Source of the DNA: Advenella sp. FME57
Lineage (GTDB): Bacteria > Pseudomonadota > Gammaproteobacteria > Burkholderiales > Burkholderiaceae_B
DNA: 64,000 nucleotides
Reading direction: 5' to 3'
Assembly: GCF_014897675.1 (NCBI RefSeq)
Contig: NZ_JABUXU010000005.1
Span: forward strand, 62,001-126,000
Shown: piece after piece, positions 1-64,000 of the stretch
How the letters are laid out: every line of letters starts with the position of its first letter
How positions within the stretch are numbered: the stretch's first letter is position 1
The notes under the pieces: model-generated
Databases searched by the model: none
Seen by the model: the letters and a program-made list of their open reading frames with translations, nothing else
What the model was told of the DNA's origin: nothing
Made by a program: the position numbers and the translations under genes

Positions 1-786
1 GCGGTCGTGGTACAGAATCGGCCAGGCGCTGGCGGTGCAGTTGGTGTGGGGGAGGTTCTGCGGGCTGCGCCCGACGGCTATACGCTGGCGCTGGTCGCGC
101 CAGGCCCTGTAGCCGGGTTACCCGCCCTGCAGGCGCTCCCATATAAACTATCGGATATTCAATATATTGCCGGGGTGGCCAGATACCCTTCTGTGATTTC
201 GGTCGGCGCCAAATCGGCCATATCAACATTGCAGCAATTGGTGGATACGGCAAAAAAGGCGCCTGGCACGCTCAATTACAGTTCAGCCGGCAATGGCACC
301 ACACCACATATTGGTGCAGAGTTGTTTCGGCAGGAAGCCGACATCGACACGCTGCATATCCCCTATAAGGGAGCCGCGCCTGCAACGACTGCATTGCTGG
401 CAGGTGAAGTGCAGTACGAAATGTCGGATCTTGCCCCCGTATTGCCATTTCACCGGGCGGGTAAGCTCAAAGTGCTTGCTGTTGCAGGCAAGGAGCGTTT
501 GTCTCAATTGCCGGATGTGCCGACAACAGTCGAGTCCGGGTTGCCGGCGGTCATCATGGAAACGCTGTATGGTCTGATCGGGCCGGCTGGAATCGATAAG
601 ACGATCATTGAACGCCTTGGGCAGGCGGTCACGGATGTGACCGCCACCGAGCATGTCAGACAATTTCTGTATGAGCAGGGCGGCGCGCCGGCAAATCTGA
701 ATGACGATCAGTATCGTCAGACGATGATGGCCGAGTTCAACAAGTGGAAACGGGTGGCGGAAAAAGGGGATATCAAGCTCAATTGA
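1..786 (+). CDS. Bug/TctC-family tripartite tricarboxylate transporter binding protein (5' truncated)
   Basis: This is the C-terminal 261 residues of a periplasmic solute receptor of the Bug (TctC) family, which captures carboxylates for TTT importers. The window cuts the gene: the frame is open from base 1, and the family block VVVQNRPGAGG is complete, so about 55-65 N-terminal residues with the signal peptide lie outside. Further family marks are the HIPYKGAAPA segment and the C-terminal F-x-KWKRV-type helix ending GDIKLN. No TctA/TctB membrane partners are visible. A LysR gene begins directly after the stop, suggesting co-transcription or a regulator next to its target. The ligand cannot be read from the sequence. 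Confidence 0.93.
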   Translation, partial: AVVVQNRPGAGGAVGVGEVLRAAPDGYTLALVAPGPVAGLPALQALPYKLSDIQYIAGVARYPSVISVGAKSAISTLQQLVDTAKKAPGTLNYSSAGNGTTPHIGAELFRQEADIDTLHIPYKGAAPATTALLAGEVQYEMSDLAPVLPFHRAGKLKVLAVAGKERLSQLPDVPTTVESGLPAVIMETLYGLIGPAGIDKTIIERLGQAVTDVTATEHVRQFLYEQGGAPANLNDDQYRQTMMAEFNKWKRVAEKGDIKLN

Positions 787-852
787 ATGGTAAGCTGCAG
801 ACGCAATTGTCAATACTGGCGGGCGATGAGCCTGCCTTGGGATTACAACGTC

Positions 853-1800
853 ATGCAGCCAGAGCGCGTCGCTACCGATTTTCAAATTAACTTATCGTCG
901 GATTTGAACCGGTGGCGGTTCTTTGTGGTCATTGCCCAATTGGGCAGCCTGACCCGTGCCGCGGCTTTTCTGGATAGCAATCAGTCTTTGCTGAGCCGGC
1001 AGTTGAATGCGCTTGAGCGCGAATGCGGTGTCCGGCTTTTCAACCGCACCGGGCGTGGCGTGACGCTTACCGAGACTGGAAGCCAGATTTTTGATCGGGT
1101 GGTGGCGCTGCTCAAAGATGCAGAGCAACTGGATCAGCGTTTACAGGACTATGTCAAAGCCCCCGTCGGCAAGGTCACGTTTGCCTGTTTTGGCTCGATC
1201 GGCGCGACGCTTGCTGGCCGGCTATATGATGATCTTCGCAAGGATGCACCGGGCGTCAGCTTGTGCTATATGGAAGGTAATGTAGGGCAGATCGAAGCCT
1301 GGCTTGCCGACGGGCGTGCCGATATCGGCATAGTGTATCGGTATGGAGAGGTACTGCCAGAGCAGGAATTTGAACTGGCTACGGTAGACAGCTATCTGGT
1401 GGGTAGTGCCAACGATCCGCTTACCTCCCGTGCCGAGGTCGAATTCAGTGAGCTAAGGAATTTGTCGTTTGTACTTCCTGGAGCACCTAATGAATTGCGC
1501 AATACGATGGAGTCTTTGGCGCGCGATATGGGATTTTCCATCGCGGTTTCAATGGAGACCAACTCGTTGACGTTGATGAAACTGATGGTCGCGCAAAAGG
1601 GGCTGCATACAACACTGCCCATCCATTCTGTCCTGGATGGTGTCGCCGGCGGCCGCCTCCAGGCCTCACGTATTGTGAATCCACCGATAAGGCGGTTGAT
1701 TTCAATGGCCATTTCAAAAAGCAAGGGCCCTTCCAGAACGGTTTCGCTGGTATCGACAAGATTGTTTGGTCTGGCACGCTCGATATTGGTTGATCACTAG
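853..1800 (+). CDS. LysR-family transcriptional regulator
   Basis: DNA-binding regulator with an N-terminal winged helix-turn-helix (FFVVIAQLGSLTRAAAFLD, then SQLNALE-like recognition region SRQLNALERECGVRLFNRT) followed by a periplasmic-binding-protein-like effector domain of about 200 residues. The reading frame is open from an ATG at 787, immediately after the Bug stop codon, with further ATGs at 826 and 853. The 853 start gives 315 residues, close to the usual LysR length, and puts the helix-turn-helix where the family has it. No start has a convincing Shine-Dalgarno, so the N-terminus is uncertain. It probably controls the preceding Bug gene or an operon to the left of the window. Confidence 0.9.
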   Translation: MQPERVATDFQINLSSDLNRWRFFVVIAQLGSLTRAAAFLDSNQSLLSRQLNALERECGVRLFNRTGRGVTLTETGSQIFDRVVALLKDAEQLDQRLQDYVKAPVGKVTFACFGSIGATLAGRLYDDLRKDAPGVSLCYMEGNVGQIEAWLADGRADIGIVYRYGEVLPEQEFELATVDSYLVGSANDPLTSRAEVEFSELRNLSFVLPGAPNELRNTMESLARDMGFSIAVSMETNSLTLMKLMVAQKGLHTTLPIHSVLDGVAGGRLQASRIVNPPIRRLISMAISKSKGPSRTVSLVSTRLFGLARSILVDH

Positions 1801-1820
1801 CGGGGCAAAACAGATTATTG

Positions 1821-1859
1821 CAGTGCACCCATCCGGATGGTATCTGGTCGGGTGCACTG
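1821..1859. terminator. Long stem-loop between convergent genes
   Basis: Perfect 10-bp inverted repeat CAGTGCACCC / GGGTGCACTG with a 19-base loop that itself contains the palindrome ATCCGGAT. It lies between the LysR gene (+) and a VOC gene (-), so it may terminate both. No T-run follows on either side, so intrinsic termination is not proven. Confidence 0.45.
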
Positions 1860-1931
1860 TATCCGGGTGGGGGTCCGCGGTTTTTGCTGCAGTCAGCAGT
1901 GTTGGGACGCTGGGCTTGGCGCCTGCGTTCC

Positions 1932-2372
1932 TCAGGCTTGCGCCGCCTGTTCTGCCGGTTGCATGGCAATCATCCATTCCATCCCGAAACGGTCTTTGAG
2001 CATGCCAAAGCAGGGGGAGAAGAAGGTTTCACCCAGCGGCATGGTGACAGTGCCGCCGTCGGCCAGCGCGTTGAACATCCGGGTTGCATCTTCTTTGTTG
2101 ACCGGAATAACAGACAGGGCGAAGCCGCTCAGGGTGCTGTCGCCGCCGCAGCCATCGGAAGCCATGACCAGGCTGCTGCCAATGCGAAAACTTGCGTGCA
2201 TGATCTTGTTATCAAAATCTGGGGGAACGGCGCCTGGTGGTGGCGGTTCAGGGCTCTCGCCAAAACGCATCATCATATCGAGCTGGGCGCCCACGGCATC
2301 TTTGTAAAAGTTCAGGGCTTCTTCGCAGTGGCCGCCGAAGAAAAGGTAAGGGACGATAGAGGTCTGGTTCAT
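1932..2372 (-). CDS. VOC-family (PhnB-like glyoxalase fold) protein
   Basis: 146-residue single-domain protein of the vicinal oxygen chelate superfamily, PhnB-like branch. Visible marks are the start IVPYLFFGGHCEEALNFYKD, the segment IMHASFRIGSSLVMASDG and the C-terminal FGMLKDRFGMEWMI, which is the typical VOC closing strand. The start ATG has a good ribosome site (CAGGAAAACATC before ATG). The next gene upstream on the same strand is a second VOC protein 110 bases away, so they may be co-transcribed. The biochemical role of this branch is not settled; calls such as 3-demethylubiquinone methyltransferase are historical misannotations. Confidence 0.88.
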   Translation of the reverse strand: MNQTSIVPYLFFGGHCEEALNFYKDAVGAQLDMMMRFGESPEPPPPGAVPPDFDNKIMHASFRIGSSLVMASDGCGGDSTLSGFALSVIPVNKEDATRMFNALADGGTVTMPLGETFFSPCFGMLKDRFGMEWMIAMQPAEQAAQA

Positions 2373-2482
2373 GATGTTTTCCTGGTGTGGCCCAGTCGCA
2401 AACAGACTGGATACGGTATTAAAAATAGTCTATTGAAAAATAGCGATGTAAATTAAATTGAACTGCATTGATGCTGAGCCGA

Positions 2483-2995
2483 TCAGGATCTTTCGGCACT
2501 GGTTGCGTCGGCAGCCTGCTGCAGTTTGCCAATATCCAGTTTTTTCATTGGCAGCAATGCCTCCATGACTCGCTGGGCGCGAGCCGGGTCGGTCAACAGG
2601 GTCGGCAATATGGCGGGCACGATCTGCCAAGACAGGCCGTACCGATCCTTGAGCCAGCCGCACTGCTGGGCAGACGGATCGCCACCTTCATTTAACGCTG
2701 TCCAGTATGTGTCTAGCTCTTCCTGAGACTCGCAATGCACCTGCAGAGAAATGGATTCATTGAACTTGAAAATGGGGCCACCATTAAGGGCAGTAAAAGG
2801 CACGCCGGCAAGCTCGAACGCGACTGTGAGCACACTGCCTTCGGGTCTGCCGCTGACCTGTGTCATTTTCTTGCCCAGATAATGGGTAGTCTGGGTTATT
2901 TTTGAATCAGGAAAAATGCCGGTATAAAACCGTGCTGCAGCCTCGGCCTGGTCGTCAAACCAAAGGCAGGGTGAAATTTTCGAAGCGATTATCAT
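2483..2995 (-). CDS. VOC-family protein (PhnB/3-dmu-9_3-mt-like)
   Basis: 170-residue VOC protein of the group often labelled 3-demethylubiquinone-9 3-methyltransferase-like. It begins MIIASKISPCLWFDDQAEAA, has AARFYTGIFPDSKI (first beta-alpha unit), LNGGPIFKFNESISLQV in the middle and CGWLKDRYGLSWQIVP near the end. The chosen start at 2995 follows AAAGGAAATAAAC, a clear ribosome site; an in-frame ATG 33 bases upstream lacks one. It is paralogous in fold to its downstream neighbour at 1932-2372. Function is unknown beyond the fold. Confidence 0.88.
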   Translation of the reverse strand: MIIASKISPCLWFDDQAEAAARFYTGIFPDSKITQTTHYLGKKMTQVSGRPEGSVLTVAFELAGVPFTALNGGPIFKFNESISLQVHCESQEELDTYWTALNEGGDPSAQQCGWLKDRYGLSWQIVPAILPTLLTDPARAQRVMEALLPMKKLDIGKLQQAADATSAERS

Positions 2996-3432
2996 GTTTA
3001 TTTCCTTTTGCCGACAGCACAATTGCAAATGCCATAATGAGAACCAGGAAGGAGAGACGACCCGACCGATTCGGCCGTTTTATTGCACGCTGTCAGTATG
3101 CGCAGGAACGAACTGTCGGTAAATAGGCAGATGCGTCATTCTGCAAGGGGAGATACGGCAGCGGTTAAAAGGCAGATAACGACTGGCTCAAGGCGGTGCC
3201 CAGGCGCAGTGGTCTGCCGGCGTGCCGGGCCAGACGCAGGGGCGCTGGTATGCTTGGTGGGCAACAAATTGGTCACTGGCGTCATTGAATGACGCCAAGC
3301 GCAATGGAACAACAACTGCAATGACCACCGTGCGACATCATAATTCAGCAGAGATTTGCGCAGCCACCGCGAGCGTCCGTACCTGGCCGGGGGCGCACAG
3401 TAAAACAAATCCGGCGCCGTGCCTGTGCCAGC
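2996..3432. other. 437-base intergenic region with a 21-bp near-palindrome
   Basis: No convincing gene. It lies upstream of the VOC pair (-) and downstream of the acoR-like gene (-). The notable element is a near-perfect palindrome at 3277-3297 with arms TGGCGTCATT and AATGACGCCA around one central G. It could be a regulator site or a hairpin; no T-run follows directly. Short frames here have no ribosome site or recognisable composition. Confidence 0.5.
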
Positions 3433-5424
3433 CTATTGCACTCGAGAACCAGCTCGAGTCAATTGCCGGTATACCGTACTGCGATGTAACCCCAGTTCTC
3501 TGGCTGTTTTGCTGACATTGCCCCGATTTTTGGTCAGCGCCTGTCTGATCCGCAATGCCTGCAAATCCTTTACGCTGACCTCCGGCAAGGGCCTTTCTGA
3601 AGGCGATATGGCGTCTTGCCACATCGTCCCACCCGCCTGAGTGATCCTCGTCGCCAGGTCCTCCTGTGCTGCCGTCCTGTCCTCCTGTCCGGCTACCGCT
3701 GCTCCGATGTCGGTAGACGATGGCGTGTGCGATTGCGTGCGCAGATGGGCCGGCAAGGATTCAGGATGAATAATACAGCCAGCGGGTAAAAAGGCGGCCA
3801 GCGTTTTGAGCACCGATCGCAATTGTCGGTAGTTGCCGGGCCAGTGATAGGTACACAGGATATCCAGCGTCTGGTCGGCGAAAATCAGGCTGGGGGTGTT
3901 TTCATGGCGTCTGAGTTCTGCGCAGATAAAGGTGCGCAAGTCAGCGCGATGACGCAGTGCCGGCAACTGAACCAGATGATCCTGGATACGATAGTAAAGG
4001 TCCTGGCGGAAATTTTCCTCGCGGCTCAGGGTATCGGCGTGCTGGTTGGTGGCGCTGATCAGTCCAAACTGCACCGGCCATGTTTTATCGGAACCCAACG
4101 GCTGCACGACCCGTTCCTGCAGGACTCGCAGCAGGCGCGATTGCAGTTGCAATGGCATGTCGCCAATTTCATCAAGAAAGAGCACACCGCCATTGGCCTC
4201 GCGCAGGCGACCCCGAGAGCCGTTGCGCTGGGCTCCGGTAAATGCACCGGGTTCGTAGCCGAACAACTCGGCTTCAATCAGGCTTTCAGGAAGCGCAGCG
4301 CAGTTGATGGCGACAAACGGACCATCGCGCCAGCGGCTATGCACATGCAAGTGGCGGGCAAACACCTCTTTGCCGGTGCCTGTCTCGCCCAGCAGCAGAA
4401 TGCCCAGATCGGCATTGATGGCCAGCGTACTCTGACGTAACTGGTGTTGCAATGCTGGCTCCAGCGCTGGCAGGGCCGCCTGCACCCCGCCCGGGCCGCT
4501 GCGGTTTTTCACTTGCGGTGGTATCGACGTCGCCCCTTCGCCGTGCAACGCTTGTGAAGGGGCGCTGCCGGCAACGCCGATCCGCTCAAACTGCAAGGTT
4601 GCATACAGCGCAGTGCCATCGGCGCAAAAGCTGCGCTTCGGTTGCGACTGTAGTTGTTTCCAGGCGGGCAGCCATTTATCGACGGGTTCGTCCAGTAATG
4701 TAATAAGCGGGACATCAAGCAGTTCAGCTGCTGTTTCATTGGCGCCCACAATCTGCTGATCGGCAATCAGCAGCGTGCCGCATTGCGCCGCGTTCAGCGG
4801 CCCTGCGTGCCGCTGAAACTGCAGTCGGGCAATGTGCGTGCCGGCAAGATCCAGGATCTGGTTGCCGATCTGGCGTGCCGTGATTCGGACCAGATCGCCG
4901 GTGTAGTCCGGCAGTGTACGGGCATCGCCGGAAATATCCAGAACGCCCAGGATTTCTCCGCGTGGCGAGCGGATAGGCGCAGCATGGCAACTGAGAATAC
5001 GGTTGCAGGGCAAAAAGTGCTCCCGGCCGATGACTCGGGTAAAGCCGTTTTCGATCAGGGCGGTGCCGATGGCATTGGTGCCGCGATGGCCTTCGGCCCA
5101 GCTGGCGCCGGGCCGCAGGGTCACCTGGTCAGCCTTATGCAGAAAGGCGCTATTGCCGGTGGCGTGCAGGATGACGCCGCTGGCATCCGAGAGCAACAGT
5201 ATGCCCTGCGCCTGCGCCGCGATGCCACTGGCCGTGGCGATGTGCGGCGCGGCAGTCTGTAACAGGCTGGCGTATTGATCCAGGCGGGTATCAAGGTCTG
5301 CCCGGTCCAGCAGAATCGGTTCGTTTGCCAGCGTATCCGCCTGCTTTTCACAGCGCTCCCAGGAACGCTGAATTAGCGCATTCGGCTGTACGGTACCGGC
5401 GGAGTTCAGCGAGTGATGCAACAT
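3433..5424 (-). CDS. acoR: Sigma-54-dependent activator, AcoR type (GAF, AAA+, Fis HTH)
   Basis: 663-residue enhancer-binding activator of RNA polymerase sigma-54. Domains in order: N-terminal GAF sensor (about residues 60-200, with GASWAEGHRGTNAIGTAL typical of AcoR relatives), a PAS-like linker, AAA+ ATPase with Walker A GETGTGKE, the sigma-54 contact loop GAFTGAQ, Walker B LFLDEIGD, and a Fis-type helix-turn-helix (NRGNVSKTARELGLHRSTVY). The start at 5424 follows CAGGAGACTACG; an upstream in-frame ATG would put the promoter-region inverted repeat inside the gene. It diverges from an aldehyde dehydrogenase that carries a perfect -24/-12 promoter, so that gene is the predicted target. The inducer may be acetoin, ethanol or acetaldehyde (inference from family). 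Confidence 0.93.
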   Translation of the reverse strand: MLHHSLNSAGTVQPNALIQRSWERCEKQADTLANEPILLDRADLDTRLDQYASLLQTAAPHIATASGIAAQAQGILLLSDASGVILHATGNSAFLHKADQVTLRPGASWAEGHRGTNAIGTALIENGFTRVIGREHFLPCNRILSCHAAPIRSPRGEILGVLDISGDARTLPDYTGDLVRITARQIGNQILDLAGTHIARLQFQRHAGPLNAAQCGTLLIADQQIVGANETAAELLDVPLITLLDEPVDKWLPAWKQLQSQPKRSFCADGTALYATLQFERIGVAGSAPSQALHGEGATSIPPQVKNRSGPGGVQAALPALEPALQHQLRQSTLAINADLGILLLGETGTGKEVFARHLHVHSRWRDGPFVAINCAALPESLIEAELFGYEPGAFTGAQRNGSRGRLREANGGVLFLDEIGDMPLQLQSRLLRVLQERVVQPLGSDKTWPVQFGLISATNQHADTLSREENFRQDLYYRIQDHLVQLPALRHRADLRTFICAELRRHENTPSLIFADQTLDILCTYHWPGNYRQLRSVLKTLAAFLPAGCIIHPESLPAHLRTQSHTPSSTDIGAAVAGQEDRTAAQEDLATRITQAGGTMWQDAISPSERPLPEVSVKDLQALRIRQALTKNRGNVSKTARELGLHRSTVYRQLTRAGSRVQ

Positions 5425-5481
5425 CGTAGTCTCCTGATGTGTTGCAAAAACAGACAGTTGTTGCTTGTGTTGCCTGCCTGC

Positions 5482-5498
5482 TGTCGTGATTCGCGACA
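5482..5498. promoter_or_regulatory. Candidate upstream activator site for the AcoR-type regulator
   Basis: Imperfect dyad TGTCG-N7-CGACA (14 of 17 positions symmetric) in the divergent region, about 85 bp upstream of the sigma-54 promoter, the usual distance for an enhancer-binding protein. The TGT...ACA ends resemble sites bound by Fis-type helix-turn-helix activators. Binding is inferred. Confidence 0.5.
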
Positions 5499-5582
5499 CC
5501 TTCTTGCTATGTTGTGCGTGCCGCGCGCGATGCGTCAAAACTATTCTACTCCAAAACCCTGTTTTGCTCCTTGCTAGCGAGA

Positions 5583-5598
5583 TGGCATGAACTTTGCT
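5583..5598 (+). promoter_or_regulatory. Sigma-54 (-24/-12) promoter of the aldehyde dehydrogenase gene
   Basis: The sequence TGGCATG-AACT-TTGCT matches the RpoN consensus TGGCACG-N4-TTGCW at all but one position, with GG at 5584-5585 and GC at 5596-5597 separated by exactly 10 bases. Transcription should start near 5609, leaving a leader of about 57 bases to the ATG at 5666. A sigma-54 activator gene lies directly upstream in the opposite direction. Confidence 0.88.
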
Positions 5599-5665
5599 CT
5601 AGAACGATAGCAGCGCGAGGCTATGGCTGCGCGCCATTTTAAAAATGAATATCTGGAGATAAGAC

Positions 5666-7189
5666 ATGAATCTATCCGATTTGAAGCAATTTGGTATTGA
5701 CACCGATTACCCCTACAAGACCAAGTACGGCAACTATATTGGCGGCAAATGGGTGGAACCGGTCTCGGGCGAATACTTTGAGAATATTTCTCCGGTCAAT
5801 GGTCAGGTGTTTTGCGAAGTCCCCAGGTCCGGCGCCGACGATATCGAGCGGGCCGTGGACGCTGCGCATGCGGCACGCCGTGCCTGGGGGCAGACCTCGA
5901 CGACCGACAGAGCTAACCTGCTGCTGAAAATGGCCGATCGCATGGAGCAGAATCTGAAAGTGCTGGCGGTAGCTGAAACCATTGACAATGGCAAGCCCCT
6001 GCGTGAAACGATGGCTGCCGATCTGCCGCTGGCAGTGGACCATTTGCGCTATTTTGCCGGATGCATCCGGGCGCAGGAAGGGGGTATTTCCGAAATCGAC
6101 AATACAACGGTGGCCTATCATTTTCACGAGCCACTCGGTGTGGTGGGGCAGATCATTCCATGGAATTTTCCGATCCTGATGGCGATCTGGAAACTGGCGC
6201 CGTCACTGGCAGCAGGGTGCTGCGTGGTGCTCAAGCCGGCCGAGCAGACACCCGCTTCGATCCTGGTGCTCATGGAAATTATTGGTGATCTGTTCCCTCC
6301 CGGTGTGATCAATATTGTCAATGGCTATGGCAAGGAAGCGGGCAATGCGCTGGCTACCAACAAGCGTATCGCCAAAATTGCCTTTACCGGCTCGACCGCC
6401 ACAGGCAAGCATATCCTGCATGCGGCTGCCGACAACTTGATTCCGTCCACCGTTGAGCTTGGTGGCAAGAGCCCGAATGTATTTTTTGCCGATGTCATGG
6501 ATCAGTCAGACGACTTTTTTGACAAGGCGCTTGAAGGGCTTTCGATGTTTGCGCTCAACCAGGGCGAAGTGTGCACATGCCCTTCACGCATCCTCATCCA
6601 GGAGTCCATATACGATCAGTTCATCGAGAAGGCCATTAACCGCGTGCAAAAGATCAAGACCGGCAACCCGCTGGATATGAATACCATGGTGGGCGCTCAG
6701 GCGTCGCAGGCGCAGATGGACAAGATCCTGGGCTATATTGATATTGGTCGTGATGAGGGCGCAGCGTGCCTGACCGGTGGCGAGCGCAATCGTGTGCAGA
6801 GTCTGGAGGAGGGGTATTACGTGACACCCACCATGCTTTCCGGCAAGAATGATATGCGCATATTCCAGGAAGAAATTTTCGGGCCGGTCGCCTCTGTTAC
6901 GACGTTCCGGGATGAAGAAGAAGCACTGGCCATTGCCAATGACACCTATTATGGTCTGGGCGCAGGCGTATGGACCCGGGATGGTTCCCGCGCCTATCGC
7001 ATGGGACGGGGTATTGAGGCAGGCCGGGTTTGGACCAATTGCTATCACCTGTATCCGGCTCATGCTGCATTCGGTGGTTATAAACAGTCGGGCATCGGGC
7101 GGGAAAATCACAAAATGGCGCTGTCCAATTACCAGCAGACAAAATGCCTGCTGGTGAGCTACAGCCCCAAGGCGCTGGGTTTTTTCTGA
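5666..7189 (+). CDS. acoD: NAD-dependent aldehyde dehydrogenase (AcoD/ExaC type)
   Basis: 507-residue aldehyde dehydrogenase that oxidises short aldehydes such as acetaldehyde to the acid with NAD. Family marks: [17 protein letters not shown] near the N-terminus, FTGSTATGK (cofactor site), the glutamate block [11 protein letters not shown], and the catalytic Cys303 in [10 protein letters not shown]. Length and the N-terminal [20 protein letters not shown] region fit the AcoD/ExaC group used in acetoin and ethanol breakdown. ATCTGGAGATAAGAC gives a good ribosome site. It stands alone behind a sigma-54 promoter and a divergent AcoR-type activator, a common arrangement for this enzyme. The exact aldehyde is inferred. 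Confidence 0.93.
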
Positions 7190-7548
7190 TCGCTGTGCGT
7201 GTCGGACCGCATCTGGCGGTCCAGCCAACTGACCGGTGCAGGCCTTATGACTGCAAATATGCGCCGGTTTGCGTTTCTGTTGCATTTGTATTTCATTTTT
7301 ATTTCTGCGTCAAAGACAACTTAGCATTGTCATCTGCGCTGCTTGGCCATAGCGGGCGGCCAGATCATACTGGCGCAAAACGTTAGGACAAATGTGGTTA
7401 TCAGGAAGTTGATCACAATCCCGATAAGATTGCTATACTGAATACAGTAAAGCGAGTCTGGTTTGCCTGCGTCGGGTGCGACAGCACGTTAATGATGGGG
7501 CTTTACGATGATGGTTTTGTTTAGCAACGAACGGAAAGGATAGCTGCA
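7190..7548. other. 359-base leader region of the molybdenum dehydrogenase operon
   Basis: No gene. It contains a candidate sigma-70 promoter (TTGATC at 7409-7414, TATACT at 7434-7439, a rather long 19-base spacer). Immediately after the predicted start, GTAAAGC (7447-7453) can pair with GCTTTAC (7500-7506), enclosing a smaller GTCG/CGAC hairpin, so the first 60 bases of the transcript may be structured. No known riboswitch was matched by eye. Confidence 0.45.
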
Positions 7549-8013
7549 ATGATTACACTTGAAATTAACGGTTCGAAGCATGATGTTGATCTGCCGGATG
7601 ACACGCCCATTCTTTGGGCGCTGCGCGATCACCTCGGATTTACCGGGACAAAGTTCGGTTGTGGTATGTCGCTATGCGGCGCCTGTACGGTGCATCTGGA
7701 CGGTGAGCCGATACGATCCTGTGTGACGCCGATTACCGCTGCCGTAGGCAAGCAAATCGTCACGATTGAAGCCCTGGAAAATGACGAGACAGGCAAAGCG
7801 GTGCAGAAAGCCTGGGTGGAAATGGGCGTGCCGCAATGCGGTTTCTGTCAAACGGGGCAAATCATGTCTGCCACGGCTCTGCTGAAAAAGACGCCGGCGC
7901 CGACCGATGCCGATATTGACGCGGCGATGAGCGGCAATCTGTGCCGCTGCGGCACCTATACGCGTATCCGCAGCGCCATCAAGAATGTCGCACAGGCCGG
8001 AGGTGCAAAATGA
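7549..8013 (+). CDS. iorA: 2Fe-2S subunit of a molybdenum dehydrogenase (IorA type)
   Basis: 154-residue electron-transfer subunit of the xanthine oxidase family, closest by eye to isoquinoline 1-oxidoreductase alpha or aldehyde oxidoreductase small subunits. The N-terminal plant-type 2Fe-2S domain has [15 protein letters not shown], and the C-terminal helical domain holds the second cluster with CGFCQTGQ and [27 protein letters not shown] precedes the ATG. The stop overlaps the start of the large subunit by the ATGA tetranucleotide, showing translational coupling. It passes electrons from the molybdenum centre to an acceptor, probably a cytochrome c; none is encoded in this operon. Confidence 0.92.
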
Positions 8014-10349
8014 ATATACGTGACAATGCATTTGCCATGGCTGCTGCCGATGTGCAGATCAGCAATATCAGTCGTCGCAAAATGCTCAAGGGCTTGGCCC
8101 TGGGCGGATTTGTGCTGGCCGTCGGAGTGCCATTGCGCGCCCTTGCCGAAGGCGAAGAACAGAAGGGCCCCAAAAAGTATGGCGCCGACGCCATGCCGCA
8201 TGGCACGGTCGACAATCCGCTGGTTTTCGTGGCAATCGCCGCCGATGGCGCAATCACGATTCTTTGTCACCGGGCCGAAATGGGACAGGGCGTCAGGACC
8301 AGTCTACCCATGGTTGTTGCCGACGAAATGGAAGCAGACTGGGGGCGTGTGACAGTAAAGCAGGCCTGGGCTGAAGAAGCACGTTTCGGCAATCAGGACA
8401 CCGACGGCTCGCGCAGTGTGCGCCATTTCTTCATGCCGATGCGGCGCGTGGGCGCTGCTGCGCGGGCCATGCTCGTGTCTGCGGCTGCCAGCCAGTGGAA
8501 TGTGCCCGAATCCGAAGTGCAGGCCAAAAATCATGAATTGATTCATACGCCAACCGGCAAGAAACTCGGTTTCGGTGACGTCGCGCAGAAAGCGGCGCAG
8601 CTTGATGTACCATCCGGCGAAGCGCTAAAACTAAAATCGGCAGACGCCTTTCGCTATATAGGCAAAGGGCAGACACATATTGCAGATGGCATGGATATCG
8701 TTACGGGCCGCGCGCAATATGGCCAGGATGTCCGGCTTGAAGGCATGCTGTACGCTGTGGTTGCCCGTCCTCCTGTGTTCGGCGGCAAACTGGTCAAGGT
8801 CGACGACACGGCCGCGCTGAAAGTTCCGGGTGTGGTAAAAGTGGTGACGCTGGCCGGATCGCCACCGCCGGCCATGTTCAATCCGCTGGGCGGCGTGGCC
8901 GTGATTGCGACCAATACGTGGGCGGCCATTGCAGGGCGCAAGGCATTGAAGATCGAATGGGATGGGGGCCCTCACGCCTCTTATGATTCGACAGAATACC
9001 GCAAGCAGCTTGAAGCGTCGGTACGCAAGCCGGCCGATAAAGCGGTGCGCAACGATGGGGATGCAATGGCTGCACTGGGCAGTGCGGCCAAACGCATAGA
9101 GGCCGAGTATTACGTTCCGCATCTAGCTCAGGCGCCCATGGAAACGCCCGTGGCAACGGTAAGGATCGTCGATGGCAAATGTGAAGCCTGGGCCAGTGTC
9201 CAGGCGCCGCAGGCGACGCATGACATGCTGGTCAAATGGCTTGAGCTGCCGCCGGAAAACGTCAAGGTCAATCAGACACTGCTGGGCGGCGGTTTTGGCC
9301 GTAAGTCCAAGCCGGATTTTGTGGTCGAAGCCGGGCTGCTGTCCAAGGCGATGGACGGCAAACCGGTGAAGGTTACCTGGACCCGTGAAGATGACATTCA
9401 GCATTCCTATTATCACACCGTATCGGTGGAGCATCTGGAAGCGGGGCTGGACGCCCAAGGCAAGGTAACGGCGTGGCTGCACCGCACTGCGGCGCCCTCC
9501 ATTGGCTCCACTTTTGCCGACACCAAGCTGCAGTCAGCAGGAGAACTGGGCATGGGTGCCGCTAACGTGCCTTTTGCCATAGCCAATGTTCGGGTCGAGA
9601 ATCCCGAAGCCGAGGCTCATACCCGCATTGGTTGGTTCCGTTCGGTCTCGAACATTCCCCGTGCGTTCGCCATCCAGTCCTTTGTCGCGGAAATGGCCGC
9701 CGAACTGGACAAGGACCATAGGGACTTCCTGCTCGATCTGATCGGCCCTGCCAGGCGCATTAACCCGGCCGACCTGTCAGATTCATGGAATCACGACGAG
9801 TCTCCCGAAAAGTATCCGGTGGATACGGGCCGCCTGCGCAATGTGATTGAAGTGGTCACGCGCGAAGCAGGCTGGGGCAAATCTGCAGAAAAAGGGCAGG
9901 CCATGGGGCTGGCAGCGCACTACAGCTTTGTCACCTATGTCGCCACAGTGGTTCATGTGCAAGTGTCAGACAATGGCGAGGTTTCCATCCCGCGCGTGGA
10001 TGTCGCGGTCGATTGCGGGCCGCAAGTCAATCCCGAGCGCATTCGTTCCCAGATTGAAGGCGCAACGGTTATGGGGGTGAGTCTGGCCACGACGGGTGAA
10101 ATCAGTTTCAAGAACGGCGCGGCGGTGCAAAGCAATTTCCATGACTATCGCATCACATCCATGATGAGCGCGCCGCGTGAAATTCATGTTCATCTGGTCG
10201 CGGCCAGTGATTATGATGCGCCGCTGGGTGGCGTGGGCGAGCCCGGCACGCCACCGGTATCGGCTGCCCTGTGCAATGCTATTTTTGCCGCTACCGGCAA
10301 GCGGATTCGCAGCTTGCCTATTGGTAATCAGACGCAGCAAAAAAGTTAA
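8010..10349 (+). CDS. iorB: Molybdopterin-binding large subunit (IorB type) with Tat signal
   Basis: 779-residue catalytic subunit of the xanthine dehydrogenase family, IorB branch. It carries a twin-arginine signal ([20 protein letters not shown], about residues 22-41), so the heterodimer is exported folded with IorA attached. Molybdenum-cofactor regions include [34 protein letters not shown] and the C-terminal [13 protein letters not shown], whose Glu is the expected catalytic base. The start at 8010 overlaps the iorA stop; a longer frame from 7941 would run inside iorA and spoil the Tat signal position. The substrate may be an aldehyde or N-heterocycle and cannot be fixed from sequence. 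The maturation genes face it downstream. Confidence 0.92.
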
Positions 10350-10485
10350 GGGAGGCAGTTAAGCAGGGGGCAGACCTGTGATTGTTTGGCCTGGGTATGT
10401 AGTGCTGGCAAAGAAGGCTGCTTATGCACGCCTCTTTGCCGCTCAAGGTGCTGACAGGTGCTTCTCCTGGTGTCTTACCTGAAAT

Positions 10486-10512
10486 AAACGGGGCGCTTGA
10501 TGCGCCCCGTTT
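10486..10512. terminator. Bidirectional intrinsic terminator
   Basis: Perfect 11-bp stem AAACGGGGCGC / GCGCCCCGTTT with a 5-base loop (TTGAT), followed by TCT on the plus strand and preceded by A-rich sequence that gives T residues on the minus strand. It separates the convergent iorAB and mocA-like/xdhC units and ends directly at the mocA-like stop codon. Confidence 0.85.
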
Positions 10513-11154
10513 CTATGGGCGCGCGGGCAGGGCGCTGGCCTTGCCAAGCTGCTGCAATTGTTCCTGGGTATCAATATCGAGCAGGCAACCGGGATCGTTG
10601 ACGGGAATGAGCGTTAACGCCTCGGGATGGCGCTGGACGATTGCGCGTGCACCCTCGTCGCCCGTCACCTGCAGCAGTTCGTCCTTGAACTGACTCGCAA
10701 ATGCCACGGGATGCCCGGGCCTGTTCTGAAATTGCGGGCGTATGATGAGGCCATCCTGGCGCAGGCGCGTGGCGACTGCCTGCACCGTATTTGTGTGGAT
10801 GCAGGGCATATCGGCAAGGGCGATGATCCAGCCAACTCGGGCCGGGCTGTGACTGATCCCGCAACGCAGCGAGGCGCTCATGCCCATGTCAGCATCGGCG
10901 CAATGAATCAGGTTTACCGGCAGCCCACCCAGCGCATTGCGCACCGCCTCCTGCTGCGGACCGCAGACAACAGTGACAGCATCAGTATGTTGCAGCAACG
11001 TATGACAGACGGCATAGACCATGGGGGTCCCATCGGCCAAGGGCTGCACGGGCTTGTAACGTGCGCCCGAGGCATCAAAACGGGATCCCTTGCCAGCTGC
11101 CAGAACAAGAGCGACGATATCGGGAGCGGGGGTTCGGCAATCAGCTTCCGGCAT
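10513..11154 (-). CDS. mocA: MobA-like nucleotidyltransferase (molybdenum cofactor cytidylyltransferase, MocA type)
   Basis: About 213-residue NTP transferase that likely attaches CMP to molybdopterin, making the MCD cofactor used by xanthine-oxidase-family enzymes such as the adjacent IorAB. The glycosyltransferase-A-like fold starts VALVLAAGKGSRF (nucleotide-binding loop), followed by KPVQPLADGTPMV and the metal-binding IIALADMPCI. The frame is open from an ATG at 11205, inside the xdhC 3' end; the ATG at 11154 places the VLAAG loop near the N-terminus as usual, and neither has a strong ribosome site. It follows xdhC in the same transcript. A MobA (GMP) role is less likely given the neighbours. 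Confidence 0.85.
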   Translation of the reverse strand: MPEADCRTPAPDIVALVLAAGKGSRFDASGARYKPVQPLADGTPMVYAVCHTLLQHTDAVTVVCGPQQEAVRNALGGLPVNLIHCADADMGMSASLRCGISHSPARVGWIIALADMPCIHTNTVQAVATRLRQDGLIIRPQFQNRPGHPVAFASQFKDELLQVTGDEGARAIVQRHPEALTLIPVNDPGCLLDIDTQEQLQQLGKASALPARP

Positions 11155-11161
11155 GTCAGTG

Positions 11162-12181
11162 TCAGGCGGCGTATTCAGAAAGGTTGGCCTTGGCATGGGA
11201 GACATCGAAACTGTCTGGCAGCAGCAGGCCGTTTTTCACAGCGATCACTTCGGCCATGACGCTGACGGCAATTTCGGCGGGAGACTTGCTGCCAATATAT
11301 ACGCCGATCGGGCCGCGCAGACGGGCAAGCTGTTGCGGCGTGATGCCAAAGTGCTCTTGTAGTCTTTGACGACGAATGTGATTATTGCGACGCGAACCGA
11401 TGGCGCCCACATAGAAGGCATCTGACAGCAGTGCTTCCATCAGCGCCAGATCGTCCAGCTTGGGGTCATGGGTCAAGGCAATAATGCAACTGCGCCGGTC
11501 CGGCCGAAAAGCGGTAACCACGTCGTCGGGCATTTCCGAGAGCACAGTTACACCCTGTACCGACCAGCCGTTGCGGTATTCGATGCGCGGGTCACAGACG
11601 GTCACGGCAAAGCCGCTGAACAGGGCCATGGTGGCCACGTACTCGGTCAACTGGCCCGCGCCGATCAGCAGCATGCGAAACTCCGGACCGAAGGTGTTTT
11701 TCAGCGTCTTGTCGTCAATACTGAGCGGTAACGGCTGATCAATCGGCTGCTGCTGAACAATGCCATTATCCAGTTGCACGGCGCGTTGCATCAACTGGCC
11801 CTGTTCCAGGGCCGCCACCAGCTCATCCAGCGCCTGCGCATCGGGATTGAATTCCAGCAGGATTTCCAGGGTACCGCCGCAAGGCAGGCCAAAGCGATAG
11901 GCTTCTTCAGCGGTCACGCCGTAGCGGACCAGGCAGGGCGGTCCGCCATTGACCAGCACTGCATTCTCGTTGCCGCCGGTGTAGCGATAGATCAGGTCGT
12001 CTTCAATACAGCCGCCCGAAACCGAGCCGACCACCGCGCCGTCTTCGCACAAGGCCATGACCGATCCGAGCGGGCGCGGCGAGGAGCCCCAGGTACGAAT
12101 GACTGTGGCCAGCAGGGCCTTTTTCCCTTCCTGGCGCCAGGCGCAAAGTTTGCGCAGTACGAGGACATCAAGATTTTCCAT
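11162..12181 (-). CDS. xdhC: XdhC-family molybdenum cofactor insertion/maturation protein
   Basis: 339-residue XdhC/CoxI protein. Members bind the molybdenum cofactor, promote its sulfuration and deliver it to xanthine-oxidase-family enzymes. The N-terminal XdhC domain shows TVIRTWGSSPRPLGSVMAL and SVSGGCIEDDLI; the C-terminal Rossmann domain shows LLIGAGQLTEYVA and YVGAIGSRRNNHIRRQRL, the family signature. It lies upstream of and nearly overlaps the mocA-like gene, forming a two-gene maturation unit that converges on iorAB and presumably serves that enzyme. The intergenic region to the next gene is 401 bases. Confidence 0.93.
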   Translation of the reverse strand: MENLDVLVLRKLCAWRQEGKKALLATVIRTWGSSPRPLGSVMALCEDGAVVGSVSGGCIEDDLIYRYTGGNENAVLVNGGPPCLVRYGVTAEEAYRFGLPCGGTLEILLEFNPDAQALDELVAALEQGQLMQRAVQLDNGIVQQQPIDQPLPLSIDDKTLKNTFGPEFRMLLIGAGQLTEYVATMALFSGFAVTVCDPRIEYRNGWSVQGVTVLSEMPDDVVTAFRPDRRSCIIALTHDPKLDDLALMEALLSDAFYVGAIGSRRNNHIRRQRLQEHFGITPQQLARLRGPIGVYIGSKSPAEIAVSVMAEVIAVKNGLLLPDSFDVSHAKANLSEYAA

Positions 12182-12582
12182 TACTACCGCCTGTTCCTGT
12201 TTGTCGGGGCCGTGTATAGCCCAAGTTGATGACAGTCGTCATGTCATTTCGATTGTAATGCAATCGGCGGGATTGGGCAGCCAGGCAAGGGCTTTGCCGC
12301 TCGCTCATCATCTGCGGCGTCCCGGCAGGTCCTGGGCCTTTGGAGTTGCAAAACAGCAGTGAAAAGAGGGTGTGTTGTGTCGGGTTACCAACGTTATATC
12401 CGGTTGGCGGCGGATGGAATCAACGGTAAGTCCTTGATGAGGTAACCAATTGAGCAAAAGACCGGCAGATGGGTTGTCCCGGCGAAAATAAAAGCATATC
12501 ATTTGACCTATATCATTGACTAGTCAACCAAATTATGGCTTGAGCAATGACTAATTCGAACCCTCCCAACACGAGAAAAGCA
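12182..12582. other. 401-base divergent intergenic region
   Basis: It lies between xdhC (-) and the cytochrome/PQQ dehydrogenase pair (+) and must hold both promoters. The clearest element is the 12-bp perfect palindrome TTGACTAGTCAA at 12516-12527, about 55 bases before the cytochrome ATG, which could be an operator. Near xdhC, ATGACA and TGTCAT form a short dyad around 12231-12249. No gene was seen. Confidence 0.45.
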
Positions 12583-13365
12583 ATGAAAATTAAACTGACA
12601 CACACTGCCGCAGCAGTCGCGTGTGCGGCTACCTTCGGCTTTGCTGGCCTGGCAAATGCAAACGCGGCAGCCGATTCACAAGGCACGGACAAGACTGCCG
12701 GGTCAACCTCCACAACCCTGATTGCCAAGGGCACCAGCGGCACCATGACGCCATTTCTTGTCGACGAGAAAGGGTACACGCTGTATACCCTGACCAAAGA
12801 GAGCAAAGCCAGCTGCGATGAAGCCTGTATGAAGCATTGGGACCCCGTGGTTTCCGAGAGCCGTCCTTTGGGCCACGAAATTTTGCCGGGCCTGCTCAAG
12901 GCAGAAAAAAATGACCAGGGTGTGTCCCAGGTCAGTTACGGCGGCCTTCCCCTGTATCGCTTTGACGGCGACAAAAAACCGGGCGACATGAACGGCCAGG
13001 ATTTTTCCGACGTTGGCGTGATGGTCTCTGTATTGGGTACGGCAGAAAAGCCTGAAGTGGCTGGTGAAAAAGTAGAAGCCACGCCTGAATTGATGGCTGC
13101 CGGCGCCAAAGTGTATAGCAGCACATGCGCTGCCTGCCATGGTGCAGAAGGCCAGGGGGCGTTCGGCACGAAGCTGGAAGGGTTCGACAGGCTGGCCAAT
13201 GCGCCTGCACTGCTCAGCACGATTATCCATGGCCTGAACAGTATGCCGGCCCTGGGTGGCCAGTTCAATGACGAGCAGGTTGCTGCCGTTGCTACTTACG
13301 TTCGCAACAGCTGGGGCAACAGTTATGGAGGAGTTTCAGCAGAACAGGCCAAAGCCGCGCGCTGA
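12583..13365 (+). CDS. Secreted fusion of a COG4315 repeat domain and a class I cytochrome c
   Basis: 260-residue exported electron carrier. After a signal peptide (residues 1-28, ending GLANANA) comes a COG4315-type domain with its two aromatic-rich repeats, GYTLYTLTKES and LPLYRFDGDKKPGD, then a cytochrome c domain with the single heme site CAACH (about residue 183) and a distal Met candidate in NSMPALGGQF. The start at 12583 places the signal peptide correctly; an in-frame ATG lies 36 bases upstream. It precedes a PQQ alcohol dehydrogenase by 79 bases, so it is the likely electron acceptor for that enzyme. The role of the COG4315 part is unknown. Confidence 0.88.
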   Translation: MKIKLTHTAAAVACAATFGFAGLANANAAADSQGTDKTAGSTSTTLIAKGTSGTMTPFLVDEKGYTLYTLTKESKASCDEACMKHWDPVVSESRPLGHEILPGLLKAEKNDQGVSQVSYGGLPLYRFDGDKKPGDMNGQDFSDVGVMVSVLGTAEKPEVAGEKVEATPELMAAGAKVYSSTCAACHGAEGQGAFGTKLEGFDRLANAPALLSTIIHGLNSMPALGGQFNDEQVAAVATYVRNSWGNSYGGVSAEQAKAAR

Positions 13366-13444
13366 TCAGTACATTTGACCCAACGTCGTGATGCCTCTCT
13401 TGTGAGCCGCGACGCGTAACGAATATTGAAGAATAGGATCTAAA

Positions 13445-15235
13445 ATGAAATTTCATAGCCTTCTGGCTGTATCTGCCGCAGTGATGTTTGCCTGTGCGGC
13501 TCAGGCACAAGTGAAGATCGACGATTACAAACCCATTTCCAATGAACAGATTCTGAATCCTGCCGACGGCGACTGGCCGAGCTGGCGCCGTACCATTGAC
13601 AATCAGGGTTACAGCCCCCTGGATCAGGTCAATAAAAAGAACGTCAAACAGTTGGATCTGGCCTGGGCGTGGTCCATGCCGGTAGGCGGTCTGCAGGAAA
13701 CGGCGCCGCTGGTTCACGACGGCATCATGTTCCTTGGAATGAATCGCAGCCATGTGCAGGCGCTGGATGCCACAACGGGCGACTTGATCTGGGAATACAC
13801 CCAGCCCTTGCCCAAGTTTACTGGCGGCTATCATGATGCGCAGGCCAATCGCCAGCGCAATTCGCTGGCACTGTACGAAGACAAGGTCTATCTGACAACG
13901 CCGGATGCCAAACTGGTCGCGCTGGAAGCGAAAACCGGCAAGAAACTGTGGGAAGTCCAGGTCAATGAATGGGAAAAAGGCTACAGCTTTACCGCAGGCC
14001 CGCTGGTCGTTGACGGCAAAGTCTTCACCGGGACGTCTGGCTGCAGTATCACTGGCACGGCAGGCGGTTGCTATATTACCGCCCATGATGCCGAAACAGG
14101 CAAGGAACTGTGGCGTCTGAACACCATTGGCGATCCAGCTGTAGACGACAGCTGGGGCGGTCTGGCCAAGGAAAATCGCTGGGGCGGCTCGCCCTGGATC
14201 ACCGGCTCTTACGATCCAAAACGCAAAATGCTGTTCTGGGGCGTAGGCATGCCGATTCCGTACCCATCCATTTTGCGCGGAAGTGGCGATGGCGATGCAC
14301 TGTACACCAGCTCTACGCTGGCCATCGATGCGGAAACCGGCAAAGTCAAATGGCATTATCAGCATATGCCCAATGACGACTGGGATCTGGACAGCCCGTT
14401 TGAACGCGTGCTTGTAGAGAGCCAGATTGCGCCATCCAAGGATGAAGTGGCCTATATGAGCAAGGATGTGGAAGCGGGCAAGAAATATGACGTGATTGCA
14501 TCCGTTCCCGGCAAATACGGTACTGCTTTTGTGCTGGATCGTGATACCGGCAAGCTGCTGTGGGCACGCGATACCGTTTTCCAGAATGTGATCAAGGGAT
14601 TTACGCAAGACGGCAAGGTCATTACCAATACCGATCTGAAAGCCAAATCCATCGACGAAACGGTCAAGGTATGTGGCGGACGCGATCTGGGTAAATTGTG
14701 GATGACAGCGGCCTACAGCCCGCTGACCAACGCCCTGTATGTTCCGGTCAGTTCTTCATGCAAGGAGCTCACGCCCAAGCCGATAGAGCTGCGTACCGGC
14801 GAATCTGTTGGTGCCCAGGCATCGGGTGCAGTATCGTTTGCGCCAGGAGAAGATAGCGTGGGTCGCGTGTATGCGGTCGATGTGAAAACCGGCAAGTTCC
14901 TGTGGGTTAAAAAGCAGAAACCGATTTTTAGCTCTGGCGTGCTGACCACCGGTGGTGGCCTGGTCTTTACCGGCGACAGCATGCGCGAGTTTGCTGCGTA
15001 TGACCAGAACAACGGCGAGAAGCTGTGGTCGATTCGCTTAAACACCTCGATCGGCGGTTTCCCAATGACCTACAGTGTTGATGGCAAGCAGTACATCGCC
15101 GTTGTGACAGGCCCGAATGCCCAGACGCCGCCCGCTGCGATTCTGAGCCCCGAGCTGAAAAACGTTGTTGACTCCGGCCACTCGGTATTTGTATTTGCGC
15201 TGGATGATGTAAAGGCCACGGACGGCAAGAAATAA
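13445..15235 (+). CDS. Periplasmic PQQ-dependent alcohol dehydrogenase (methanol/ethanol family)
   Basis: 596-residue quinoprotein with an eight-bladed propeller. A signal peptide (residues 1-22, ending AQA) precedes the tryptophan-docking repeats (for example DATTGDLIWEY, DAETGKELWRL, DVKTGKFLWVKK). The catalytic region reads PNDDWDLDSP: Asp314 is the expected base and Asp316, two residues on, is the residue that in XoxF/PedH-type enzymes ligates a lanthanide. The vicinal Cys-Cys pair of classical methanol and ethanol dehydrogenases is not seen. The cytochrome c gene just upstream should accept the electrons. PQQ synthesis genes are not in the window. The substrate is probably an alcohol or aldehyde. 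Confidence 0.92.
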   Translation: MKFHSLLAVSAAVMFACAAQAQVKIDDYKPISNEQILNPADGDWPSWRRTIDNQGYSPLDQVNKKNVKQLDLAWAWSMPVGGLQETAPLVHDGIMFLGMNRSHVQALDATTGDLIWEYTQPLPKFTGGYHDAQANRQRNSLALYEDKVYLTTPDAKLVALEAKTGKKLWEVQVNEWEKGYSFTAGPLVVDGKVFTGTSGCSITGTAGGCYITAHDAETGKELWRLNTIGDPAVDDSWGGLAKENRWGGSPWITGSYDPKRKMLFWGVGMPIPYPSILRGSGDGDALYTSSTLAIDAETGKVKWHYQHMPNDDWDLDSPFERVLVESQIAPSKDEVAYMSKDVEAGKKYDVIASVPGKYGTAFVLDRDTGKLLWARDTVFQNVIKGFTQDGKVITNTDLKAKSIDETVKVCGGRDLGKLWMTAAYSPLTNALYVPVSSSCKELTPKPIELRTGESVGAQASGAVSFAPGEDSVGRVYAVDVKTGKFLWVKKQKPIFSSGVLTTGGGLVFTGDSMREFAAYDQNNGEKLWSIRLNTSIGGFPMTYSVDGKQYIAVVTGPNAQTPPAAILSPELKNVVDSGHSVFVFALDDVKATDGKK

Positions 15236-15336
15236 GGTTGCGAACGAAGTTGCGTGACAGTGTTCTGCTGTCACGCGGGTTCGATAAACCAGAGGCAAAC
15301 AGCGTTTTTTTCGTTAGCCGATGTTGGTAAAAAAGG

Positions 15337-15365
15337 GATGAGCCTTTAGGGGCTCATCTTTTTTT
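15337..15365 (+). terminator. Intrinsic terminator of the cytochrome/PQQ dehydrogenase operon
   Basis: 8-bp stem GATGAGCC / GGCTCATC with a 6-base loop followed by seven T residues. A second stem without T-run (GCGTGACAG / CTGTCACGC, 15252-15276) lies closer to the stop codon. Confidence 0.88.
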
Positions 15366-15490
15366 GTGGAGGTTGATCAGCCGCACAAGCGATCATAGAG
15401 GATTTACGCGCAGGCCAATGCGGCAATTCGTATGGCGATTCCTGGCCATAATCAGGACATTTATGCGCGATCTCCAGCTCTGGTTTGCTC

Positions 15491-15496
15491 TATAAT
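15491..15496 (+). promoter_or_regulatory. -10 element TATAAT
   Basis: Perfect TATAAT about 50 bases upstream of an AGGAGG-preceded mini-ORF. No good -35 box is seen at 16-18 bases, so the promoter may depend on an activator. The predicted transcript starts near 15503 and runs into the hairpin at 15602-15620. Confidence 0.5.
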
Positions 15497-15546
15497 CGGT
15501 GCATGGTAGAACGATTTATCGTTTGTTACGCTATGCAGGAGGTCAT

Positions 15547-15579
15547 ATGAAACATGACGAACAGGACTTCGGCCAATGA
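15547..15579 (+). CDS. Possible 10-residue leader peptide MKHDEQDFGQ
   Basis: ATG preceded by a perfect AGGAGG (15537-15542) and ended by TGA, which overlaps the ATG at 15576 as ATGA. This is the strongest ribosome site in the area, yet the frame has only ten sense codons. A GC-rich hairpin begins 23 bases after its stop. It could be a leader peptide that couples translation to termination, or a chance frame inside a small RNA. Confidence 0.35.
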   Translation: MKHDEQDFGQ

Positions 15580-16157
15580 TGTTTAATGGCTGTTCAGTAA
15601 GAGCGCCCCTTTGGGGCGCTTTCTCGTTAGTGCTCGCTGTCGCAGGATGCCATCATTTTGACCGGGCGACGGTATGGCAATTTGCGAAAAACAATCCCAC
15701 CGCTCCCATCATGTCCTTAGCGACCCTGATAGCGCATAACGGTCTTAGAACTCAAAGAAAAATAGCTCGGGTCAAAAACGCTCTTGATTTTCAGAACAAT
15801 TATCTATCTTCGGAAATATCAAAAAAATATATAGCAAATGCTGTTCAAATTGCAAATAATAAGTCAGCAGAAGAACTTAGCGTCGCCGCACTAAATGATC
15901 AAGATTTACTATGCATTCGAGAAGTTTTGAACAGTTTTGAGAGAATGGCGATTGGTATTGAAATCAAAGCTTATGATTCAAAAGTGCTGTTTAGGTCATA
16001 CGCGTCTACGGTCTTGACAGTATGGAAAGCGTTGCGACCTTATATACGGGAACGACAGCAAAGCGCATCGTACGTCTACTGTCATGTAGATAAACTTGCG
16101 GCAGATTGGATGGCCAAAAGAGACAAGAAGATAAGTCGGCGTGACAAAGCGGTGTGA
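15576..16157 (+). CDS. DUF4760-like orphan protein, AT-rich
   Basis: Up to 193 residues. The body resembles DUF4760 proteins: a hydrophobic N-terminal helix, then TQRKIARVKNALDFQNNYL, and the conserved C-terminal part VLNSFERMAIGIEIKAYDSK with SYASTVLTVWKALRPYI. Members are often found in phage or accessory regions; their function is unknown. The start is unsettled: ATG at 15576 overlaps a mini-ORF stop but would be translated through a strong hairpin, while GTG at 15630 lies behind it. Base composition from about 15700 is clearly richer in A+T than the neighbours, suggesting acquisition from elsewhere. There are no associated genes; argE converges on it. Confidence 0.7.
   Translation: MMFNGCSVRAPLWGAFSLVLAVAGCHHFDRATVWQFAKNNPTAPIMSLATLIAHNGLRTQRKIARVKNALDFQNNYLSSEISKKYIANAVQIANNKSAEELSVAALNDQDLLCIREVLNSFERMAIGIEIKAYDSKVLFRSYASTVLTVWKALRPYIRERQQSASYVYCHVDKLAADWMAKRDKKISRRDKAV
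15602..15620 (+). terminator. Terminator-like hairpin in the leader of the DUF4760-like gene
   Basis: 8-bp stem AGCGCCCC / GGGGCGCT with a TTT loop, followed by TTCTC. It falls inside the first codons if translation starts at 15576 but ahead of the GTG at 15630. It could end a roughly 120-base small RNA starting near 15503 or act as an attenuator. Confidence 0.55.
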
Positions 16158-16192
16158 CGACGGGGGTTATTTGCAGTTGCGCGATGCGCGCA

Positions 16193-16232
16193 GTATTGCC
16201 GATCAATAACAGCGTTTGATTCTCGGCAATAC
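16193..16232. terminator. Inverted repeat between convergent genes
   Basis: 10-bp arms GTATTGCCGA / TCGGCAATAC with a 20-base loop containing a nested TCAA/TTGA pair. It lies between the DUF4760-like gene (+) and argE (-) and is a plausible shared terminator, although there is no long T-run. Confidence 0.5.
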
Positions 16233-16260
16233 CTTCCCGCAAGAAAAGGCCCTATGGCAT

Positions 16261-17424
16261 TCAAAGACTTGCCGACAGTTTTCTTAGGAAATTTTCGCAG
16301 TCATTCAATTGTGAAAAGTCCACGAATTCGTCGGGCTTGTGCGCCTGCTCGATCAGTCCGGGACCACACACGATGGTGGGGATGCCCAGCTGCTGGAACA
16401 GACCTGCTTCGGTGCCATAAGCAACCTTGCGTGTTTCGTGGTCCTGGGTCAGTGCCCGAACCAGTTCTGTAATCGCTGCCTGTTCAGAGGCCTCAAGCGG
16501 TGGGGCGCTGGCATCGGCGCTGATATCGATGCGCGCATCAGGATATTCTTTTTGCATGCGCGGCAGCAACTCGTTACTTACATATTCCTGAATCTTGGCC
16601 TGGATTTGCTCGCCGGGCATGCCGGGCAGATTGCGGAACTCGTAGTTGAACTGGCACTCGCCGGGGATTGTATTGACGGCAATACCGCCCTGGATTTTAT
16701 TGGAGGTGATAGTTGAATAGGCCACGTCATAGTGCTTGTCATAAGGGCCGGTATCACGATAGTGATCGGCGAGGTCGCGAATATGGCAGATCAGTCTGGC
16801 CGCGTGTTCAATGGCATTGCAGCCGAAGGGCGTGAGCGACGAGTGTGCCGCCTTGCCGTGAACGCGGCAGGTAAACAGATTAATTCCCTTGTGCGCAACC
16901 ACCACCCGCATGCCCGTGGGCTCGCCGACCACGCACCCATCTATTTTCTGATTGCGTTTTTGCAGATCCTTGAGCATGAACGGCGCGCCCGCACAACCGA
17001 CTTCTTCGTCATAGGAAAAGGCCAGATGGATGGGTTTGGTGCGCTTTTGCTGCAGGAATTCGGGCACCAGGGCCATTGCAGTCGCAATAAATCCTTTCAT
17101 ATCGCAGGTGCCGCGACCGTAGAAGCGATCTTGCGAAGGCAACAGCACAAACGGATCGCTGTTCCAGTCCTGCCCGTCCACCGGTACGACGTCGGTGTGT
17201 CCCGATAGCGCGACGCCGCCCTGGGTCTGCCCGTCGGATGCCGGCAGGGTGGCAAATAGATTGGCCTTGGCACCCTTGTCATCGGTAGTGAGCCAGCTAT
17301 CGACGCCCTGGGCGGACAGCGCGTCGCGAATGGTTTCGATCAGCCCCATGTTGGAGTTGCGACTGGTTGTGTCCATGCCGACCAGAGTGGCAAGCCATTC
17401 TTCTTTGGTGATATTGGTTGTCAT
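16261..17424 (-). CDS. argE: Acetylornithine deacetylase
   Basis: 387-residue M20-family zinc hydrolase that removes acetate from N-acetylornithine in arginine synthesis. Metal and catalytic motifs are visible: LSGHTDVVPVDGQDW (first His/Asp), GRGTCDMKGFIA, the catalytic glutamate in SYDEEVGCAGAPF, and the C-terminal His region CGPGLIEQAHKPDE. The length is typical for ArgE. AAGGACAATTTCGC precedes the ATG. It stands as a single gene, divergent from an MFS carrier. Related M20 enzymes (succinyl-diaminopimelate desuccinylase) are an alternative, but the FxTxGTEAGLF-like stretch VAYGTEAGLFQQLG fits ArgE. Confidence 0.9.
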   Translation of the reverse strand: MTTNITKEEWLATLVGMDTTSRNSNMGLIETIRDALSAQGVDSWLTTDDKGAKANLFATLPASDGQTQGGVALSGHTDVVPVDGQDWNSDPFVLLPSQDRFYGRGTCDMKGFIATAMALVPEFLQQKRTKPIHLAFSYDEEVGCAGAPFMLKDLQKRNQKIDGCVVGEPTGMRVVVAHKGINLFTCRVHGKAAHSSLTPFGCNAIEHAARLICHIRDLADHYRDTGPYDKHYDVAYSTITSNKIQGGIAVNTIPGECQFNYEFRNLPGMPGEQIQAKIQEYVSNELLPRMQKEYPDARIDISADASAPPLEASEQAAITELVRALTQDHETRKVAYGTEAGLFQQLGIPTIVCGPGLIEQAHKPDEFVDFSQLNDCENFLRKLSASL

Positions 17425-17567
17425 GCGAAATTGTCCTTGATACAGGATAAGGAGTATGGAAAAACCACAGAATCGGTGTTTTTACACGTTAACTATTCTT
17501 GCGTGCTTGTGCTGTATGTCATTACAAAGTATTTTAATTTCTATTCTAACCGGTAAAGGACATTTTC

Positions 17568-18866
17568 ATGCAATCCACCAAGGTTTCGGTGCGCAACCTG
17601 GCTGCTGCAGTCATTGGCAATGCGCTGGAATGGTACGACTTTCTGGTCTTCGCCTTCATGACGCCAATTATCGCCAGGCTCTTTTTTCCTGTGGATCCGT
17701 CCGCTGAAAGTGGTGATCTGAACGCTATTCTCATGACAACTGCAATATTCGGAGTAGGTTTTTTCATGCGGCCGGTGGGCGGCATCATCCTTGGCATGTA
17801 TGGCGACAGGAACGGGCGTAAAGCGGCGCTGGTGCTGGTCACGTCGCTGATGGCCGTGTCCATGGCAATTATCACTTTTTCGCCGACCTATCTGACCGCA
17901 GGCATTCTGGCTCCTGTCCTGATTCTGATTGCGCGGCTTATCCAGGGTTTTTCGGCAGGCGGAGAGTTCGGTACGGCCACGGCGCTATTGATTGAAATGG
18001 CGCCACCAGGCAAACGCGGATTCTACGGTTCATGGCAAATGACCGGACAGATGATCGGTCTGTTGATCGGCGCCGCAGCCGGCACCTTGATGACCGTGTA
18101 TTTTACGCAGGAAGAAATCGAAGCCTGGGCCTGGCGTATCCCGTTCTTTGTCGGGCTGATCATCATTCCGGTGGCAGTATATATTCGGCGACAACTGGAT
18201 GAAACCGAAGTGTTTCGCAATGCCAAAAAGCTGGAAGCAGCAGAAGGACGCCGTATCACGATCGGTGAACTGCTGGTCAATGCCTGGCGCGAAACAGTTC
18301 TGGGTATCGGGCTTGTGGCGGCGGCCACCGTGACCGTGTATATTACGTTCACTTATCTGGTGACGTTTGCCACGAAAATACTGAAACTGCCGCTGCAGGA
18401 AACCTTTGAAGTGCAGATGCTGGGGGCATTGTGGGTGGTTATTCTCACGCCCTTGATGGGCCTGCTGTCCGATCGCATTGGCCGCAGCCGGTTGCTGATC
18501 GGCTCACTGGGTCTGTATTTTGTGATTCTGTTCCCGATCTATTCTTGGCTCACGGCAGCACCCACCATCTCCAAACTGATTGTGGTGCAATTGGCCACCG
18601 GTCTGTGTGCGGCGGCTTTCTTTGCTGTTTTCAGTACGGTGATGGCCGTGTTGTTTCCAACGCGCGTGCGTTCGCTCGGCCTGTCCATTTCCTATAACCT
18701 GGCGGTCATGCTGATTGGCGGCTTTGCCCAGTTCATCGTTACCTGGCTGATTCAGCAGACCGGTTCACCCATGGCGCCAACCTATTATGTGATGTTCGGG
18801 GTTGGTCTGGGACTGGTTGCGGCCATCATATTGGGCAAACGTGCCGATAGCGAAGTGACGCACTGA
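17568..18866 (+). CDS. MFS transporter, metabolite:H+ symporter type
   Basis: 432-residue inner-membrane carrier with 12 predicted helices, of the metabolite:H+ symporter branch (relatives of ProP, KgtP, ShiA and CitA). Marks are GNALEWYDFLVFAF in helix 1, the RPVGGIILGMYGDRNGRK loop between helices 2 and 3, and RLIQGFSAGGEFGTATALLIE in helix 4. AAAGGACATTTTC gives the ribosome site. It probably imports an organic acid or zwitterion with protons. It ends at a strong bidirectional terminator. The substrate cannot be assigned, since no pathway genes adjoin it. Confidence 0.9.
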   Translation: MQSTKVSVRNLAAAVIGNALEWYDFLVFAFMTPIIARLFFPVDPSAESGDLNAILMTTAIFGVGFFMRPVGGIILGMYGDRNGRKAALVLVTSLMAVSMAIITFSPTYLTAGILAPVLILIARLIQGFSAGGEFGTATALLIEMAPPGKRGFYGSWQMTGQMIGLLIGAAAGTLMTVYFTQEEIEAWAWRIPFFVGLIIIPVAVYIRRQLDETEVFRNAKKLEAAEGRRITIGELLVNAWRETVLGIGLVAAATVTVYITFTYLVTFATKILKLPLQETFEVQMLGALWVVILTPLMGLLSDRIGRSRLLIGSLGLYFVILFPIYSWLTAAPTISKLIVVQLATGLCAAAFFAVFSTVMAVLFPTRVRSLGLSISYNLAVMLIGGFAQFIVTWLIQQTGSPMAPTYYVMFGVGLGLVAAIILGKRADSEVTH

Positions 18867-18904
18867 TGGTGCCCGTGCAGGTTGGTAGTTGACATAGCAG
18901 TAAT

Positions 18905-18936
18905 AAAGGCCACATGGCGATTGTCATGTGGCCTTT
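18905..18936. terminator. Bidirectional intrinsic terminator
   Basis: Perfect 12-bp stem AAAGGCCACATG / CATGTGGCCTTT with an 8-base loop; AAAGG and CCTTT ends give short T-runs on both strands. It separates the MFS gene (+) from the OsmC gene (-). Confidence 0.85.
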
Positions 18937-19011
18937 GGTATTTCAAAACGGGTATTTCGAAGTGGCTATGTCAACGCTGAGGCATTTGCCGGCTGCTCGC
19001 GCACACCTGCG

Positions 19012-19488
19012 TTATTGCGCTGCGGCGACCCGAATTTCCGGTTCGACTTCTATCGGAAAATTCACCGAACTGGCAATAAAGCATTTTGCGTGGGCGTCGT
19101 GATGCAATTGGCGAGCCTTGTCGATATCCTGCTCTCGGCTAATGGTGATGACTGGCCGAAGCACAATCTTGCTGAAGGCACCACCATTGGCGTGGGTCAC
19201 CATAACGCCATGGGCCTGATCGATATAGCTCATGACCTGTATGCGGGCGTCTGAACACAGATGCAGGTACCACAATTTATGACAGGCAGACACGGAGGCC
19301 ACAAGAAGGTCTTCAGGATTCCAGCGCTGCGCATCGCCGGCAAATGCCGCATCCGAAGAGCCTGCGATATCGGGTTTGCCATTGGCACGGATGACGTGGT
19401 CGCGATCATAACTTTTATAGTCGCGCGTCCCAACACCGCGATTGCCGGTCCATTCGATGATAACGTCATAGTTGTGAGTGACTGCCAT
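19012..19488 (-). CDS. OsmC-family protein (peroxide/organic hydroperoxide reductase-like)
   Basis: 158-residue OsmC/Ohr-fold protein. It shows HNYDVIIEWTGNRG at the start, the conserved NPEDLLVASVSACHKLWYLH with the first redox Cys, and AHAKCFIASSVNFP with the second. Such proteins reduce organic hydroperoxides with thiols. The start at 19488 follows CAGGAGCAGACC; an upstream in-frame ATG at 19560 has no such site. The next upstream gene on the same strand (an ABM monooxygenase) is about 80 bases away, so a small operon is possible. The specific subfamily is not clear. Confidence 0.88.
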   Translation of the reverse strand: MAVTHNYDVIIEWTGNRGVGTRDYKSYDRDHVIRANGKPDIAGSSDAAFAGDAQRWNPEDLLVASVSACHKLWYLHLCSDARIQVMSYIDQAHGVMVTHANGGAFSKIVLRPVITISREQDIDKARQLHHDAHAKCFIASSVNFPIEVEPEIRVAAAQ

Positions 19489-19569
19489 GGTCTGCTCCTG
19501 GTGCAGGAATGATAAAAACATCGGGCTGGGCGAAGGACCCGCCATGATCGTTGCCCGCACATTGTAACT

Positions 19570-19959
19570 TCAGACGGTCAGATCGGTCCTGATCGGTTTC
19601 CATACCTGTATCTGTCTGGGTTGCTCCAGCAGTTCCGGCAGGATATCCCAGAAAGCCTGGCGATAAGGCCTGTGCATCTGGACATTCAGCACATCTTCAC
19701 GATCCAGCCAGGTTTCAGAGAGCATATAGACGGTGTCCGATACCGGGTCGCGGTGCAGCGCTGCATTGACGAATGTGGTTTCGTCGCGCATGGCGTCCAG
19801 CACGGGTTCCAGTAGCGCGAGAAACTGTGCTTGCGTGCCCGCTTTCAGATGAAAGATAATGACGTAGGTCTCTTCTGTAGGCTGACTCACAGACGATACA
19901 AGCGTACGGTGATTTGTATTTTTGTGTAAGTCAGGACTTGATGTGGACAGCTCGATCAT
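19570..19959 (-). CDS. Antibiotic biosynthesis monooxygenase (ABM) domain protein
   Basis: 129-residue protein with an ABM-type dimeric alpha/beta barrel from about residue 30: ETYVIIFHLKAGTQAQFLAL, MLSETWLDREDVLNVQMHRPY and the C-terminal PRQIQVWKPI. Relatives such as YgiN oxidise quinols, while others only bind hydrophobic ligands. AAGGAATATCGC precedes the ATG. It lies ahead of the osmC-like gene, in keeping with a role in redox or electrophile stress, though this is inference from context. Confidence 0.82.
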   Translation of the reverse strand: MIELSTSSPDLHKNTNHRTLVSSVSQPTEETYVIIFHLKAGTQAQFLALLEPVLDAMRDETTFVNAALHRDPVSDTVYMLSETWLDREDVLNVQMHRPYRQAFWDILPELLEQPRQIQVWKPIRTDLTV

Positions 19960-20213
19960 GCGATATTCCTTTTATTTTACGAATCGATGGCAATTGTCAT
20001 CGGGCCGCAGGTGTGGTGTGATGAGTTCGGTTGCATCTACTGTGATGTAAAACGCGGCGCATGTCCATTACCAGCCAGGTAATGGTTTATTGTTCAGGAC
20101 CCGATTATGATTGAGCCAACAAGCTGCTTTTGCTTTTGTATTTGTGGTGACACGCCAGACCGCCCGTGTGTGCGTCCGCATGCCTGCGCCGACCATTCAA
20201 ACCTGCGAAAATC

Positions 20214-21014
20214 ATGACACAAACCACTGTTGGAGGTCTCATACGCGACTGGCGACAACGACGGCGCTACAGTCAGCTGGACCTGGCCTGCCTGGCAAAT
20301 ATTTCCGCCCGGCATTTGAGTTTCATGGAGACCGGCAGGGCGCAGCCCAGCCGCCAGATGTTGCTTTTACTGGCTGAACATCTGGATATTCCCCTGCGGC
20401 AGCGCAATGAAATGCTGCTGTGCGCCGGCTATGCCCCTCACTATGCCGAACATGCGCTGAACGATGCGCCGCTGCATGAAGCGCATAGCGCGATCACTGC
20501 CTTGCTGACGGCGCATGAACCTTTTCCTGCCATGGCGGTGGATGGCCACTGGAATTTGGTGCATGCCAACCGCAGCCTGTCGTTGTTGCTTGCCGATGTG
20601 GCGCCTGAGCTGTTGGAGGCGCCGGTTAACGTACTGCGGCTGGGCCTGCATCCGCAAGGGCTGGCAGCGCGCATTCTCAATTTTTCTGAATGGCGTGCGC
20701 ATTTGCTGCAACGGTTGCAGCGCCAGTACGAGCAGACGGCCGACCCGTGGCTGCTGGCGCTGTATGATGAGCTGGTTGCCTATCCCACCCCGGATGGCAT
20801 CCCGCATCTGCCGCGTGTCAACCATACCATTGCCGTGCCATTGCAGCTGGACACGAACGAGGGTGTGTTGTCTTTACTGAGCGCGACCATGACCTTTGGG
20901 ACCCCTTTGGAGGTTGCGCTTTCGGAGTTGGTGCTGGAAATATTTTTGCCGGCCAATGCCGGTTCTGCAGCGATCCTGCGGAATCTGGACATGCCTGTGG
21001 AGCAGATGGCTTGA
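20214..21014 (+). CDS. XRE-family regulator with MmyB-like ligand domain
   Basis: 266-residue transcription regulator. The N-terminal helix-turn-helix (IRDWRQRRRYSQLDLACLAN then ISARHLSFMETGRAQPSRQM) is of the XRE/Cro type; the C-terminal part (FPAMAVDGHWNLVHANRSL, LLALYDELVAYPTP, GVLSLLSATMTFGTPLEVAL) matches the MmyB-like PAS-fold ligand-binding domain. The ATG at 20214 fits the family N-terminus; the frame is open further upstream without a ribosome site. It is followed after 63 bases by an arylamine N-acetyltransferase gene, which it may regulate. Ligands of this family are thought to be fatty acids, but none is established here. Confidence 0.9.
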   Translation: MTQTTVGGLIRDWRQRRRYSQLDLACLANISARHLSFMETGRAQPSRQMLLLLAEHLDIPLRQRNEMLLCAGYAPHYAEHALNDAPLHEAHSAITALLTAHEPFPAMAVDGHWNLVHANRSLSLLLADVAPELLEAPVNVLRLGLHPQGLAARILNFSEWRAHLLQRLQRQYEQTADPWLLALYDELVAYPTPDGIPHLPRVNHTIAVPLQLDTNEGVLSLLSATMTFGTPLEVALSELVLEIFLPANAGSAAILRNLDMPVEQMA

Positions 21015-21077
21015 CCTTAATGTAGGTTGAGGTTTTACACTGCGATCGTCATTTATTCTTTTACCCGGAGTGTTTTG

Positions 21078-21971
21078 ATGAAGACCCCGCTCACAGATTA
21101 CAAAATCGATCTGAATGCGTATTTTGCCAAACTCGGTTATACAGGATCCCAGGACCCCACGCTGGAGACGCTGGCAGCGCTGCAGTTGTTGCACCAGAAG
21201 ACTATTTCATTTGAAAATCTGGACCCGTTTCTGAACCGGTCGGTTCCGATCGATTTGCCCAGCCTTGAGCACAAACTGGTATTCAGTGAGCGCGGCGGGT
21301 ACTGCTATGAACAGAATTTGCTGTTCGCCCATGTGTTGCGCCGTCTGGGCTTTACTGTGTCCAATCTGCTGGCGCGTGTGCTGTGGGGTGCCGACGATAA
21401 TGCCATTACCCCTCGCTCCCATATGCTGCTGCATGTCAGGCTGGATCATCGCCCTTACATTGTCGACGTGGGCTTTGGCGGCAACTCCATTCCCGCGCCC
21501 ATGGTGATGAACCGGGAAAATCTGCAGCAAACCAGCCACGGCACTTATCGCTGTCTGCTGATTGATGGCGATTACTGGCTACAGGTTCATACCAACACAG
21601 GCTGGCGCAATATGTACCGGTTCGATTTGACCCGGCAGCATCCGGTGGACTACATTGCGCCCAACTATTACACATCCACGCACGACGATTCCCATTTCCG
21701 TCATTCCGTTGTGGCAGCCAGGATTTTCCAGAATGGGCGCTATACCTTGCGCAACAATCTGCTAACCACGCGTTATGAGGATGGACAGACTGAACAGACC
21801 ATGCTGGAAAGCGCGCAAGCGGCGCAAGCCGCGTTGCATGACGTTTTTGGGATTTGCGTGCCGGATATGACGGCGTTTGCAAAGAAATGGCAGCTGTTAG
21901 CCCAGGGATGGGAAATGGGCGCCCGGTCCCTCGTCCGAGAGCCTGTCCAGGTAGTTGCGCAAGGGGCATGA
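21078..21971 (+). CDS. nat: Arylamine N-acetyltransferase
   Basis: 297-residue enzyme that transfers acetyl from acetyl-CoA to arylamines or hydrazines. The Cys-His-Asp triad is visible: Cys in [14 protein letters not shown], His in [10 protein letters not shown] and Asp in [10 protein letters not shown]. The length is usual for bacterial NATs. CCCGGAGTGTTTTG before the ATG at 21078 supports this start over an ATG 51 bases upstream. Its last 75 bases overlap the 3' end of the convergent soxR gene. In some bacteria NAT takes part in aromatic catabolism; here the neighbours suggest detoxification. Confidence 0.93.
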
Positions 21972-22358
21972 CGCAATCGACAGGCAACCACACCCTATGC
22001 ATTCGGTAAGCTGATCGCGCAGGCTGGTCAGCGTCCGGATGCGGTCGCTCAGATCATCATGCCAGACCTGGGACATGCGTTCCCAGTCTGCTGCGCTCGG
22101 GGTCCGGCCGCTGGGCAGGGTGGCAAACGCTTCGGCAATTTCCGTCAATGGAATGCCCACCCGCTGTGCAACCTTGATAATGGCCACTCTGCGCAGGACT
22201 TCGCGTTTGTAGCGGCGCTGGTTGCCGCTGTTTCGTACGCTGGCAATTAATCCCTTGCGTTCATAAAAGTGCAGCGCAGATACCGCCACGCCGCTGCGTC
22301 GGGCTACGTCGCCCACCGACAGTAGTTTTCCGTGTTCTTCAGGTTTTATCTCTGGCAT
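21897..22358 (-). CDS. soxR: Redox-sensitive MerR-family activator SoxR
   Basis: 153-residue MerR-type regulator sensing redox-cycling compounds through a 2Fe-2S cluster. The N-terminal winged helix-turn-helix is [20 protein letters not shown] with YERKGLI; the C-terminal metal site [19 protein letters not shown] has the four-cysteine C-x2-C-x-C-x5-C pattern diagnostic for SoxR. There is no soxS here, as is normal outside enterobacteria, where SoxR controls oxidoreductases and efflux pumps directly. It overlaps the nat gene tail to tail by 75 bases, so the two 3' ends are antisense to each other. Confidence 0.93.
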
Positions 22359-22647
22359 GGGCGCTCCCGCACCTCAACTATGGTTCAGTGATTATATCTG
22401 TGATCGGCCCGCTGCCGGTGTGCCAGGGGCGGCGGTGCGTGAACAGGTAGCGCAAGCTGCGAGCGCATAGCAATATCCATGGCCGTATTGCGGGCAATCG
22501 ATTGCATGTGAAATATCCCTGTGGTTGTTGTGGTCTATAAATTTAAAAAATATGATCCACGTCAAGAAACCTCCTGAGTGCAACTGGCGGCGATGCGCAT
22601 GGTGCTGCACAATAGCAGTGGCATTTAACAGAAGAGATTAGAAAGAT

Positions 22648-23646
22648 ATGACCGATCCGGTGACGGCGCAATTTGCGCAACGTATCAGTAATATGGCAGT
22701 TGAAAATATGCCGGTTGCGGCTACAGAACAGATTCGCTGGCGTGTGCTCAAGGCACTTGCAGCGATACTGAGCGCAGACATAAACCGGCAGGTAACCGTG
22801 CCGCGTACCACCACCACTATCGGCACCAGCGCCAGCAGCGGCTCGCAGGCCGCTATGGACACAACAGGATATATTCAGAACCAACCGGTGTTATCAGCCT
22901 TGTCAACTGGCGTGATGCTTGAAATCCCACAGCCTGGTGCAGATGCGCATTCCGGGTTCATGACAGTGGACGCCGCCGTCATTCCTGCTGCTTGGGCGCT
23001 CGTCCAGGCCTGTCAGGGCAGCGGGCACGTGTTCATGAGCGCGCTGGCCGCCGGTTACCTTGCAACAAGGGTATTGGCCGATCTGCCTGATATCGATCAC
23101 AGCCCTGCCTGGCGGGGCGGCGCTGTTAATGGAACGGTCGGAGCCGCGGTGGCGGCAGCCAGAGCAAGCCAGTTACCCGCAACCGCGACGCTGGATGCAA
23201 TGGGATTTGCTGCTGCGCAGGCGGCGCAATTGGCGGAAAATGCGGCAACAGCGGCTCAGGCCAGGATACACGATGCTATCGGTGGCGTTTCCCAGGACCC
23301 GCCCGATCTTCCCGGCCCCGGCCGGTCCGCGATGGATGGAGTGCTATCGGCCCATATGGCGACATTGGGCGGTCACTGTCCGCCTGCATTGATTGAGCAA
23401 CTACAGCTGCGTATGGGCACCGTGAACCTGAATCGCGCCTTGTCTGACGCCTGGGTCGCTGTCCAACGCAACCGGCCATGCACCGGGATCGAGGCCATAC
23501 GGGGTTTCCGGAAGCAGGTTGCATCAGTCATCAGCAATGGCGAGGCCGAGAGGATTATCGGCTTGATACTGCATCTGGAATATACTGCCCCGGGTGAGCT
23601 GACGACCTATGTGAATGAGCGGATTGCCTCCCGTCTGGATTCATAA
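22648..23646 (+). CDS. Diverged MmgE/PrpD-like protein
   Basis: 332-residue protein with weak but recognisable similarity to the MmgE/PrpD helical dehydratase/isomerase family: an N-terminal FAQRISNMAVENMP helix, HSGFMTVDAAVIPAAWAL, and the alpha-helical GGAVNGTVGAAVAAARASQL followed by MGFAAAQAAQLAEN. It is about 120 residues shorter than typical members (around 450), and the expected catalytic Asp/Lys/His region is not clear, so activity is doubtful. It is a single gene ahead of the ParD-like/map unit. The call rests on pattern memory and could be wrong in detail. Confidence 0.5.
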   Translation: MTDPVTAQFAQRISNMAVENMPVAATEQIRWRVLKALAAILSADINRQVTVPRTTTTIGTSASSGSQAAMDTTGYIQNQPVLSALSTGVMLEIPQPGADAHSGFMTVDAAVIPAAWALVQACQGSGHVFMSALAAGYLATRVLADLPDIDHSPAWRGGAVNGTVGAAVAAARASQLPATATLDAMGFAAAQAAQLAENAATAAQARIHDAIGGVSQDPPDLPGPGRSAMDGVLSAHMATLGGHCPPALIEQLQLRMGTVNLNRALSDAWVAVQRNRPCTGIEAIRGFRKQVASVISNGEAERIIGLILHLEYTAPGELTTYVNERIASRLDS

Positions 23647-23670
23647 GTCCGGTCACCCATCTGCGTATCG

Positions 23671-23679
23671 TGATATACT
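23671..23679 (+). promoter_or_regulatory. Extended -10 promoter of the ParD-like/map operon
   Basis: TGATATACT fits an extended -10 (TGN-TATACT). No clear -35 box is present, as is common for this class. Transcription should begin near 23686, eight bases before a 34-bp palindrome. Confidence 0.6.
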
Positions 23680-23693
23680 AAACATATGCGTTT

Positions 23694-23727
23694 CATATAA
23701 CATCATTCAGCTGAATGACGTTATATG
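23694..23727. repeat. 34-bp near-perfect palindrome at the transcription start of the ParD-like/map operon
   Basis: Two 17-base arms meeting without spacer: CATATAAC-A-TCATTCAG and CTGAATGA-C-GTTATATG, with a single mismatched pair. In DNA it could be an operator for an autoregulator such as the ParD-like protein; in RNA it folds into a long hairpin right at the 5' end. Confidence 0.8.
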
Positions 23728-23729
23728 TT

Positions 23730-23758
23730 GGCGTGGCCTTGCGGTCGCGCCATTTTTT
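23730..23758 (+). terminator. Intrinsic terminator inside the leader of the ParD-like/map operon
   Basis: 9-bp GC-rich stem GGCGTGGCC / GGTCGCGCC (two wobble pairs) with loop TTGC, followed by ATTTTTTAT. It ends 22 bases before the ParD-like ATG. It may serve the MmgE/PrpD-like gene upstream, attenuate the operon, or end a roughly 75-base RNA starting near 23686. Confidence 0.8.
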
Positions 23759-23779
23759 ATTACCGACTCCGGACAAATT

Positions 23780-24040
23780 ATGGGTATTGTAAAAATTTCC
23801 GATCAGATGCATGAAAACCTGCGTCTGGCCAGTACGGCGCTTAGTCGTTCCATCAACGCTCAGGCCGAGCACTGGATGCGCATTGGCATGCTGGCTGAAA
23901 TGTATCCCGATCTTGATCATAGCGACCTGTGCCGTCTGCTGGTGCAGGCCGGGCAGAGTGGCTCGCTGGATCTGAACTCGATCTCGACCATGGGTACAGC
24001 GGCGATCCGTGCAGGTGTGCCTGCGGGGGCGCGTCAATGA
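23780..24040 (+). CDS. ParD-like antitoxin-type protein
   Basis: 86-residue protein of the ParD-like family. It starts MGIVKISDQMHENLRLASTA, a ribbon-helix-helix type beginning, continues SRSINAQAEHWMRIGMLAEM and ends in a less conserved region. The stop overlaps the ATG of a methionine aminopeptidase gene (ATGA), so the two are translationally coupled. No RelE/ParE-type toxin is nearby; the aminopeptidase occupies the toxin's place. The pairing occurs in other proteobacteria, but its purpose is not established. The upstream 34-bp palindrome is a likely binding site for it (inference). Confidence 0.8.
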   Translation: MGIVKISDQMHENLRLASTALSRSINAQAEHWMRIGMLAEMYPDLDHSDLCRLLVQAGQSGSLDLNSISTMGTAAIRAGVPAGARQ

Positions 24041-24828
24041 GTCAGCGCGTTTCCATCAAAAGTGCCCAGGACATAGCCAAGGCGCGGATCGCCGGCCGAC
24101 TTGCGGCCGATGTTCTGCATATGATTGCGCCGCATGTGAAAGCCGGTGTAACAACCGATGAGCTGGACCGTTTGTGCAACGACTATATCGTGAATGTCCA
24201 GAACACCATCCCTGCCAATATCGGATATCACGGGTTTCCCAAAACCCTGTGTACGTCGGTCAACCATGTCATTTGTCATGGCATTCCTTCCGATAAGGTG
24301 CTGCGCAACGGCGATATCATCAATATCGACGTGGCTATCATCAAGGATGGCTGGTACGGAGACACCAGTCGCATGTATTTTGTGGGAGAGCCGGGGCCGC
24401 TGGCCAGGCGCCTGGTACATACGACCTATGAAGCCATGGTGGCCGGCATCCGTCAGGTGCGTCCTGGCGCTACATTGGGTGATGTCGGCTACGCCATACA
24501 AAGCGTAGCCCACCGCGAAGGGTTCAGTATCGTACGCGAATATTGTGGTCACGGTATCGGACAGATCTACCATGATGATCCGCAAGTGTTGCACTACGGG
24601 CGGCCGGGCGAGGGGCTCAGGTTGCAGGAAGGCATGATGTTTACCATTGAACCCATGGTCAATGCCGGCAAACGCCATTCGCGGCAACTGGCCGATGGCT
24701 GGACGGTGGTTACCAAGGACCACTCACTGTCGGCTCAGTGGGAGCATATGGTCGTGGTCACCGCCGACGGGTTTGAAGTACTTACCCCCTGGCCGGAAGA
24801 TCAGGACGGCTACGAACCCATTGGCTGA
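24037..24828 (+). CDS. map: Type I methionine aminopeptidase
   Basis: 263-residue dinuclear-metal peptidase that removes the initiator methionine from new proteins. The pita-bread fold residues are visible: YHGFPKTLCTSVNHVICHG, the metal ligands Asp in IINIDVAIIKDGWYGDTSRM, His in YCGHGIGQIYHDDP, Glu in FTIEPMVNAG and the last Glu in WEHMVVVTADG. The start at 24037 overlaps the ParD-like stop. Most Burkholderiales carry a housekeeping map next to rpsB, so this is probably a second copy with a separate role, though that cannot be checked within the window. Confidence 0.94.
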   Translation: MSQRVSIKSAQDIAKARIAGRLAADVLHMIAPHVKAGVTTDELDRLCNDYIVNVQNTIPANIGYHGFPKTLCTSVNHVICHGIPSDKVLRNGDIINIDVAIIKDGWYGDTSRMYFVGEPGPLARRLVHTTYEAMVAGIRQVRPGATLGDVGYAIQSVAHREGFSIVREYCGHGIGQIYHDDPQVLHYGRPGEGLRLQEGMMFTIEPMVNAGKRHSRQLADGWTVVTKDHSLSAQWEHMVVVTADGFEVLTPWPEDQDGYEPIG

Positions 24829-24959
24829 GCATCGCAAGGGTGGTGAACCGGGCAAGGCGCAGGCGATTGCCCGCGTTCGTGCCCGACAAATCAGGTAGAG
24901 GCCGATTCTGCGGTACGATTACCGTCGGCGCCGCAAGAGCGCAAGCACTCTGATCTGTG

Positions 24960-24991
24960 GTCATCCTGGCGCGCCAGGCACCCAGGATGAC
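24960..24991 (+). terminator. Terminator candidate of the ParD-like/map operon
   Basis: Perfect 10-bp arms GTCATCCTGG / CCAGGATGAC with a 12-base loop. A small GGCA/TGCC hairpin followed by TTTTTT comes just after (near 24995-25012) and may be the actual release site. Confidence 0.65.
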
Positions 24992-25056
24992 GCCGGCACG
25001 ACTGCCTTTTTTATTGTCCACTTTCCCATTGTCTATTTTCTTCGGAATTACACACC

Positions 25057-26319
25057 ATGAGTTTTGATCCAGTTGACCACGATCTTGAACGAGGCCTCGA
25101 TAACCGCCGTCGCGTTCTGGGCGATGCCTGGGTAGAGCGCTCGCTGACCGGCGCCAACGATTTCAATGCCGAGTTTCAACAGCTGATCTCGCGGTTTGCC
25201 TGGCACGAAATCTGGAGCCGACCCGGTCTGGATCACAAAACGCGCCGTATCATTGTTCTGTCTATTACGATTGCAATGGGACGCTGGGAAGAGTTTGACC
25301 TGCATGTGCGTGCGGCGCTCACGGGTGAAGCGTCGTCGCGCCTGACCCCGGATGAAATCAAGGAAGTACTGATGCAGGCAGCAATTTATGCCGGTGTTCC
25401 TGGCGCCAATACGGCTTTCAGTCATGCCATGGCTATCTTGAGGGAAGTTGGACCGCAAATCGGTTACGAGCCGCAAGCCTATTCTCCTTTGGACGTCTTT
25501 CATTCAGGAACCGGGCAGGAAGATCGTACGGTCAGTAAGCCGGCGCTGCACTACACGATACGCCGTGCCCGTAATGGCAAGGCAAAAAATACGGTTGTGT
25601 TAAGTCATGCGCTGGGTTGCGATCTGGCCATGTGGGACCGCCTGGCCAGCGAGCTGGCGGCCGATCATGATGTGATTGCCTATGATCATCGCGGCCATGG
25701 CAGTTCCGATGCGCCTGCCGGGCTGTACAGCATGGCTGAGCTGGCGGATGACGCCGCGCGACTGCTGCGTGAACTGGACAGCGGCCCTGTTGTGTGGATC
25801 GGCTTGTCGATGGGAGCAATGGTCGGGCAGGAACTGGCCTTGCGTCATCCCGAGCAGTTAATATCACTTGTGATCGCCAATTCCACTTCGGGGTATCCGC
25901 AAGAGGCGCGGGACAACTGGCGTCAGCGTATTGCAACTGTGCAGGATCAGGGTATTGAAGCCATTGCCGATGCCGTGATGCAGCGCTATTTTCACGATAC
26001 ATTCCGGCGCGAGCACGCCGGTGACGTGGCGGCTTACCGTCGTCGCCTGCTGACTACCGACACCGAAGGATATATTGGGTGCTGCAACGCAGTTGGCACG
26101 GTCGATACCACGGACAGGCTCAAGGACTTGTCGTTGCCGGTGCTGGTCATCGCCGGACGCCTGGACCAGGGCGCGCCGCTGCAAATGTCGGAAATCATGA
26201 GCAGCCAGATTGCGGGCGCGCAATTGGTGGTGCTGGAGGACGCATCGCACATTGCCGTTGTTGAACAGCCCGAGGCGTTTGCGGACGCGGTAAAGCAGTT
26301 TCTGAATAAACACGATTGA
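25057..26319 (+). CDS. Fused 4-carboxymuconolactone decarboxylase / 3-oxoadipate enol-lactonase (PcaC-PcaD order)
   Basis: 420-residue two-domain protein. Residues 1-130 are a carboxymuconolactone decarboxylase (RGLDNRRRVLGDAWVERSL, RIIVLSITIAMGRWEEFDLH, EVLMQAAIYAGVPGANTAF); residues 165-420 are an alpha/beta hydrolase of the enol-lactonase type with nucleophile Ser251 in GLSMGAM and the C-terminal catalytic His in DASHIAVVEQPE. Together they convert 4-carboxymuconolactone to 3-oxoadipate in the protocatechuate branch. In the known actinobacterial PcaL fusion the lactonase comes first; here the order is reversed. No other pca genes adjoin it, so it may act on a related lactone. Confidence 0.9.
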   Translation: MSFDPVDHDLERGLDNRRRVLGDAWVERSLTGANDFNAEFQQLISRFAWHEIWSRPGLDHKTRRIIVLSITIAMGRWEEFDLHVRAALTGEASSRLTPDEIKEVLMQAAIYAGVPGANTAFSHAMAILREVGPQIGYEPQAYSPLDVFHSGTGQEDRTVSKPALHYTIRRARNGKAKNTVVLSHALGCDLAMWDRLASELAADHDVIAYDHRGHGSSDAPAGLYSMAELADDAARLLRELDSGPVVWIGLSMGAMVGQELALRHPEQLISLVIANSTSGYPQEARDNWRQRIATVQDQGIEAIADAVMQRYFHDTFRREHAGDVAAYRRRLLTTDTEGYIGCCNAVGTVDTTDRLKDLSLPVLVIAGRLDQGAPLQMSEIMSSQIAGAQLVVLEDASHIAVVEQPEAFADAVKQFLNKHD

Positions 26320-26330
26320 GTAAACCTGGC

Positions 26331-26359
26331 TAAGGTCTGGGCTAGATACCGAGACCTTA
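26331..26359 (+). terminator. Weak stem-loop after the PcaC-PcaD fusion gene
   Basis: 8-bp arms TAAGGTCT / AGACCTTA with a 13-base loop and a flanking CCTG/CAGG pair. There is no T-run. Another short dyad (GCATAC/GTATGC) follows near 26391-26413. Confidence 0.4.
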
Positions 26360-26451
26360 CAGGCCGGATACGCACACCATAAACGAAATAGCATACGCCG
26401 GGTAAGGTGTATGCCATCCGCTCAATATACGGCGCTTGGTTTTACATATAG

Positions 26452-26497
26452 GTCAATAATATAATCTATTGACATTTAAACGAGCATATTCTAGTAT
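26452..26497 (+). promoter_or_regulatory. Sigma-70 promoter with overlapping operator, panE-like/ttdAB-like operon
   Basis: Perfect -35 TTGACA (26469-26474), 17-base spacer and -10 TAGTAT (26492-26497). The inverted repeat GTCAATA-N8-TATTGAC (26452-26473) overlaps the -35 box, the classic position for a repressor site. Start expected near 26504, giving a 68-base leader. Confidence 0.75.
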
Positions 26498-26571
26498 AAA
26501 TTTTCTGAAGACAGGGGTGTATACAGGTTCGCCATGGCGATGGCTACATCCAACCTGCATGTGGAAGGAAT

Positions 26572-27597
26572 ATGAGTACACAGGATAAAACCAAGGTCTG
26601 CATCATTGGCGCGGGCGCGATCGGCGGCTATCTGGGCGTGCGCCTGGCCCATGGCGGCGCTCAAGTAAGCGTGCTGGCTCGCGGCCAGACCCTGCAAGCC
26701 ATACAGGCGCGTGGCTGGGTACTGGAAGATGGGCCCGAGCGGCTAGTCGCGCAAGTGCACGCGTCGGCCGATGCCGCAGCGCTCGGCCCGCAAGATATCA
26801 TCATTCTGACCGTCAAGACCCATGCGCTGCAGGACATTGCAAACATGGTGCCCGCACTGTGCCACGCGGACACGATGATCATCCCGGCGATCAACGGTAT
26901 TCCCTGGTGGTTTACGCAAGGGCTGGATAACAGCGAATCGCCCACTGGCCAACTGCCCACTCAACTTAAGGCCCTGGATCCCAGGGGCATTATTGCAGGC
27001 GCCATTGACGCCAGTCGCATAGTCGGTTGCGTTGTCTATCCATCGTGCTATAGCCCGGAACCGGGCGTGTCTCATCACAGCTCGGGCAACCGGCTGGTGC
27101 TTGGCGAAATAAGCCGCCATGCGGATCAATCAAACCAGGACCGGCTCGATCGTTTGGTCGCGCTGTTCAATGCGGCCGGCCTGGCTGCAGAAAAAACATC
27201 TGCCATCCGTTCTGCCGTCTGGGAAAAGCTATTGGGCAATGCCTGCTTCAATCCAGTCAGCATGCTCACCGGATCACAGACCGACCTGATGATTGACGAC
27301 CCTGCAATTTACCGTTTGTTTGTCGCGCTTATGGAGGAAGTCGTCGCGGTAGGCGCGGCGCTGGGCATTGCAGTGAGCGTAACACCACAGCAACGTCTTG
27401 CTGTTACGCGCAAGCTTGGTGCGGTCAAGACCTCGATGCTGCAGGATACCGAAGCAGGACGCCCGGTCGAGATTGAGGCCATTCTTGGCGCATTTGTAGA
27501 GCTGGCAGCAAGCCTGCAAATGGCCACGCCGATTGCAGCAACCATCTATGCGCTGGCCCGCATGCGAGCCCGGACCTTCGGACTGCTTAAACACTAA
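26572..27597 (+). CDS. 2-dehydropantoate 2-reductase family protein (PanE/ApbA-like)
   Basis: 341-residue NADP-dependent 2-ketoacid reductase of the ketopantoate reductase family. The nucleotide-binding loop IIGAGAIGGYLGVRLA opens the protein; the C-terminal domain has KLLGNACFNPVSMLTG and the family block MLQDTEAGRPVEIEAILGAF. It is somewhat longer than PanE (around 300). GTGGAAGGAAT precedes the ATG. It is the first gene of a tight operon with class I fumarase-like alpha and beta genes, so a role in hydroxy-dicarboxylate metabolism is more likely than pantothenate synthesis (inference). Confidence 0.88.
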   Translation: MSTQDKTKVCIIGAGAIGGYLGVRLAHGGAQVSVLARGQTLQAIQARGWVLEDGPERLVAQVHASADAAALGPQDIIILTVKTHALQDIANMVPALCHADTMIIPAINGIPWWFTQGLDNSESPTGQLPTQLKALDPRGIIAGAIDASRIVGCVVYPSCYSPEPGVSHHSSGNRLVLGEISRHADQSNQDRLDRLVALFNAAGLAAEKTSAIRSAVWEKLLGNACFNPVSMLTGSQTDLMIDDPAIYRLFVALMEEVVAVGAALGIAVSVTPQQRLAVTRKLGAVKTSMLQDTEAGRPVEIEAILGAFVELAASLQMATPIAATIYALARMRARTFGLLKH

Positions 27598-27605
27598 GAG
27601 AAACA

Positions 27606-28475
27606 ATGGCCATTACATTTGAAATGATCAAACAGGTGACAGCGCAACTTTACGAGCGGTCACTCAAGCAGATCCCGGACGATACTCGCCAGGCCCTGGT
27701 GCAGGCGAGTTTTCGCGAGACCAATGAGACCGGTCGACGTACCTTGCAAATCATGATCGAAAGCGCTGATGCAGCGCGCAGCCAGCAGTCGCTGGTCTGT
27801 TCCGACTCCGGTGTGCCGGTTTATTTCATGCAGATTGGTACGCAGGCGCGGTTCGATGGCAATGTGAAACAGGCCATTGAAGAAGGGTTCGCAGAACTGG
27901 TTGCCACGGTCAACCCGCCGCTGTTGCCGCATGTAACCAATCCGCTCACGCTTGAGCGTGGTTACCAGGGCAAGGGCATGCCGATTACCACGTTTGATCT
28001 GGTGGATGGCGCAGATTATATCGACATTACCTGTTCGCCCAAGGCGCTGGGTTCAGGACGCTGGGCTGCGCTGGAAATATTCAGTTTCCCCGATTTGCCG
28101 ACAATAGAGAATTTTGTGATGGAGACTGTCGTCAAGGCAGGATCCCAACCCTGTCCGCCAGTGGTAATTGGCGTGGGCATTGGAGGCTCGTTTGATTACG
28201 CGGCAAAAATGGCCAAGGAGGCGACGCTGCGGCAAATCGGCACGGTCAATCCCGAACCCATCCTGGTGGATATGGAAGCCCGGTTGCTGGAGCGAATCAA
28301 TAAAACAGGCTTTGGCCCCATGGGCACAGGGGGCGACAGCACTTCCATGGCGGTTCATATCAATTACTGCGCAGGTCATGGCTTTACACCGGTCGCGGTT
28401 TGTTTCAACTGCTGGATCAACCGGCGTACGCGGGCGCGCTGTTATAACGACGGTCGCATTCAAATGCTGGAGTAA
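27606..28475 (+). CDS. ttdA: Class I fumarase/tartrate dehydratase alpha subunit
   Basis: 289-residue iron-sulfur hydro-lyase alpha subunit. It shows SLVCSDSGVPVYFMQIG with the first cluster Cys, CPPVVIGVGIGGSFDYAAKM with the second, and a C-terminal Cys-rich FNCWINRRTRARC that may supply the third. With TtdB it dehydrates a hydroxy diacid such as L-tartrate, malate or a methylated analogue to an enol or fumarate-type product. Eight bases separate it from the panE-like gene and six from ttdB, so all three are one transcript. The split into two subunits is typical of tartrate dehydratase and archaeal-type fumarases; the substrate is not certain. Confidence 0.88.
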   Translation: MAITFEMIKQVTAQLYERSLKQIPDDTRQALVQASFRETNETGRRTLQIMIESADAARSQQSLVCSDSGVPVYFMQIGTQARFDGNVKQAIEEGFAELVATVNPPLLPHVTNPLTLERGYQGKGMPITTFDLVDGADYIDITCSPKALGSGRWAALEIFSFPDLPTIENFVMETVVKAGSQPCPPVVIGVGIGGSFDYAAKMAKEATLRQIGTVNPEPILVDMEARLLERINKTGFGPMGTGGDSTSMAVHINYCAGHGFTPVAVCFNCWINRRTRARCYNDGRIQMLE

Positions 28476-28481
28476 ACGGGC

Positions 28482-29075
28482 ATGTCCATTACCACCCACC
28501 GCATGACTTTTCCGCTGTCTGCCAGTGATGCACGCACGCTGCGGGCCGGCGACCAGGTCATTATTGACGGTGAAATTATCATTACCGCCGGGCTGCCGAC
28601 CCACGCCCGATTTCTGGATTGCCTGGATGGCAAGGAACCATTTCCCATGGACCTGCAAGGCGCCTCGCTGTTTCATCTGGGCAGCTATAGCCGGGAAACC
28701 GCCGGGCAGTTTGACATTCTGTACATCAATCCAACTACAAGCACCCGCTTCAACCCGCATATGCCCCGCCTGATCCGCGAACTGCAACTGCATGCAACTG
28801 GCGGCAAAGGGGGGCTGGACCAGGCCAGCGCCCAAGCCATGCAAGTGGCCGGCTGTGTCTATCTGTCTTTTCTGGGAGGCGGCTGCACGCTATTGAGTCA
28901 GGCCATTGAAGAGGTGCTGGAAGTGGGGTGGACCGATATGTTGACTCACTATCGCGTGGTGCGCCTGCGTGTGAAGGGACTGGGGCCGGTGACGGTGGGA
29001 ATCGACGCACATGGTAACAACCTGTACGCCCGGATTCATGAGGCTGCGCAGAAACAGCTGACGAGCGGGGGTTAG
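28482..29075 (+). CDS. ttdB: Class I fumarase/tartrate dehydratase beta subunit
   Basis: 197-residue partner of the alpha subunit, equal to the C-terminal swivelling domain of class I fumarase. It contains GDQVIIDGEIIITAGLPTHA, the substrate-binding TSTRFNPHMPRLI-like region and the conserved VAGCVYLSFLGGGCTLL. The start follows TGGAGTAAACGGGC. It is the last gene of the panE-like operon. The subunit alone cannot separate tartrate dehydratase, fumarase and mesaconase. Confidence 0.88.
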   Translation: MSITTHRMTFPLSASDARTLRAGDQVIIDGEIIITAGLPTHARFLDCLDGKEPFPMDLQGASLFHLGSYSRETAGQFDILYINPTTSTRFNPHMPRLIRELQLHATGGKGGLDQASAQAMQVAGCVYLSFLGGGCTLLSQAIEEVLEVGWTDMLTHYRVVRLRVKGLGPVTVGIDAHGNNLYARIHEAAQKQLTSGG

Positions 29076-29291
29076 GGCGAACTGCCATCCAGAGCGACTT
29101 TATGCAGGTTGTGGTAATAATAATGAACAGACCAGCGACAATGCACCGCATCTGCTCGCGCCCATATCCTGGTGCCAAGACCACCTGCGTACCGTATTCG
29201 CAGTACCATAGACAAGAGGTATTGGAGCAGGCATTGCGGGCATCATCTATCTGATAGCGGCCGGCAAGCATGGTGCGACAGGAGATTGATA

Positions 29292-29654
29292 ATGAAAAAA
29301 GATCAGATCCAGACTAAGCGTGTATACGATGAGCCGGACGATAACGACGGTTATCGGGTGCTGGTCGATCGATTATGGCCGCGAGGGATAAGAAAAGTAG
29401 ATCTGAGGCATGATCTTTGGCTCAAGGAGGTAACCCCCAGCAGCCCATTGCGCAAATGGTTTCATGAGAACAAGGACCAATGGGCCGAATTTACGAAACG
29501 CTATTGCGCCGAACTGGATGAAGCGCCAGAAGCGGTGAAGCAGCTGTTAGATAGGGCGCGGCAGCAGCGCGTGACTCTGCTGTATTCGGCAAAAGACGAG
29601 CAGCACAATAACGCAAATGTATTGCGGGACTACCTGCTTGCTCATGCGAAATAG
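29292..29654 (+). CDS. DUF488 family protein
   Basis: 120-residue protein of the DUF488 family (YeaO-like). The core is VYDEPDDNDGYRVLVDRLWP followed by RGIRKVDLRHDLWLKEVTPS, with the C-terminal VTLLYSAKDEQHNNANVL. GGAGATTGATA gives the ribosome site for the ATG at 29292. The family has no settled function. It stands alone, ending at a long terminator stem shared with the converging glucose dehydrogenase. Confidence 0.85.
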   Translation: MKKDQIQTKRVYDEPDDNDGYRVLVDRLWPRGIRKVDLRHDLWLKEVTPSSPLRKWFHENKDQWAEFTKRYCAELDEAPEAVKQLLDRARQQRVTLLYSAKDEQHNNANVLRDYLLAHAK

Positions 29655-29803
29655 GCGCAGGGTACCGGTCACTAACCGTGAGAATGTGCTGCGTACCTGA
29701 ACATGTTCCGTCAGTCCAGGCCCGCTGTTGCAGGCAGTCACGTCAAGCGCGGGGTGCGCAACCGCTGACGCTTGCCACTCATCCCAATATCGAGCAAAAC
29801 AAA

Positions 29804-29847
29804 ACAGCCCCAATAGCGTCGTAAATGTCAGTTGCTATTGGGGCTGT
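29804..29847. terminator. Bidirectional terminator-like 14-bp inverted repeat
   Basis: Perfect 14-base arms ACAGCCCCAATAGC / GCTATTGGGGCTGT with a 16-base loop. AAAACA flanks the left arm, giving TGTTTT on the minus strand for the gcd-like gene; TATTT follows on the plus strand for the DUF488 gene. Confidence 0.8.
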
Positions 29848-29911
29848 ATTTCGGGCTTTTTTGGGCGATGGGCTGATGCCACACAGCCCATCAGCCACGC
29901 TTTTTCATACG

Positions 29912-32392
29912 CTATTGTTCCTTGCGTGCATCATCTGGCAGCGCATAGGCAATGATGTAGTCGCCGCGATCAGGAGACTGCCTGGCTCCGCCGGCATTGA
30001 TCACAATGTACTGCTTGCCGGTTTTGGGAGAAATGTACGACATGGGGCCGGCCTGGCTGCCTACCGGCAGGCGAGACTTCCAGATTTCCTTGCCGGTGGC
30101 CGAATCATAGGCGCGCAGGTAGAAGTCTTGCGTGCCCGCAAAGAACAACAGCCCGGCCTGGGTTGCCAGCGATGGGCCCAAGGTGGGCATACCAACAGGA
30201 ATGGGCATACCCATGCGAATGCCCAGCGGTCCCGTATCCTGGACGGTGCCGACCGGAACCTGCCAGACGATCTTGCGGGTTTTCAGGTCAATGGCAGTCA
30301 TCGTACCAAATGGCGGTTTCTGGCAAGGGATACCCAATTGCGACAGGAAACGCTCGCGCATGGCGCCATAGGGCGTTCCGTCCTGGGGAACCACACCCAT
30401 TTCGATGCCGCTGGCGCCGGCGCCCACTTTGTCGCGAGGGATCATGTAATTGGCCAGGCCCAGCCGCATGTCGTTGACAAACATATAGTTGGTGGTCGGA
30501 TCAACCGAGACACCACCCCAGTTCATGCCACCCAGCGAGCCGGGAAACTGCAGGGCACGGTCTTCGCCGGGCGGTGTGTAGACGCCATCGTGACGCATGC
30601 CCTTGAACTGAATCCGGCACAGCAGTTGGTCGAATGCAGTCGCACCCCACATATCGGCTTCTTTTAGCGTCTGGTTGCCAATAGAGGGCATGCCTACTGA
30701 AAACGGCTGGGTGGCGGCGTAGCGTTCACCCTTGACATTGCCTTGCGGTACCTGCTTTTCCTGAACCTGCGCCAGCGGTTGGCCGGTCACGCGGTCGAGC
30801 ATGAAAATTTCGCCCTGCTTGGTTACTTGTACCAGCGCGAAATGGGTGCCACCTTTGCCATCGGGAATGTCATAAAGCAACGGTTGCGCAGGCAGATCAA
30901 AGTCCCACAGATCATGGTGGGTTGTCTGGAAATGCCAGCGTACCTTGCCGGTTTTTACATCGAGTGCGACGATGGATGAACTGTATTTGTCATCCAGTTC
31001 GCTGCGCTGGGCGGCGTAAAAATCCGGTGTGGCATTGCCGGTGGGCAAATAGACGAGACCGAGCTTGGCATCGTAGGACATGGCAGACCACACGTTCGGT
31101 GTGCCCCGGGTGTAGGTCTGGCCTTCGGGCGGAGCGCCGGTTATTTCCGGATTGCCCGGATCCCACGCCCATTCCAGGTTGCCGGAAATGACATTGAAGG
31201 CACGAACCACGCCTGGCGGTTCGTCTACGGCAAAGTTGTCAGCTACGCGTCCGCCTACAATGACCAGATTGCCCGCAACCAGTGGAGTGGACGTTTGTTG
31301 ATAGTAGCCGTCCTTGACTTCGCCCATGCCCACTTTCAGGTCGACCGTGCCCATATTGCCAAACTCGGAGCAGGGCTGGCCGTTGTCGGCATTGATTGCA
31401 ATCAGGCGGGCATCGGTGGTGGGTAAAAACAGGCGCCGCGCGCAGGTTACCGCGTTGGCCGGCTGGCTGGTCGGCATCGTGCCCGCAGGTGTGGTGCCTT
31501 CGGCTGGTGACGTATTCTGGTCACCAGCGAGCGCAGCGCCTTCGGCGCTGGTTTGGGCTACAGTATTGGCGCTGGCGGTTGCATCGAAATACCCCAGACC
31601 GCGGCAGCGTTGCCAGTTAGGCGCGGTTGCTTTGGAGTCGTAGCGCCATTTTTCCTTGCCGGTATCTACATCCAGGGCCAGCACCTTGCTGTAGGGCGTG
31701 CACACGTACAGCGTATCGCCGATTTGCAGTGGTGTGTTCTGGTCTTCGGCGCCCGATCCGGTACTCTCGGGAATATCGCCGGTGTGAGCCGTCCAGGCTA
31801 CTTGCAGCTTGCCGATATTGTTCTTGTTGATCTGGTCTATGGCCACAAAGCGCGTTCCGCTTGGGGTGTTACCCCAATGCTCCCAGTTTGTTGGCGGGTC
31901 GTTGGGGTCGACTTTTGTGACGGCGGCAATATGCTCAGCCTCGAGGACCGATTTGGGGAAAAAGAAAAGGGTGAATGTGACCACAATGCCGATGGCCAGC
32001 ACGACCGAAGCCCAGCGCGTTACGCGGCAGGGCGCTTTGCCCTGGGCACGACGCAGTGCCGGCGCGGCCAGGGTGACCAGAAAAGCCAGAACGGCAAATG
32101 CAAAGACGCGTGCGACCAATGGCCAGAATTCCCAGCCGGCTTCCCATACCGCCCAAATGAGAGTGGCAATAAATGCCAGGCCATAAAGCCAGGCGCCCAG
32201 CAAGCTGCGTTTCCAGAGCAGGTAGCCAGACAGTAGCAGCGCCAGGCCCATCAATACGTAATAAACACTGCCGCCCAGGACGGCGAGCCACGCGCCTGCG
32301 CCGGTCATGAACAGGCCGATCAGAATAATGAGCGCTGCCAGCAGTGTCAGGCCAGCGGCAGCAATGCCGGATATGGGTCTGCGTTCGTCCAT
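29912..32392 (-). CDS. gcd: Membrane-bound PQQ-dependent glucose/quinate/shikimate-family dehydrogenase
   Basis: 826-residue quinoprotein. The N-terminal 140 residues hold about five membrane helices (ISGIAAAGLTLLAALIILIG at the start), the ubiquinone-reducing anchor, and a periplasmic PQQ propeller follows from NDPPTNWEHWGNTPSGTRF. PQQ-family blocks include TPNVWSAMSYDAKLGLVYLP and the C-terminal SPKTGKQYIVINAGGARQSP. It oxidises a sugar or cyclic polyol in the periplasm and feeds electrons to the quinone pool. AAGGGAAATACA precedes the ATG. The neighbouring upstream gene on the same strand is a PqqU-like receptor, which fits a cofactor-supply link. Glucose is the most likely substrate; quinate or shikimate are possible. 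Confidence 0.93.
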   Translation of the reverse strand: MDERRPISGIAAAGLTLLAALIILIGLFMTGAGAWLAVLGGSVYYVLMGLALLLSGYLLWKRSLLGAWLYGLAFIATLIWAVWEAGWEFWPLVARVFAFAVLAFLVTLAAPALRRAQGKAPCRVTRWASVVLAIGIVVTFTLFFFPKSVLEAEHIAAVTKVDPNDPPTNWEHWGNTPSGTRFVAIDQINKNNIGKLQVAWTAHTGDIPESTGSGAEDQNTPLQIGDTLYVCTPYSKVLALDVDTGKEKWRYDSKATAPNWQRCRGLGYFDATASANTVAQTSAEGAALAGDQNTSPAEGTTPAGTMPTSQPANAVTCARRLFLPTTDARLIAINADNGQPCSEFGNMGTVDLKVGMGEVKDGYYQQTSTPLVAGNLVIVGGRVADNFAVDEPPGVVRAFNVISGNLEWAWDPGNPEITGAPPEGQTYTRGTPNVWSAMSYDAKLGLVYLPTGNATPDFYAAQRSELDDKYSSSIVALDVKTGKVRWHFQTTHHDLWDFDLPAQPLLYDIPDGKGGTHFALVQVTKQGEIFMLDRVTGQPLAQVQEKQVPQGNVKGERYAATQPFSVGMPSIGNQTLKEADMWGATAFDQLLCRIQFKGMRHDGVYTPPGEDRALQFPGSLGGMNWGGVSVDPTTNYMFVNDMRLGLANYMIPRDKVGAGASGIEMGVVPQDGTPYGAMRERFLSQLGIPCQKPPFGTMTAIDLKTRKIVWQVPVGTVQDTGPLGIRMGMPIPVGMPTLGPSLATQAGLLFFAGTQDFYLRAYDSATGKEIWKSRLPVGSQAGPMSYISPKTGKQYIVINAGGARQSPDRGDYIIAYALPDDARKEQ

Positions 32393-32565
32393 TGTATTTC
32401 CCTTTTGAAACAGACAACTTTACAACGATGATTCTTCGGGCTCTGGTGCAGCGCTTTGCGCTATGGCGCGCAAGCCGGTGGCGATGATGGTCGCCAGCGT
32501 GATCTACGCAGCCGGCGCAGCGCAGTCATGTGCGCCGGATCGGCAAGGATAGAGACATTCTAACG

Positions 32566-34776
32566 CTAAAAACGGTAACTTGCCGTCATGCCTGCCGTCC
32601 AGTTTCTACCAGGCGCCGGTTCATAATAACGTTTGTTGGCATCGTTTATGATGACCGATCCCGCATATCGCGCATTAAAGACGTTGTCTACGCGCGCAAA
32701 TGCATTGACAGTCCAATGGTCGCGTTTCCAGGTGTAGCCAGTGTGCAGGCCGGTTACCACTGCCGAAGGAGCGGACTCGCTGTTTTGGTTGTTTACGTAC
32801 ACTTTACCCAGGTAGTCGACATCGACACCGCCGCTCCAGCCCTGCTCCGGTTCCCATGCCAGCGAAGCCGTTGCTGTATTGCGGGCGATGCCGGGAATCA
32901 TGTTGCCGGCAGGTACTTGCGGGTTGCTGCCGGAGCAGGGTCCGGAACAAAAGCTGTCGCGGTAGCGGGCGTGCAGATAAGTATAAGAAAGCTGGGCGCG
33001 CAGATTGCGGTAAAGTCGTGCATCCCAGGCCAGTTCGACCCCATCGCGCAGGGTACGGCCCGCATTCTGATAGGTGGTGCGCCCGCCCGAGGCGCCGGCG
33101 CTTACAATTTCGTCCTTGGTGTAGGTGCGAAAGACGGCGGCGGTCAGTTGACCGTAGCCGACATTGGCCTTGAGCCCGGCTTCCAGCGTGGTATTGACCG
33201 ATGGCTTCAGACCAAAGTTCAGGCCTGGTTCGTTGTCGGCGCGATATGACAACTCGTTGAAGGTCGGGGTTTCAAAGCCGCGGCCGGCCGTGACGTATAG
33301 TAAAAGGTCTGGTGTGGCTTGGTAGTTCAGGGCAATGACTGGCAGCAGCTTGCTGTAGTTGGCGGTTCCGCTGTCGTCGGCGTTGCCGTTTGTAATATAG
33401 CGGTCTGAGGACTTGAAATGGACGTTGCTGTAGCGCAGGCCGGCATCCAGCGTCCAGCGCTCGGCAAAGTTCCACGATGCCTGTACGTAGGGATCAAGGT
33501 TCCAGATGTTGTTGATTTCGTTGCGCCGCAGGTTGCCCTGCACGCCAAGCTGGTTGCCGATGAAGTTTTCGTAGCCCTTGCGCGCTTCGCGCATCGTATC
33601 CCAGGCCAGGCCCGCCACCAGAGTGAGCGGCCTGTCGGCCAGGGAGACATGCGAGGTGAGCCGGATGTCTGCACCCCCGTATTGCCTTTTGAGCCAGATG
33701 ACGCCGCCCGAATGCGAGGGTGCACGTTGGGGGCCAATTGGAATGGACAGAAACTGCCTGGTTTCCCGCTGGCCATAGTAGCCCATGACGCGCAGATCGG
33801 TCCGGTCCGACAGCGGCTGTTCATAGACCAGACCACCCTGGGTCTGCTTGGTCGTTTTGCGTACATTGTAGGTTTGGGCATTGGGCGACGAGGCTCGTGG
33901 ATCGTTCTCGAACGCTTCCCGCGTCAGCCCTTGTGGGTCCTGTGCCGACACATCGACATGATTGAGCAGCAGGCTAAGATGGCCGGCATCGCCTACGCGC
34001 AGCCCGAGCTTGGCATTGACCTGGTTTTTCTGCGCCCTGCTATGGTCGCGGTAGCCGTCTGTACGGAAATGATTGGTGCTCAATAGATAGTCTATGGCGC
34101 CGGCGCCTTCCCCACGGGACCCTGACGCTTTCATGCCGTAACGCTGTTGCCCGTAGCTGCCGGCTGCAAAAGACGGGGTAAGGGTAAGCGGCCCCTCACC
34201 GGTTTCGGTTTCGGTCAGCAGCACACCGCCCGATGAGTTGCCGTGCAACGTGGAAAACGGCCCGCGCAGGACCTCTGCCGATTCAATGGAGGACAGATCA
34301 ATATTGGACGTCTGGCCCTGTCCGTCTGGCATGGTCGCCGGAATGCCGTCCACATACAGGCGGATGCCGCGTACGCCAAATGCCGACCGGGCGCCGAAAC
34401 CGCGAATGCCCACCTGCAGATCCTGAGCATAGTTCTGCCGGTTGCGCACGGTCAGCCCCGGGATGCCGCGCAAACCTTCGGATAGATTGACTTGCATCTG
34501 GTTGGCGCGGATGTGCGCACCGTCTATGATGCTGATCGATGCCGGTATTTCGCTTGCCGGGCGATCCATACGGGTGCTGGTGGCCACAATGGGCGACAGT
34601 TGGGTAATGGGAGCTTCAGGTGTGGCAGCAGCGGGCGTGGCTGATTCAGGCCCGGCTGTGATGGCTGCTTGTGCTGTAGTCACCGGCTGGGCAACCGCCG
34701 CGCAGGCAAACAGCGAAAAAATACAGCCGGCCACAACTGCGGGCTTAAAAGTAGGCGAACTCATGGACAAACTCAT
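32566..34776 (-). CDS. pqqU: TonB-dependent outer-membrane receptor, YncD/PqqU-like (PQQ uptake)
   Basis: 736-residue receptor with signal peptide (cleavage after FACAAVAQP region), plug and 22-strand barrel ending in a C-terminal Phe (GMTASYRF). The plug reads RNRQNYAQDLQVGIRGFGAR and YVDGIPATMPDGQGQTSNID, very close to E. coli YncD, now known as PqqU, the importer of the cofactor PQQ. Barrel segments NHFRTDGYRDHSRAQKN also match. It sits 173 bases upstream of a PQQ glucose dehydrogenase on the same strand, supporting a PQQ-salvage role. The start may be ATG 34776 or 34764. A siderophore role is the main alternative, but no iron genes are nearby. Confidence 0.85.
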   Translation of the reverse strand: MSLSMSSPTFKPAVVAGCIFSLFACAAVAQPVTTAQAAITAGPESATPAAATPEAPITQLSPIVATSTRMDRPASEIPASISIIDGAHIRANQMQVNLSEGLRGIPGLTVRNRQNYAQDLQVGIRGFGARSAFGVRGIRLYVDGIPATMPDGQGQTSNIDLSSIESAEVLRGPFSTLHGNSSGGVLLTETETGEGPLTLTPSFAAGSYGQQRYGMKASGSRGEGAGAIDYLLSTNHFRTDGYRDHSRAQKNQVNAKLGLRVGDAGHLSLLLNHVDVSAQDPQGLTREAFENDPRASSPNAQTYNVRKTTKQTQGGLVYEQPLSDRTDLRVMGYYGQRETRQFLSIPIGPQRAPSHSGGVIWLKRQYGGADIRLTSHVSLADRPLTLVAGLAWDTMREARKGYENFIGNQLGVQGNLRRNEINNIWNLDPYVQASWNFAERWTLDAGLRYSNVHFKSSDRYITNGNADDSGTANYSKLLPVIALNYQATPDLLLYVTAGRGFETPTFNELSYRADNEPGLNFGLKPSVNTTLEAGLKANVGYGQLTAAVFRTYTKDEIVSAGASGGRTTYQNAGRTLRDGVELAWDARLYRNLRAQLSYTYLHARYRDSFCSGPCSGSNPQVPAGNMIPGIARNTATASLAWEPEQGWSGGVDVDYLGKVYVNNQNSESAPSAVVTGLHTGYTWKRDHWTVNAFARVDNVFNARYAGSVIINDANKRYYEPAPGRNWTAGMTASYRF

Positions 34777-35220
34777 GCAGATTAAATGGTCAGGATGCTG
34801 GCCAGGCGACGCGTCTCATCTTAGGCATGGTGTACACCAGCCAGCGTGAAAGCGATATGTCTGTTAAAGGCCGTGTTATGTCCGTTTTTGAAACGAACTT
34901 AAATCTTGTTACGTTCTATGATAACCCGTCAGTGCCCGTACGGGATTAAACATACATCAAATGCTTATATCTTTGATGTGCGAGATCTTAGGGTTCAATT
35001 TGTTTGAGACTGATTTGCGGGTCAGTCAGATGGGTGCCCGGACTGCTTCGCCTTCTTTTTTCCTGCACTGTGCGCAACTTCCACGTGTGCGATTGGCCTA
35101 GCGCTGTTCGGGTAGCTTCTTAAAGGCTTCGTTGGGGGCTATATATGGTGATAATACTTTCTTGTTTAATCCAATATTTTGATATAACATATATCTAACT
35201 TAAATCTCCTTCTAAAGAAA
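34777..35220. other. 444-base divergent intergenic region with two dyads
   Basis: It lies between the pqqU-like gene (-) and the PLP-lyase/Tau-type operon (+), AT-rich towards the right. Dyads: ACATCAAA-N10-TTTGATGT (34954-34979) and GATATA-ACA-TATATC (35181-35195, 26 bases before the lyase ATG). Either may be the site of the GntR regulator encoded at the other end of the operon. No clear -35/-10 pair and no gene were seen. Confidence 0.5.
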
Positions 35221-36474
35221 ATGACTCCATTTCCCTCACATGGTGTGTCCAAAGAAACAATCAAATATGCACTGGATGCGTTCGCAGAAAGTGATAAAAA
35301 CTGGCGAGGAGGGCGCATTCCGCTCTACGTTTTTCGTGGCGAACAGGATGCGTACGAAGTAGGGCGTGATGCTTTCTTTCAATATTTCTCAGAAAATGCG
35401 CTGGGCGCAAACCGGGCATTCCCAAGCATCAAAACCATGCAGGAAGAGATTATCCAGAAGTGCCTGTCATTATTAAATGGCAGTGCCGATATGGCCGGGA
35501 TTGTCACCTGCGGCGGAACGGAGAGTATATTTTTAGCGGTGCGTGCGGCACGCGCAGAAGCAAGGTTGAAGCGCGCGTTACCGAAAGGCTGTGGCAACAT
35601 TGTACTTGCGGAAACGGCACACCCGGCTTTTACCAAAGCTGCGCAAAGTATGGATCTGCAAGAGCGCCGCATCCCCGTGATGCCCGATGGACGTGCCGAT
35701 GTCGATCAAATGGCGGCATCGATAGATGAGCAGACCGTGATGCTAGTCGGCTCGGCACCCTGTTTTCCGTTTGGAGTAATAGATCCTATCGCCCGTTTGG
35801 GCCAGATCGCGCTGCGCCATGACATATGGCTGCATACCGATGCTTGCGTGGGTGGATACTTAGCGCCATTTGTCCGGGATATTGGCTATCCCCTTCCAGA
35901 ATTTGACTTGAGCGTACCGGGAGTAGCGTCGCTTTCCGCCGATCTGCACAAATATGGATTCTGTCCTAAACCAGCTTCTACTGTTTTCTTTTCAAATCAT
36001 GAGCGGTGCTCCATGGCTGGATTTGATATTGATGTTTGGCCTTCCGGGCGGTTTGTAACTCCCACGTTAATTGGTACGCGTCCGGCTGGCGGTGTCGCCG
36101 GAGCCTGGGCGACGCTGCATTTTTTAGGCGCAGATGGCTATCGGCGCATTGCACAAAAAATAATGACGATGCGCGATAGCTATATCAAGGGGATCATAGC
36201 AATTCCAGGCTATCGGATGGTCGTGGATCCCGACCTGGCTATTCTGGCATTTGCGGACCCCGGCCTGGATATGTCACGGGTCGCCGCCTTGATGCTTGAA
36301 AGGGACTGGCTGCCTGGCATGACCACGCAGCCACAGGCGTTGCACATGATGCTGTCGCTGTTGCATGAACCTGTACGCGAACAGTATTTGTCAGATTTAC
36401 GTGATTGCTCTGAGATCGTGCGTCAACAGATGGCGGCGGGACAAAGTGGATTGCGAGCAGCGGTGCAGTATTAA
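35221..36474 (+). CDS. PLP-dependent decarboxylase/sphingosine-1-phosphate-lyase-like enzyme
   Basis: 417-residue fold-type I PLP enzyme of the group II decarboxylase superfamily, nearest by eye to sphingosine-1-phosphate lyases: TCGGTESIFLAVRAARAEA (phosphate-binding block), HTDACVGGYLAPFVRDIGYP with the cofactor Asp, and the PLP lysine Lys244 in SADLHKYGFCPKP. It would cleave or decarboxylate an amino compound in the cytoplasm. Only AAAGAAA precedes the ATG, a weak ribosome site. It heads an operon with a TauABC-type ABC importer, so the imported compound is probably its substrate (inference). Codon use is AT-richer than in the surrounding genes. Confidence 0.87.
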   Translation: MTPFPSHGVSKETIKYALDAFAESDKNWRGGRIPLYVFRGEQDAYEVGRDAFFQYFSENALGANRAFPSIKTMQEEIIQKCLSLLNGSADMAGIVTCGGTESIFLAVRAARAEARLKRALPKGCGNIVLAETAHPAFTKAAQSMDLQERRIPVMPDGRADVDQMAASIDEQTVMLVGSAPCFPFGVIDPIARLGQIALRHDIWLHTDACVGGYLAPFVRDIGYPLPEFDLSVPGVASLSADLHKYGFCPKPASTVFFSNHERCSMAGFDIDVWPSGRFVTPTLIGTRPAGGVAGAWATLHFLGADGYRRIAQKIMTMRDSYIKGIIAIPGYRMVVDPDLAILAFADPGLDMSRVAALMLERDWLPGMTTQPQALHMMLSLLHEPVREQYLSDLRDCSEIVRQQMAAGQSGLRAAVQY

Positions 36475-36532
36475 TTCATAAGCAAGTGTTTTGTGTATAA
36501 ATTGCAGTTTCAATCATATTTCGGAGGAGACT

Positions 36533-37582
36533 ATGACTATTCTCGAATCGTTCTCGCGTCGCGACGCATTACGCTTGATGCTCAACATGGGGGTCCTGAC
36601 CTTCGGCAGCGCAGGCTTGATTTCCCCTCGCCAGGTCCAGGCGCAAGAACCCAGCAATGCGTTTGTACTGGGCCATTTCGGATCAGCCAATCCGCAAGTG
36701 CTTGGAAAAGCGATGGGGACGTATAAGAACGCTTTTGGTACTGGAGTCAAGACTGATTTCGTTACTGTGTCGGCCGGCTCGCAAGTGCTTGCTGCCATCG
36801 CAGGAAACAGTATGGATATATGTAATGTCGGCTCAAGTCCCATGGTCGTGGGCTTTGGACAAGGCGTGAAAATGTCGATGGTTTACGTACAAAAGTACAT
36901 TACCGACAGTGAATGCCTTGCCGTACGTAAAGAGGCGGGGATCACCGAATTAAAAGACTTAAAAGGCACGACTATTGGACTGCCGTTTAATACTTCGGTA
37001 CATTTTGCGCTCAATGCCGCGTTGAAGTCGGCTGGCATTGCAGCGAATGAAGTCAGGCTTTTGAACATAAAAGCTGACTCCATACGAGCTGCGTGGAAAC
37101 GTAAAAGTATTGATGCTGCTTATATTTGGGCGCCTGTCTTGAATGACCTTGTTGCTGATAACGGCACTATTTTATTACGCACCGGCGATCTGGCTGATTC
37201 AGGTTTGCTGGTGTTTGATGGCATTGTAGTACGGGATGAATTCAAGCGGCAGCACCCCGAGTTGGTACTGGCTTATCTCAAGGAATATGCGCGCTTATGC
37301 GATATGTACGAGAATGATCCAAAGCAGGTTGTCGACGTACTGTCGCCCTACTTGAGTTTGCCGCCCGAAACGACAATTGAATATATGAAAACTTTCCATT
37401 CAATACCGGCTAAAGAATTGGCCACCGACAAGTGGATGGGAATGCCGGGAGCCAAGGATACAGGGGTGTTGCGTACATTGCGCGCGCAGGCAGAGTTTCT
37501 CAAAGAAGCAGATCAGCTTCCGGTTGTGCCTGCCAGCTTTGCTCCTTTTGTCGATTCGTCCTTTTTAGCACAGATGATTTAA
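36533..37582 (+). CDS. ABC transporter substrate-binding protein, TauA/SsuA-like
   Basis: 349-residue periplasmic receptor of the nitrate/sulfonate/taurine family. It has a twin-arginine signal (FSRRDALRLMLNMGVLTFGS) and SBP blocks VSAGSQVLAAIAGNSMDICN, GSSPMVVGFGQGVKM and TIGLPFNTSVHFALNAALKS. Overall ordering follows TauA (taurine). CGGAGGAGACT gives a strong ribosome site for the ATG at 36533. It lies between the PLP enzyme and the ATPase gene. Taurine, another sulfonate, or an amino-compound analogue are possible ligands. Tat export is unusual for this family and worth noting. Confidence 0.88.
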   Translation: MTILESFSRRDALRLMLNMGVLTFGSAGLISPRQVQAQEPSNAFVLGHFGSANPQVLGKAMGTYKNAFGTGVKTDFVTVSAGSQVLAAIAGNSMDICNVGSSPMVVGFGQGVKMSMVYVQKYITDSECLAVRKEAGITELKDLKGTTIGLPFNTSVHFALNAALKSAGIAANEVRLLNIKADSIRAAWKRKSIDAAYIWAPVLNDLVADNGTILLRTGDLADSGLLVFDGIVVRDEFKRQHPELVLAYLKEYARLCDMYENDPKQVVDVLSPYLSLPPETTIEYMKTFHSIPAKELATDKWMGMPGAKDTGVLRTLRAQAEFLKEADQLPVVPASFAPFVDSSFLAQMI

Positions 37583-37593
37583 CAGGAACGCTT

Positions 37594-38427
37594 ATGTCTA
37601 TTCAACCGGTAAGCATGAGTTCGAAGTCGCGCGCAGACAGAGCAAAATTAATATTAAATGGTGTATCCAAGCGTTTTGGAAACGGTGCTGACGCAGTCCA
37701 GGCCCTGGAACCAGTCGATCTCGTTGTTGAAAACGGTGATTTCGTCTGTATTGTCGGGCCGTCGGGTTGCGGAAAAAGCACGCTCTTAAGTATTGTTGCC
37801 GGCTTTGAAACGCCTTCGTCTGGAAGTGCAATTTTGGATGGGAAGAAAATTCTTGCGCCAGGAGCAGAACGTGGGGTAGTGTTTCAGCAAGGCGCGTTGT
37901 TTAACTGGATGACCGTAAGAGATAATGTCGCGTTCGGACCGCAGGCCATGGGGAAATCTCGAGAGGCATCTTTAAGTGTGGCAGCCCGCTATCTGGAGTT
38001 GGTGGGGCTCACTTCATTTTCCCATCGTTATCCTTATGAATTGTCTGGCGGTATGCAACAGCGTGTCGCTATAGCCAGGGCGCTTGCCAATGAGCCGGAA
38101 ATTTTGCTGATGGACGAGCCTTTTGCCGCACTCGACTACCAAACTCGCGAGCTTTTACAGGAAGAAATCCACAGTATTTGGAAACGTACTGCGAGTACCG
38201 TACTTTGGATCACCCATAGCATTGATGAGGCTTTGGTTCTTGCGACGCATATTGTCGTCATGAGCGCAAGGCCGGGCCGTATCAAAGCAACCTTCGAGTC
38301 CGATTTCTCAAAAAATACCGATCCGATGCTGACCACAACGGTTGAGTTCGCGGATGCCAAGCGTCAGATCGTGGCGCTTTTGCGACAAGAGTCCATTGAG
38401 GCGCAGCGACAGGAGATTAATCTATGA
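37594..38427 (+). CDS. ABC transporter ATP-binding protein, TauB/SsuB-like
   Basis: 277-residue ATPase of a nitrate/sulfonate/taurine-type importer. Walker A GPSGCGKST, the Q-loop GVVFQQGALFNWMTVRDNVAFG, signature LSGGMQQRVAIARAL, Walker B LLMDEPFAALD and the switch His in LWITHSIDEAL are all present. ACAGGAACGCTT precedes the ATG at 37594. The stop overlaps the permease start (ATGA), so the two are coupled. It would dimerise below the permease encoded next. Confidence 0.92.
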   Translation: MSIQPVSMSSKSRADRAKLILNGVSKRFGNGADAVQALEPVDLVVENGDFVCIVGPSGCGKSTLLSIVAGFETPSSGSAILDGKKILAPGAERGVVFQQGALFNWMTVRDNVAFGPQAMGKSREASLSVAARYLELVGLTSFSHRYPYELSGGMQQRVAIARALANEPEILLMDEPFAALDYQTRELLQEEIHSIWKRTASTVLWITHSIDEALVLATHIVVMSARPGRIKATFESDFSKNTDPMLTTTVEFADAKRQIVALLRQESIEAQRQEINL

Positions 38428-39254
38428 ATAATGCAACGGTAAAGCGTCTGTGGACTCGCAGGCCGGTTAGCAAGGAGGGGTTTTTCAATTTCAAATTGAG
38501 TATGTGCTCTTTTGTAGGCATGCTCGCAATCTGGATAGCCTTGACCGGCTCCGGATTATGGGTCCCTATCGTTGATCCCATGTTCTTGCCGTCGCCTGTT
38601 GCTGTGTTGGATACGTTCTGGCAGCTTTGCAATACAGGCTACCAAGGCAATACATTGCAACACCACTTTTTTATCAGCCTGTTGCGCTTCGGTGTGGCGT
38701 TCTCCATTTGCATTCTGGTAGGCATCCCGATTGGGTTGTGGATGGGAATGAATAGTGCGGTGCGCGCGATACTTGATCCGCCGATAGAAATTACCCGCCC
38801 GATTCCCAAACTGGCCTTGTTGCCTCTGTTTATTATCTGGTTTGGCATTGGAGAACTGTCCAAGACAGTGGTGATCGTCGCTGCGATCTTTCCGCTCATG
38901 ACAATCAGTGCGATGCAGGCGGTCAGATCGGTCAGCTTGCGCAAAATTCAGGCGGCTCAATCTTTGGGGGCCTCACAGTCGGTGATTTTTCGCAGGGTTT
39001 TGCTTCCTGCCAGTCTGCCGGGTATTTTCACCGGCATACGAATGTCAATTGGCATTGGCGTGACCATGCTGGTGGGGGCCGAGATGGTGGCAACCAGCGA
39101 TGGTATTGCATGGATGGCGCTGACCGCAGCCGATTTTATGCTGACCAATGTCGTGTTGGTGGGCGTATTGATAATGGCCTTGCTGGGTTATGTTCTGGAC
39201 CGTTTATGTCGTCTGCTGGAATCTCGTTTAGTGCATTGGAGCGGACGAGATTAA
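38424..39254 (+). CDS. ABC transporter permease, TauC/SsuC-like
   Basis: 276-residue inner-membrane permease with about six helices of the BPD_transp_1 type. The family start MFLPSPVAVLDTFWQL, IEITRPIPKLALLPLFIIWF and the EAA loop AAQSLGASQSVIFRRVLLPA, which docks the ATPase, are visible. It overlaps the ATPase gene by four bases and its last codon overlaps the convergent GntR gene stop by four bases (TTAA region), leaving no space for a terminator between them. Confidence 0.92.
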   Translation: MNNATVKRLWTRRPVSKEGFFNFKLSMCSFVGMLAIWIALTGSGLWVPIVDPMFLPSPVAVLDTFWQLCNTGYQGNTLQHHFFISLLRFGVAFSICILVGIPIGLWMGMNSAVRAILDPPIEITRPIPKLALLPLFIIWFGIGELSKTVVIVAAIFPLMTISAMQAVRSVSLRKIQAAQSLGASQSVIFRRVLLPASLPGIFTGIRMSIGIGVTMLVGAEMVATSDGIAWMALTAADFMLTNVVLVGVLIMALLGYVLDRLCRLLESRLVHWSGRD

Positions 39255-40057
39255 ATTTTCGTTGTGATCTGATCAGAGGCGCGCTTGCGTAGCTGCTCGC
39301 AAAGTTGTTCCGAGCCGTCAATCAAATCTTGACGAATCGCTTCTGATAATTTTTTTTCATCCCGTTGTGTTAATGCCTTCAGAATTGCGGCATGGTTGAC
39401 GCCGCCTTTCCACGCCCGTGTGTTGTACGGGTAGAGCAGGCGCAGCATTGGACCAGTCTGCATCCAAAGGGATTCCAGAATCGCCATGAGTGTGGGCATT
39501 TCGCACTGGCGATAAATGCGAAAATGAAACTCGCGATTACACGCGAGGACAGTGACATAGTCATGCCCCTGTTTCGCCTTAAGCAGCTCTTTCTGTATGT
39601 TCTTTAAGGCGTCAATGTCGCTCTTGGCGATTCTGCTCAGGGCGGCAGTGGCTGCAATGGGTTCGAGCGCCAGCCTGATTGCCACTAATTCACGATATCG
39701 TTCTTCCGACAGGTATGGGACGAGTAAGCCCCGCTGTGGTCCGGGCTCAAGGCAGGCCTCGGCCGCCAAGCGGTTGAGTGCCTCGCGCGCGGGCGTAAAT
39801 CCGATATTCAGAAGAGAAACCAGGCCGCGTACCGTGACGCGTTGCCCCGGCGCCAGTTCGCCTGAAGACAACGCTTCGCGCAGCGATTCATATGCCTGGT
39901 CGCCAAGTGTTTTTACGCGTACCACTGGAGCAAGAGCAGGCGTCGCAGAAGATGCTGCCGATGTCGAAGATGGGCCGGATTTAGCTATAAACATAACACG
40001 CAGGTGAGGTTTTGATACCCTGAAGTTTAGCCCATCTGACTTGACGGGTGTATGCAT
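39251..40057 (-). CDS. GntR-family (FadR/FCD type) transcriptional regulator
   Basis: Up to 268 residues: an N-terminal winged helix-turn-helix (DQAYESLREALSSGELAPGQ, VRGLVSLLNIGFTPAREALN) and a C-terminal all-helical FCD ligand domain (LVAIRLALEPIAATAALSRI, CNREFHFRIYRQCEMPTLMA). The FCD domain usually binds a carboxylate through a metal. ATGs at 40057 and 39994 are both possible; neither has a strong ribosome site. It converges with the Tau-type operon and is the most likely regulator of it. The two dyads upstream of the PLP enzyme are candidate operators. Confidence 0.87.
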   Translation of the reverse strand: MHTPVKSDGLNFRVSKPHLRVMFIAKSGPSSTSAASSATPALAPVVRVKTLGDQAYESLREALSSGELAPGQRVTVRGLVSLLNIGFTPAREALNRLAAEACLEPGPQRGLLVPYLSEERYRELVAIRLALEPIAATAALSRIAKSDIDALKNIQKELLKAKQGHDYVTVLACNREFHFRIYRQCEMPTLMAILESLWMQTGPMLRLLYPYNTRAWKGGVNHAAILKALTQRDEKKLSEAIRQDLIDGSEQLCEQLRKRASDQITTKI

Positions 40058-40235
40058 GAAAACATTCTTTTTTTAATTTATCTGAAAGCTCTGTGGATGC
40101 GGTTGCATCAGCGTGTCTAACTGCTACCAGCTGTGACCCTGACGGCGCTCTGCACGAATCACCACGCACGTGCCAATCGCACTGACATTTGTCCAATCCA
40201 CTATAAAATACCCTCATCGAATCAAGAGGTGGATT

Positions 40236-40955
40236 GTGCCAAGAAAAGCGTCAACATTATCGGTCGCTGACGAGAACCCGGCGTCGGGCGGCGTTGCGGC
40301 GGTGGATCGCGCCCTGTCGCTGCTGACCGTATTTCGCAAGAACGATGGGTATCTTTCGCTGGTAGAGCTGGCGGACCGCACACGCATGTACAAGAGCACT
40401 ATCCTACGGCTGCTGGCCTCGCTGGAGCATTACGGCATGGTGCATAAGTCCGATGACGGTCGCTATGGCCTGGGTGAAGGCGTCGTGCGGCTGTATGGCG
40501 TTTACAATTCGGCGTTTTCCCAGGCCGATGTCATTATCCCGGTACTGCGCGCACTGGTGGAAAAAACCCAGGAAAGCGCCTCGTACCATGTCATCAGCGG
40601 CAATAGTCGGCTGTGCCTGCATCGGGTCAATTCGCCATTGCCGATCAGCTATCGAACCCGCGAAGGGGATGTGTTGCCATTGGATAAAGGTTCCGGTGCG
40701 CGCGTGCTGCAGGCCTTCACTGGCGCTAAAGGCAAACTGTACGATCAGATCCGACGTGATGGCGTCATTGTGCTGGACGGCGATCGCATGCCCGACCTGG
40801 CAGGCGTTTCCGCTGCTGTGTTCAATGCGCATCACGAATTTGCGGGAGCATTGACGCTGACCATGCCCTCGTCCCGTCTGAAACCGGCTTTCAGAAACGA
40901 GGTGCTTCAAGCCGCGATGGCATTAAGCAAAAAGTTCGGCTATATCAAAGACTGA
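40236..40955 (+). CDS. IclR-family transcriptional regulator
   Basis: 239-residue regulator: N-terminal winged helix-turn-helix (AVDRALSLLTVFRKNDGYLS, ELADRTRMYKSTILRLLASL) and the IclR effector domain (YHVISGNSRLCLHRVNSPLP, LPLDKGSGARVLQAFTGAKG). The GTG at 40236 is preceded by AAGAGGTGGATT, and TATAAAAT lies just upstream, so this start is preferred over an upstream ATG at 40170. It lies directly upstream of the HMG-CoA-lyase-like operon, whose promoter carries two copies of a TTCTAT-N3-ATAGAA dyad; regulation of that operon is the natural inference. Confidence 0.9.
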   Translation: MPRKASTLSVADENPASGGVAAVDRALSLLTVFRKNDGYLSLVELADRTRMYKSTILRLLASLEHYGMVHKSDDGRYGLGEGVVRLYGVYNSAFSQADVIIPVLRALVEKTQESASYHVISGNSRLCLHRVNSPLPISYRTREGDVLPLDKGSGARVLQAFTGAKGKLYDQIRRDGVIVLDGDRMPDLAGVSAAVFNAHHEFAGALTLTMPSSRLKPAFRNEVLQAAMALSKKFGYIKD

Positions 40956-41121
40956 ATATTTCAAGACTGGCGCCTGGCGATAGCCAGCGCATTGCCTCCA
41001 TGCAAATCGGCCCACAGCGGCCGATTTTGTTTTGCGTTCCACATCTTCCTGTATCTGACACTAACGCCGCAAGCCAATTACATTTGCGATTGCGTGTTGA
41101 CGCGCTTGTCATTTCTGTTTT

Positions 41122-41160
41122 AATATTCTATTTAATAGAATATTGTTCTATAAGATAGAA
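41122..41160. promoter_or_regulatory. Two tandem operators TTCTAT-N3-ATAGAA ahead of the HMG-CoA-lyase-like operon
   Basis: Site 1 (41122-41144) has perfect 10-base arms AATATTCTAT / ATAGAATATT around TTA. Site 2 (41146-41160) has arms TTCTAT / ATAGAA around AAG. The centres are 20 bp apart, about two helical turns, so two dimers would bind on the same face. Site 2 lies only 13 bases before the ATG, implying repression. The IclR gene just upstream is the likely source of the binder. Confidence 0.8.
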
Positions 41161-41173
41161 TATAGGAGAAAGC

Positions 41174-42106
41174 ATGAATCAGACACATCCCGAGCGAGTG
41201 TTGATCAGTGAAGTGGGGATGCGCGATGGGCTGCAGAGCATCAAGAGCATCATGCCGACCGAATATAAATTCAAACTGATCGATGCGCTATATGAAGCCG
41301 GCATTCGCGAAATCGAAGTGTGTTCGTTTGTGCCTGCACAATTGTTGCCGCAAATGGCTGATGCGCCAGAGGTCGTTCGTTATGCGCTTCGTTACGCCGA
41401 TCTGACGGTTATGGCGCTGGTGCCGAATCTGCGCGGCGCCCGAAACGCTCTGCAGGCGGGGGCACACAAACTGACGCTGCCGGTTTCTGCCAGCGAGGCG
41501 CATTCGCTGGCCAATGTGAGAAAAACGCGGCAGCAGATGGTGCAGGAAGTGCGCGAGATCGTGGCGCTGCGCAACGAGATTGCACCTAACGTGAAGATAG
41601 AGGCCGGCATATCGACTGCATTCGGTTGCACGATCCAGGGAACAGTGAGTGAAGACGATGTAGTCTGGCTCTCGTCCCAGCTGGTGGCTGCCGGCGCCGA
41701 CGAAACCGGGCTGTCCGATACCACCGGGTATGCGAATCCGGCCCAGGTGCGGCGACTTTTCCGGCGTGTCTTTGCGGAAATAGGCGACAAATGTGGCGCG
41801 GCCCATATGCACAACACGCGCGGGCTGGGCATGGCCAACAATCTGGCTGCCTATGATGTTGGTGTGCGCACCTTTGATGCATCGCTGGGCGGGCTTGGCG
41901 GTTGCCCCTATGCGCCTGGCGCGTCAGGCAATGTGGTTACCGAGGATCTGGTGTTCATGTTCGAGGCCATGGGCATTGATACCGGTATCAATATTGAAAA
42001 ACTGATTGGCGCCCGCGAGCCGCTCAAAGCCGGCGTTCCACAAGAAGCCGTATATGGCATGGTGGCCGAAGCCGGCGTGCCTTTAACCTTTGAACAACAA
42101 GTGTGA
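41174..42106 (+). CDS. Hydroxymethylglutaryl-CoA lyase-like protein
   Basis: 310-residue TIM-barrel lyase of the HMG-CoA lyase family, cleaving a 3-hydroxy-acyl-CoA diacid (HMG-CoA to acetoacetate and acetyl-CoA, or a related compound such as citramalyl-CoA). Metal and catalytic marks: SEVGMRDGLQ at the N-terminus, AAHMHNTRGLGMANNL with the metal histidines, and GLGGCPYAPGASGNVVTEDL with the active-site Cys. ATAGGAGAAAGC precedes the ATG. It is the first gene of a five-gene operon; the CoA-transferase gene follows with one base between, suggesting the acid is first activated by that enzyme. Confidence 0.9.
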   Translation: MNQTHPERVLISEVGMRDGLQSIKSIMPTEYKFKLIDALYEAGIREIEVCSFVPAQLLPQMADAPEVVRYALRYADLTVMALVPNLRGARNALQAGAHKLTLPVSASEAHSLANVRKTRQQMVQEVREIVALRNEIAPNVKIEAGISTAFGCTIQGTVSEDDVVWLSSQLVAAGADETGLSDTTGYANPAQVRRLFRRVFAEIGDKCGAAHMHNTRGLGMANNLAAYDVGVRTFDASLGGLGGCPYAPGASGNVVTEDLVFMFEAMGIDTGINIEKLIGAREPLKAGVPQEAVYGMVAEAGVPLTFEQQV

Positions 42107-42107
42107 T

Positions 42108-43295
42108 ATGACAGAACAAACATTGCCCTATGCGGGATTGAAGGTCATTGAGTTTACGCACATGGTGATGGGTCCTACTTGTGGCCTGATCCTGGCAGAC
42201 CTGGGCGCCGATGTCATCAAGATCGAACCGCTCAAGGGAGATAACACCCGTCATCTGCTGGGGTCTGGCGCCGGTTTTTTTTCCGCGTTCAATCGCAATA
42301 AAAAAAGCCTGGCTGTTGATCTGAAGTCGGAGCAGGGGCTGGCATTGGTCAAGGACCTGATCGGCTCGGCCGATGTGGTGAGCGAAAATTTCAAACCAGG
42401 CACCATGAAAAAACTGGGGCTGGACTATGAGTGTTTGTCAGAACGGAATCCGGGCCTGGTGTATGTCAGCCACAAGGGATTTCTTCCCGGCCCCTACGAA
42501 CACCGCACTGCGCTGGACGAAGTGGTGCAGATGATGGGCGGGCTGGCCTACATGACCGGAAGAAAGGGCGACCCGATACGCGCGGGCACCAGTGTCAATG
42601 ACATTATGGGCGGCATGTTTGGCGCCATCGGCGTGATGGCCGCGCTCAAGGCACGTGACCTCACCGGCAAGGGACAGCAGGTGCAAAGTGCCCTGTTCGA
42701 AAATAATATCTTTCTGGTTGCCCAGCACATGATGCAGTACGTGGTCACCGGCAAGGCCGCCGACCCGATGCCCAGCCGCATTTCGGCCTGGGCCATTTAC
42801 GACGTCTTCAATGTCAAAGACGGTGAGCAGATATTCCTGGCGGTGGTCAGTGATACGCAGTGGCGGATTTTCTGCGACGCCTTTGGGCTGCCCGAGTTGC
42901 TGAACAATCAAGATTTGAAAACCAATAACCAACGGGTGCAGGCACGTCCGTGGCTGTTGCCCCTGCTGCAGGAACGCATGGCCGCCTATTCAAAGAAAGA
43001 GCTGGCCGCGCTGTTCGAAGCCAATGCGTTGCCGTTCGCGCCCATTGCGCGGCCCGAAGAGCTGCTGGACGATGCGCACCTTCTGGAGACCGGCGGGCTG
43101 GCGCCCATGCAGATGCCCGATGGTCGGCAAACCACTGTGCCGCTGCTGCCCATCTGCATGGATGGCCAACGGCTGGGCGTGCGCCTGAACCCGCCGCGGC
43201 TTGGTGAACATACGCTGAGTATTCTGCAGAGTGCCGGATTGAGCGACGAACAAATCAATACCTTGCTGGAAAACAATGTCATTGCCACGCACTAA
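42108..43295 (+). CDS. Family III (CaiB/BaiF) CoA-transferase
   Basis: 395-residue CoA-transferase that moves CoA from a donor such as succinyl-CoA to a carboxylic acid through an aspartyl intermediate. Marks: GLKVIEFTHMVMGPTCGLIL, DLGADVIKIEPLKGD, NRNKKSLAVDLKSEQG, and the catalytic Asp in GTSVNDIMGGMFGAIG. The chosen ATG at 42108 follows the lyase stop by one base. Together with the lyase it would activate and cleave a branched hydroxy-diacid such as 3-hydroxy-3-methylglutarate or citramalate (inference). Confidence 0.92.
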   Translation: MTEQTLPYAGLKVIEFTHMVMGPTCGLILADLGADVIKIEPLKGDNTRHLLGSGAGFFSAFNRNKKSLAVDLKSEQGLALVKDLIGSADVVSENFKPGTMKKLGLDYECLSERNPGLVYVSHKGFLPGPYEHRTALDEVVQMMGGLAYMTGRKGDPIRAGTSVNDIMGGMFGAIGVMAALKARDLTGKGQQVQSALFENNIFLVAQHMMQYVVTGKAADPMPSRISAWAIYDVFNVKDGEQIFLAVVSDTQWRIFCDAFGLPELLNNQDLKTNNQRVQARPWLLPLLQERMAAYSKKELAALFEANALPFAPIARPEELLDDAHLLETGGLAPMQMPDGRQTTVPLLPICMDGQRLGVRLNPPRLGEHTLSILQSAGLSDEQINTLLENNVIATH

Positions 43296-43305
43296 GGAGA
43301 CAAAC

Positions 43306-44280
43306 ATGAAAAAAATTGCCGTTGCCTTTGCGACCGCGCTGTTAACCCACCTGTCATGGAGTTCCGTCGCGCAGGCGCAAGAGCGCTACCCGCAACGGGC
43401 CGTGACCATTACGGTTCCCTATTCTCCGGGGGGTACCACCGATTATGTAGCCCGTATGCTGGCCAAACAGATGTCCGAAATATCGAAGCATTCATTTGTC
43501 GTGGAAAATAAGCCGGGAGCCAGCGGCACCATCGCTACCGCTTCAGTCATGCGAGCCAAACCGGATGGCTATTCCTTGTTGATGAATGATACGACATACG
43601 CAATGTTGCCGGCGGTGTTCAAGAAACTGTCCTGGGATCCCGTCAAGGATATTGCGCCCATTGCCAATGTCGCTTCAACGCCTGTCATCTTGATCGTGCC
43701 GGCAAATTCGCCGTTCGATTCGCTGGCCGATCTCGTGAAAGCGGCCAGGGAGAAACCTGAGTCGCTCACCTTCGGCTCCGGGGGCAAGGGCAGTTCAACG
43801 CATCTTGCCGGCGAAGTGTTCCAGCATCAGGCGGGCATTAAGCTGCTGCATGTTCCCTACAAGGGTGCGGGCGAAGCCTTGCTCGCCCTGGTCGGCGGAA
43901 CCGTGGATGTGGAGATCAGTGCAACACCCACCGCCATTCCACAAATTAACAGCGGCAAGGTCAGGGCCTTGGCCATCAGCAGCCCGCAGCGCCTGCCACA
44001 ACTGCCCGCCGTGCCGACTTTTGTACAGGCTGGCCTGCCTGATTATCAGGTGCAAAACTGGTTTGGTCTGGTCGCTCGTGCCGGTACGCCGCCAGAAATC
44101 ATCAACACGCTGAACCGTCTGGTGAAGGAATCGGTGGCCGACCAATCCATACAATCGTCGTTTGAAAAACTCGGTGCGCAAGCTGTAGGCAACAGCCCCC
44201 AGGAATTCTCGCAGCAGATTGCAAGTGAAATTGACAGTTGGGGGCACACTGCCGCACGTGCCGGCCTGGAAAAGCAGTAA
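43306..44280 (+). CDS. Bug/TctC-family TTT binding protein
   Basis: 324-residue periplasmic receptor with signal peptide (cleavage after SSVAQAQ, about residue 25). It has YPQRAVTITVPYSPGGTTDY, VVENKPGASGTIATASVM and HVPYKGAGEALLALVGG, the three landmark blocks of the Bug family, with an acidic or carboxylate-binding pocket. AAGGAGACAAAC is a strong ribosome site. It is the third gene of the lyase/CoA-transferase operon, so it most likely captures that pathway's acid. No TctAB membrane genes are encoded here. Confidence 0.93.
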   Translation: MKKIAVAFATALLTHLSWSSVAQAQERYPQRAVTITVPYSPGGTTDYVARMLAKQMSEISKHSFVVENKPGASGTIATASVMRAKPDGYSLLMNDTTYAMLPAVFKKLSWDPVKDIAPIANVASTPVILIVPANSPFDSLADLVKAAREKPESLTFGSGGKGSSTHLAGEVFQHQAGIKLLHVPYKGAGEALLALVGGTVDVEISATPTAIPQINSGKVRALAISSPQRLPQLPAVPTFVQAGLPDYQVQNWFGLVARAGTPPEIINTLNRLVKESVADQSIQSSFEKLGAQAVGNSPQEFSQQIASEIDSWGHTAARAGLEKQ

Positions 44281-44289
44281 GGGTGCGTC

Positions 44290-45222
44290 ATGTTTTTTCT
44301 GAACCAGGAGCCCGAACGTTGTGACGCGCAGGTATGGAGCACTATGCCTGACCATTTGCGCTTGCGCAATACCGATTCTGAATGGGCCAAAGCCAATAAG
44401 GGCGGCGAGCAATTGCATTCCTTTATCGAAGGCCCGGCCATGGATGCCCAGGGCAATCTTTATGTGACTGATATTCCTTACGGACGCATTTTCCGTATTT
44501 CGGCGCAAAAGGGTTGGGAATTGATTGTCCAGTATGACGGCGAACCGAACGGGCTCAAGGTTTTGCACGATGGTTCGCTGCTCATTGCCGATTATCGCCG
44601 CGGCCTGTTGCGCTGTGACCCGCTCGCAAAAGTGGTTGAGCCGGTGCTGGCGCGACGCAATGCCCAGTCATTCAAGGGGCTGAACGATTTATATGTCACT
44701 CGTGATGAATCACAGGTGTATTTCACTGATCAGGGGCAGACCGGCTTGCACGACCCTAGCGGAGCAGTGTATCGCTATGGCCTGAAAACGGGTCAGCTCG
44801 ATTGCCTGATGAATAATGTCCCTAGCCCCAATGGGATAGTGGTCGATGAAGACAGATCGGTGCTGTTCGTGGCAGCCACTCGGGACAACGCCGTATGGCG
44901 TGCACCTCTGCTGGCCGACGGATCGGTATCGAAAGCCGGCCGCTTCTGCGCGCTGTTTGGGACCAGCGGCCCGGATGGTCTTGCGCTGGACCAACAGGGC
45001 AGACTGTATGTGGCGCATGCGTCGCTCGGACGCGTATTCGTATTTGAGGCCAACGGCGAGTGTTGCCGGATACTGCGTTCGGTTGCCGGCAACACGGTAA
45101 CCAATCTGTGTTTCACCAATGCGCGCTGTGACACCTTGCTGATTACCGAATCGTCCACAGGCGCCGTGCTGCGCGCTGCGGTTGGCGCAGCAGAAGATAA
45201 TTTTCAACAACCCAAAAAATAA
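44290..45222 (+). CDS. SMP-30/gluconolactonase-family protein
   Basis: 310-residue six-bladed propeller of the SMP-30/gluconolactonase/LRE family, without signal peptide. Typical metal and blade segments: FIEGPAMDAQGNLYVTDIPY (first Glu ligand), GLNDLYVTRDESQVYFTDQG (Asn/Asp ligand), VPSPNGIVVDEDRSVLFVA and SGPDGLALDQQGRLYVAHAS. It would hydrolyse a lactone, with a divalent metal. Its place between two Bug genes in the lyase/CoA-transferase operon suggests a lactone form of the imported acid as substrate. The ATG follows AAGGGTGCGTC. Confidence 0.9.
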   Translation: MFFLNQEPERCDAQVWSTMPDHLRLRNTDSEWAKANKGGEQLHSFIEGPAMDAQGNLYVTDIPYGRIFRISAQKGWELIVQYDGEPNGLKVLHDGSLLIADYRRGLLRCDPLAKVVEPVLARRNAQSFKGLNDLYVTRDESQVYFTDQGQTGLHDPSGAVYRYGLKTGQLDCLMNNVPSPNGIVVDEDRSVLFVAATRDNAVWRAPLLADGSVSKAGRFCALFGTSGPDGLALDQQGRLYVAHASLGRVFVFEANGECCRILRSVAGNTVTNLCFTNARCDTLLITESSTGAVLRAAVGAAEDNFQQPKK

Positions 45223-45238
45223 GGGAACGGAGACAACA

Positions 45239-46225
45239 ATGTTCAAGAAAACAATGATGACCGGATTGACCGGCGGTATGTTGCTGGCCGCAACGTTGAC
45301 CACTGGCCTTGTGCAGGCCCAGGACTGGCCTCAGCGGCCCGTGCGCATGGTCGTGCCATATACCCCTGGCGGCGGAACCGATAGCATCACCCGGATTATT
45401 GCCGAGAAGATCAGCCAGATGGATAAGGATATCCAGTTTGTGATTGAGAACAAACCAGGCGCAGGCGGCAATATCGGCATGACCCAGGTGGCCCGGGCCA
45501 AACCGGACGGATTGACGTTGGGTATGGGACAGACCTCGAATCTGGCCATCAACCCGGTGATCATGCAGGATATGAAGTTCGATGCCAGCAAAGATTTCAC
45601 GCCGGTTGGGGTGGTCGCCGAATTGCCAACGGTATTGGTGGTCAAGGCCGACTCTCCTTATCAATCGCTGGCCGATGTGATAGCCGCAGCCAAGGCCAAC
45701 CCCGGGCAACTCAAGCAAGCCCTTGCCACCCTGGGCACCGTAGGCCATCTGGCCGGCGAAATGCTGTCCTACAAGGCGGGCATCAAGGTGCTGAATGTGC
45801 CTTACAAAGGGGCCTCTCCGGCGCTGACCGAGCTGATTGGCGGCCAGACCGATTATATGTTTGCGACACCGGTGTCGGTGCTTAAACTGATCGAAGGCAA
45901 GGATCTGCGCGCGCTGGCAGTTACATCCAGCAAACGCATCGCCGCCATGCCAGACGTACCTACAGTTGCAGAACAAGGCTATGAGGGATTCAGCGCGGTT
46001 GACTGGAAGTTGATTGTCGGGCCGGCAGGCTTGCCGAAAGATGCCGTTGACCGTCTGAGCAAGGCCTTTGTTGCCGTCAGCAAGGATCCGGAATTTATCA
46101 AGCGGATGGAAGCAGACGGCAATACCGTTGTAGGAGGCCCTGCAGCCGATGCCCAGGCGTATCTGGCCAAAGAACAGGTTGAATGGCGTACATTGCTTAA
46201 GGCAATGCAATTTCAACTGAAATAA
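45239..46225 (+). CDS. Bug/TctC-family TTT binding protein (second in operon)
   Basis: 328-residue periplasmic receptor with signal peptide (cleavage after GLVQAQ). Landmarks: WPQRPVRMVVPYTPGGGTDS, VIENKPGAGGNIGMTQVARA and NVPYKGASPALTELIGGQTD. GGAACGGAGACAACA precedes the ATG, which lies 16 bases after the SMP-30 stop. It is clearly diverged from the third gene of the same operon, so the two receptors may bind the acid and its lactone, or two related acids (inference). It is the last gene of the operon; no obvious terminator follows. Confidence 0.93.
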   Translation: MFKKTMMTGLTGGMLLAATLTTGLVQAQDWPQRPVRMVVPYTPGGGTDSITRIIAEKISQMDKDIQFVIENKPGAGGNIGMTQVARAKPDGLTLGMGQTSNLAINPVIMQDMKFDASKDFTPVGVVAELPTVLVVKADSPYQSLADVIAAAKANPGQLKQALATLGTVGHLAGEMLSYKAGIKVLNVPYKGASPALTELIGGQTDYMFATPVSVLKLIEGKDLRALAVTSSKRIAAMPDVPTVAEQGYEGFSAVDWKLIVGPAGLPKDAVDRLSKAFVAVSKDPEFIKRMEADGNTVVGGPAADAQAYLAKEQVEWRTLLKAMQFQLK

Positions 46226-46558
46226 GCCTGTTTTTGGGGACTCGGCGCAATTGGCACCCCCGATACAGGATTTGGCCCGTATGTATATGTCCTGGACCTG
46301 TCTGAAAGGGTGGGTGCACAGGCTGCCATCGGGGCCTTCGTGTATCTGTGGATATGGTATGCTTGTCTTGCCAGCCTGCCTTGCGATTTTCCTGCCAAGC
46401 TACCGCGCGCCCTCTCTTTCCTCTTCATAGCCGTATTCTATTTCAGCAGATGACAGAAAGGAACGATGCCTGTATACAGGTGTCAAACTATCAGTACTGC
46501 AATCGAGTGGCTTCCTTTGACGTTACTGTTTTCTGCTCGGATGCACCAAGGAACCGCT
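46226..46558. other. 333-base intergenic region
   Basis: Between the Bug gene and the LpxL-type acyltransferase, both on the plus strand. An extended -10-like TGGTATGCT at 46355-46363 may start the acyltransferase transcript. No strong hairpin, repeat or gene was seen. Confidence 0.4.
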
Positions 46559-47479
46559 ATGCTGTACTCACGAAATTTTCAAACCTCCTTTCTTCACCCC
46601 CGCTATTGGCTCACCTGGTTTGGCCTGGGCGTGCTGTTCCTGCTGGTTCAACTGCCATACCCCATATTGCATCGGCTGGGTATCTGGATGGGACGCTGTT
46701 CCATGCGTTTTCTCAAACGCCGGGTCGGAATTACACGTCGGAATCTGCAATTATGCTTTCCCAATATGGATGAAGCGTTACTCGAGAAGAGAGTGCGGGC
46801 AAACTTTGAGTCGCTGGGCATGGGCTTGATGGAAACCGGGATGGCGTGGTTTTGGTCCGATGAGCGGGTAAAACGCTGGTTTGATGTCTCCGGATTGGAT
46901 AATCTGAAGCAGGCGCAACAGGATGGACGCGGTGCGCTGATGATTGGTGTACATCTGATGCCGCTGGAGCTCGGTGGCCGCGCAATGGGGCTGTGCCAGC
47001 CGATGATGGCGACCTATCGACCGCATAATAACAAGGCAATGGAATGGGCGCAAACCAAGGGCCGTATGCGTTCCAACAAGGCGATGATCGATCGCAAGGA
47101 TTTGCGTGGACTGGTGCGTGCACTCAAGCAGGGCGAAGCCGTGTGGCTGGCCCCCGACCAGGATTATGGCCGCAGCGGTAGTGTTTTCGCACCTCTGTTT
47201 GCAGTTGCCCAAGTGGCTACGACCAGCGCCCCTTATATGCTGGCGCGGCTGGCCAAACCTGCGCTGGTGCCCGTGGTATTGATCCGCCGTCCGAACGCCG
47301 GTGGCTACGATTTGCTGATTCAACCTGAACTCAAAAACTATCCCGTGGACGATGAAATTGCCGCTGCCGCTTATATGAACAAAGTCGTGGAAAAAGAAAT
47401 CATGCGTGCGCCGGATCAATACATGTGGCTGCATCGTCGTTTCAAAACCCGTCCGGTTGGGGCCCCGTCACTGTATTGA
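46559..47479 (+). CDS. lpxL: Lipid A lauroyl/myristoyl acyltransferase (LpxL/HtrB family)
   Basis: 306-residue inner-membrane acyltransferase that adds secondary acyl chains to lipid A. One N-terminal membrane helix (WLTWFGLGVLFLLVQLPYPI) precedes the family core RRVGITRRNLQLCFPNMDEA, the catalytic H-x4-E in GVHLMPLELGGRAMG, and ALKQGEAVWLAPDQDYG. AAGGAACCGCT before the ATG at 46559 supports this start; the frame is open further upstream. It stands as a single gene. LpxL and LpxM cannot be separated by eye. Confidence 0.9.
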   Translation: MLYSRNFQTSFLHPRYWLTWFGLGVLFLLVQLPYPILHRLGIWMGRCSMRFLKRRVGITRRNLQLCFPNMDEALLEKRVRANFESLGMGLMETGMAWFWSDERVKRWFDVSGLDNLKQAQQDGRGALMIGVHLMPLELGGRAMGLCQPMMATYRPHNNKAMEWAQTKGRMRSNKAMIDRKDLRGLVRALKQGEAVWLAPDQDYGRSGSVFAPLFAVAQVATTSAPYMLARLAKPALVPVVLIRRPNAGGYDLLIQPELKNYPVDDEIAAAAYMNKVVEKEIMRAPDQYMWLHRRFKTRPVGAPSLY

Positions 47480-47586
47480 CTGGCGTTGATCGCCAATGCG
47501 TCGTCTCGATTGCAGTTGCCATGCGCGCTTGTGATATTCTCGTGTCAGCAGTTCATCACGGATGAACCGGTCAAGTGGAGATAGCA

Positions 47587-48561
47587 ATGGCAACTGCAGT
47601 TTTACTAAGAGAGTACGGCGGTCCCGAGACGCTGAACGCTGAACATGTGGACGTGGCCGCACCGGGCCCGGGAGAACTGCGTATCCGGCAGACGGCAATT
47701 GGCGTCAACTTCCACGATGTGTATGTGCGCGGCGGCCTATATAAAACCCTGGCATTGCCCGGAATCCCCGGGATAGAGGCGGCTGGCGTGGTCGAGGCGA
47801 TCGGGCCGCAGGTGACCGGCTTCTCGGCAGGCGATTCGATTGCCTATATTACGAATCATTATGGTGCCTACGCGTCGGAGCGGATTCTGCCGGCCCGCCT
47901 TGCCATCCGTCTGCCCGATGGCATTGATCAAGACCTAGCGGCATCGGTCCTGCTCAAGGGCCTGACCGCCCAAATGCTGTTGCGACAGGTCCATCACGTG
48001 CAGCCGGGTGATACCGTTCTTGTACACGCTGCCAGTGGCGGCGTGGGGCAGTTGCTTTGCCAGTGGGCCAGTTATCTGGGCGCCACGGTGATTGGAACGG
48101 TTGGCAGTGAAGAAAAAGCCGAGCAGGCGCGCGCCATGGGATGCGCGCATACCATTTTGTATCGCGAGGAAAATTTCGTGGAACGGGTGCGCCAGATCAC
48201 CAACGATCAGGGGGTCAACGTCGTTTATGACTCGGTAGGCAAGGACACGTTCCTGGGTTCACTGGCCGCGCTGGCCCGACGGGGCCATCTGGTCAATTTC
48301 GGACAGTCTTCGGGCAGTATCGACCCGATTGAGGTATCCATCCTCGCACCCAAATCCAATAGTCTGACCCGGCCGGGGGTATTTCACTATACCGCCGAGC
48401 GCGCGATGCTCGAATCCATGGCCAGCGAACTGTTTGCGTTGATGGAGCGGGGCGTATTGACAGTGCAGACCGGACAGATCTACCCGTTGGCCGACGCTGC
48501 GCGTGCGCACCAGACGCTGGAGTCCAGATCACGGATGGGAACGTTGCTGCTCAAGCCCTGA
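47587..48561 (+). CDS. qor: NADPH:quinone oxidoreductase, zeta-crystallin type
   Basis: 324-residue medium-chain reductase without zinc ligands. It starts ATAVLLREYGGPETLNAEHV, shows the substrate-side GVNFHDVYVRGGLY, the nucleotide loop VHAASGGVGQLLCQWASYLG and FGQSSGSIDPIEVS, in line with Qor proteins that reduce quinones or enones with NADPH. GTGGAGATAGCA precedes the ATG at 47587. It is a single gene followed by a stem-loop at 48627-48652. Confidence 0.92.
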   Translation: MATAVLLREYGGPETLNAEHVDVAAPGPGELRIRQTAIGVNFHDVYVRGGLYKTLALPGIPGIEAAGVVEAIGPQVTGFSAGDSIAYITNHYGAYASERILPARLAIRLPDGIDQDLAASVLLKGLTAQMLLRQVHHVQPGDTVLVHAASGGVGQLLCQWASYLGATVIGTVGSEEKAEQARAMGCAHTILYREENFVERVRQITNDQGVNVVYDSVGKDTFLGSLAALARRGHLVNFGQSSGSIDPIEVSILAPKSNSLTRPGVFHYTAERAMLESMASELFALMERGVLTVQTGQIYPLADAARAHQTLESRSRMGTLLLKP

Positions 48562-48626
48562 TTGGAAGTGCGAAATCTGCCGGCAGGGCGAGCTGATATC
48601 GGGCATTGTTCGTTGGTCGATCACCA

Positions 48627-48652
48627 CTGCTCAGGACGTGTTTCCTGAGCAG
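48627..48652 (+). terminator. Stem-loop after qor
   Basis: 10-bp perfect stem CTGCTCAGGA / TCCTGAGCAG with a 6-base loop (CGTGTT). There is no T-run, so termination is probable but not certain. Confidence 0.55.
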
Positions 48653-48697
48653 CAATGACCCTGTGCATAAAGAGCATTTGATATTTACGGCTTCAGA

Positions 48698-48760
48698 TGA
48701 TGCGATAATTGATGTAAAGTGGCATCATAATTGATGTAACAAGTCATTATTGATGCGATA
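48698..48760. promoter_or_regulatory. Direct-repeat operator and extended -10 of the vapBC operon
   Basis: The 13-base repeat ATAATTGATGTAA occurs at 48705 and 48727 (22-bp period), a third TTGATG lies at 48750, and TGATGCGATA occurs at 48698 and 48751. The first copy overlaps an extended -10 (TGCGATAAT, 48701-48709), so binding by the VapB-VapC complex would shut the promoter, the usual autoregulation of such modules. Confidence 0.7.
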
Positions 48761-48779
48761 GGATTACGGAGAGACCATC

Positions 48780-48989
48780 ATGCGAACCACTGTCACCATA
48801 GATGAGGTTCTATACGCGCAGGCATTGGAACTTGCCGGTCCTGGGATAGTGCGTGCTTCCGATCTATGCCGGGAGGCGATGAAAACCTATGTGCGCGTCC
48901 AGGCCGGGCGACGGCTTGCTGCATTGGGTGGACAGGCGCCAGATATGAAGTACATACCGCGCCGCAGGGATGACGCCGGATCGCTATGA
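48780..48989 (+). CDS. vapB: VapB-type antitoxin
   Basis: 69-residue antitoxin with an N-terminal ribbon-helix-helix (MRTTVTIDEVLYAQALELAG) and a C-terminal tail GGQAPDMKYIPRRR-rich in basic residues that should block the toxin's active site. ACGGAGAGACCATC precedes the ATG. Its stop overlaps the toxin start by four bases (ATGA). The DNA just upstream carries phased direct repeats suited to autoregulation. Confidence 0.88.
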   Translation: MRTTVTIDEVLYAQALELAGPGIVRASDLCREAMKTYVRVQAGRRLAALGGQAPDMKYIPRRRDDAGSL

Positions 48990-49366
48990 GCGTGCTTGTC
49001 GACACCTCGGTGTGGGTAGATCACTTCAGAGTGCGAAATGATGCATTGGTTCAGTTGCTTGAGGCCGATCGTGTCTTGGGCCATCCCATGATCCAGATTG
49101 AACTGGCCTGTGGAACACCGCCCGCGCCGCGCCTGCAAACACTGAATAACATAGGGCTCTTGCAACCCTGTAACCAGGCGGGCTTGCGGGAAGTTGCGGA
49201 CTTTATTGAACGTGAACGGCTTTATGGCCTGGGGAGCGGCCTGGTAGCTATGGTTCTTCTTGCCTCTACACTTATTACGCCGGGCGCGCAATTGTGGACG
49301 CTGGACAAGCGCCTGCGCGCGATGGCCGAGCGTTTCAGGATCGCTTTTCAGGCGCCTGGATATTAA
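48986..49366 (+). CDS. vapC: VapC-type PIN-domain ribonuclease toxin
   Basis: 126-residue PIN-domain endoribonuclease. The first metal Asp is in SVLVDTSVWVDHF, the conserved Glu in HPMIQIELACG, and later acidic residues in the WTLDKRL region complete the site. VapC toxins cut tRNA or rRNA when freed from VapB. It is translationally coupled to vapB. The gene pair looks complete and intact. Confidence 0.9.
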   Translation: MSVLVDTSVWVDHFRVRNDALVQLLEADRVLGHPMIQIELACGTPPAPRLQTLNNIGLLQPCNQAGLREVADFIERERLYGLGSGLVAMVLLASTLITPGAQLWTLDKRLRAMAERFRIAFQAPGY

Positions 49367-49474
49367 AATTTGTGGAAGAAAAGATTTGCGGCAGGACAAT
49401 CCTGCATTTTTTGCATTTTGCATTTGTAATCATGGCGTCCTTCCTTTGAATATTGTATCTATAAAGAGTAGCGC

Positions 49475-49903
49475 ATGTGGATCCAGAAAGAATTTCAATT
49501 GAAAGCGCGTCCCAGAGGATTTCATCTGGTGACCGAAGAGATTGTGTGTCAGGTGCCGGACTTGACCGGCCTGCGCGTAGGCATCATGAATGTGTTCCTT
49601 AAACATACCTCGGCATCGCTAACCATTAATGAAAATGCCGATTCCGCCGTACGGGTTGATTTCGAAAATTATTTCAACCGCCTGGTGCCGGAAGATGAGC
49701 CGTATTACACGCATACGTACGAAGGCAGTGATGATCTGCCGGCACATTTCAAAAGCAGTATCCTGGGCTGCACGCTGGTGGTACCCATCACGAATGGTGC
49801 GCTCAATCTTGGCACCTGGCAGGGCATTTATTTATGCGAGCATCGCAACCATGGCGGGCCACGAACGGTTGTGGTCACTGTGCAGGGCGAGGCTGGCGAT
49901 TAG
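49475..49903 (+). CDS. yjbQ: YjbQ/UPF0047 family protein
   Basis: 142-residue protein of the YjbQ family (UPF0047, also called secondary thiamine-phosphate synthase enzyme because some members have that weak activity). Marks are FLKHTSASLTINENADSAVR, the metal-site ESGDDLPAHFKSSILG-like region with His, and GTWQGIYLCEHRNHGGPR. It stands alone downstream of vapBC. The physiological function is unknown. Confidence 0.9.
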   Translation: MWIQKEFQLKARPRGFHLVTEEIVCQVPDLTGLRVGIMNVFLKHTSASLTINENADSAVRVDFENYFNRLVPEDEPYYTHTYEGSDDLPAHFKSSILGCTLVVPITNGALNLGTWQGIYLCEHRNHGGPRTVVVTVQGEAGD

Positions 49904-50254
49904 CCTATTGATGGCGCAGTGTGCCGTGATTGCTGCCAAGGGTCGCAAGCAGTCCTGCAAGTAATAACAATAGCAATCGTTGTTACGTACGCGACAGCGC
50001 GTCGGGCCACGCAAACCATGTTGATAGTGGTTGAATTTCGTCTGTATTATCCATTAAAGTAATGGCACACGCCGGTCGGCAGGCGGATACACTGACCAAC
50101 TGCGGTTACCATAGCGTATGCGCAGCCAGCGCTTTGCGGCAGGCTGAAGTTCAGGCAGAATTGCCGGATAGCATTGTCGGGCAGTTTTTTTCGGCTGTAG
50201 TCGGGCAGATTACGATCGGCTTTATATTGTTGCTCAACCACAAGGGCATTGACC
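49904..50254. other. 351-base intergenic region
   Basis: Between yjbQ and the DUF2214 gene. Open frames here lack ribosome sites and recognisable composition. No strong hairpin, repeat or promoter was recognised. Confidence 0.4.
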
Positions 50255-50707
50255 ATGACACTTCTCTTTGCGTTTTTGCATCACGTTCTGGCTTTCGTGC
50301 TGGTTGCCGCACTCGCCATTGAGCTGGTGCTGGTCAAGGACCGTATCAGTATCGAACGTGCCCGGCGAATTTTGCGTGCCGATGCCATTTATGGCGCGTC
50401 GGCCATGCTGTTGCTGATCGTGGGTTTTTTGCGCGTGATCTTTTTTGAAAAGGGTGCTGCCTACTATTTTCACAGCATTCCCTTTGTTGCCAAACTGCTG
50501 CTGTTTGCCGCAGTAGGCGTGCTGTCCATTTATCCGACCATGACTTTTCTGTCGTGGCGCAAAAGCCTGAATCGTGGCCGGGAACCGGTGCTGGATCCTG
50601 CGGTGATCAAGCGGATTCGCAAGCTGATTCATTACGAATTGGTCTGTCTGGTGCTGATAGTGCTGGCGGCCGCCATGATGGCCCGTGGCGTAGGCTACTG
50701 GGGCTAG
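50255..50707 (+). CDS. DUF2214 family membrane protein
   Basis: 150-residue protein with four predicted membrane helices (LLFAFLHHVLAFVLVAALAI, AIYGASAMLLLIVGFLRVIF, SIPFVAKLLLFAAVGVLSIY and ELVCLVLIVLAAAMMARGVG), matching DUF2214. The ATG at 50255 has AAGGG eight bases upstream; an in-frame TTG lies two codons earlier. Function is unknown. The next gene, a gamma-glutamylcyclotransferase-like protein, starts 11 bases after the stop, so they are probably co-transcribed. Confidence 0.85.
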   Translation: MTLLFAFLHHVLAFVLVAALAIELVLVKDRISIERARRILRADAIYGASAMLLLIVGFLRVIFFEKGAAYYFHSIPFVAKLLLFAAVGVLSIYPTMTFLSWRKSLNRGREPVLDPAVIKRIRKLIHYELVCLVLIVLAAAMMARGVGYWG

Positions 50708-50718
50708 GGGAAGGAACC

Positions 50719-51234
50719 GTGTCAGATACAGTGCCACGCGTGATGTCTATGTTTGTGTATGGAACGCTGAAAACAGGTTGTTGTAATCACGAACGTCATT
50801 GCTCCATGGCAGTACATACAGAAAAAGCCTGGCTATGGGGCCGGATTTATCATCTTGACCACGATGAGGGGTACCCTATGGTGGAAATCTGTCCGCAAGC
50901 CATTCTGGCGCGGGGTACCGACCAGCCCGGGATGGATGCGTTGCTGGAGTGCACGCCAGGTACAACGGCCAGGCCCGATGGCGACTGGGATCTGATCGAA
51001 GGCGAGCTGATGCAATTTGATCGTCCGGAACGCGATGTGCCGCTGATAGACCTGCTGGAAGAGTTTCGCGCCGATGGACAGGGGCTGTATTATCGGGTGC
51101 TGACCACTGTGAACACCGATGCCGGCCCACAAACGGCATGGACGTATATCAGGGAGCGCGAACACGATGGCCGTCGCTTGCATCCGGATGCGACCGGGAC
51201 GGTGTGCTGGCGCCCGGTCGACCTTATTTCCTGA
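50719..51234 (+). CDS. Gamma-glutamylcyclotransferase (AIG2/GGCT-like) family protein
   Basis: 171-residue GGCT-fold protein. The defining FVYGTLKTGCCNHERH (loop that binds the gamma-glutamyl moiety) lies at the N-terminus, and the middle holds IEGELMQFDRPERDVPLIDL followed by YYRVLTTVNT. The GTG at 50719 follows AAGGAACC; an ATG at 50743 is the alternative. Members act on gamma-glutamyl amines or peptides, but many are uncharacterised. Its last 11 bases overlap the convergent methyltransferase gene. Confidence 0.82.
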   Translation: MSDTVPRVMSMFVYGTLKTGCCNHERHCSMAVHTEKAWLWGRIYHLDHDEGYPMVEICPQAILARGTDQPGMDALLECTPGTTARPDGDWDLIEGELMQFDRPERDVPLIDLLEEFRADGQGLYYRVLTTVNTDAGPQTAWTYIREREHDGRRLHPDATGTVCWRPVDLIS

Positions 51235-51844
51235 AGACGGCGTAGCTCCAGGAAATGTCGTTTCGACCCAGTGTGTCGTTTTTATAGCTTTTCTTATAAA
51301 GCAGTTGCAACCCGCAGGTGCGCGCAAGCGCGATGGTTTCTGCGTCCGGGATGTCGAACATGTGGCGCTCTGCCGGGACGGGGCCATGGCGCAGGGACAT
51401 CGACATAATGCCGTTGCGCCCCAGCAGCCCGGCGCAATGCTGCATGGCAGGCAGTCGCTCTTGTTCCTGCAGGTGCATCCACACCGCGGTCAGCAGTATC
51501 AGGTCGTATTGCTTACCGCTGGCGCGTACCAGGGTCAACTGCGGCAGGCTGTCTGCGATCCAGTTGATAGCGGCATCGGCATGATGCAGGTCGCCCTGTT
51601 CTCGCATGGCAGCGGTGGGCTCGACGGCATCCACCTGGTAGCCCAGCGCCGCCAGCGCAGCTGCGTCGCGGCCGGTACCGGCGCCGATATCCAGCACTTT
51701 TGCCGGTGCCTCTGGGTAAAAGCCACGTACCGGGTTGTGCACTTTTTCGAAGGTGACGCTTTCGTAGTCAGCGGCAAACCGTTGTGCCTTTTCTGCATAG
51801 CCCTTGCTGCCTGCGATTTCGACCATGTTCTTATGCCCATTCAT
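51224..51844 (-). CDS. Class I SAM-dependent methyltransferase
   Basis: 206-residue Rossmann-fold methyltransferase. Motif I VLDIGAGTGRDAAALAALGY, motif post-I VDAVEPTAAMREQG and motif IV region YDLILLTAVWMHLQEQERLP are all present. The substrate is not predictable; the fold group covers small-molecule and metalloid methylation. The start may be ATG 51844 or 51826; no clear ribosome site is seen. It overlaps the GGCT-like gene tail to tail. Confidence 0.87.
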   Translation of the reverse strand: MNGHKNMVEIAGSKGYAEKAQRFAADYESVTFEKVHNPVRGFYPEAPAKVLDIGAGTGRDAAALAALGYQVDAVEPTAAMREQGDLHHADAAINWIADSLPQLTLVRASGKQYDLILLTAVWMHLQEQERLPAMQHCAGLLGRNGIMSMSLRHGPVPAERHMFDIPDAETIALARTCGLQLLYKKSYKNDTLGRNDISWSYAVFRK

Positions 51845-52019
51845 GTATTGTGGATTAAGACAAGTGTATCGGATTGGGAAATTAAAATAGGGTTTTGTTT
51901 CATTCGCCCATATTTTTGCTCCGCACTTCTTTGCAGCAATTTCTTTTTTCCAGCCCGGAATTCTTTATACTTGTGCTGCTCTACATATTAAATTCTGCAT
52001 ATTTCAAATAGGTTATTGC

Positions 52020-52985
52020 GTGAATAACTCTCACAACAGTAGTGATGGTGGCGATATCGTCGTTTCCATCCAGGGGGTGGGTAAAACCTACAAAAGCGGT
52101 TTTACAGCCCTCAAAGGCGTCAATCTGGATATCCGCCGGGGTGAAATTCTGGCCCTGCTGGGACCCAACGGCGCAGGCAAAACGACCCTGATCGGCATCG
52201 TGACCGGCCTGGTCAACGCATCCGAAGGCACGATTCTGGTTGACGGCGACGACGTGCAACGCGATTATCGACGCGTGCGCCCGAAAATCGGCCTGGTTCC
52301 GCAGGAGCTTTTTACCGACTCGTTCGAGACGGTATGGGACACGGTTACATTCAGTCGCGGCCTGTTTGGCAAGCCGGCAAACCCGGCGCATATAGAGCGG
52401 GTGCTCAGGGCGTTGTCCCTGTGGAACAAGAAAGATAGCAAGATCCTGAGCCTGTCCGGCGGCATGAAGCGTCGCGTCCTGATCGCCAAGGCTCTGTCGC
52501 ATGAACCCTCGATTTTGTTTCTGGATGAACCGACTGCCGGCGTGGATGTAGAACTGCGTCACGATATGTGGAATCTGGTGCGCAAGTTGCGCGAGCAGGG
52601 CGTGACCGTGATCCTGACCACGCACTATATCGAAGAGGCCGAAGATATGGCCGACCGGATTGCCGTGATCAATAACGGCGAAATTATCCTGGTGCAGAAC
52701 AAGGAACAGCTGATGGGGCAACTGGGCAAGAAAGAGCTGCACCTGCAACTGACCCAGCCGCTGGATGCGCTGCCACCAGCCATGTCTGCTCATCCCCTGA
52801 CCTTGTCGGCAGACGGGGGTACGCTGGTGTACACCTATAACAAGGAATCGGAAGACAGTACGGGTAAAAGCCTGTCCGAAATGTTGCGCCAGCTGGGCGA
52901 CGTCGGCATTGAGCTCAAGGACCTGCAATCGCGAGAAAGCTCACTGGAAGATATTTTCGTGAGCCTGGTAAGGAAAGATTCATGA
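52020..52985 (+). CDS. ABC-2 type exporter ATP-binding protein
   Basis: 321-residue ATPase of the ABC-2 (DrrA/CcmA-like) class. Walker [11 protein letters not shown]-loop [20 protein letters not shown], signature [16 protein letters not shown], Walker [13 protein letters not shown] and the switch His in [18 protein letters not shown] are visible. The GTG start at 52020 follows AATAGGTTATTGC. Its stop overlaps the permease start (ATGA). Related pairs in proteobacteria (YadG/YadH) export unknown lipids or drugs. Confidence 0.92.
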
Positions 52986-53743
52986 ATCTGTACGGCGTAA
53001 AAGCAATTTACAAATTTGAGATGGCGCGGGCGTTCCGCACACTCATGCAAAGCATCGCATCGCCGGTGCTGTCCACGGCACTGTACTTCATTGTGTTTGG
53101 CGCTGCTATCGGTTCGCGCATGGGCGACATTGACGGCGTATCCTATGGCGCATTCATTGTGCCCGGGCTGCTGATGATGGCCCTGCTGGGGCAGAGCGTC
53201 TCGAATGCGTCCTTTGGCATTTATATGCCCAAGTGGTCCGGCACCATTTATGAAATCATGTCGGCCCCGGTTTCATACTTCGAGGTGATTCTGGGTTATG
53301 TCGGAGCGGCGGCAACCAAGACGCTGATATTGTCGGTGCTGATCCTGATCACGGCCCGTTTCTTTGTTGAATACCAGATCCAGCATCCATTCTGGATGGT
53401 GCTGTTTCTGGTTCTGACTGCGGTCACCTTCAGCATGTTCGGTTTCATTATCGGGCTGTGGGCCGATGGTTTCGAAAAACTGCAGATCATTCCGCTGATG
53501 GTGATTACGCCGCTGACCTTTCTGGGCGGCGCGTTTTATTCCATTCATATGCTGCCCGGCATCTGGTCCAAAGTGGCGCTATTTAACCCGGTGGTGTATC
53601 TGATCAGCGGCTTTCGCTGGAGTTTTTACGGCGTGGCCGATGTGAACCATTACGTCAGTCTGTTCACCATTCTGTTCATTCTGCTGGTGTGTGCCCTGGT
53701 GGTCTCGTGGATGTTCCGTACCGGCTACAAGCTGCGGCCCTGA
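52982..53743 (+). CDS. ABC-2 type exporter permease
   Basis: 253-residue permease with six predicted helices, partner of the preceding ATPase; resembles YadH. Visible marks: [22 protein letters not shown], split across helix 2, and [20 protein letters not shown] before the last helices. It is translationally coupled to the ATPase gene by ATGA overlap. The exported substrate is unknown. A 232-base region without a recognised gene follows. Confidence 0.9.
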
Positions 53744-53975
53744 TGGCGGCCTGATACGCGCCCGGATGCGAGCGGCAGGGCGTGTCAGGGTGTCTGGGGT
53801 ATGCCTGGAATGCGTCTCTGGTGGGCGATCAGGACAGGTTTTGCAAAGTATCTGCCCGTATGATGGCGGTGCCTGCCTGTTACTAATGAGGGCTGGGGTT
53901 TGGCGGTGAAGTCGGATGCCGTCAGTTCCTGTGTGTACAGAGGCTGCTGCGATGAGCCTGCCCGGAATGACTTTT

Positions 53976-55001
53976 TCAGGCCTGGATGACGCTGCGGGCC
54001 TCTTCCTTGTCGGACTCGTCCGTATGCGCCGGCACATTTTCTTCTCTGTCCTTAGCGGCGCGTGAAACCGGCTCGGCGGCAGGCGTGTTGACCGATGGGG
54101 TGGTCACGGCGGCATCTCGCAGGCGGCTGCGTTTTGGTTTTTTTTCACGCACCACGGCCGGCGGCGTCCAGGTCACGATATGCAATGAACCGTCTGCATG
54201 TTCCACCAGGGCGGTCATGCTTTCGACCCAGTCGCCATCATTGCAGTACAGAATGCCATCCACTTCGCGGATTTCCGCCTTATGGATATGGCCGCAAACC
54301 ACGCCATCATAATTGTTCTTGCGTGCTTCCTGCATGACGGCATCTTCGAACGCGGAGATATAGCTGACCGCATTCTTGACTTTCTGCTTCAGGTATTGGG
54401 ACAGTGACCAGTATCCCAGCCCCATGCGCGCGCGGGCGCTGTTGAGCCACATATTGGAGGTGAGGGCAACGGTGTACAGGTGATCGCCCACGTAGGCCAG
54501 CCACGGCGCAAACTGCACTACACCGTCGAAACGATCGCCGTGCAGGATCCACAGGCGTTTGCCATCGGCGGTGGTGTGCTCGGTTTCCTCGACTACTTCG
54601 ATACCACCGAAGTTCTGCTGCACATAATGCCGGGCAAATGAGTCATGGTTGCCGGGAACGAAGACGACCCGGGTGCCTTGCCGGCATTTGCGCAGTATTT
54701 TCTGTATGACGTCATTATGCGACTGCGGCCAGAACCACTTGCCTTTGAGCTGCCAGCCATCGATAATGTCACCGACCAGATACAGGGTATCGGATTCTGT
54801 GTGCTTCAGAAAATCCAGTAACGCGCTCGCCTGGCAGCCTTTGGTGCCCAGGTGGACATCGGAGATCCAGATCGTGCGATAGTGGGTAGTAGGATGTTCA
54901 GACAAAGTAATGTCAGGCCAAAAGTACAGGTCGGGAATGACTCTTATTACACCAATCCGTTGTGACGCATGTGTGACAATACCCGGTATATTATCTGTCA
55001 C
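53976..55001 (-). CDS. UDP-2,3-diacylglucosamine diphosphatase-like metallophosphoesterase (LpxH2 type)
   Basis: Up to 341 residues. The calcineurin-like phosphoesterase core is complete: ISDVHLGTKGC, YLVGDIIDGWQLKG, VFVPGNHDSFARHY, LWILHGDRFDG and VVCGHIHKAEI. This fits the LpxH2/YbbF-like group that hydrolyses UDP-2,3-diacylglucosamine in lipid A synthesis. The C-terminal 70 residues are an added low-complexity tail rich in Pro, Ala and charged residues. The start is unclear: GTG at 55001 gives a 32-residue extension, while TTG at 54905 gives the usual family beginning. A separate housekeeping LpxH may exist elsewhere. Confidence 0.85.
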   Translation of the reverse strand: MTDNIPGIVTHASQRIGVIRVIPDLYFWPDITLSEHPTTHYRTIWISDVHLGTKGCQASALLDFLKHTESDTLYLVGDIIDGWQLKGKWFWPQSHNDVIQKILRKCRQGTRVVFVPGNHDSFARHYVQQNFGGIEVVEETEHTTADGKRLWILHGDRFDGVVQFAPWLAYVGDHLYTVALTSNMWLNSARARMGLGYWSLSQYLKQKVKNAVSYISAFEDAVMQEARKNNYDGVVCGHIHKAEIREVDGILYCNDGDWVESMTALVEHADGSLHIVTWTPPAVVREKKPKRSRLRDAAVTTPSVNTPAAEPVSRAAKDREENVPAHTDESDKEEARSVIQA

Positions 55002-55072
55002 CTGTTTGTCATCTGAGCGACTGTTTCCTTTTTAACACATTGGCGGTCGTATTCCAAATGAGTCGTAGCTGA

Positions 55073-55684
55073 ATGAATGCGTATCTTGCCGGTCTGTTTC
55101 TAAGTGGTTCCCTGATTCTTGCGATCGGTTCGCAAAATGCCTTTGTCCTCAAACAGGGGTTGCGCAAAAGCCACGTCTTCTGGGTCTGTCTGGTATGCAG
55201 CCTGTCAGATGCGGCGTTGATCCTGACCGGTGTGCTGGGGTTTTCCGTTGTCGCCCGCTATGCTACGCATGTGGTGCCACTCATCAAGTACGCCGGCGCG
55301 CTTTTTCTGTTCGTCTATGGTCTGCTTCACTTTCATGCGGCCATCACCAAAACTGCCAGCATGGGCGATAGCCATATCGAGGCGCCTTCGCTGAAACGGA
55401 CCCTGCTGGTATGCCTGGCGCTGACCTGGCTCAATCCCCATGTCTACCTTGATACCCTGCTGCTGATCGGCTCGGTATCTACCCGGTTTCCGGGGGAGCA
55501 CTGGCTGTTCGCAGCGGGCGGCATTACCGCATCGCTGGTCTTTTTCTTTTCCCTTGGCTACGGTGCGCGGCTTTTGTTGCCGTTATTCAAAAAGCCCGTG
55601 GCATGGAAAGTGCTGGACCTGATCGTGGGCGTCACCATGTGGACCATTGCCTGGCAATTGGTCTGGGGTCAATCCCTGGGGTAA
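55073..55684 (+). CDS. LysE/ArgO-family amino acid exporter
   Basis: 203-residue inner-membrane exporter with about six helices. Marks: SLILAIGSQNAFVLKQGLRK near the N-terminus and LALTWLNPHVYLDTLLLIGS, both diagnostic for the LysE/ArgO branch that exports basic amino acids. The ATG has only a weak ribosome site. It stands alone; LysR-type regulators usually pair with such genes, but none is adjacent. Confidence 0.9.
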   Translation: MNAYLAGLFLSGSLILAIGSQNAFVLKQGLRKSHVFWVCLVCSLSDAALILTGVLGFSVVARYATHVVPLIKYAGALFLFVYGLLHFHAAITKTASMGDSHIEAPSLKRTLLVCLALTWLNPHVYLDTLLLIGSVSTRFPGEHWLFAAGGITASLVFFFSLGYGARLLLPLFKKPVAWKVLDLIVGVTMWTIAWQLVWGQSLG

Positions 55685-55760
55685 CAAACCGGGGCAAGGC
55701 GGGGCAAGGCGGGATCAATCGGGCGTGGGGCAGGTTGGCCCGGACGTGGCGGGCCGGGCA

Positions 55761-55796
55761 CAAAAAAGCGTCCGAACACTGTCTATGTTCGGACGC
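55761..55796 (-). terminator. Intrinsic terminator of the glycine betaine ABC operon
   Basis: Read on the minus strand: 11-bp stem GCGTCCGAACA / TGTTCGGACGC with a 7-base loop, then TTTTTTG. It lies 93 bases beyond the proV-like stop codon and may also stop plus-strand transcripts from the LysE gene. Confidence 0.88.
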
Positions 55797-55888
55797 GGGG
55801 GTTGCATTTGGCGCAGCACCTGGCCGGCATTCATGTAGAGTCAATGCAGGGCCGGCCAGGAGGGGCCCACGAGCACGCCGGTCAGTGA

Positions 55889-57238
55889 CTAATGGCCGGG
55901 CGCTTTTTCCGGCTTGTTTTTCAATGACTCATCCAGTTCTATGGCCCCTTCTGGCGGTTCGGGTGTGTCGTCCCGTTCCGTTGTTGCGCTTGCCGGCGCT
56001 GCGGGTGTCTGTGTTGCCGTGGCATTGCCGTCCACATCCCTGCTGCCATCACCATTGCCGCCTTCGATGGCGGGGCTGACCAGCTCCACAACCCTGGCAC
56101 GCGACATCAGGCCGACAAATTCGTCGTTGTCGCCGGTTACCACGACCGGAGCGGTCGATTGAAGCATATGAGTCAGCACTGCGTCCAGATTGGTGTCTGC
56201 CGAAACGGTGCGGGCTTCTTCCACTTTCGAGGAAATGTCCCGCAAGCCGGCCCGGACCGCATCTTCGGCCGCGGACAGGCGCAGCAGACCGGCAAAGGCC
56301 TTGCCATCGAGCACAGGGGCGAACTTGTAGTCGTATTGTTTCATGCGTTCGATGGCATGTGCGGGGCGTGCGCGCATGGTCAGGGTCAGGCGTGGCGCAT
56401 TGACCGCGTGACTGGCGTTAAGCGCCTTGCCGCGGTTCACATCCTGCAGGAACGCGGCAACGTATTCATTGTCAGGAGACAGCAGAATATCTTCGGGCGT
56501 GCCTTCCTGGATCAATTCGCCGTCCTTCAGAATAGCAATGCGATTGCCCAGGCGCAGCGCTTCGTCCAGGTCATGGGTAATGAACACAATGGTTTTATTG
56601 AGTTTGGCCTGCAGTTCGAGCAACTGGTTCTGCATTTCGCGGCGAATCAGCGGGTCCAGGGCCGAGAATGCCTCGTCCATCAGCAAAATGTCTGCGTCGG
56701 TAGCCAGTGCACGCGCCAAGCCCACGCGCTGCTGCATGCCGCCCGAGAGCTGGTGAGGGTACTGGTTCTCAAAACCGGCCAGACCGACCTGGTCAAGCCA
56801 GTAGCGGCCCTTGTCGTGTGCGTCGGTTTTGCTCATGCCCTGAATGGACAAGCCGTAGGCGGCATTGTCCAGCACGGTTTTATGTGGCAGCAGACCAAAG
56901 CGCTGAAACACCATGCTCATGGTTTTCTGGCGGAATTTTTCCAGGTCCTTGCGGCCCAGGGTCACGACATCGGTGTCATCGACCAGTATGTGGCCCGCAG
57001 TGGGTTCAATCAAGCGGTTAAAGTGACGGATCAGCGTGGATTTACCTGAGCCGGACAGCCCCATGATGACATGGATGCTGCCTTCTTCGATACTCAGGCT
57101 GATGTCTTTGAGGCCCAGCGTATGGCCGCTTTTGGCCAGCAATTCTTCCTTGGAGATGCCCTGTTTGACGGCATCAATCCATTTTCCCGGATTTTTGCCG
57201 AAGATTTTGTAGATGTTTTTGACTTCGATTTTACTCAT
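55889..57238 (-). CDS. proV: Glycine betaine/proline ABC transporter ATP-binding protein with CBS domains
   Basis: 449-residue ATPase of the osmoprotectant importer. Walker A GLSGSGKST, signature QLSGGMQQRVGLARAL, Walker B ILLMDEAFSALDPL and FITHDLDEALRLG are clear; the N-terminal GKWIDAVKQGISKEELLAKS is typical of ProV. Two CBS domains (about residues 280-390), the usual ionic-strength sensor, are followed by a low-complexity Ala/Thr/Glu-rich tail that is longer than normal. Its start overlaps the permease stop by four bases. It is the last gene of the operon before a strong terminator. Confidence 0.94.
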   Translation of the reverse strand: MSKIEVKNIYKIFGKNPGKWIDAVKQGISKEELLAKSGHTLGLKDISLSIEEGSIHVIMGLSGSGKSTLIRHFNRLIEPTAGHILVDDTDVVTLGRKDLEKFRQKTMSMVFQRFGLLPHKTVLDNAAYGLSIQGMSKTDAHDKGRYWLDQVGLAGFENQYPHQLSGGMQQRVGLARALATDADILLMDEAFSALDPLIRREMQNQLLELQAKLNKTIVFITHDLDEALRLGNRIAILKDGELIQEGTPEDILLSPDNEYVAAFLQDVNRGKALNASHAVNAPRLTLTMRARPAHAIERMKQYDYKFAPVLDGKAFAGLLRLSAAEDAVRAGLRDISSKVEEARTVSADTNLDAVLTHMLQSTAPVVVTGDNDEFVGLMSRARVVELVSPAIEGGNGDGSRDVDGNATATQTPAAPASATTERDDTPEPPEGAIELDESLKNKPEKAPGH

Positions 57239-58092
57239 AGCGCACCACCTGTGTTTTTCCGTTTCCCATAAGACTGGGTGATGCGATCAAAAAGCACCGC
57301 AAGAATGACAATGCCCAGCCCGGCCAGCAGGCCGCGGCCAACTTCAAGGCGGTTGATGCCAAGCAGTACTTCGTAGCCCAGGCCGCGCGCACCAATCATG
57401 GATGCAATAACAACCATGGACAGCGCCATCATCGTGGTCTGATTGATACCTGCCATGATGTTTGGCAGCGCCAGTGGCAGTTGCACGCCAAACAGTTGTT
57501 GCGAGGAGGAGGCGCCGAAGGCTCGCGAGGCCTCTAGTACTTCGCGGTCAACCAGCCGGATTCCCAGGTCGGTCAGCCGGATCAGCGGGGGCACAGCATA
57601 AATTACGGTTGCGATAATGGCCGGGATCTTGCCAAGACCGAACAGCATGACAACTGGAATAAGGTACACAAAGCTGGGCAGCGTCTGCATGATATCCAGA
57701 ACCGGCAGCATGATCGATCGCACCGGATTGGATTTGGCGGTGATGACGCCCAGCGGAATGCCGATAACGATTGAAATTGCAGTTGCCATAATCATGAGCG
57801 ACAGGGTTTGCATGCCTGCATCCCAAAGGCCCAGGACGCCCAGCAGGGCCAGCAGCACGCCCATCATCAGGGAGAATACCGGGCGGCGACTGGCGGCAAA
57901 GGCAATCAGTACGGCCACGATAATGACGCTCCACCATGGCGCGCCGCGCAGAACTTTTTCGATCCAGACCAGCAGGTGCAGGAAAGGCTCCGACATGGCG
58001 TTGAGCCCATCGGCGTAATTGGTGACCAGATGGTCCACAAACCCGTCGATGCTTTTGCGCACATCGCGCGCAGAGATAATTTCAGGAAACAT
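57235..58092 (-). CDS. proW: Glycine betaine/proline ABC transporter permease
   Basis: 285-residue permease of the ProW/OpuAB family with about six helices. Marks: MLPVLDIMQTLPSFVYLIPV, the ATPase-coupling EAA loop EASRAFGASSSQQLFGVQLP and LALPNIMAGINQTTMMALSM. It overlaps proV by four bases. The next gene upstream, a ProX-type binding protein, is 110 bases away, so the order is proX-proX-proW-proV in the direction of transcription. Confidence 0.94.
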   Translation of the reverse strand: MFPEIISARDVRKSIDGFVDHLVTNYADGLNAMSEPFLHLLVWIEKVLRGAPWWSVIIVAVLIAFAASRRPVFSLMMGVLLALLGVLGLWDAGMQTLSLMIMATAISIVIGIPLGVITAKSNPVRSIMLPVLDIMQTLPSFVYLIPVVMLFGLGKIPAIIATVIYAVPPLIRLTDLGIRLVDREVLEASRAFGASSSQQLFGVQLPLALPNIMAGINQTTMMALSMVVIASMIGARGLGYEVLLGINRLEVGRGLLAGLGIVILAVLFDRITQSYGKRKNTGGAL

Positions 58093-58202
58093 AATTGTAT
58101 TTTTTCATTTAAAAATAGGGAAAAACAGGACCGGGCCAGGGCCGCAGGACACGGATGTGTCCGGCAGGCAGTACTGTTGCCCGGTTTTGACTGGCGCAGC
58201 GG

Positions 58203-59219
58203 TCAGAGCGAGGATTTAACACGAGCGGCCACCTCGGCGGGTACCCACTTGGACCAGATGTCCTGTTGGTTTTTCAGAAACCATTGTGCAGCTTCGCTTG
58301 TGTCGGCGCCGGATTCTTCCATATGGGCCAGTGTCTTGTTGACGACATCAAACGGGACCGACACCTTGCTAAAAAATGCTGTCAGTGTGGGCGCATCTTG
58401 GGTGAACTTGGTACTGAGCGCGGTAAACACCGGATTGTCCGGGTAGCCGACGGCTTGGGGATTGGCGCAGTCTTCACGGGTCAGGCACAATTGCTTTTCT
58501 TTGTCGTAGGCTGGCATGTCAAGTTTGACCAGTTCCAGCGCGCTGACCAAGGGTGTGGGCTCCCAATAGTAAAAGACGATATCCTTCTTGCGCTTGTAGG
58601 CTGACATCAGGGCCGCTTTCTGGGCAGCGCCGGTACCGGGGGCATAAACCTCGAAGTCCTTGTCCAGCTTCAGGCCCTTGGCCAGGTTGGTGGCTACCAG
58701 CTGGCAGTTCCAGCCTGCCGGGCAACCGTAAATCCGGCCTTTGTCGGGATTTTCCGGATCGGCAAACGCGTCCTTGTATTTGACCAGATCAGCGGCTGAC
58801 TTCAGATCGGGAAATTTGCTGGCAGTATATTTGGGTATATACCAGGCTTCCCTGCCTGTATACAGTTCGCCGACGCGTTTGACCTTGCCGCTTTTCTCGG
58901 CACGGATCCAGGCGTCACTGACGCTGTTGAGCCAGATTTCCGTATTGACTTGCAGATCGCCGCGTTCCAATGCGGCCAAAGCGGTGAGTGTTTCGGTGGG
59001 GAGCATCTCGGTCTGACATCCATACCCTTTTTCAAGGATATGCCGTTCGACGTCGGCCAGAATCAGGTTCGATTCCCAGTTCATGCCACCGAACTTGATT
59101 GTATCGCTGACTTCGCAGGCCGGGGCTTGGGCCGCGGCTTGGGCCGCGGCCGCAGAGCCGGCAAGCCCGAACGTGGCCGAAGCAATGAATACAGCAGATA
59201 GAACTTTAGTCTTTATCAT
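58203..59219 (-). CDS. proX: Glycine betaine-binding protein (ProX type), copy 1
   Basis: 338-residue periplasmic receptor of the OpuAC/ProX family with signal peptide ending GSAAAAQA. Conserved blocks: FGGMNWESNLILADVERHIL, ALERGDLQVNTEIWLNSVSD and DIVFYYWEPTPLVSALELV, the last with aromatic residues that form the cation-pi cage for the ligand. CATAAGAGGCACATCGCC precedes the ATG at 59219. A 6-bp hairpin (59273-59290) separates it from a paralogous upstream copy, suggesting a tandem duplication. Confidence 0.93.
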   Translation of the reverse strand: MIKTKVLSAVFIASATFGLAGSAAAAQAAAQAPACEVSDTIKFGGMNWESNLILADVERHILEKGYGCQTEMLPTETLTALAALERGDLQVNTEIWLNSVSDAWIRAEKSGKVKRVGELYTGREAWYIPKYTASKFPDLKSAADLVKYKDAFADPENPDKGRIYGCPAGWNCQLVATNLAKGLKLDKDFEVYAPGTGAAQKAALMSAYKRKKDIVFYYWEPTPLVSALELVKLDMPAYDKEKQLCLTREDCANPQAVGYPDNPVFTALSTKFTQDAPTLTAFFSKVSVPFDVVNKTLAHMEESGADTSEAAQWFLKNQQDIWSKWVPAEVAARVKSSL

Positions 59220-59312
59220 GGCGATGTGCCTCTTATGGCTAAAAGTTAAGCTAAACGCTAGGATTGGCATCGGCCCGTCCGAAAACGGGCGTTTCAATTG
59301 ACGTGTAAGCGA

Positions 59313-60317
59313 TTAGAGCGATTCCTTCACTTTGGTGGCCACTTCGGGGGAAACCCATTTTTCCCAGACTTCGCCCTGATTTTTCAGGAACCAGTCTGCG
59401 ACATCACGCGAGTCGTCGCCGCTCTCTTCCATGTGGGCCAGTGTTTTGTCCATGACCGGCAGGGGGACCGATACCTTGGAAAAGAATTCGGTCAGTTTTG
59501 GCGCCTGCTTGGAAAATTCGGTATTCAGCGCAGTAAATACCGGGTTGTCCGGATACGCGCTAGGCTGTGGATCGGCGCATTCAGGATTGGTCAGGCATTT
59601 CTGTTTTTCCGCGTCGTAGGCCGGCAATTCCAGTTTGACCAGGTCAAGCGAACCCACCAGGGGGGTCGGATACCAATAGTAGAACACAATGTTCTTCTTG
59701 CGTTTGTAAGCCGAGGTCAGGGCCGCTTTCTGTGCTGCGCCAGTGCCGGGTGAGTACAGGGTGAAATCTTTCTCCAGTTTCAGGGCTTTGTACAGATTGC
59801 TGCTGACCACTTCACACCCCCAGCCAGCCGGGCAACCGTAGAAGCGCCCCTTGCTTGGGTCTTCAGGATCGGCAAATTCTTTTTTGTATTTGGGCAGATC
59901 GGATGCGGATTTGAGGTCAGGGAATTTTTCGGCTACGTATTTCGGAATGAACCAGGCTTCGCCGCCCGTGTACAGATCGGCTACTCTTTTGACTTTACCG
60001 GTTTTCTCGGCTTTGGCCCAGGGATCGCCTACGCTGTTGAGCCAGATTTCAGTGTTGATATCCAGATCGCCGCGCTCCAACGCTGCCAGGGCGGGTAGAG
60101 TCTCGGTGGGCAGCGTTTCAGTCTTGCAGCCGTAGCCTTTTTCAAGAATGGTGCGCTGAACGTCGACCAGTACCAGGTTCGATTCCCAGTTCATGCCGCC
60201 GAAGTTGACGGTGCGATCTACTTCGCATTGGGCGTCTGCAGCTTGTGCCGTGGCGGACAAGCCCAGGCCAAACGCAGCCAGTAGCGTCGAGCAGAGAATT
60301 TTGTGTTTTAAGAACAT
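59313..60317 (-). CDS. proX: Glycine betaine-binding protein (ProX type), copy 2
   Basis: 334-residue paralogue of the downstream ProX, closely alike along its whole length (FGGMNWESNLVLVDVQRTIL, ALERGDLDINTEIWLNSVGD, NIVFYYWYPTPLVGSLDLVK). The signal peptide ends SATAQAAD. GGAGGCTACGGCC gives a very strong ribosome site for the ATG at 60317. Differences between the copies lie around the binding aromatic (WEP versus WYP) and in the N-terminal helix, so they may differ in ligand preference (inference). It is the first gene of the osmoprotectant operon. Confidence 0.92.
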   Translation of the reverse strand: MFLKHKILCSTLLAAFGLGLSATAQAADAQCEVDRTVNFGGMNWESNLVLVDVQRTILEKGYGCKTETLPTETLPALAALERGDLDINTEIWLNSVGDPWAKAEKTGKVKRVADLYTGGEAWFIPKYVAEKFPDLKSASDLPKYKKEFADPEDPSKGRFYGCPAGWGCEVVSSNLYKALKLEKDFTLYSPGTGAAQKAALTSAYKRKKNIVFYYWYPTPLVGSLDLVKLELPAYDAEKQKCLTNPECADPQPSAYPDNPVFTALNTEFSKQAPKLTEFFSKVSVPLPVMDKTLAHMEESGDDSRDVADWFLKNQGEVWEKWVSPEVATKVKESL

Positions 60318-60706
60318 GGCCGTAGCCTCCTTAAGTCTTACAGGGTTATAAAAATAACTGTGTATGCCAAAGAGTGTGCGGAAAACGACGTAGCGCCGTC
60401 GATACAAACAAAAATTGATGGGCGGCGGGGCGCCCGATTGACAGGTAAAACACTTTTACCAGAAGGGGCAAAAGGTGTACACAATTGAAACGATGAATTA
60501 ATAAAACCCCACCATTGTAACAAATCGAGAGGGTCCGGGCAAACCAGCCCCCTTGGTAAAATCCCTAGCAGCTTTTTATGTTCATGTATGAGAAAATTAA
60601 TTCACATACAGAAATTAAATGGGTTAAATTAAACGGCTTAAAATGAATGGGCTAAATTGAATTTGGCTAAATTCGGCTATTTACCCGACCCAAAGGAAAC
60701 CAAGTA
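60318..60706. other. 389-base divergent regulatory region
   Basis: It lies between proX copy 2 (-) and a cupin gene (+) and must hold the promoter of the osmoprotectant operon. It is AT-rich in its right half, which is filled by a 14-base tandem repeat (see 60617-60673). Possible minus-strand promoter elements TTGTTA and TAATTC lie near 60500-60525 but are weak. No gene was seen. Confidence 0.5.
60617..60673. repeat. Four tandem 14-15-base repeats, consensus GAATGGGCTAAATT
   Basis: Units: AAATGGGTTAAATT, AAACGGCTTAAAAT, GAATGGGCTAAATT, GAATTTGGCTAAATT, followed by a partial CGGCTATTT. The array ends 34 bases before the cupin ATG. Such phased AT-rich repeats could be a protein-binding array, or a slippage-prone tract. 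No other copy was seen in the window. Confidence 0.75.
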
Positions 60707-61135
60707 ATGACAGACAGTACAGCGCAAACCGCAAGCACCACCAGCAAAAAAACTGGCGCCTGTTCCTGGATCGTCCGGGAAGCGGATGTCCCTGGCTACA
60801 GCCCCGCCAACCACCATGGCACCGTCAACCGGCGCCTGATCGGCCCCGAGACGGTCGGCGCGCGTCACCTGGAGGTGTTGGTGGGTACAATTGAGCAGAA
60901 TCGGGGCGCCTTGCCGCATGCCCATCCTGGCATTGAGCAGGTGGTGTATTTGCTGTCTGGCACGGCAGACGTGGAAATGGACGGGGAAAAGGGTTCTCTG
61001 CAGGCCGGAGACTGCTGTTTTTTTCCTGCAGACAAAAAGCATATCTTTACTGTGACCAGTGCCGAGCCGGCGCGCCTTCTGGTCATTTATTCTCCTCCCT
61101 ATGAAGAAAATCCGGCCAGGGTGGTACGGGATTGA
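60707..61135 (+). CDS. Cupin-domain protein
   Basis: 142-residue single cupin barrel. The first cupin motif LPHAHPGIEQVVYLLSGTAD holds two His and a Glu for a metal; the second, AGDCCFFPADKKHIFTVTSA, supplies the last His. AAAGGAAACCAAGTA precedes the ATG. Small cupins of this type are often isomerases, decarboxylases or binding proteins. It lies 91 bases ahead of the Bug/CoA-transferase/acyl-CoA dehydrogenase operon and may belong to it. Confidence 0.85.
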   Translation: MTDSTAQTASTTSKKTGACSWIVREADVPGYSPANHHGTVNRRLIGPETVGARHLEVLVGTIEQNRGALPHAHPGIEQVVYLLSGTADVEMDGEKGSLQAGDCCFFPADKKHIFTVTSAEPARLLVIYSPPYEENPARVVRD

Positions 61136-61226
61136 TCGCCGGATAACCCGATTTTTAGCATAAACCCAAGCGTGCCTTTTCATGGTACCGCCGCTCAAAG
61201 AAGCCTTGTCCTTTACTGGAGACATT

Positions 61227-62189
61227 ATGAATATCAAACCCCTACGTTGTTTGCTGGGTGCCGCCGCCCTTATCGCCGCGGGCACCGCCGCAGCTGCATG
61301 GCCGGAAAAACCCATTACCATGGTCGTCCCGTTCCCGGCCGGTTCGGGGACCGACTCTGTCGGGCGCATCTTTGCCCGTGAAATGACCAGCCGTCTTGGT
61401 CAGCAGGTGATTGTGGAAAACAAGCCCGGTGGCAACGGTACGATTGCGGCGCAGCAGGTTGCCCGCTCCAAGCCCGATGGCTATACCATTCTGATTTCAA
61501 CCAATACACCGCTGTCGGCTGCGCCGTGGCTGCAAAAAAGCGTGCCTTATGATGTGCTCAAGGATTTCACGCCGATTGCGCGCGGCGGTAACCTGCCGTT
61601 CATTTTGGTCGCCAACATGAAGCAAACCTTCAATTCGGTGGAGGAACTGGTTAAGCAAGCCAAGGCCAGCCCAGGCAAACTGACCTACGCCTCAGGCAAC
61701 AGTACCGGTATTGTTGCCGGCGCTACGCTGTCGCATGCTGCCGGTATCGAGACCCTGCATGTGCCCTACAAGGGCACGCCACAGGCGCTGACCGATCTGA
61801 TCGGCGGGCAGGTGGACTATATGTTTACCGATCTGACTTCGGGCATGCCATTTGTGCAATCCAAGAAGATCAAGGCGCTCGCAGTATCTACCGCCAAGCC
61901 CAGCACGCTGTTGCCCGAGTTGCCTTCCATGGAGGCGGCCGGTATCGATAATTTCGACATCAATTCATGGAATGGTTTTCTGGGCCCGGCCGAGATGTCC
62001 GATGAGGCGGTGGCGGCGTTGAACAAAACCATCAATGAAATCGTGAGCGATGCGAAGGTCAAGCAGGAGCTGGCGCGCCTGGGATTTGATGCCTTCAGCG
62101 GCACCCAGCAGGAATTTGCGACATTTGTCCGCGAGCAGTACGCGTTATGGGGCAAGCTCATCAAGGACGCCGGGATCCAGGTTCAATAA
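61227..62189 (+). CDS. Bug/TctC-family TTT binding protein
   Basis: 320-residue periplasmic receptor with signal peptide (cleavage after AAGTAAAA). Landmarks: WPEKPITMVVPFPAGSGTDS, VVENKPGGNGTIAAQQVARS and LHVPYKGTPQALTDLIGGQV. ACTGGAGACATT precedes the ATG at 61227. It shares a transcript with a CoA-transferase that begins two bases after its stop and with an acyl-CoA dehydrogenase, so it likely captures a carboxylate that is then activated and oxidised. No TctAB genes are present. Confidence 0.92.
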   Translation: MNIKPLRCLLGAAALIAAGTAAAAWPEKPITMVVPFPAGSGTDSVGRIFAREMTSRLGQQVIVENKPGGNGTIAAQQVARSKPDGYTILISTNTPLSAAPWLQKSVPYDVLKDFTPIARGGNLPFILVANMKQTFNSVEELVKQAKASPGKLTYASGNSTGIVAGATLSHAAGIETLHVPYKGTPQALTDLIGGQVDYMFTDLTSGMPFVQSKKIKALAVSTAKPSTLLPELPSMEAAGIDNFDINSWNGFLGPAEMSDEAVAALNKTINEIVSDAKVKQELARLGFDAFSGTQQEFATFVREQYALWGKLIKDAGIQVQ

Positions 62190-62191
62190 TA

Positions 62192-63415
62192 ATGACAGAC
62201 AGCAATCGAAGCGGGCCGCTGGCCGGAGTACGGGTCCTGGATCTGACTTCCATTATTCTGGGGCCGTTTGCCACGCAGATGATGGCAGATCTGGGCGCGG
62301 ACGTGATCAAGGTGGAATCGCCGGTGGGCGATACGATACGGCAGGTCGGACCCATGCGCAATCCAGGCATGGGTGCGATCTATCTGCATCTGAATCGCAA
62401 CAAGCGATCGGTGGTGCTTGACCTGAAAACCGAGCAAGGCAGGGAAGCCTGCCTGCATCTGGTGCGCGAGGTCGATGTGCTGCTCTACAACGTAAGGCCG
62501 CAGTCCATGGAACGCATGGGCCTGTCGTACGAAGCGGTCAGCGCCGTGAATCCGAAAATCGTCTACGTGGGCGCCTATGGCTTTGGCAACGAAGGCCCGT
62601 ACGCCGGCAAGCCGGCTTACGATGATTTGATACAGGGAATGACCGGTGTGGCCCGGCTTTACGAACGCAACAGCGGGCACGAACCGCGGTATGCACCGCT
62701 GACGCTGGCCGATCGCACCATCGGGCTGCAGGCGGCCATTGCCTGTCTGGCAGGCGTCATCCATAGCCGGGCAACCGGTACGGGCCAATCCATTGAGGTG
62801 CCGATGTTTGAGGGGATGGCGCAAATGATATTGGGCGATCACCTGGGCCAGCGCACATTCGATGAGGACGCGCCGGCAGGCACCATGGGCTATTCCCGGT
62901 TGCTGGCCGAACATCGCAAGCCCTATCAGACACAGGATGGATATGTTAGCGCCCTGATCTACAACGATCGGCACTGGCAGCAGTTCCTGGCGGCCATCGA
63001 TCGTGCCGATCTGATCATCGATTCGATCTTTTCCACCCATTCACGTCGAGCCGAAAACATTGATGAAGTATACCGGTTTGTGGACGGGGTCCTGCGGACC
63101 CGCAGCACGGCAGACTGGCTTGCGCTGTTTGATGCGAACGATATCCCGTGCGCCCCGCTGTACGCCATCGAAGATCTTCCCGCAGATCCGCACCTGAAGG
63201 CAACGGGTCATCTGGTGCGAACTGATCATCCCAGCGAAGGGGTGGTCCACACGATCGCGCCGCTGGGGCGATATTCGGCCACGCCGCTGAGCGTCTATCG
63301 CCATGCGCCCGCGCTGGGTGAACATACTGAAGAATTGCTTGACGGGCTGCCCATGGACAACGAGAAAAAACAGGCCATATTGAAGGCGGCAAAGCGTAGC
63401 GCGAACAGGCACTAA
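62192..63415 (+). CDS. Family III (CaiB/BaiF) CoA-transferase
   Basis: 407-residue CoA-transferase that would make the CoA thioester of the acid bound by the preceding Bug protein. Family marks: GVRVLDLTSIILGPFATQMM, DLGADVIKVESPVGD, NRNKRSVVLDLKTEQG, and the catalytic Asp in PLTLADRTIGLQAAI. The ATG at 62192 lies two bases after the Bug stop, with no strong Shine-Dalgarno, so coupling is likely. It differs clearly from the other family III enzyme at 42108-43295. An acyl-CoA dehydrogenase follows. Confidence 0.92.
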   Translation: MTDSNRSGPLAGVRVLDLTSIILGPFATQMMADLGADVIKVESPVGDTIRQVGPMRNPGMGAIYLHLNRNKRSVVLDLKTEQGREACLHLVREVDVLLYNVRPQSMERMGLSYEAVSAVNPKIVYVGAYGFGNEGPYAGKPAYDDLIQGMTGVARLYERNSGHEPRYAPLTLADRTIGLQAAIACLAGVIHSRATGTGQSIEVPMFEGMAQMILGDHLGQRTFDEDAPAGTMGYSRLLAEHRKPYQTQDGYVSALIYNDRHWQQFLAAIDRADLIIDSIFSTHSRRAENIDEVYRFVDGVLRTRSTADWLALFDANDIPCAPLYAIEDLPADPHLKATGHLVRTDHPSEGVVHTIAPLGRYSATPLSVYRHAPALGEHTEELLDGLPMDNEKKQAILKAAKRSANRH

Positions 63416-63569
63416 GCCAATGCGCGGTCATCCAGTGGGGGCGATGACCGATGCGAGGGCGCTCGCGCTGCCGATTGCAGGCATGGCCCATGACCGGCGG
63501 TAAACCGCCGCGCCTGCCATGGGGGCATTGCGCCTTTGAAGTGACACAACATACCTAAACGACGGAGTA

Positions 63570-64000
63570 ATGATGGATTTCTCGCTTTCTCAGGATCAGC
63601 AAATGCTTGTGGCTGCCATTGAACAGCTATGCAACGGTTTTGACGACGAATACTGGCTCACCTGCGATAGAACGGGCGAGTATCCAGAGGCGTTTTATCA
63701 GCGCCTGGCCAAGGCCGGCTGGCTGGGCGTGGCCATGCCGCAGGAATATGGTGGCGCAGGATTGGGTATTACCGAAGCCGCGCTGATGATGAAAGCCATT
63801 TCGCGCTCGGGTGCAGGCTTTACCGGCGCCTCGGCCGTTCATATGAATATCTTCGGGCTGAACCCGGTGGTCCGTTTTGGTTCGGAGGAACTCAAGCAAC
63901 GCGCGTTGCCGCCTCTGATCGAAGGCAAGGACAAAGCCTGCTTTGCCGTCACCGAGCCCGATGCCGGGCTGGACACCACCCAGTTGACCACGCGTGCGCA
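63570..64000 (+). CDS. Acyl-CoA dehydrogenase (3' truncated by the window end)
   Basis: The first 143 residues of an FAD-dependent acyl-CoA dehydrogenase; the frame is still open at base 64000. It starts MMDFSLSQDQQMLV, a typical N-terminal helix, has WLGVAMPQEYGGAGLGITEA and reaches CFAVTEPDAGLDTTQL, the substrate and flavin region. ACGGAGTA directly before ATG-ATG is the ribosome site. As the last visible gene after the Bug and CoA-transferase genes, it probably oxidises the CoA thioester made there. The catalytic Glu lies outside the window. Confidence 0.9.
   Translation, partial: MMDFSLSQDQQMLVAAIEQLCNGFDDEYWLTCDRTGEYPEAFYQRLAKAGWLGVAMPQEYGGAGLGITEAALMMKAISRSGAGFTGASAVHMNIFGLNPVVRFGSEELKQRALPPLIEGKDKACFAVTEPDAGLDTTQLTTRA

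Follow-up and report, generated by a model that had tools for sequence, protein, structure and literature searches.

Organization of the parD-like/map locus

The window analysed is a stretch of 64,000 nucleotides from an Advenella genome of 4.74 Mb. In it, a parD-like gene and an overlapping map gene are preceded by an extended -10 element, two palindromic segments and an intrinsic terminator, and an mmgE/prpD-like gene lies upstream in the same direction (Table 1). A check of the sequence placed the -10 element, the longer palindrome, the terminator and the parD-like ATG where an earlier, sequence-only reading had put them. The T run of the terminator lies just 21 nt ahead of the parD-like ATG; transcripts from the conserved promoter must therefore pass the terminator. 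The same genes were present in six of the ten Advenella genomes examined, those of the window and of five relatives (G001, G003, G006, G007 and G009), with the same order of elements in all six. At 332 aa, the mmgE/prpD-like gene is short, and its divergence is much faster than that of the genes around it. Domain searches also identified a MerR-family regulator on the minus strand at 21897-22358, carrying a CxxCxCxxxxxC motif similar to the SoxR motif, and a carboxymuconolactone decarboxylase domain fused to an alpha/beta hydrolase at 25057-26319.

Table 1. Features of the parD-like/map locus and its leader, in positions of the window
Feature	Position	Strand	Description and basis
mmgE/prpD-like gene	22648..23646	+	332 aa; PF03972 E 3e-13, N-terminal domain match only; upstream neighbour
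Extended -10 element TGATATACT	23671..23679	+	Sequence; TG[A/T]TATACT in 6/6 Advenella
26-bp palindromic operator TATACTAAACATATGCGTTTCATATA	23674..23699	.	22/26 matches to consensus TATACGAAACGTATACGTTTCGTATA
Predicted terminated leader RNA, ~73 nt	23686..23758	+	From promoter and terminator; start predicted 7 nt past the -10
Hairpin 1 (34-bp palindrome)	23694..23727	+	Fold z-scores, covariation
Intrinsic terminator, 10-pair stem, 4-nt loop, T6	23729..23758	+	Terminator scan, fold z-scores, compensations
parD-like gene, 86 aa	23780..24040	+	PF11903 E 4e-30
Accessory map, type I methionyl aminopeptidase	24037..24828	+	TIGR00500, PF00557; ATGA overlap with parD-like

The ParD-like protein matched PF11903 with 104 bits (gathering score, 23) and had no NCBIfam match; PADLOC returned no match for either the ParD-like protein or Map. 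The AlphaFold monomer of the ParD-like protein (pLDDT 80.7) contained helices and no strand, and a Foldseek comparison of this model with the PDB gave no match at E ≤0.001. A sequence search of the PDB gave a best E-value of 0.87, to an unrelated entry. The FitA-like_RHH profile matched 6 of 22 members weakly (best E 0.03), and an equally unproven CUE-domain match was obtained for 9 of the 22 (E 0.004). Since the fold and profile results were weak, the proposed DNA-binding role of the ParD-like protein rests on the Pfam name and on the operator footprint described below. A Mycobacterium tuberculosis ParD_like protein has been listed beside a zeta toxin (PMC6504116).

The map product scored 314 bits against TIGR00500 (cut-off, 171). 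Another type I map gene, 60% identical to that of the window, lies between rpsB and glnD (contig C21), so the window map is a second, accessory copy. This result qualifies the earlier remark that a coupling of map to attenuation would be unusual: map does lie behind the leader terminator, but the gene concerned is the accessory map and not the sole copy. The map gene followed parD-like in the same direction at all 80 loci of one set (the best 80 of at least 587) and at 13 of the 16 loci of a second set. No known toxin, the neighbour by which a type II toxin-antitoxin system is recognized, stood next to parD-like; its partner is a type I methionyl aminopeptidase. No description of the parD-like/map leader or operator was found in the literature searched.

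A probably old promoter overlapping a 26-bp operator

A plain sigma-70 consensus scan found no -35/-10 promoter on the plus strand, so the promoter call rests on the extended -10 element and its conservation. The -10 forms the left end of a 26-bp palindrome, which the earlier reading missed and whose other end extends into the left arm of the 34-bp palindrome. Matches to the consensus of this operator numbered 22-25 of 26 in all six Advenella loci and 17-24 of 26 in all 78 loci from outside the genus (the best 80 of at least 587 places, minus two from Advenella). The latter set spans Pseudomonas, Acidovorax, Undibacterium, Hydrogenophaga and further genera, and the operator covers the parD-like/map promoters in Pseudomonas and Burkholderiales (loci L026-L103). 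The operator ended 8-22 nt from the start codon in the 78 loci, compared with 78-82 nt in Advenella. When 94 upstream regions were shuffled, the best of 50 shuffles each scored ≤17 in 91 regions, and the three exceptions reached 18 (two regions) or 19 (one region). Score alone does not clearly set the 28 sites at 17-19 apart from chance, and their steady position is the stronger argument.

Ten further non-Advenella loci comprised seven with scores of 17-21 and three with scores of 11-13, the latter including the two weakest protein matches. Another 43 family loci (23 listed and 20 hand-picked) were scored without shuffle controls; 39 of these reached 16-22, of which 17 reached only 16-17, and four scored 11-14, two of the four carrying a differently spaced palindrome. 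The site lay 2-20 nt from the ATG in the 39 loci, with the exception of L161. At this locus, in the region of G149 from another genus of the family, 37 nt lie between the operator and the ATG, and they include a short hairpin, GCTTCA CAAA TGAAGC, without a T run. Three other genomes of that genus match only from about the ATG onward, and the hairpin is perhaps a separate leader gain. At L144 and L145, from another genus, the usual operator is replaced by a palindrome with other inner spacing, AATATACGTTT-CGTTATA-AAACGTATATT.

Within Advenella, the operator with up to three mismatches occurred only at the parD-like locus and was absent from the four genomes without parD-like. Identity to the window was 86-93% over the promoter and operator, compared with 45-79% just before the promoter, and the former was better kept in each of the five relatives. 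The ParD-like protein is itself the most likely ligand of the 26-bp palindrome and would thus repress its own synthesis. As the operator, its position and the following map were kept across loci, parD-like and map seem to form an old unit with their promoter and operator.

Two hairpins in the leader

The near-perfect 34-bp palindrome of the earlier reading was upheld: 16 of its 17 pairs are Watson-Crick, with one A/C mismatch, and 0.00 matches to its 32-bp pattern were expected from 100 shuffled windows. No second copy of the palindrome was found in the genome at the sensitivity used, nor with up to three mismatches. The description of an intrinsic terminator with a 9-bp stem ahead of parD-like was also accurate; the stem, GGCGTGGCC/GGTCGCGCC, comprises nine pairs, two of which are G-U, or ten with the flanking T-A. 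Four terminator-like sites were present in 4 kb, compared with 3.1 in shuffles, so a terminator-like site as such is unremarkable; among the four, the stem of the leader's terminator is the longest.

The leader from 23680 to 23782 folded at -35.5 kcal/mol, compared with -20.2 kcal/mol (sd 3.1) for shuffled sequences (z = -4.9; none of 200 as good), and each of the six Advenella leaders folded as two hairpins. The terminator had fold z-scores of -4.1 to -5.2 in all six. For hairpin 1 the scores were -5.6 in the window and -4.8 to -4.9 in three relatives, and they were weak in G009 (-2.1) and G003 (-1.6).

The six leaders aligned from the -10 through the ATG. Standard pairs occupied 92.1% of the 126 pair cells, and the compensating changes in both stems that had been proposed as a check of the leader were found, with 4 of 21 pairs changed on both sides. 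In the terminator, these were U-A to C-G and G-C to A-U; in hairpin 1, A-U had changed to G-C and to C-G. Shuffles equalled the observed percentage of paired cells in 0 of 500 cases, the covariation score in 0, the number of pairs changed on both sides in 1 and the number of further pair types in 14, although these statistics come from only six related sequences, for which kinship alone can exceed shuffles without structure. As a control, partners slid by one to three columns paired in 22-54% of cells. In arm swaps, native hairpin 1 averaged -11.4 kcal/mol and swapped versions -8.6 kcal/mol; the terminator values were -17.8 and -16.5 kcal/mol, respectively. Some foreign right arm outperformed the native one for hairpin 1 in four of six rows (window, G001, G007 and G009), and swaps of the terminator arms set apart mainly G003.

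The two hairpins differed in how well their letters were kept. Identity between the window and the five relatives was 54-83% in hairpin 1, 75-100% in the terminator and 55-91% in the stretch after it, and 79-95% in parD-like and 82-93% in map. In the most diverged species, the identity of hairpin 1 is little higher than that of the stretch before the promoter.

The 34-bp palindrome could instead be a DNA operator for a regulator and not an RNA hairpin. Its symmetry in the window is almost complete, and it starts inside the 26-bp operator, a half-site of which is repeated by its outer arms, CATATAA. Against this, the operator that other genera share is the 26-bp palindrome immediately upstream, and a palindrome scan of the six Advenella loci found only the window copy of the longer one. 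The latter result led us to drop the DNA-operator reading, which we regard as highly improbable, and also the expectation that the 34-bp sequence would be conserved as a DNA palindrome; in the relatives it persists as an RNA hairpin, weak in the two most diverged. The pattern of changes points the same way. On the plus strand, G-U cells outnumbered A-C cells by 18 to 5 overall, by 9 to 5 in hairpin 1 and by 9 to 0 in the terminator, where six of the nine G-U cells represent one invariant pair. This excess favours a plus-strand RNA over a DNA palindrome.

Restriction of the leader to Advenella among the genomes searched

An RNA model built from the six leaders (R1) matched with E ≤1.1e-9 only at parD-like/map, in 6 of 10 genomes of the genus; all other matches had E ≥0.16. 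Neither the leader model nor the operator pattern matched in the four Advenella genomes without parD-like. When 200 of the 268 family genomes were searched under stricter filters, the model found a match in six, all from Advenella. The expected conservation of the leader ahead of map in relatives thus held for the six Advenella genomes with these genes and did not extend to the wider family. No signs of a mobile leader were obtained, in that no other strong copy was found in the genome and there was no match on plasmids. Relatives of the ParD-like protein were recorded on 162 plasmid records, of which 95 were from Pantoea and 142 were predicted to be non-mobilizable.

None of the 78 non-Advenella loci (from the best 80 of at least 587) had five consecutive T residues in the 50 nt that precede the start codon, and the short distance from operator to start codon in these loci leaves too little space for a terminator. 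Hairpin 1 and the terminator are thus a genus-specific addition to the older promoter, with some 65-70 nt probably gained between the operator and the start codon.

The terminator could mainly serve to end transcription of the mmgE/prpD-like gene, as the earlier reading had also considered, with its place behind the parD-like promoter being incidental and tolerated as the accessory Map needs little expression. An mmgE-like homologue occupied the same place in all six Advenella loci, and so co-occurred with the terminator, and it was next to parD-like in none of the 78 loci from outside the genus (from the best 80 of at least 587; three of the 78 have less than 3 kb of upstream DNA). Furthermore, the 24 nt that lead from the mmgE-like stop codon to the promoter contained no terminator according to the scan. 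However, the mmgE-like protein diverges fast while the terminator is kept, its identity to the window ranging between 40% and 81% across the five relatives, compared with 93-99% for the Map protein. This explanation also leaves hairpin 1, and the position of the terminator after a conserved promoter and operator, unaccounted for, and transcripts from the parD-like promoter must still pass the terminator even if the mmgE-like gene ends there. We therefore regard it as unlikely.

A probable terminator-gated leader

The reading that we consider probable, from the arrangement and conservation of these elements, is that of a terminator-gated leader in which most transcripts would stop and read-through would yield the ParD-like protein and the second Map. 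The promoter would be the old one, with its -10 inside the 26-bp operator, and the ParD-like protein would likely repress it. Polymerase starting near 23686 would mostly halt near 23758 and release a two-hairpin RNA of about 73 nt, which may be a by-product or a product, and the fraction that reads through would give the ParD-like protein and the second Map. The terminator would act as a standing attenuator on top of autorepression. It may also keep transcription of the mmgE-like gene from running in, a role compatible with attenuation. Sequence comparison shows the layout, the conservation, the RNA structure and, among the genomes searched, the restriction to the genus; the start site, the efficiency of termination, the identity of the repressor and the independence of termination from any regulating factor are what we infer. 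If termination is efficient, a second enzyme that removes N-terminal methionine would be almost off by default in Advenella, and the role of a widespread accessory Map would become testable.

Of the attenuated leader of an antitoxin-like gene and map that had been suggested, the terminator inside the leader was found in all six Advenella loci; a regulated switch was not supported. In such a switch, the 5' end of the RNA, which is the transcribed operator, would pair with the left arm of the terminator, with a protein perhaps stabilising this pairing; alternatively, read-through would follow when a short frame across the terminator stem is translated. The antiterminator pairing was the best fold in all six species before the right arm of the terminator is made. 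Its gain was only -2.9 to -4.9 kcal/mol, a value equalled by 8-29% of shuffled 5' 8-mers and 34-54% of random ones, and in the finished leader it had a probability of 0.0 compared with 0.89-1.0 for the terminator. Both antiterminator partners are, moreover, conserved for other reasons. The pairing was no better than chance and was rejected as evidence for a switch.

The short frame, started by an ATG, runs from the right arm of hairpin 1 across the terminator stem in the window, G001, G007 and G006, four species whose DNA is nearly identical across the stem anyway. It is missing in G003 and shifted in G009, its ends differ among the four, and inspection by eye revealed no clear ribosome-binding site ahead of it. 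G001 and G007 also have an in-frame ATG at -54; because the window carries an additional T behind the terminator stem relative to these two, that ATG is out of frame in the window. The short frame may be a weak lead, and no start codon and reading frame were shared by all six Advenella leaders. With no common leader peptide and the antiterminator at chance level, regulated attenuation is therefore not claimed, and we consider a true switch extremely improbable.

The leader might also be an independent gene for a trans-acting small RNA, with parD-like/map expressed through minor read-through or from another promoter. The predicted RNA would start from a promoter of its own, and it combines two hairpins and a terminator with compensating changes. 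Three of the six leaders bear a weak likeness to ncS025, a Burkholderia small-RNA family, over the full length of that family (24.1 bits in the window, 21.3 in G001 and 19.9 in G007; gathering score, 46). The letters of hairpin 1, with their 54-83% identity, are unlike a base-pairing seed, and no strong match to the leader was found away from parD-like/map in the ten Advenella genomes. In addition, ncS025 was absent at E ≤1 from the G006, G009 and G003 leaders, and the unrelated families isrO, sau-6072, AniS, atoC and STnc480 scored alike on the same leaders, all below the cut-off. The family occurred in one of 150 genomes, where parD-like was not adjacent within 3 kb. On balance, an independent small-RNA gene is distinctly unlikely, and the terminator-gated leader is retained as the preferred reading.

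Membership of a known RNA family was rejected, as no Rfam match exceeded the gathering score in the whole window or in the other five leaders. The identity with ncS025 was likewise rejected, the scores of the window, G001 and G007 being below or near half of the gathering score. A joint scan of the six whole loci listed no ncS025, even for the locus of the window, but it was undiscriminating because E-values grow with the number of bases given. No mention of ncS025 was found in the literature searched. With regard to a type III toxin-antitoxin RNA, inspection of the leader by eye revealed two unlike hairpins and no tandem repeats.

Comparison with known systems

Intrinsic-terminator attenuators have a terminator between the promoter and the first gene, as was predicted here in all six Advenella loci. 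The competing antiterminator of such systems was not found in the six leaders, where the weak pairing was at chance level.

Type II antitoxins, such as ParD and other ribbon-helix-helix proteins, autoregulate through a palindromic operator over the -10. The likeness of the present locus to these promoters lies in the operator over the -10 of an antitoxin gene. The differences are that the partner is map instead of a ParE-type toxin and that Advenella adds a downstream terminator.

In the RCd22/abiF locus of Clostridioides difficile, RACE and RNA-seq showed that a promoter gives rise to a terminated RNA and, by read-through, to expression of the gene behind it (PMC12373285). Like parD-like/map, it has a structured RNA with an intrinsic terminator ahead of a gene without a predicted promoter of its own, and its authors suggest that the terminator lowers expression of the downstream gene (PMC12373285). 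RCd22 differs in having abiF motifs in its RNA, which in addition interacts with the protein encoded downstream and neutralises it (PMC12373285). In contrast, no such motif is known for the Advenella leader, and its first gene is antitoxin-like. By analogy with abiF and with type III RNAs, which bind their proteins, the terminated leader RNA could bind the ParD-like protein or the accessory Map, with one promoter giving an excess of an RNA regulator and, by read-through, its targets; we consider such binding very unlikely.

In Escherichia coli, premature termination, together with the toiL uORF, controls the topAI-yjhQ toxin-antitoxin operon (PMC12121999). There, termination is Rho-dependent and lies inside topAI, and the uORF senses the ribosome, whereas the Advenella terminator is intrinsic and without a common leader peptide (PMC12121999 for topAI-yjhQ). 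The combination of an operon of an antitoxin-like gene and a spare Map, an operator that reaches from Pseudomonas to Burkholderiales and a genus with a terminator in the 5' leader was not encountered in the literature searched.
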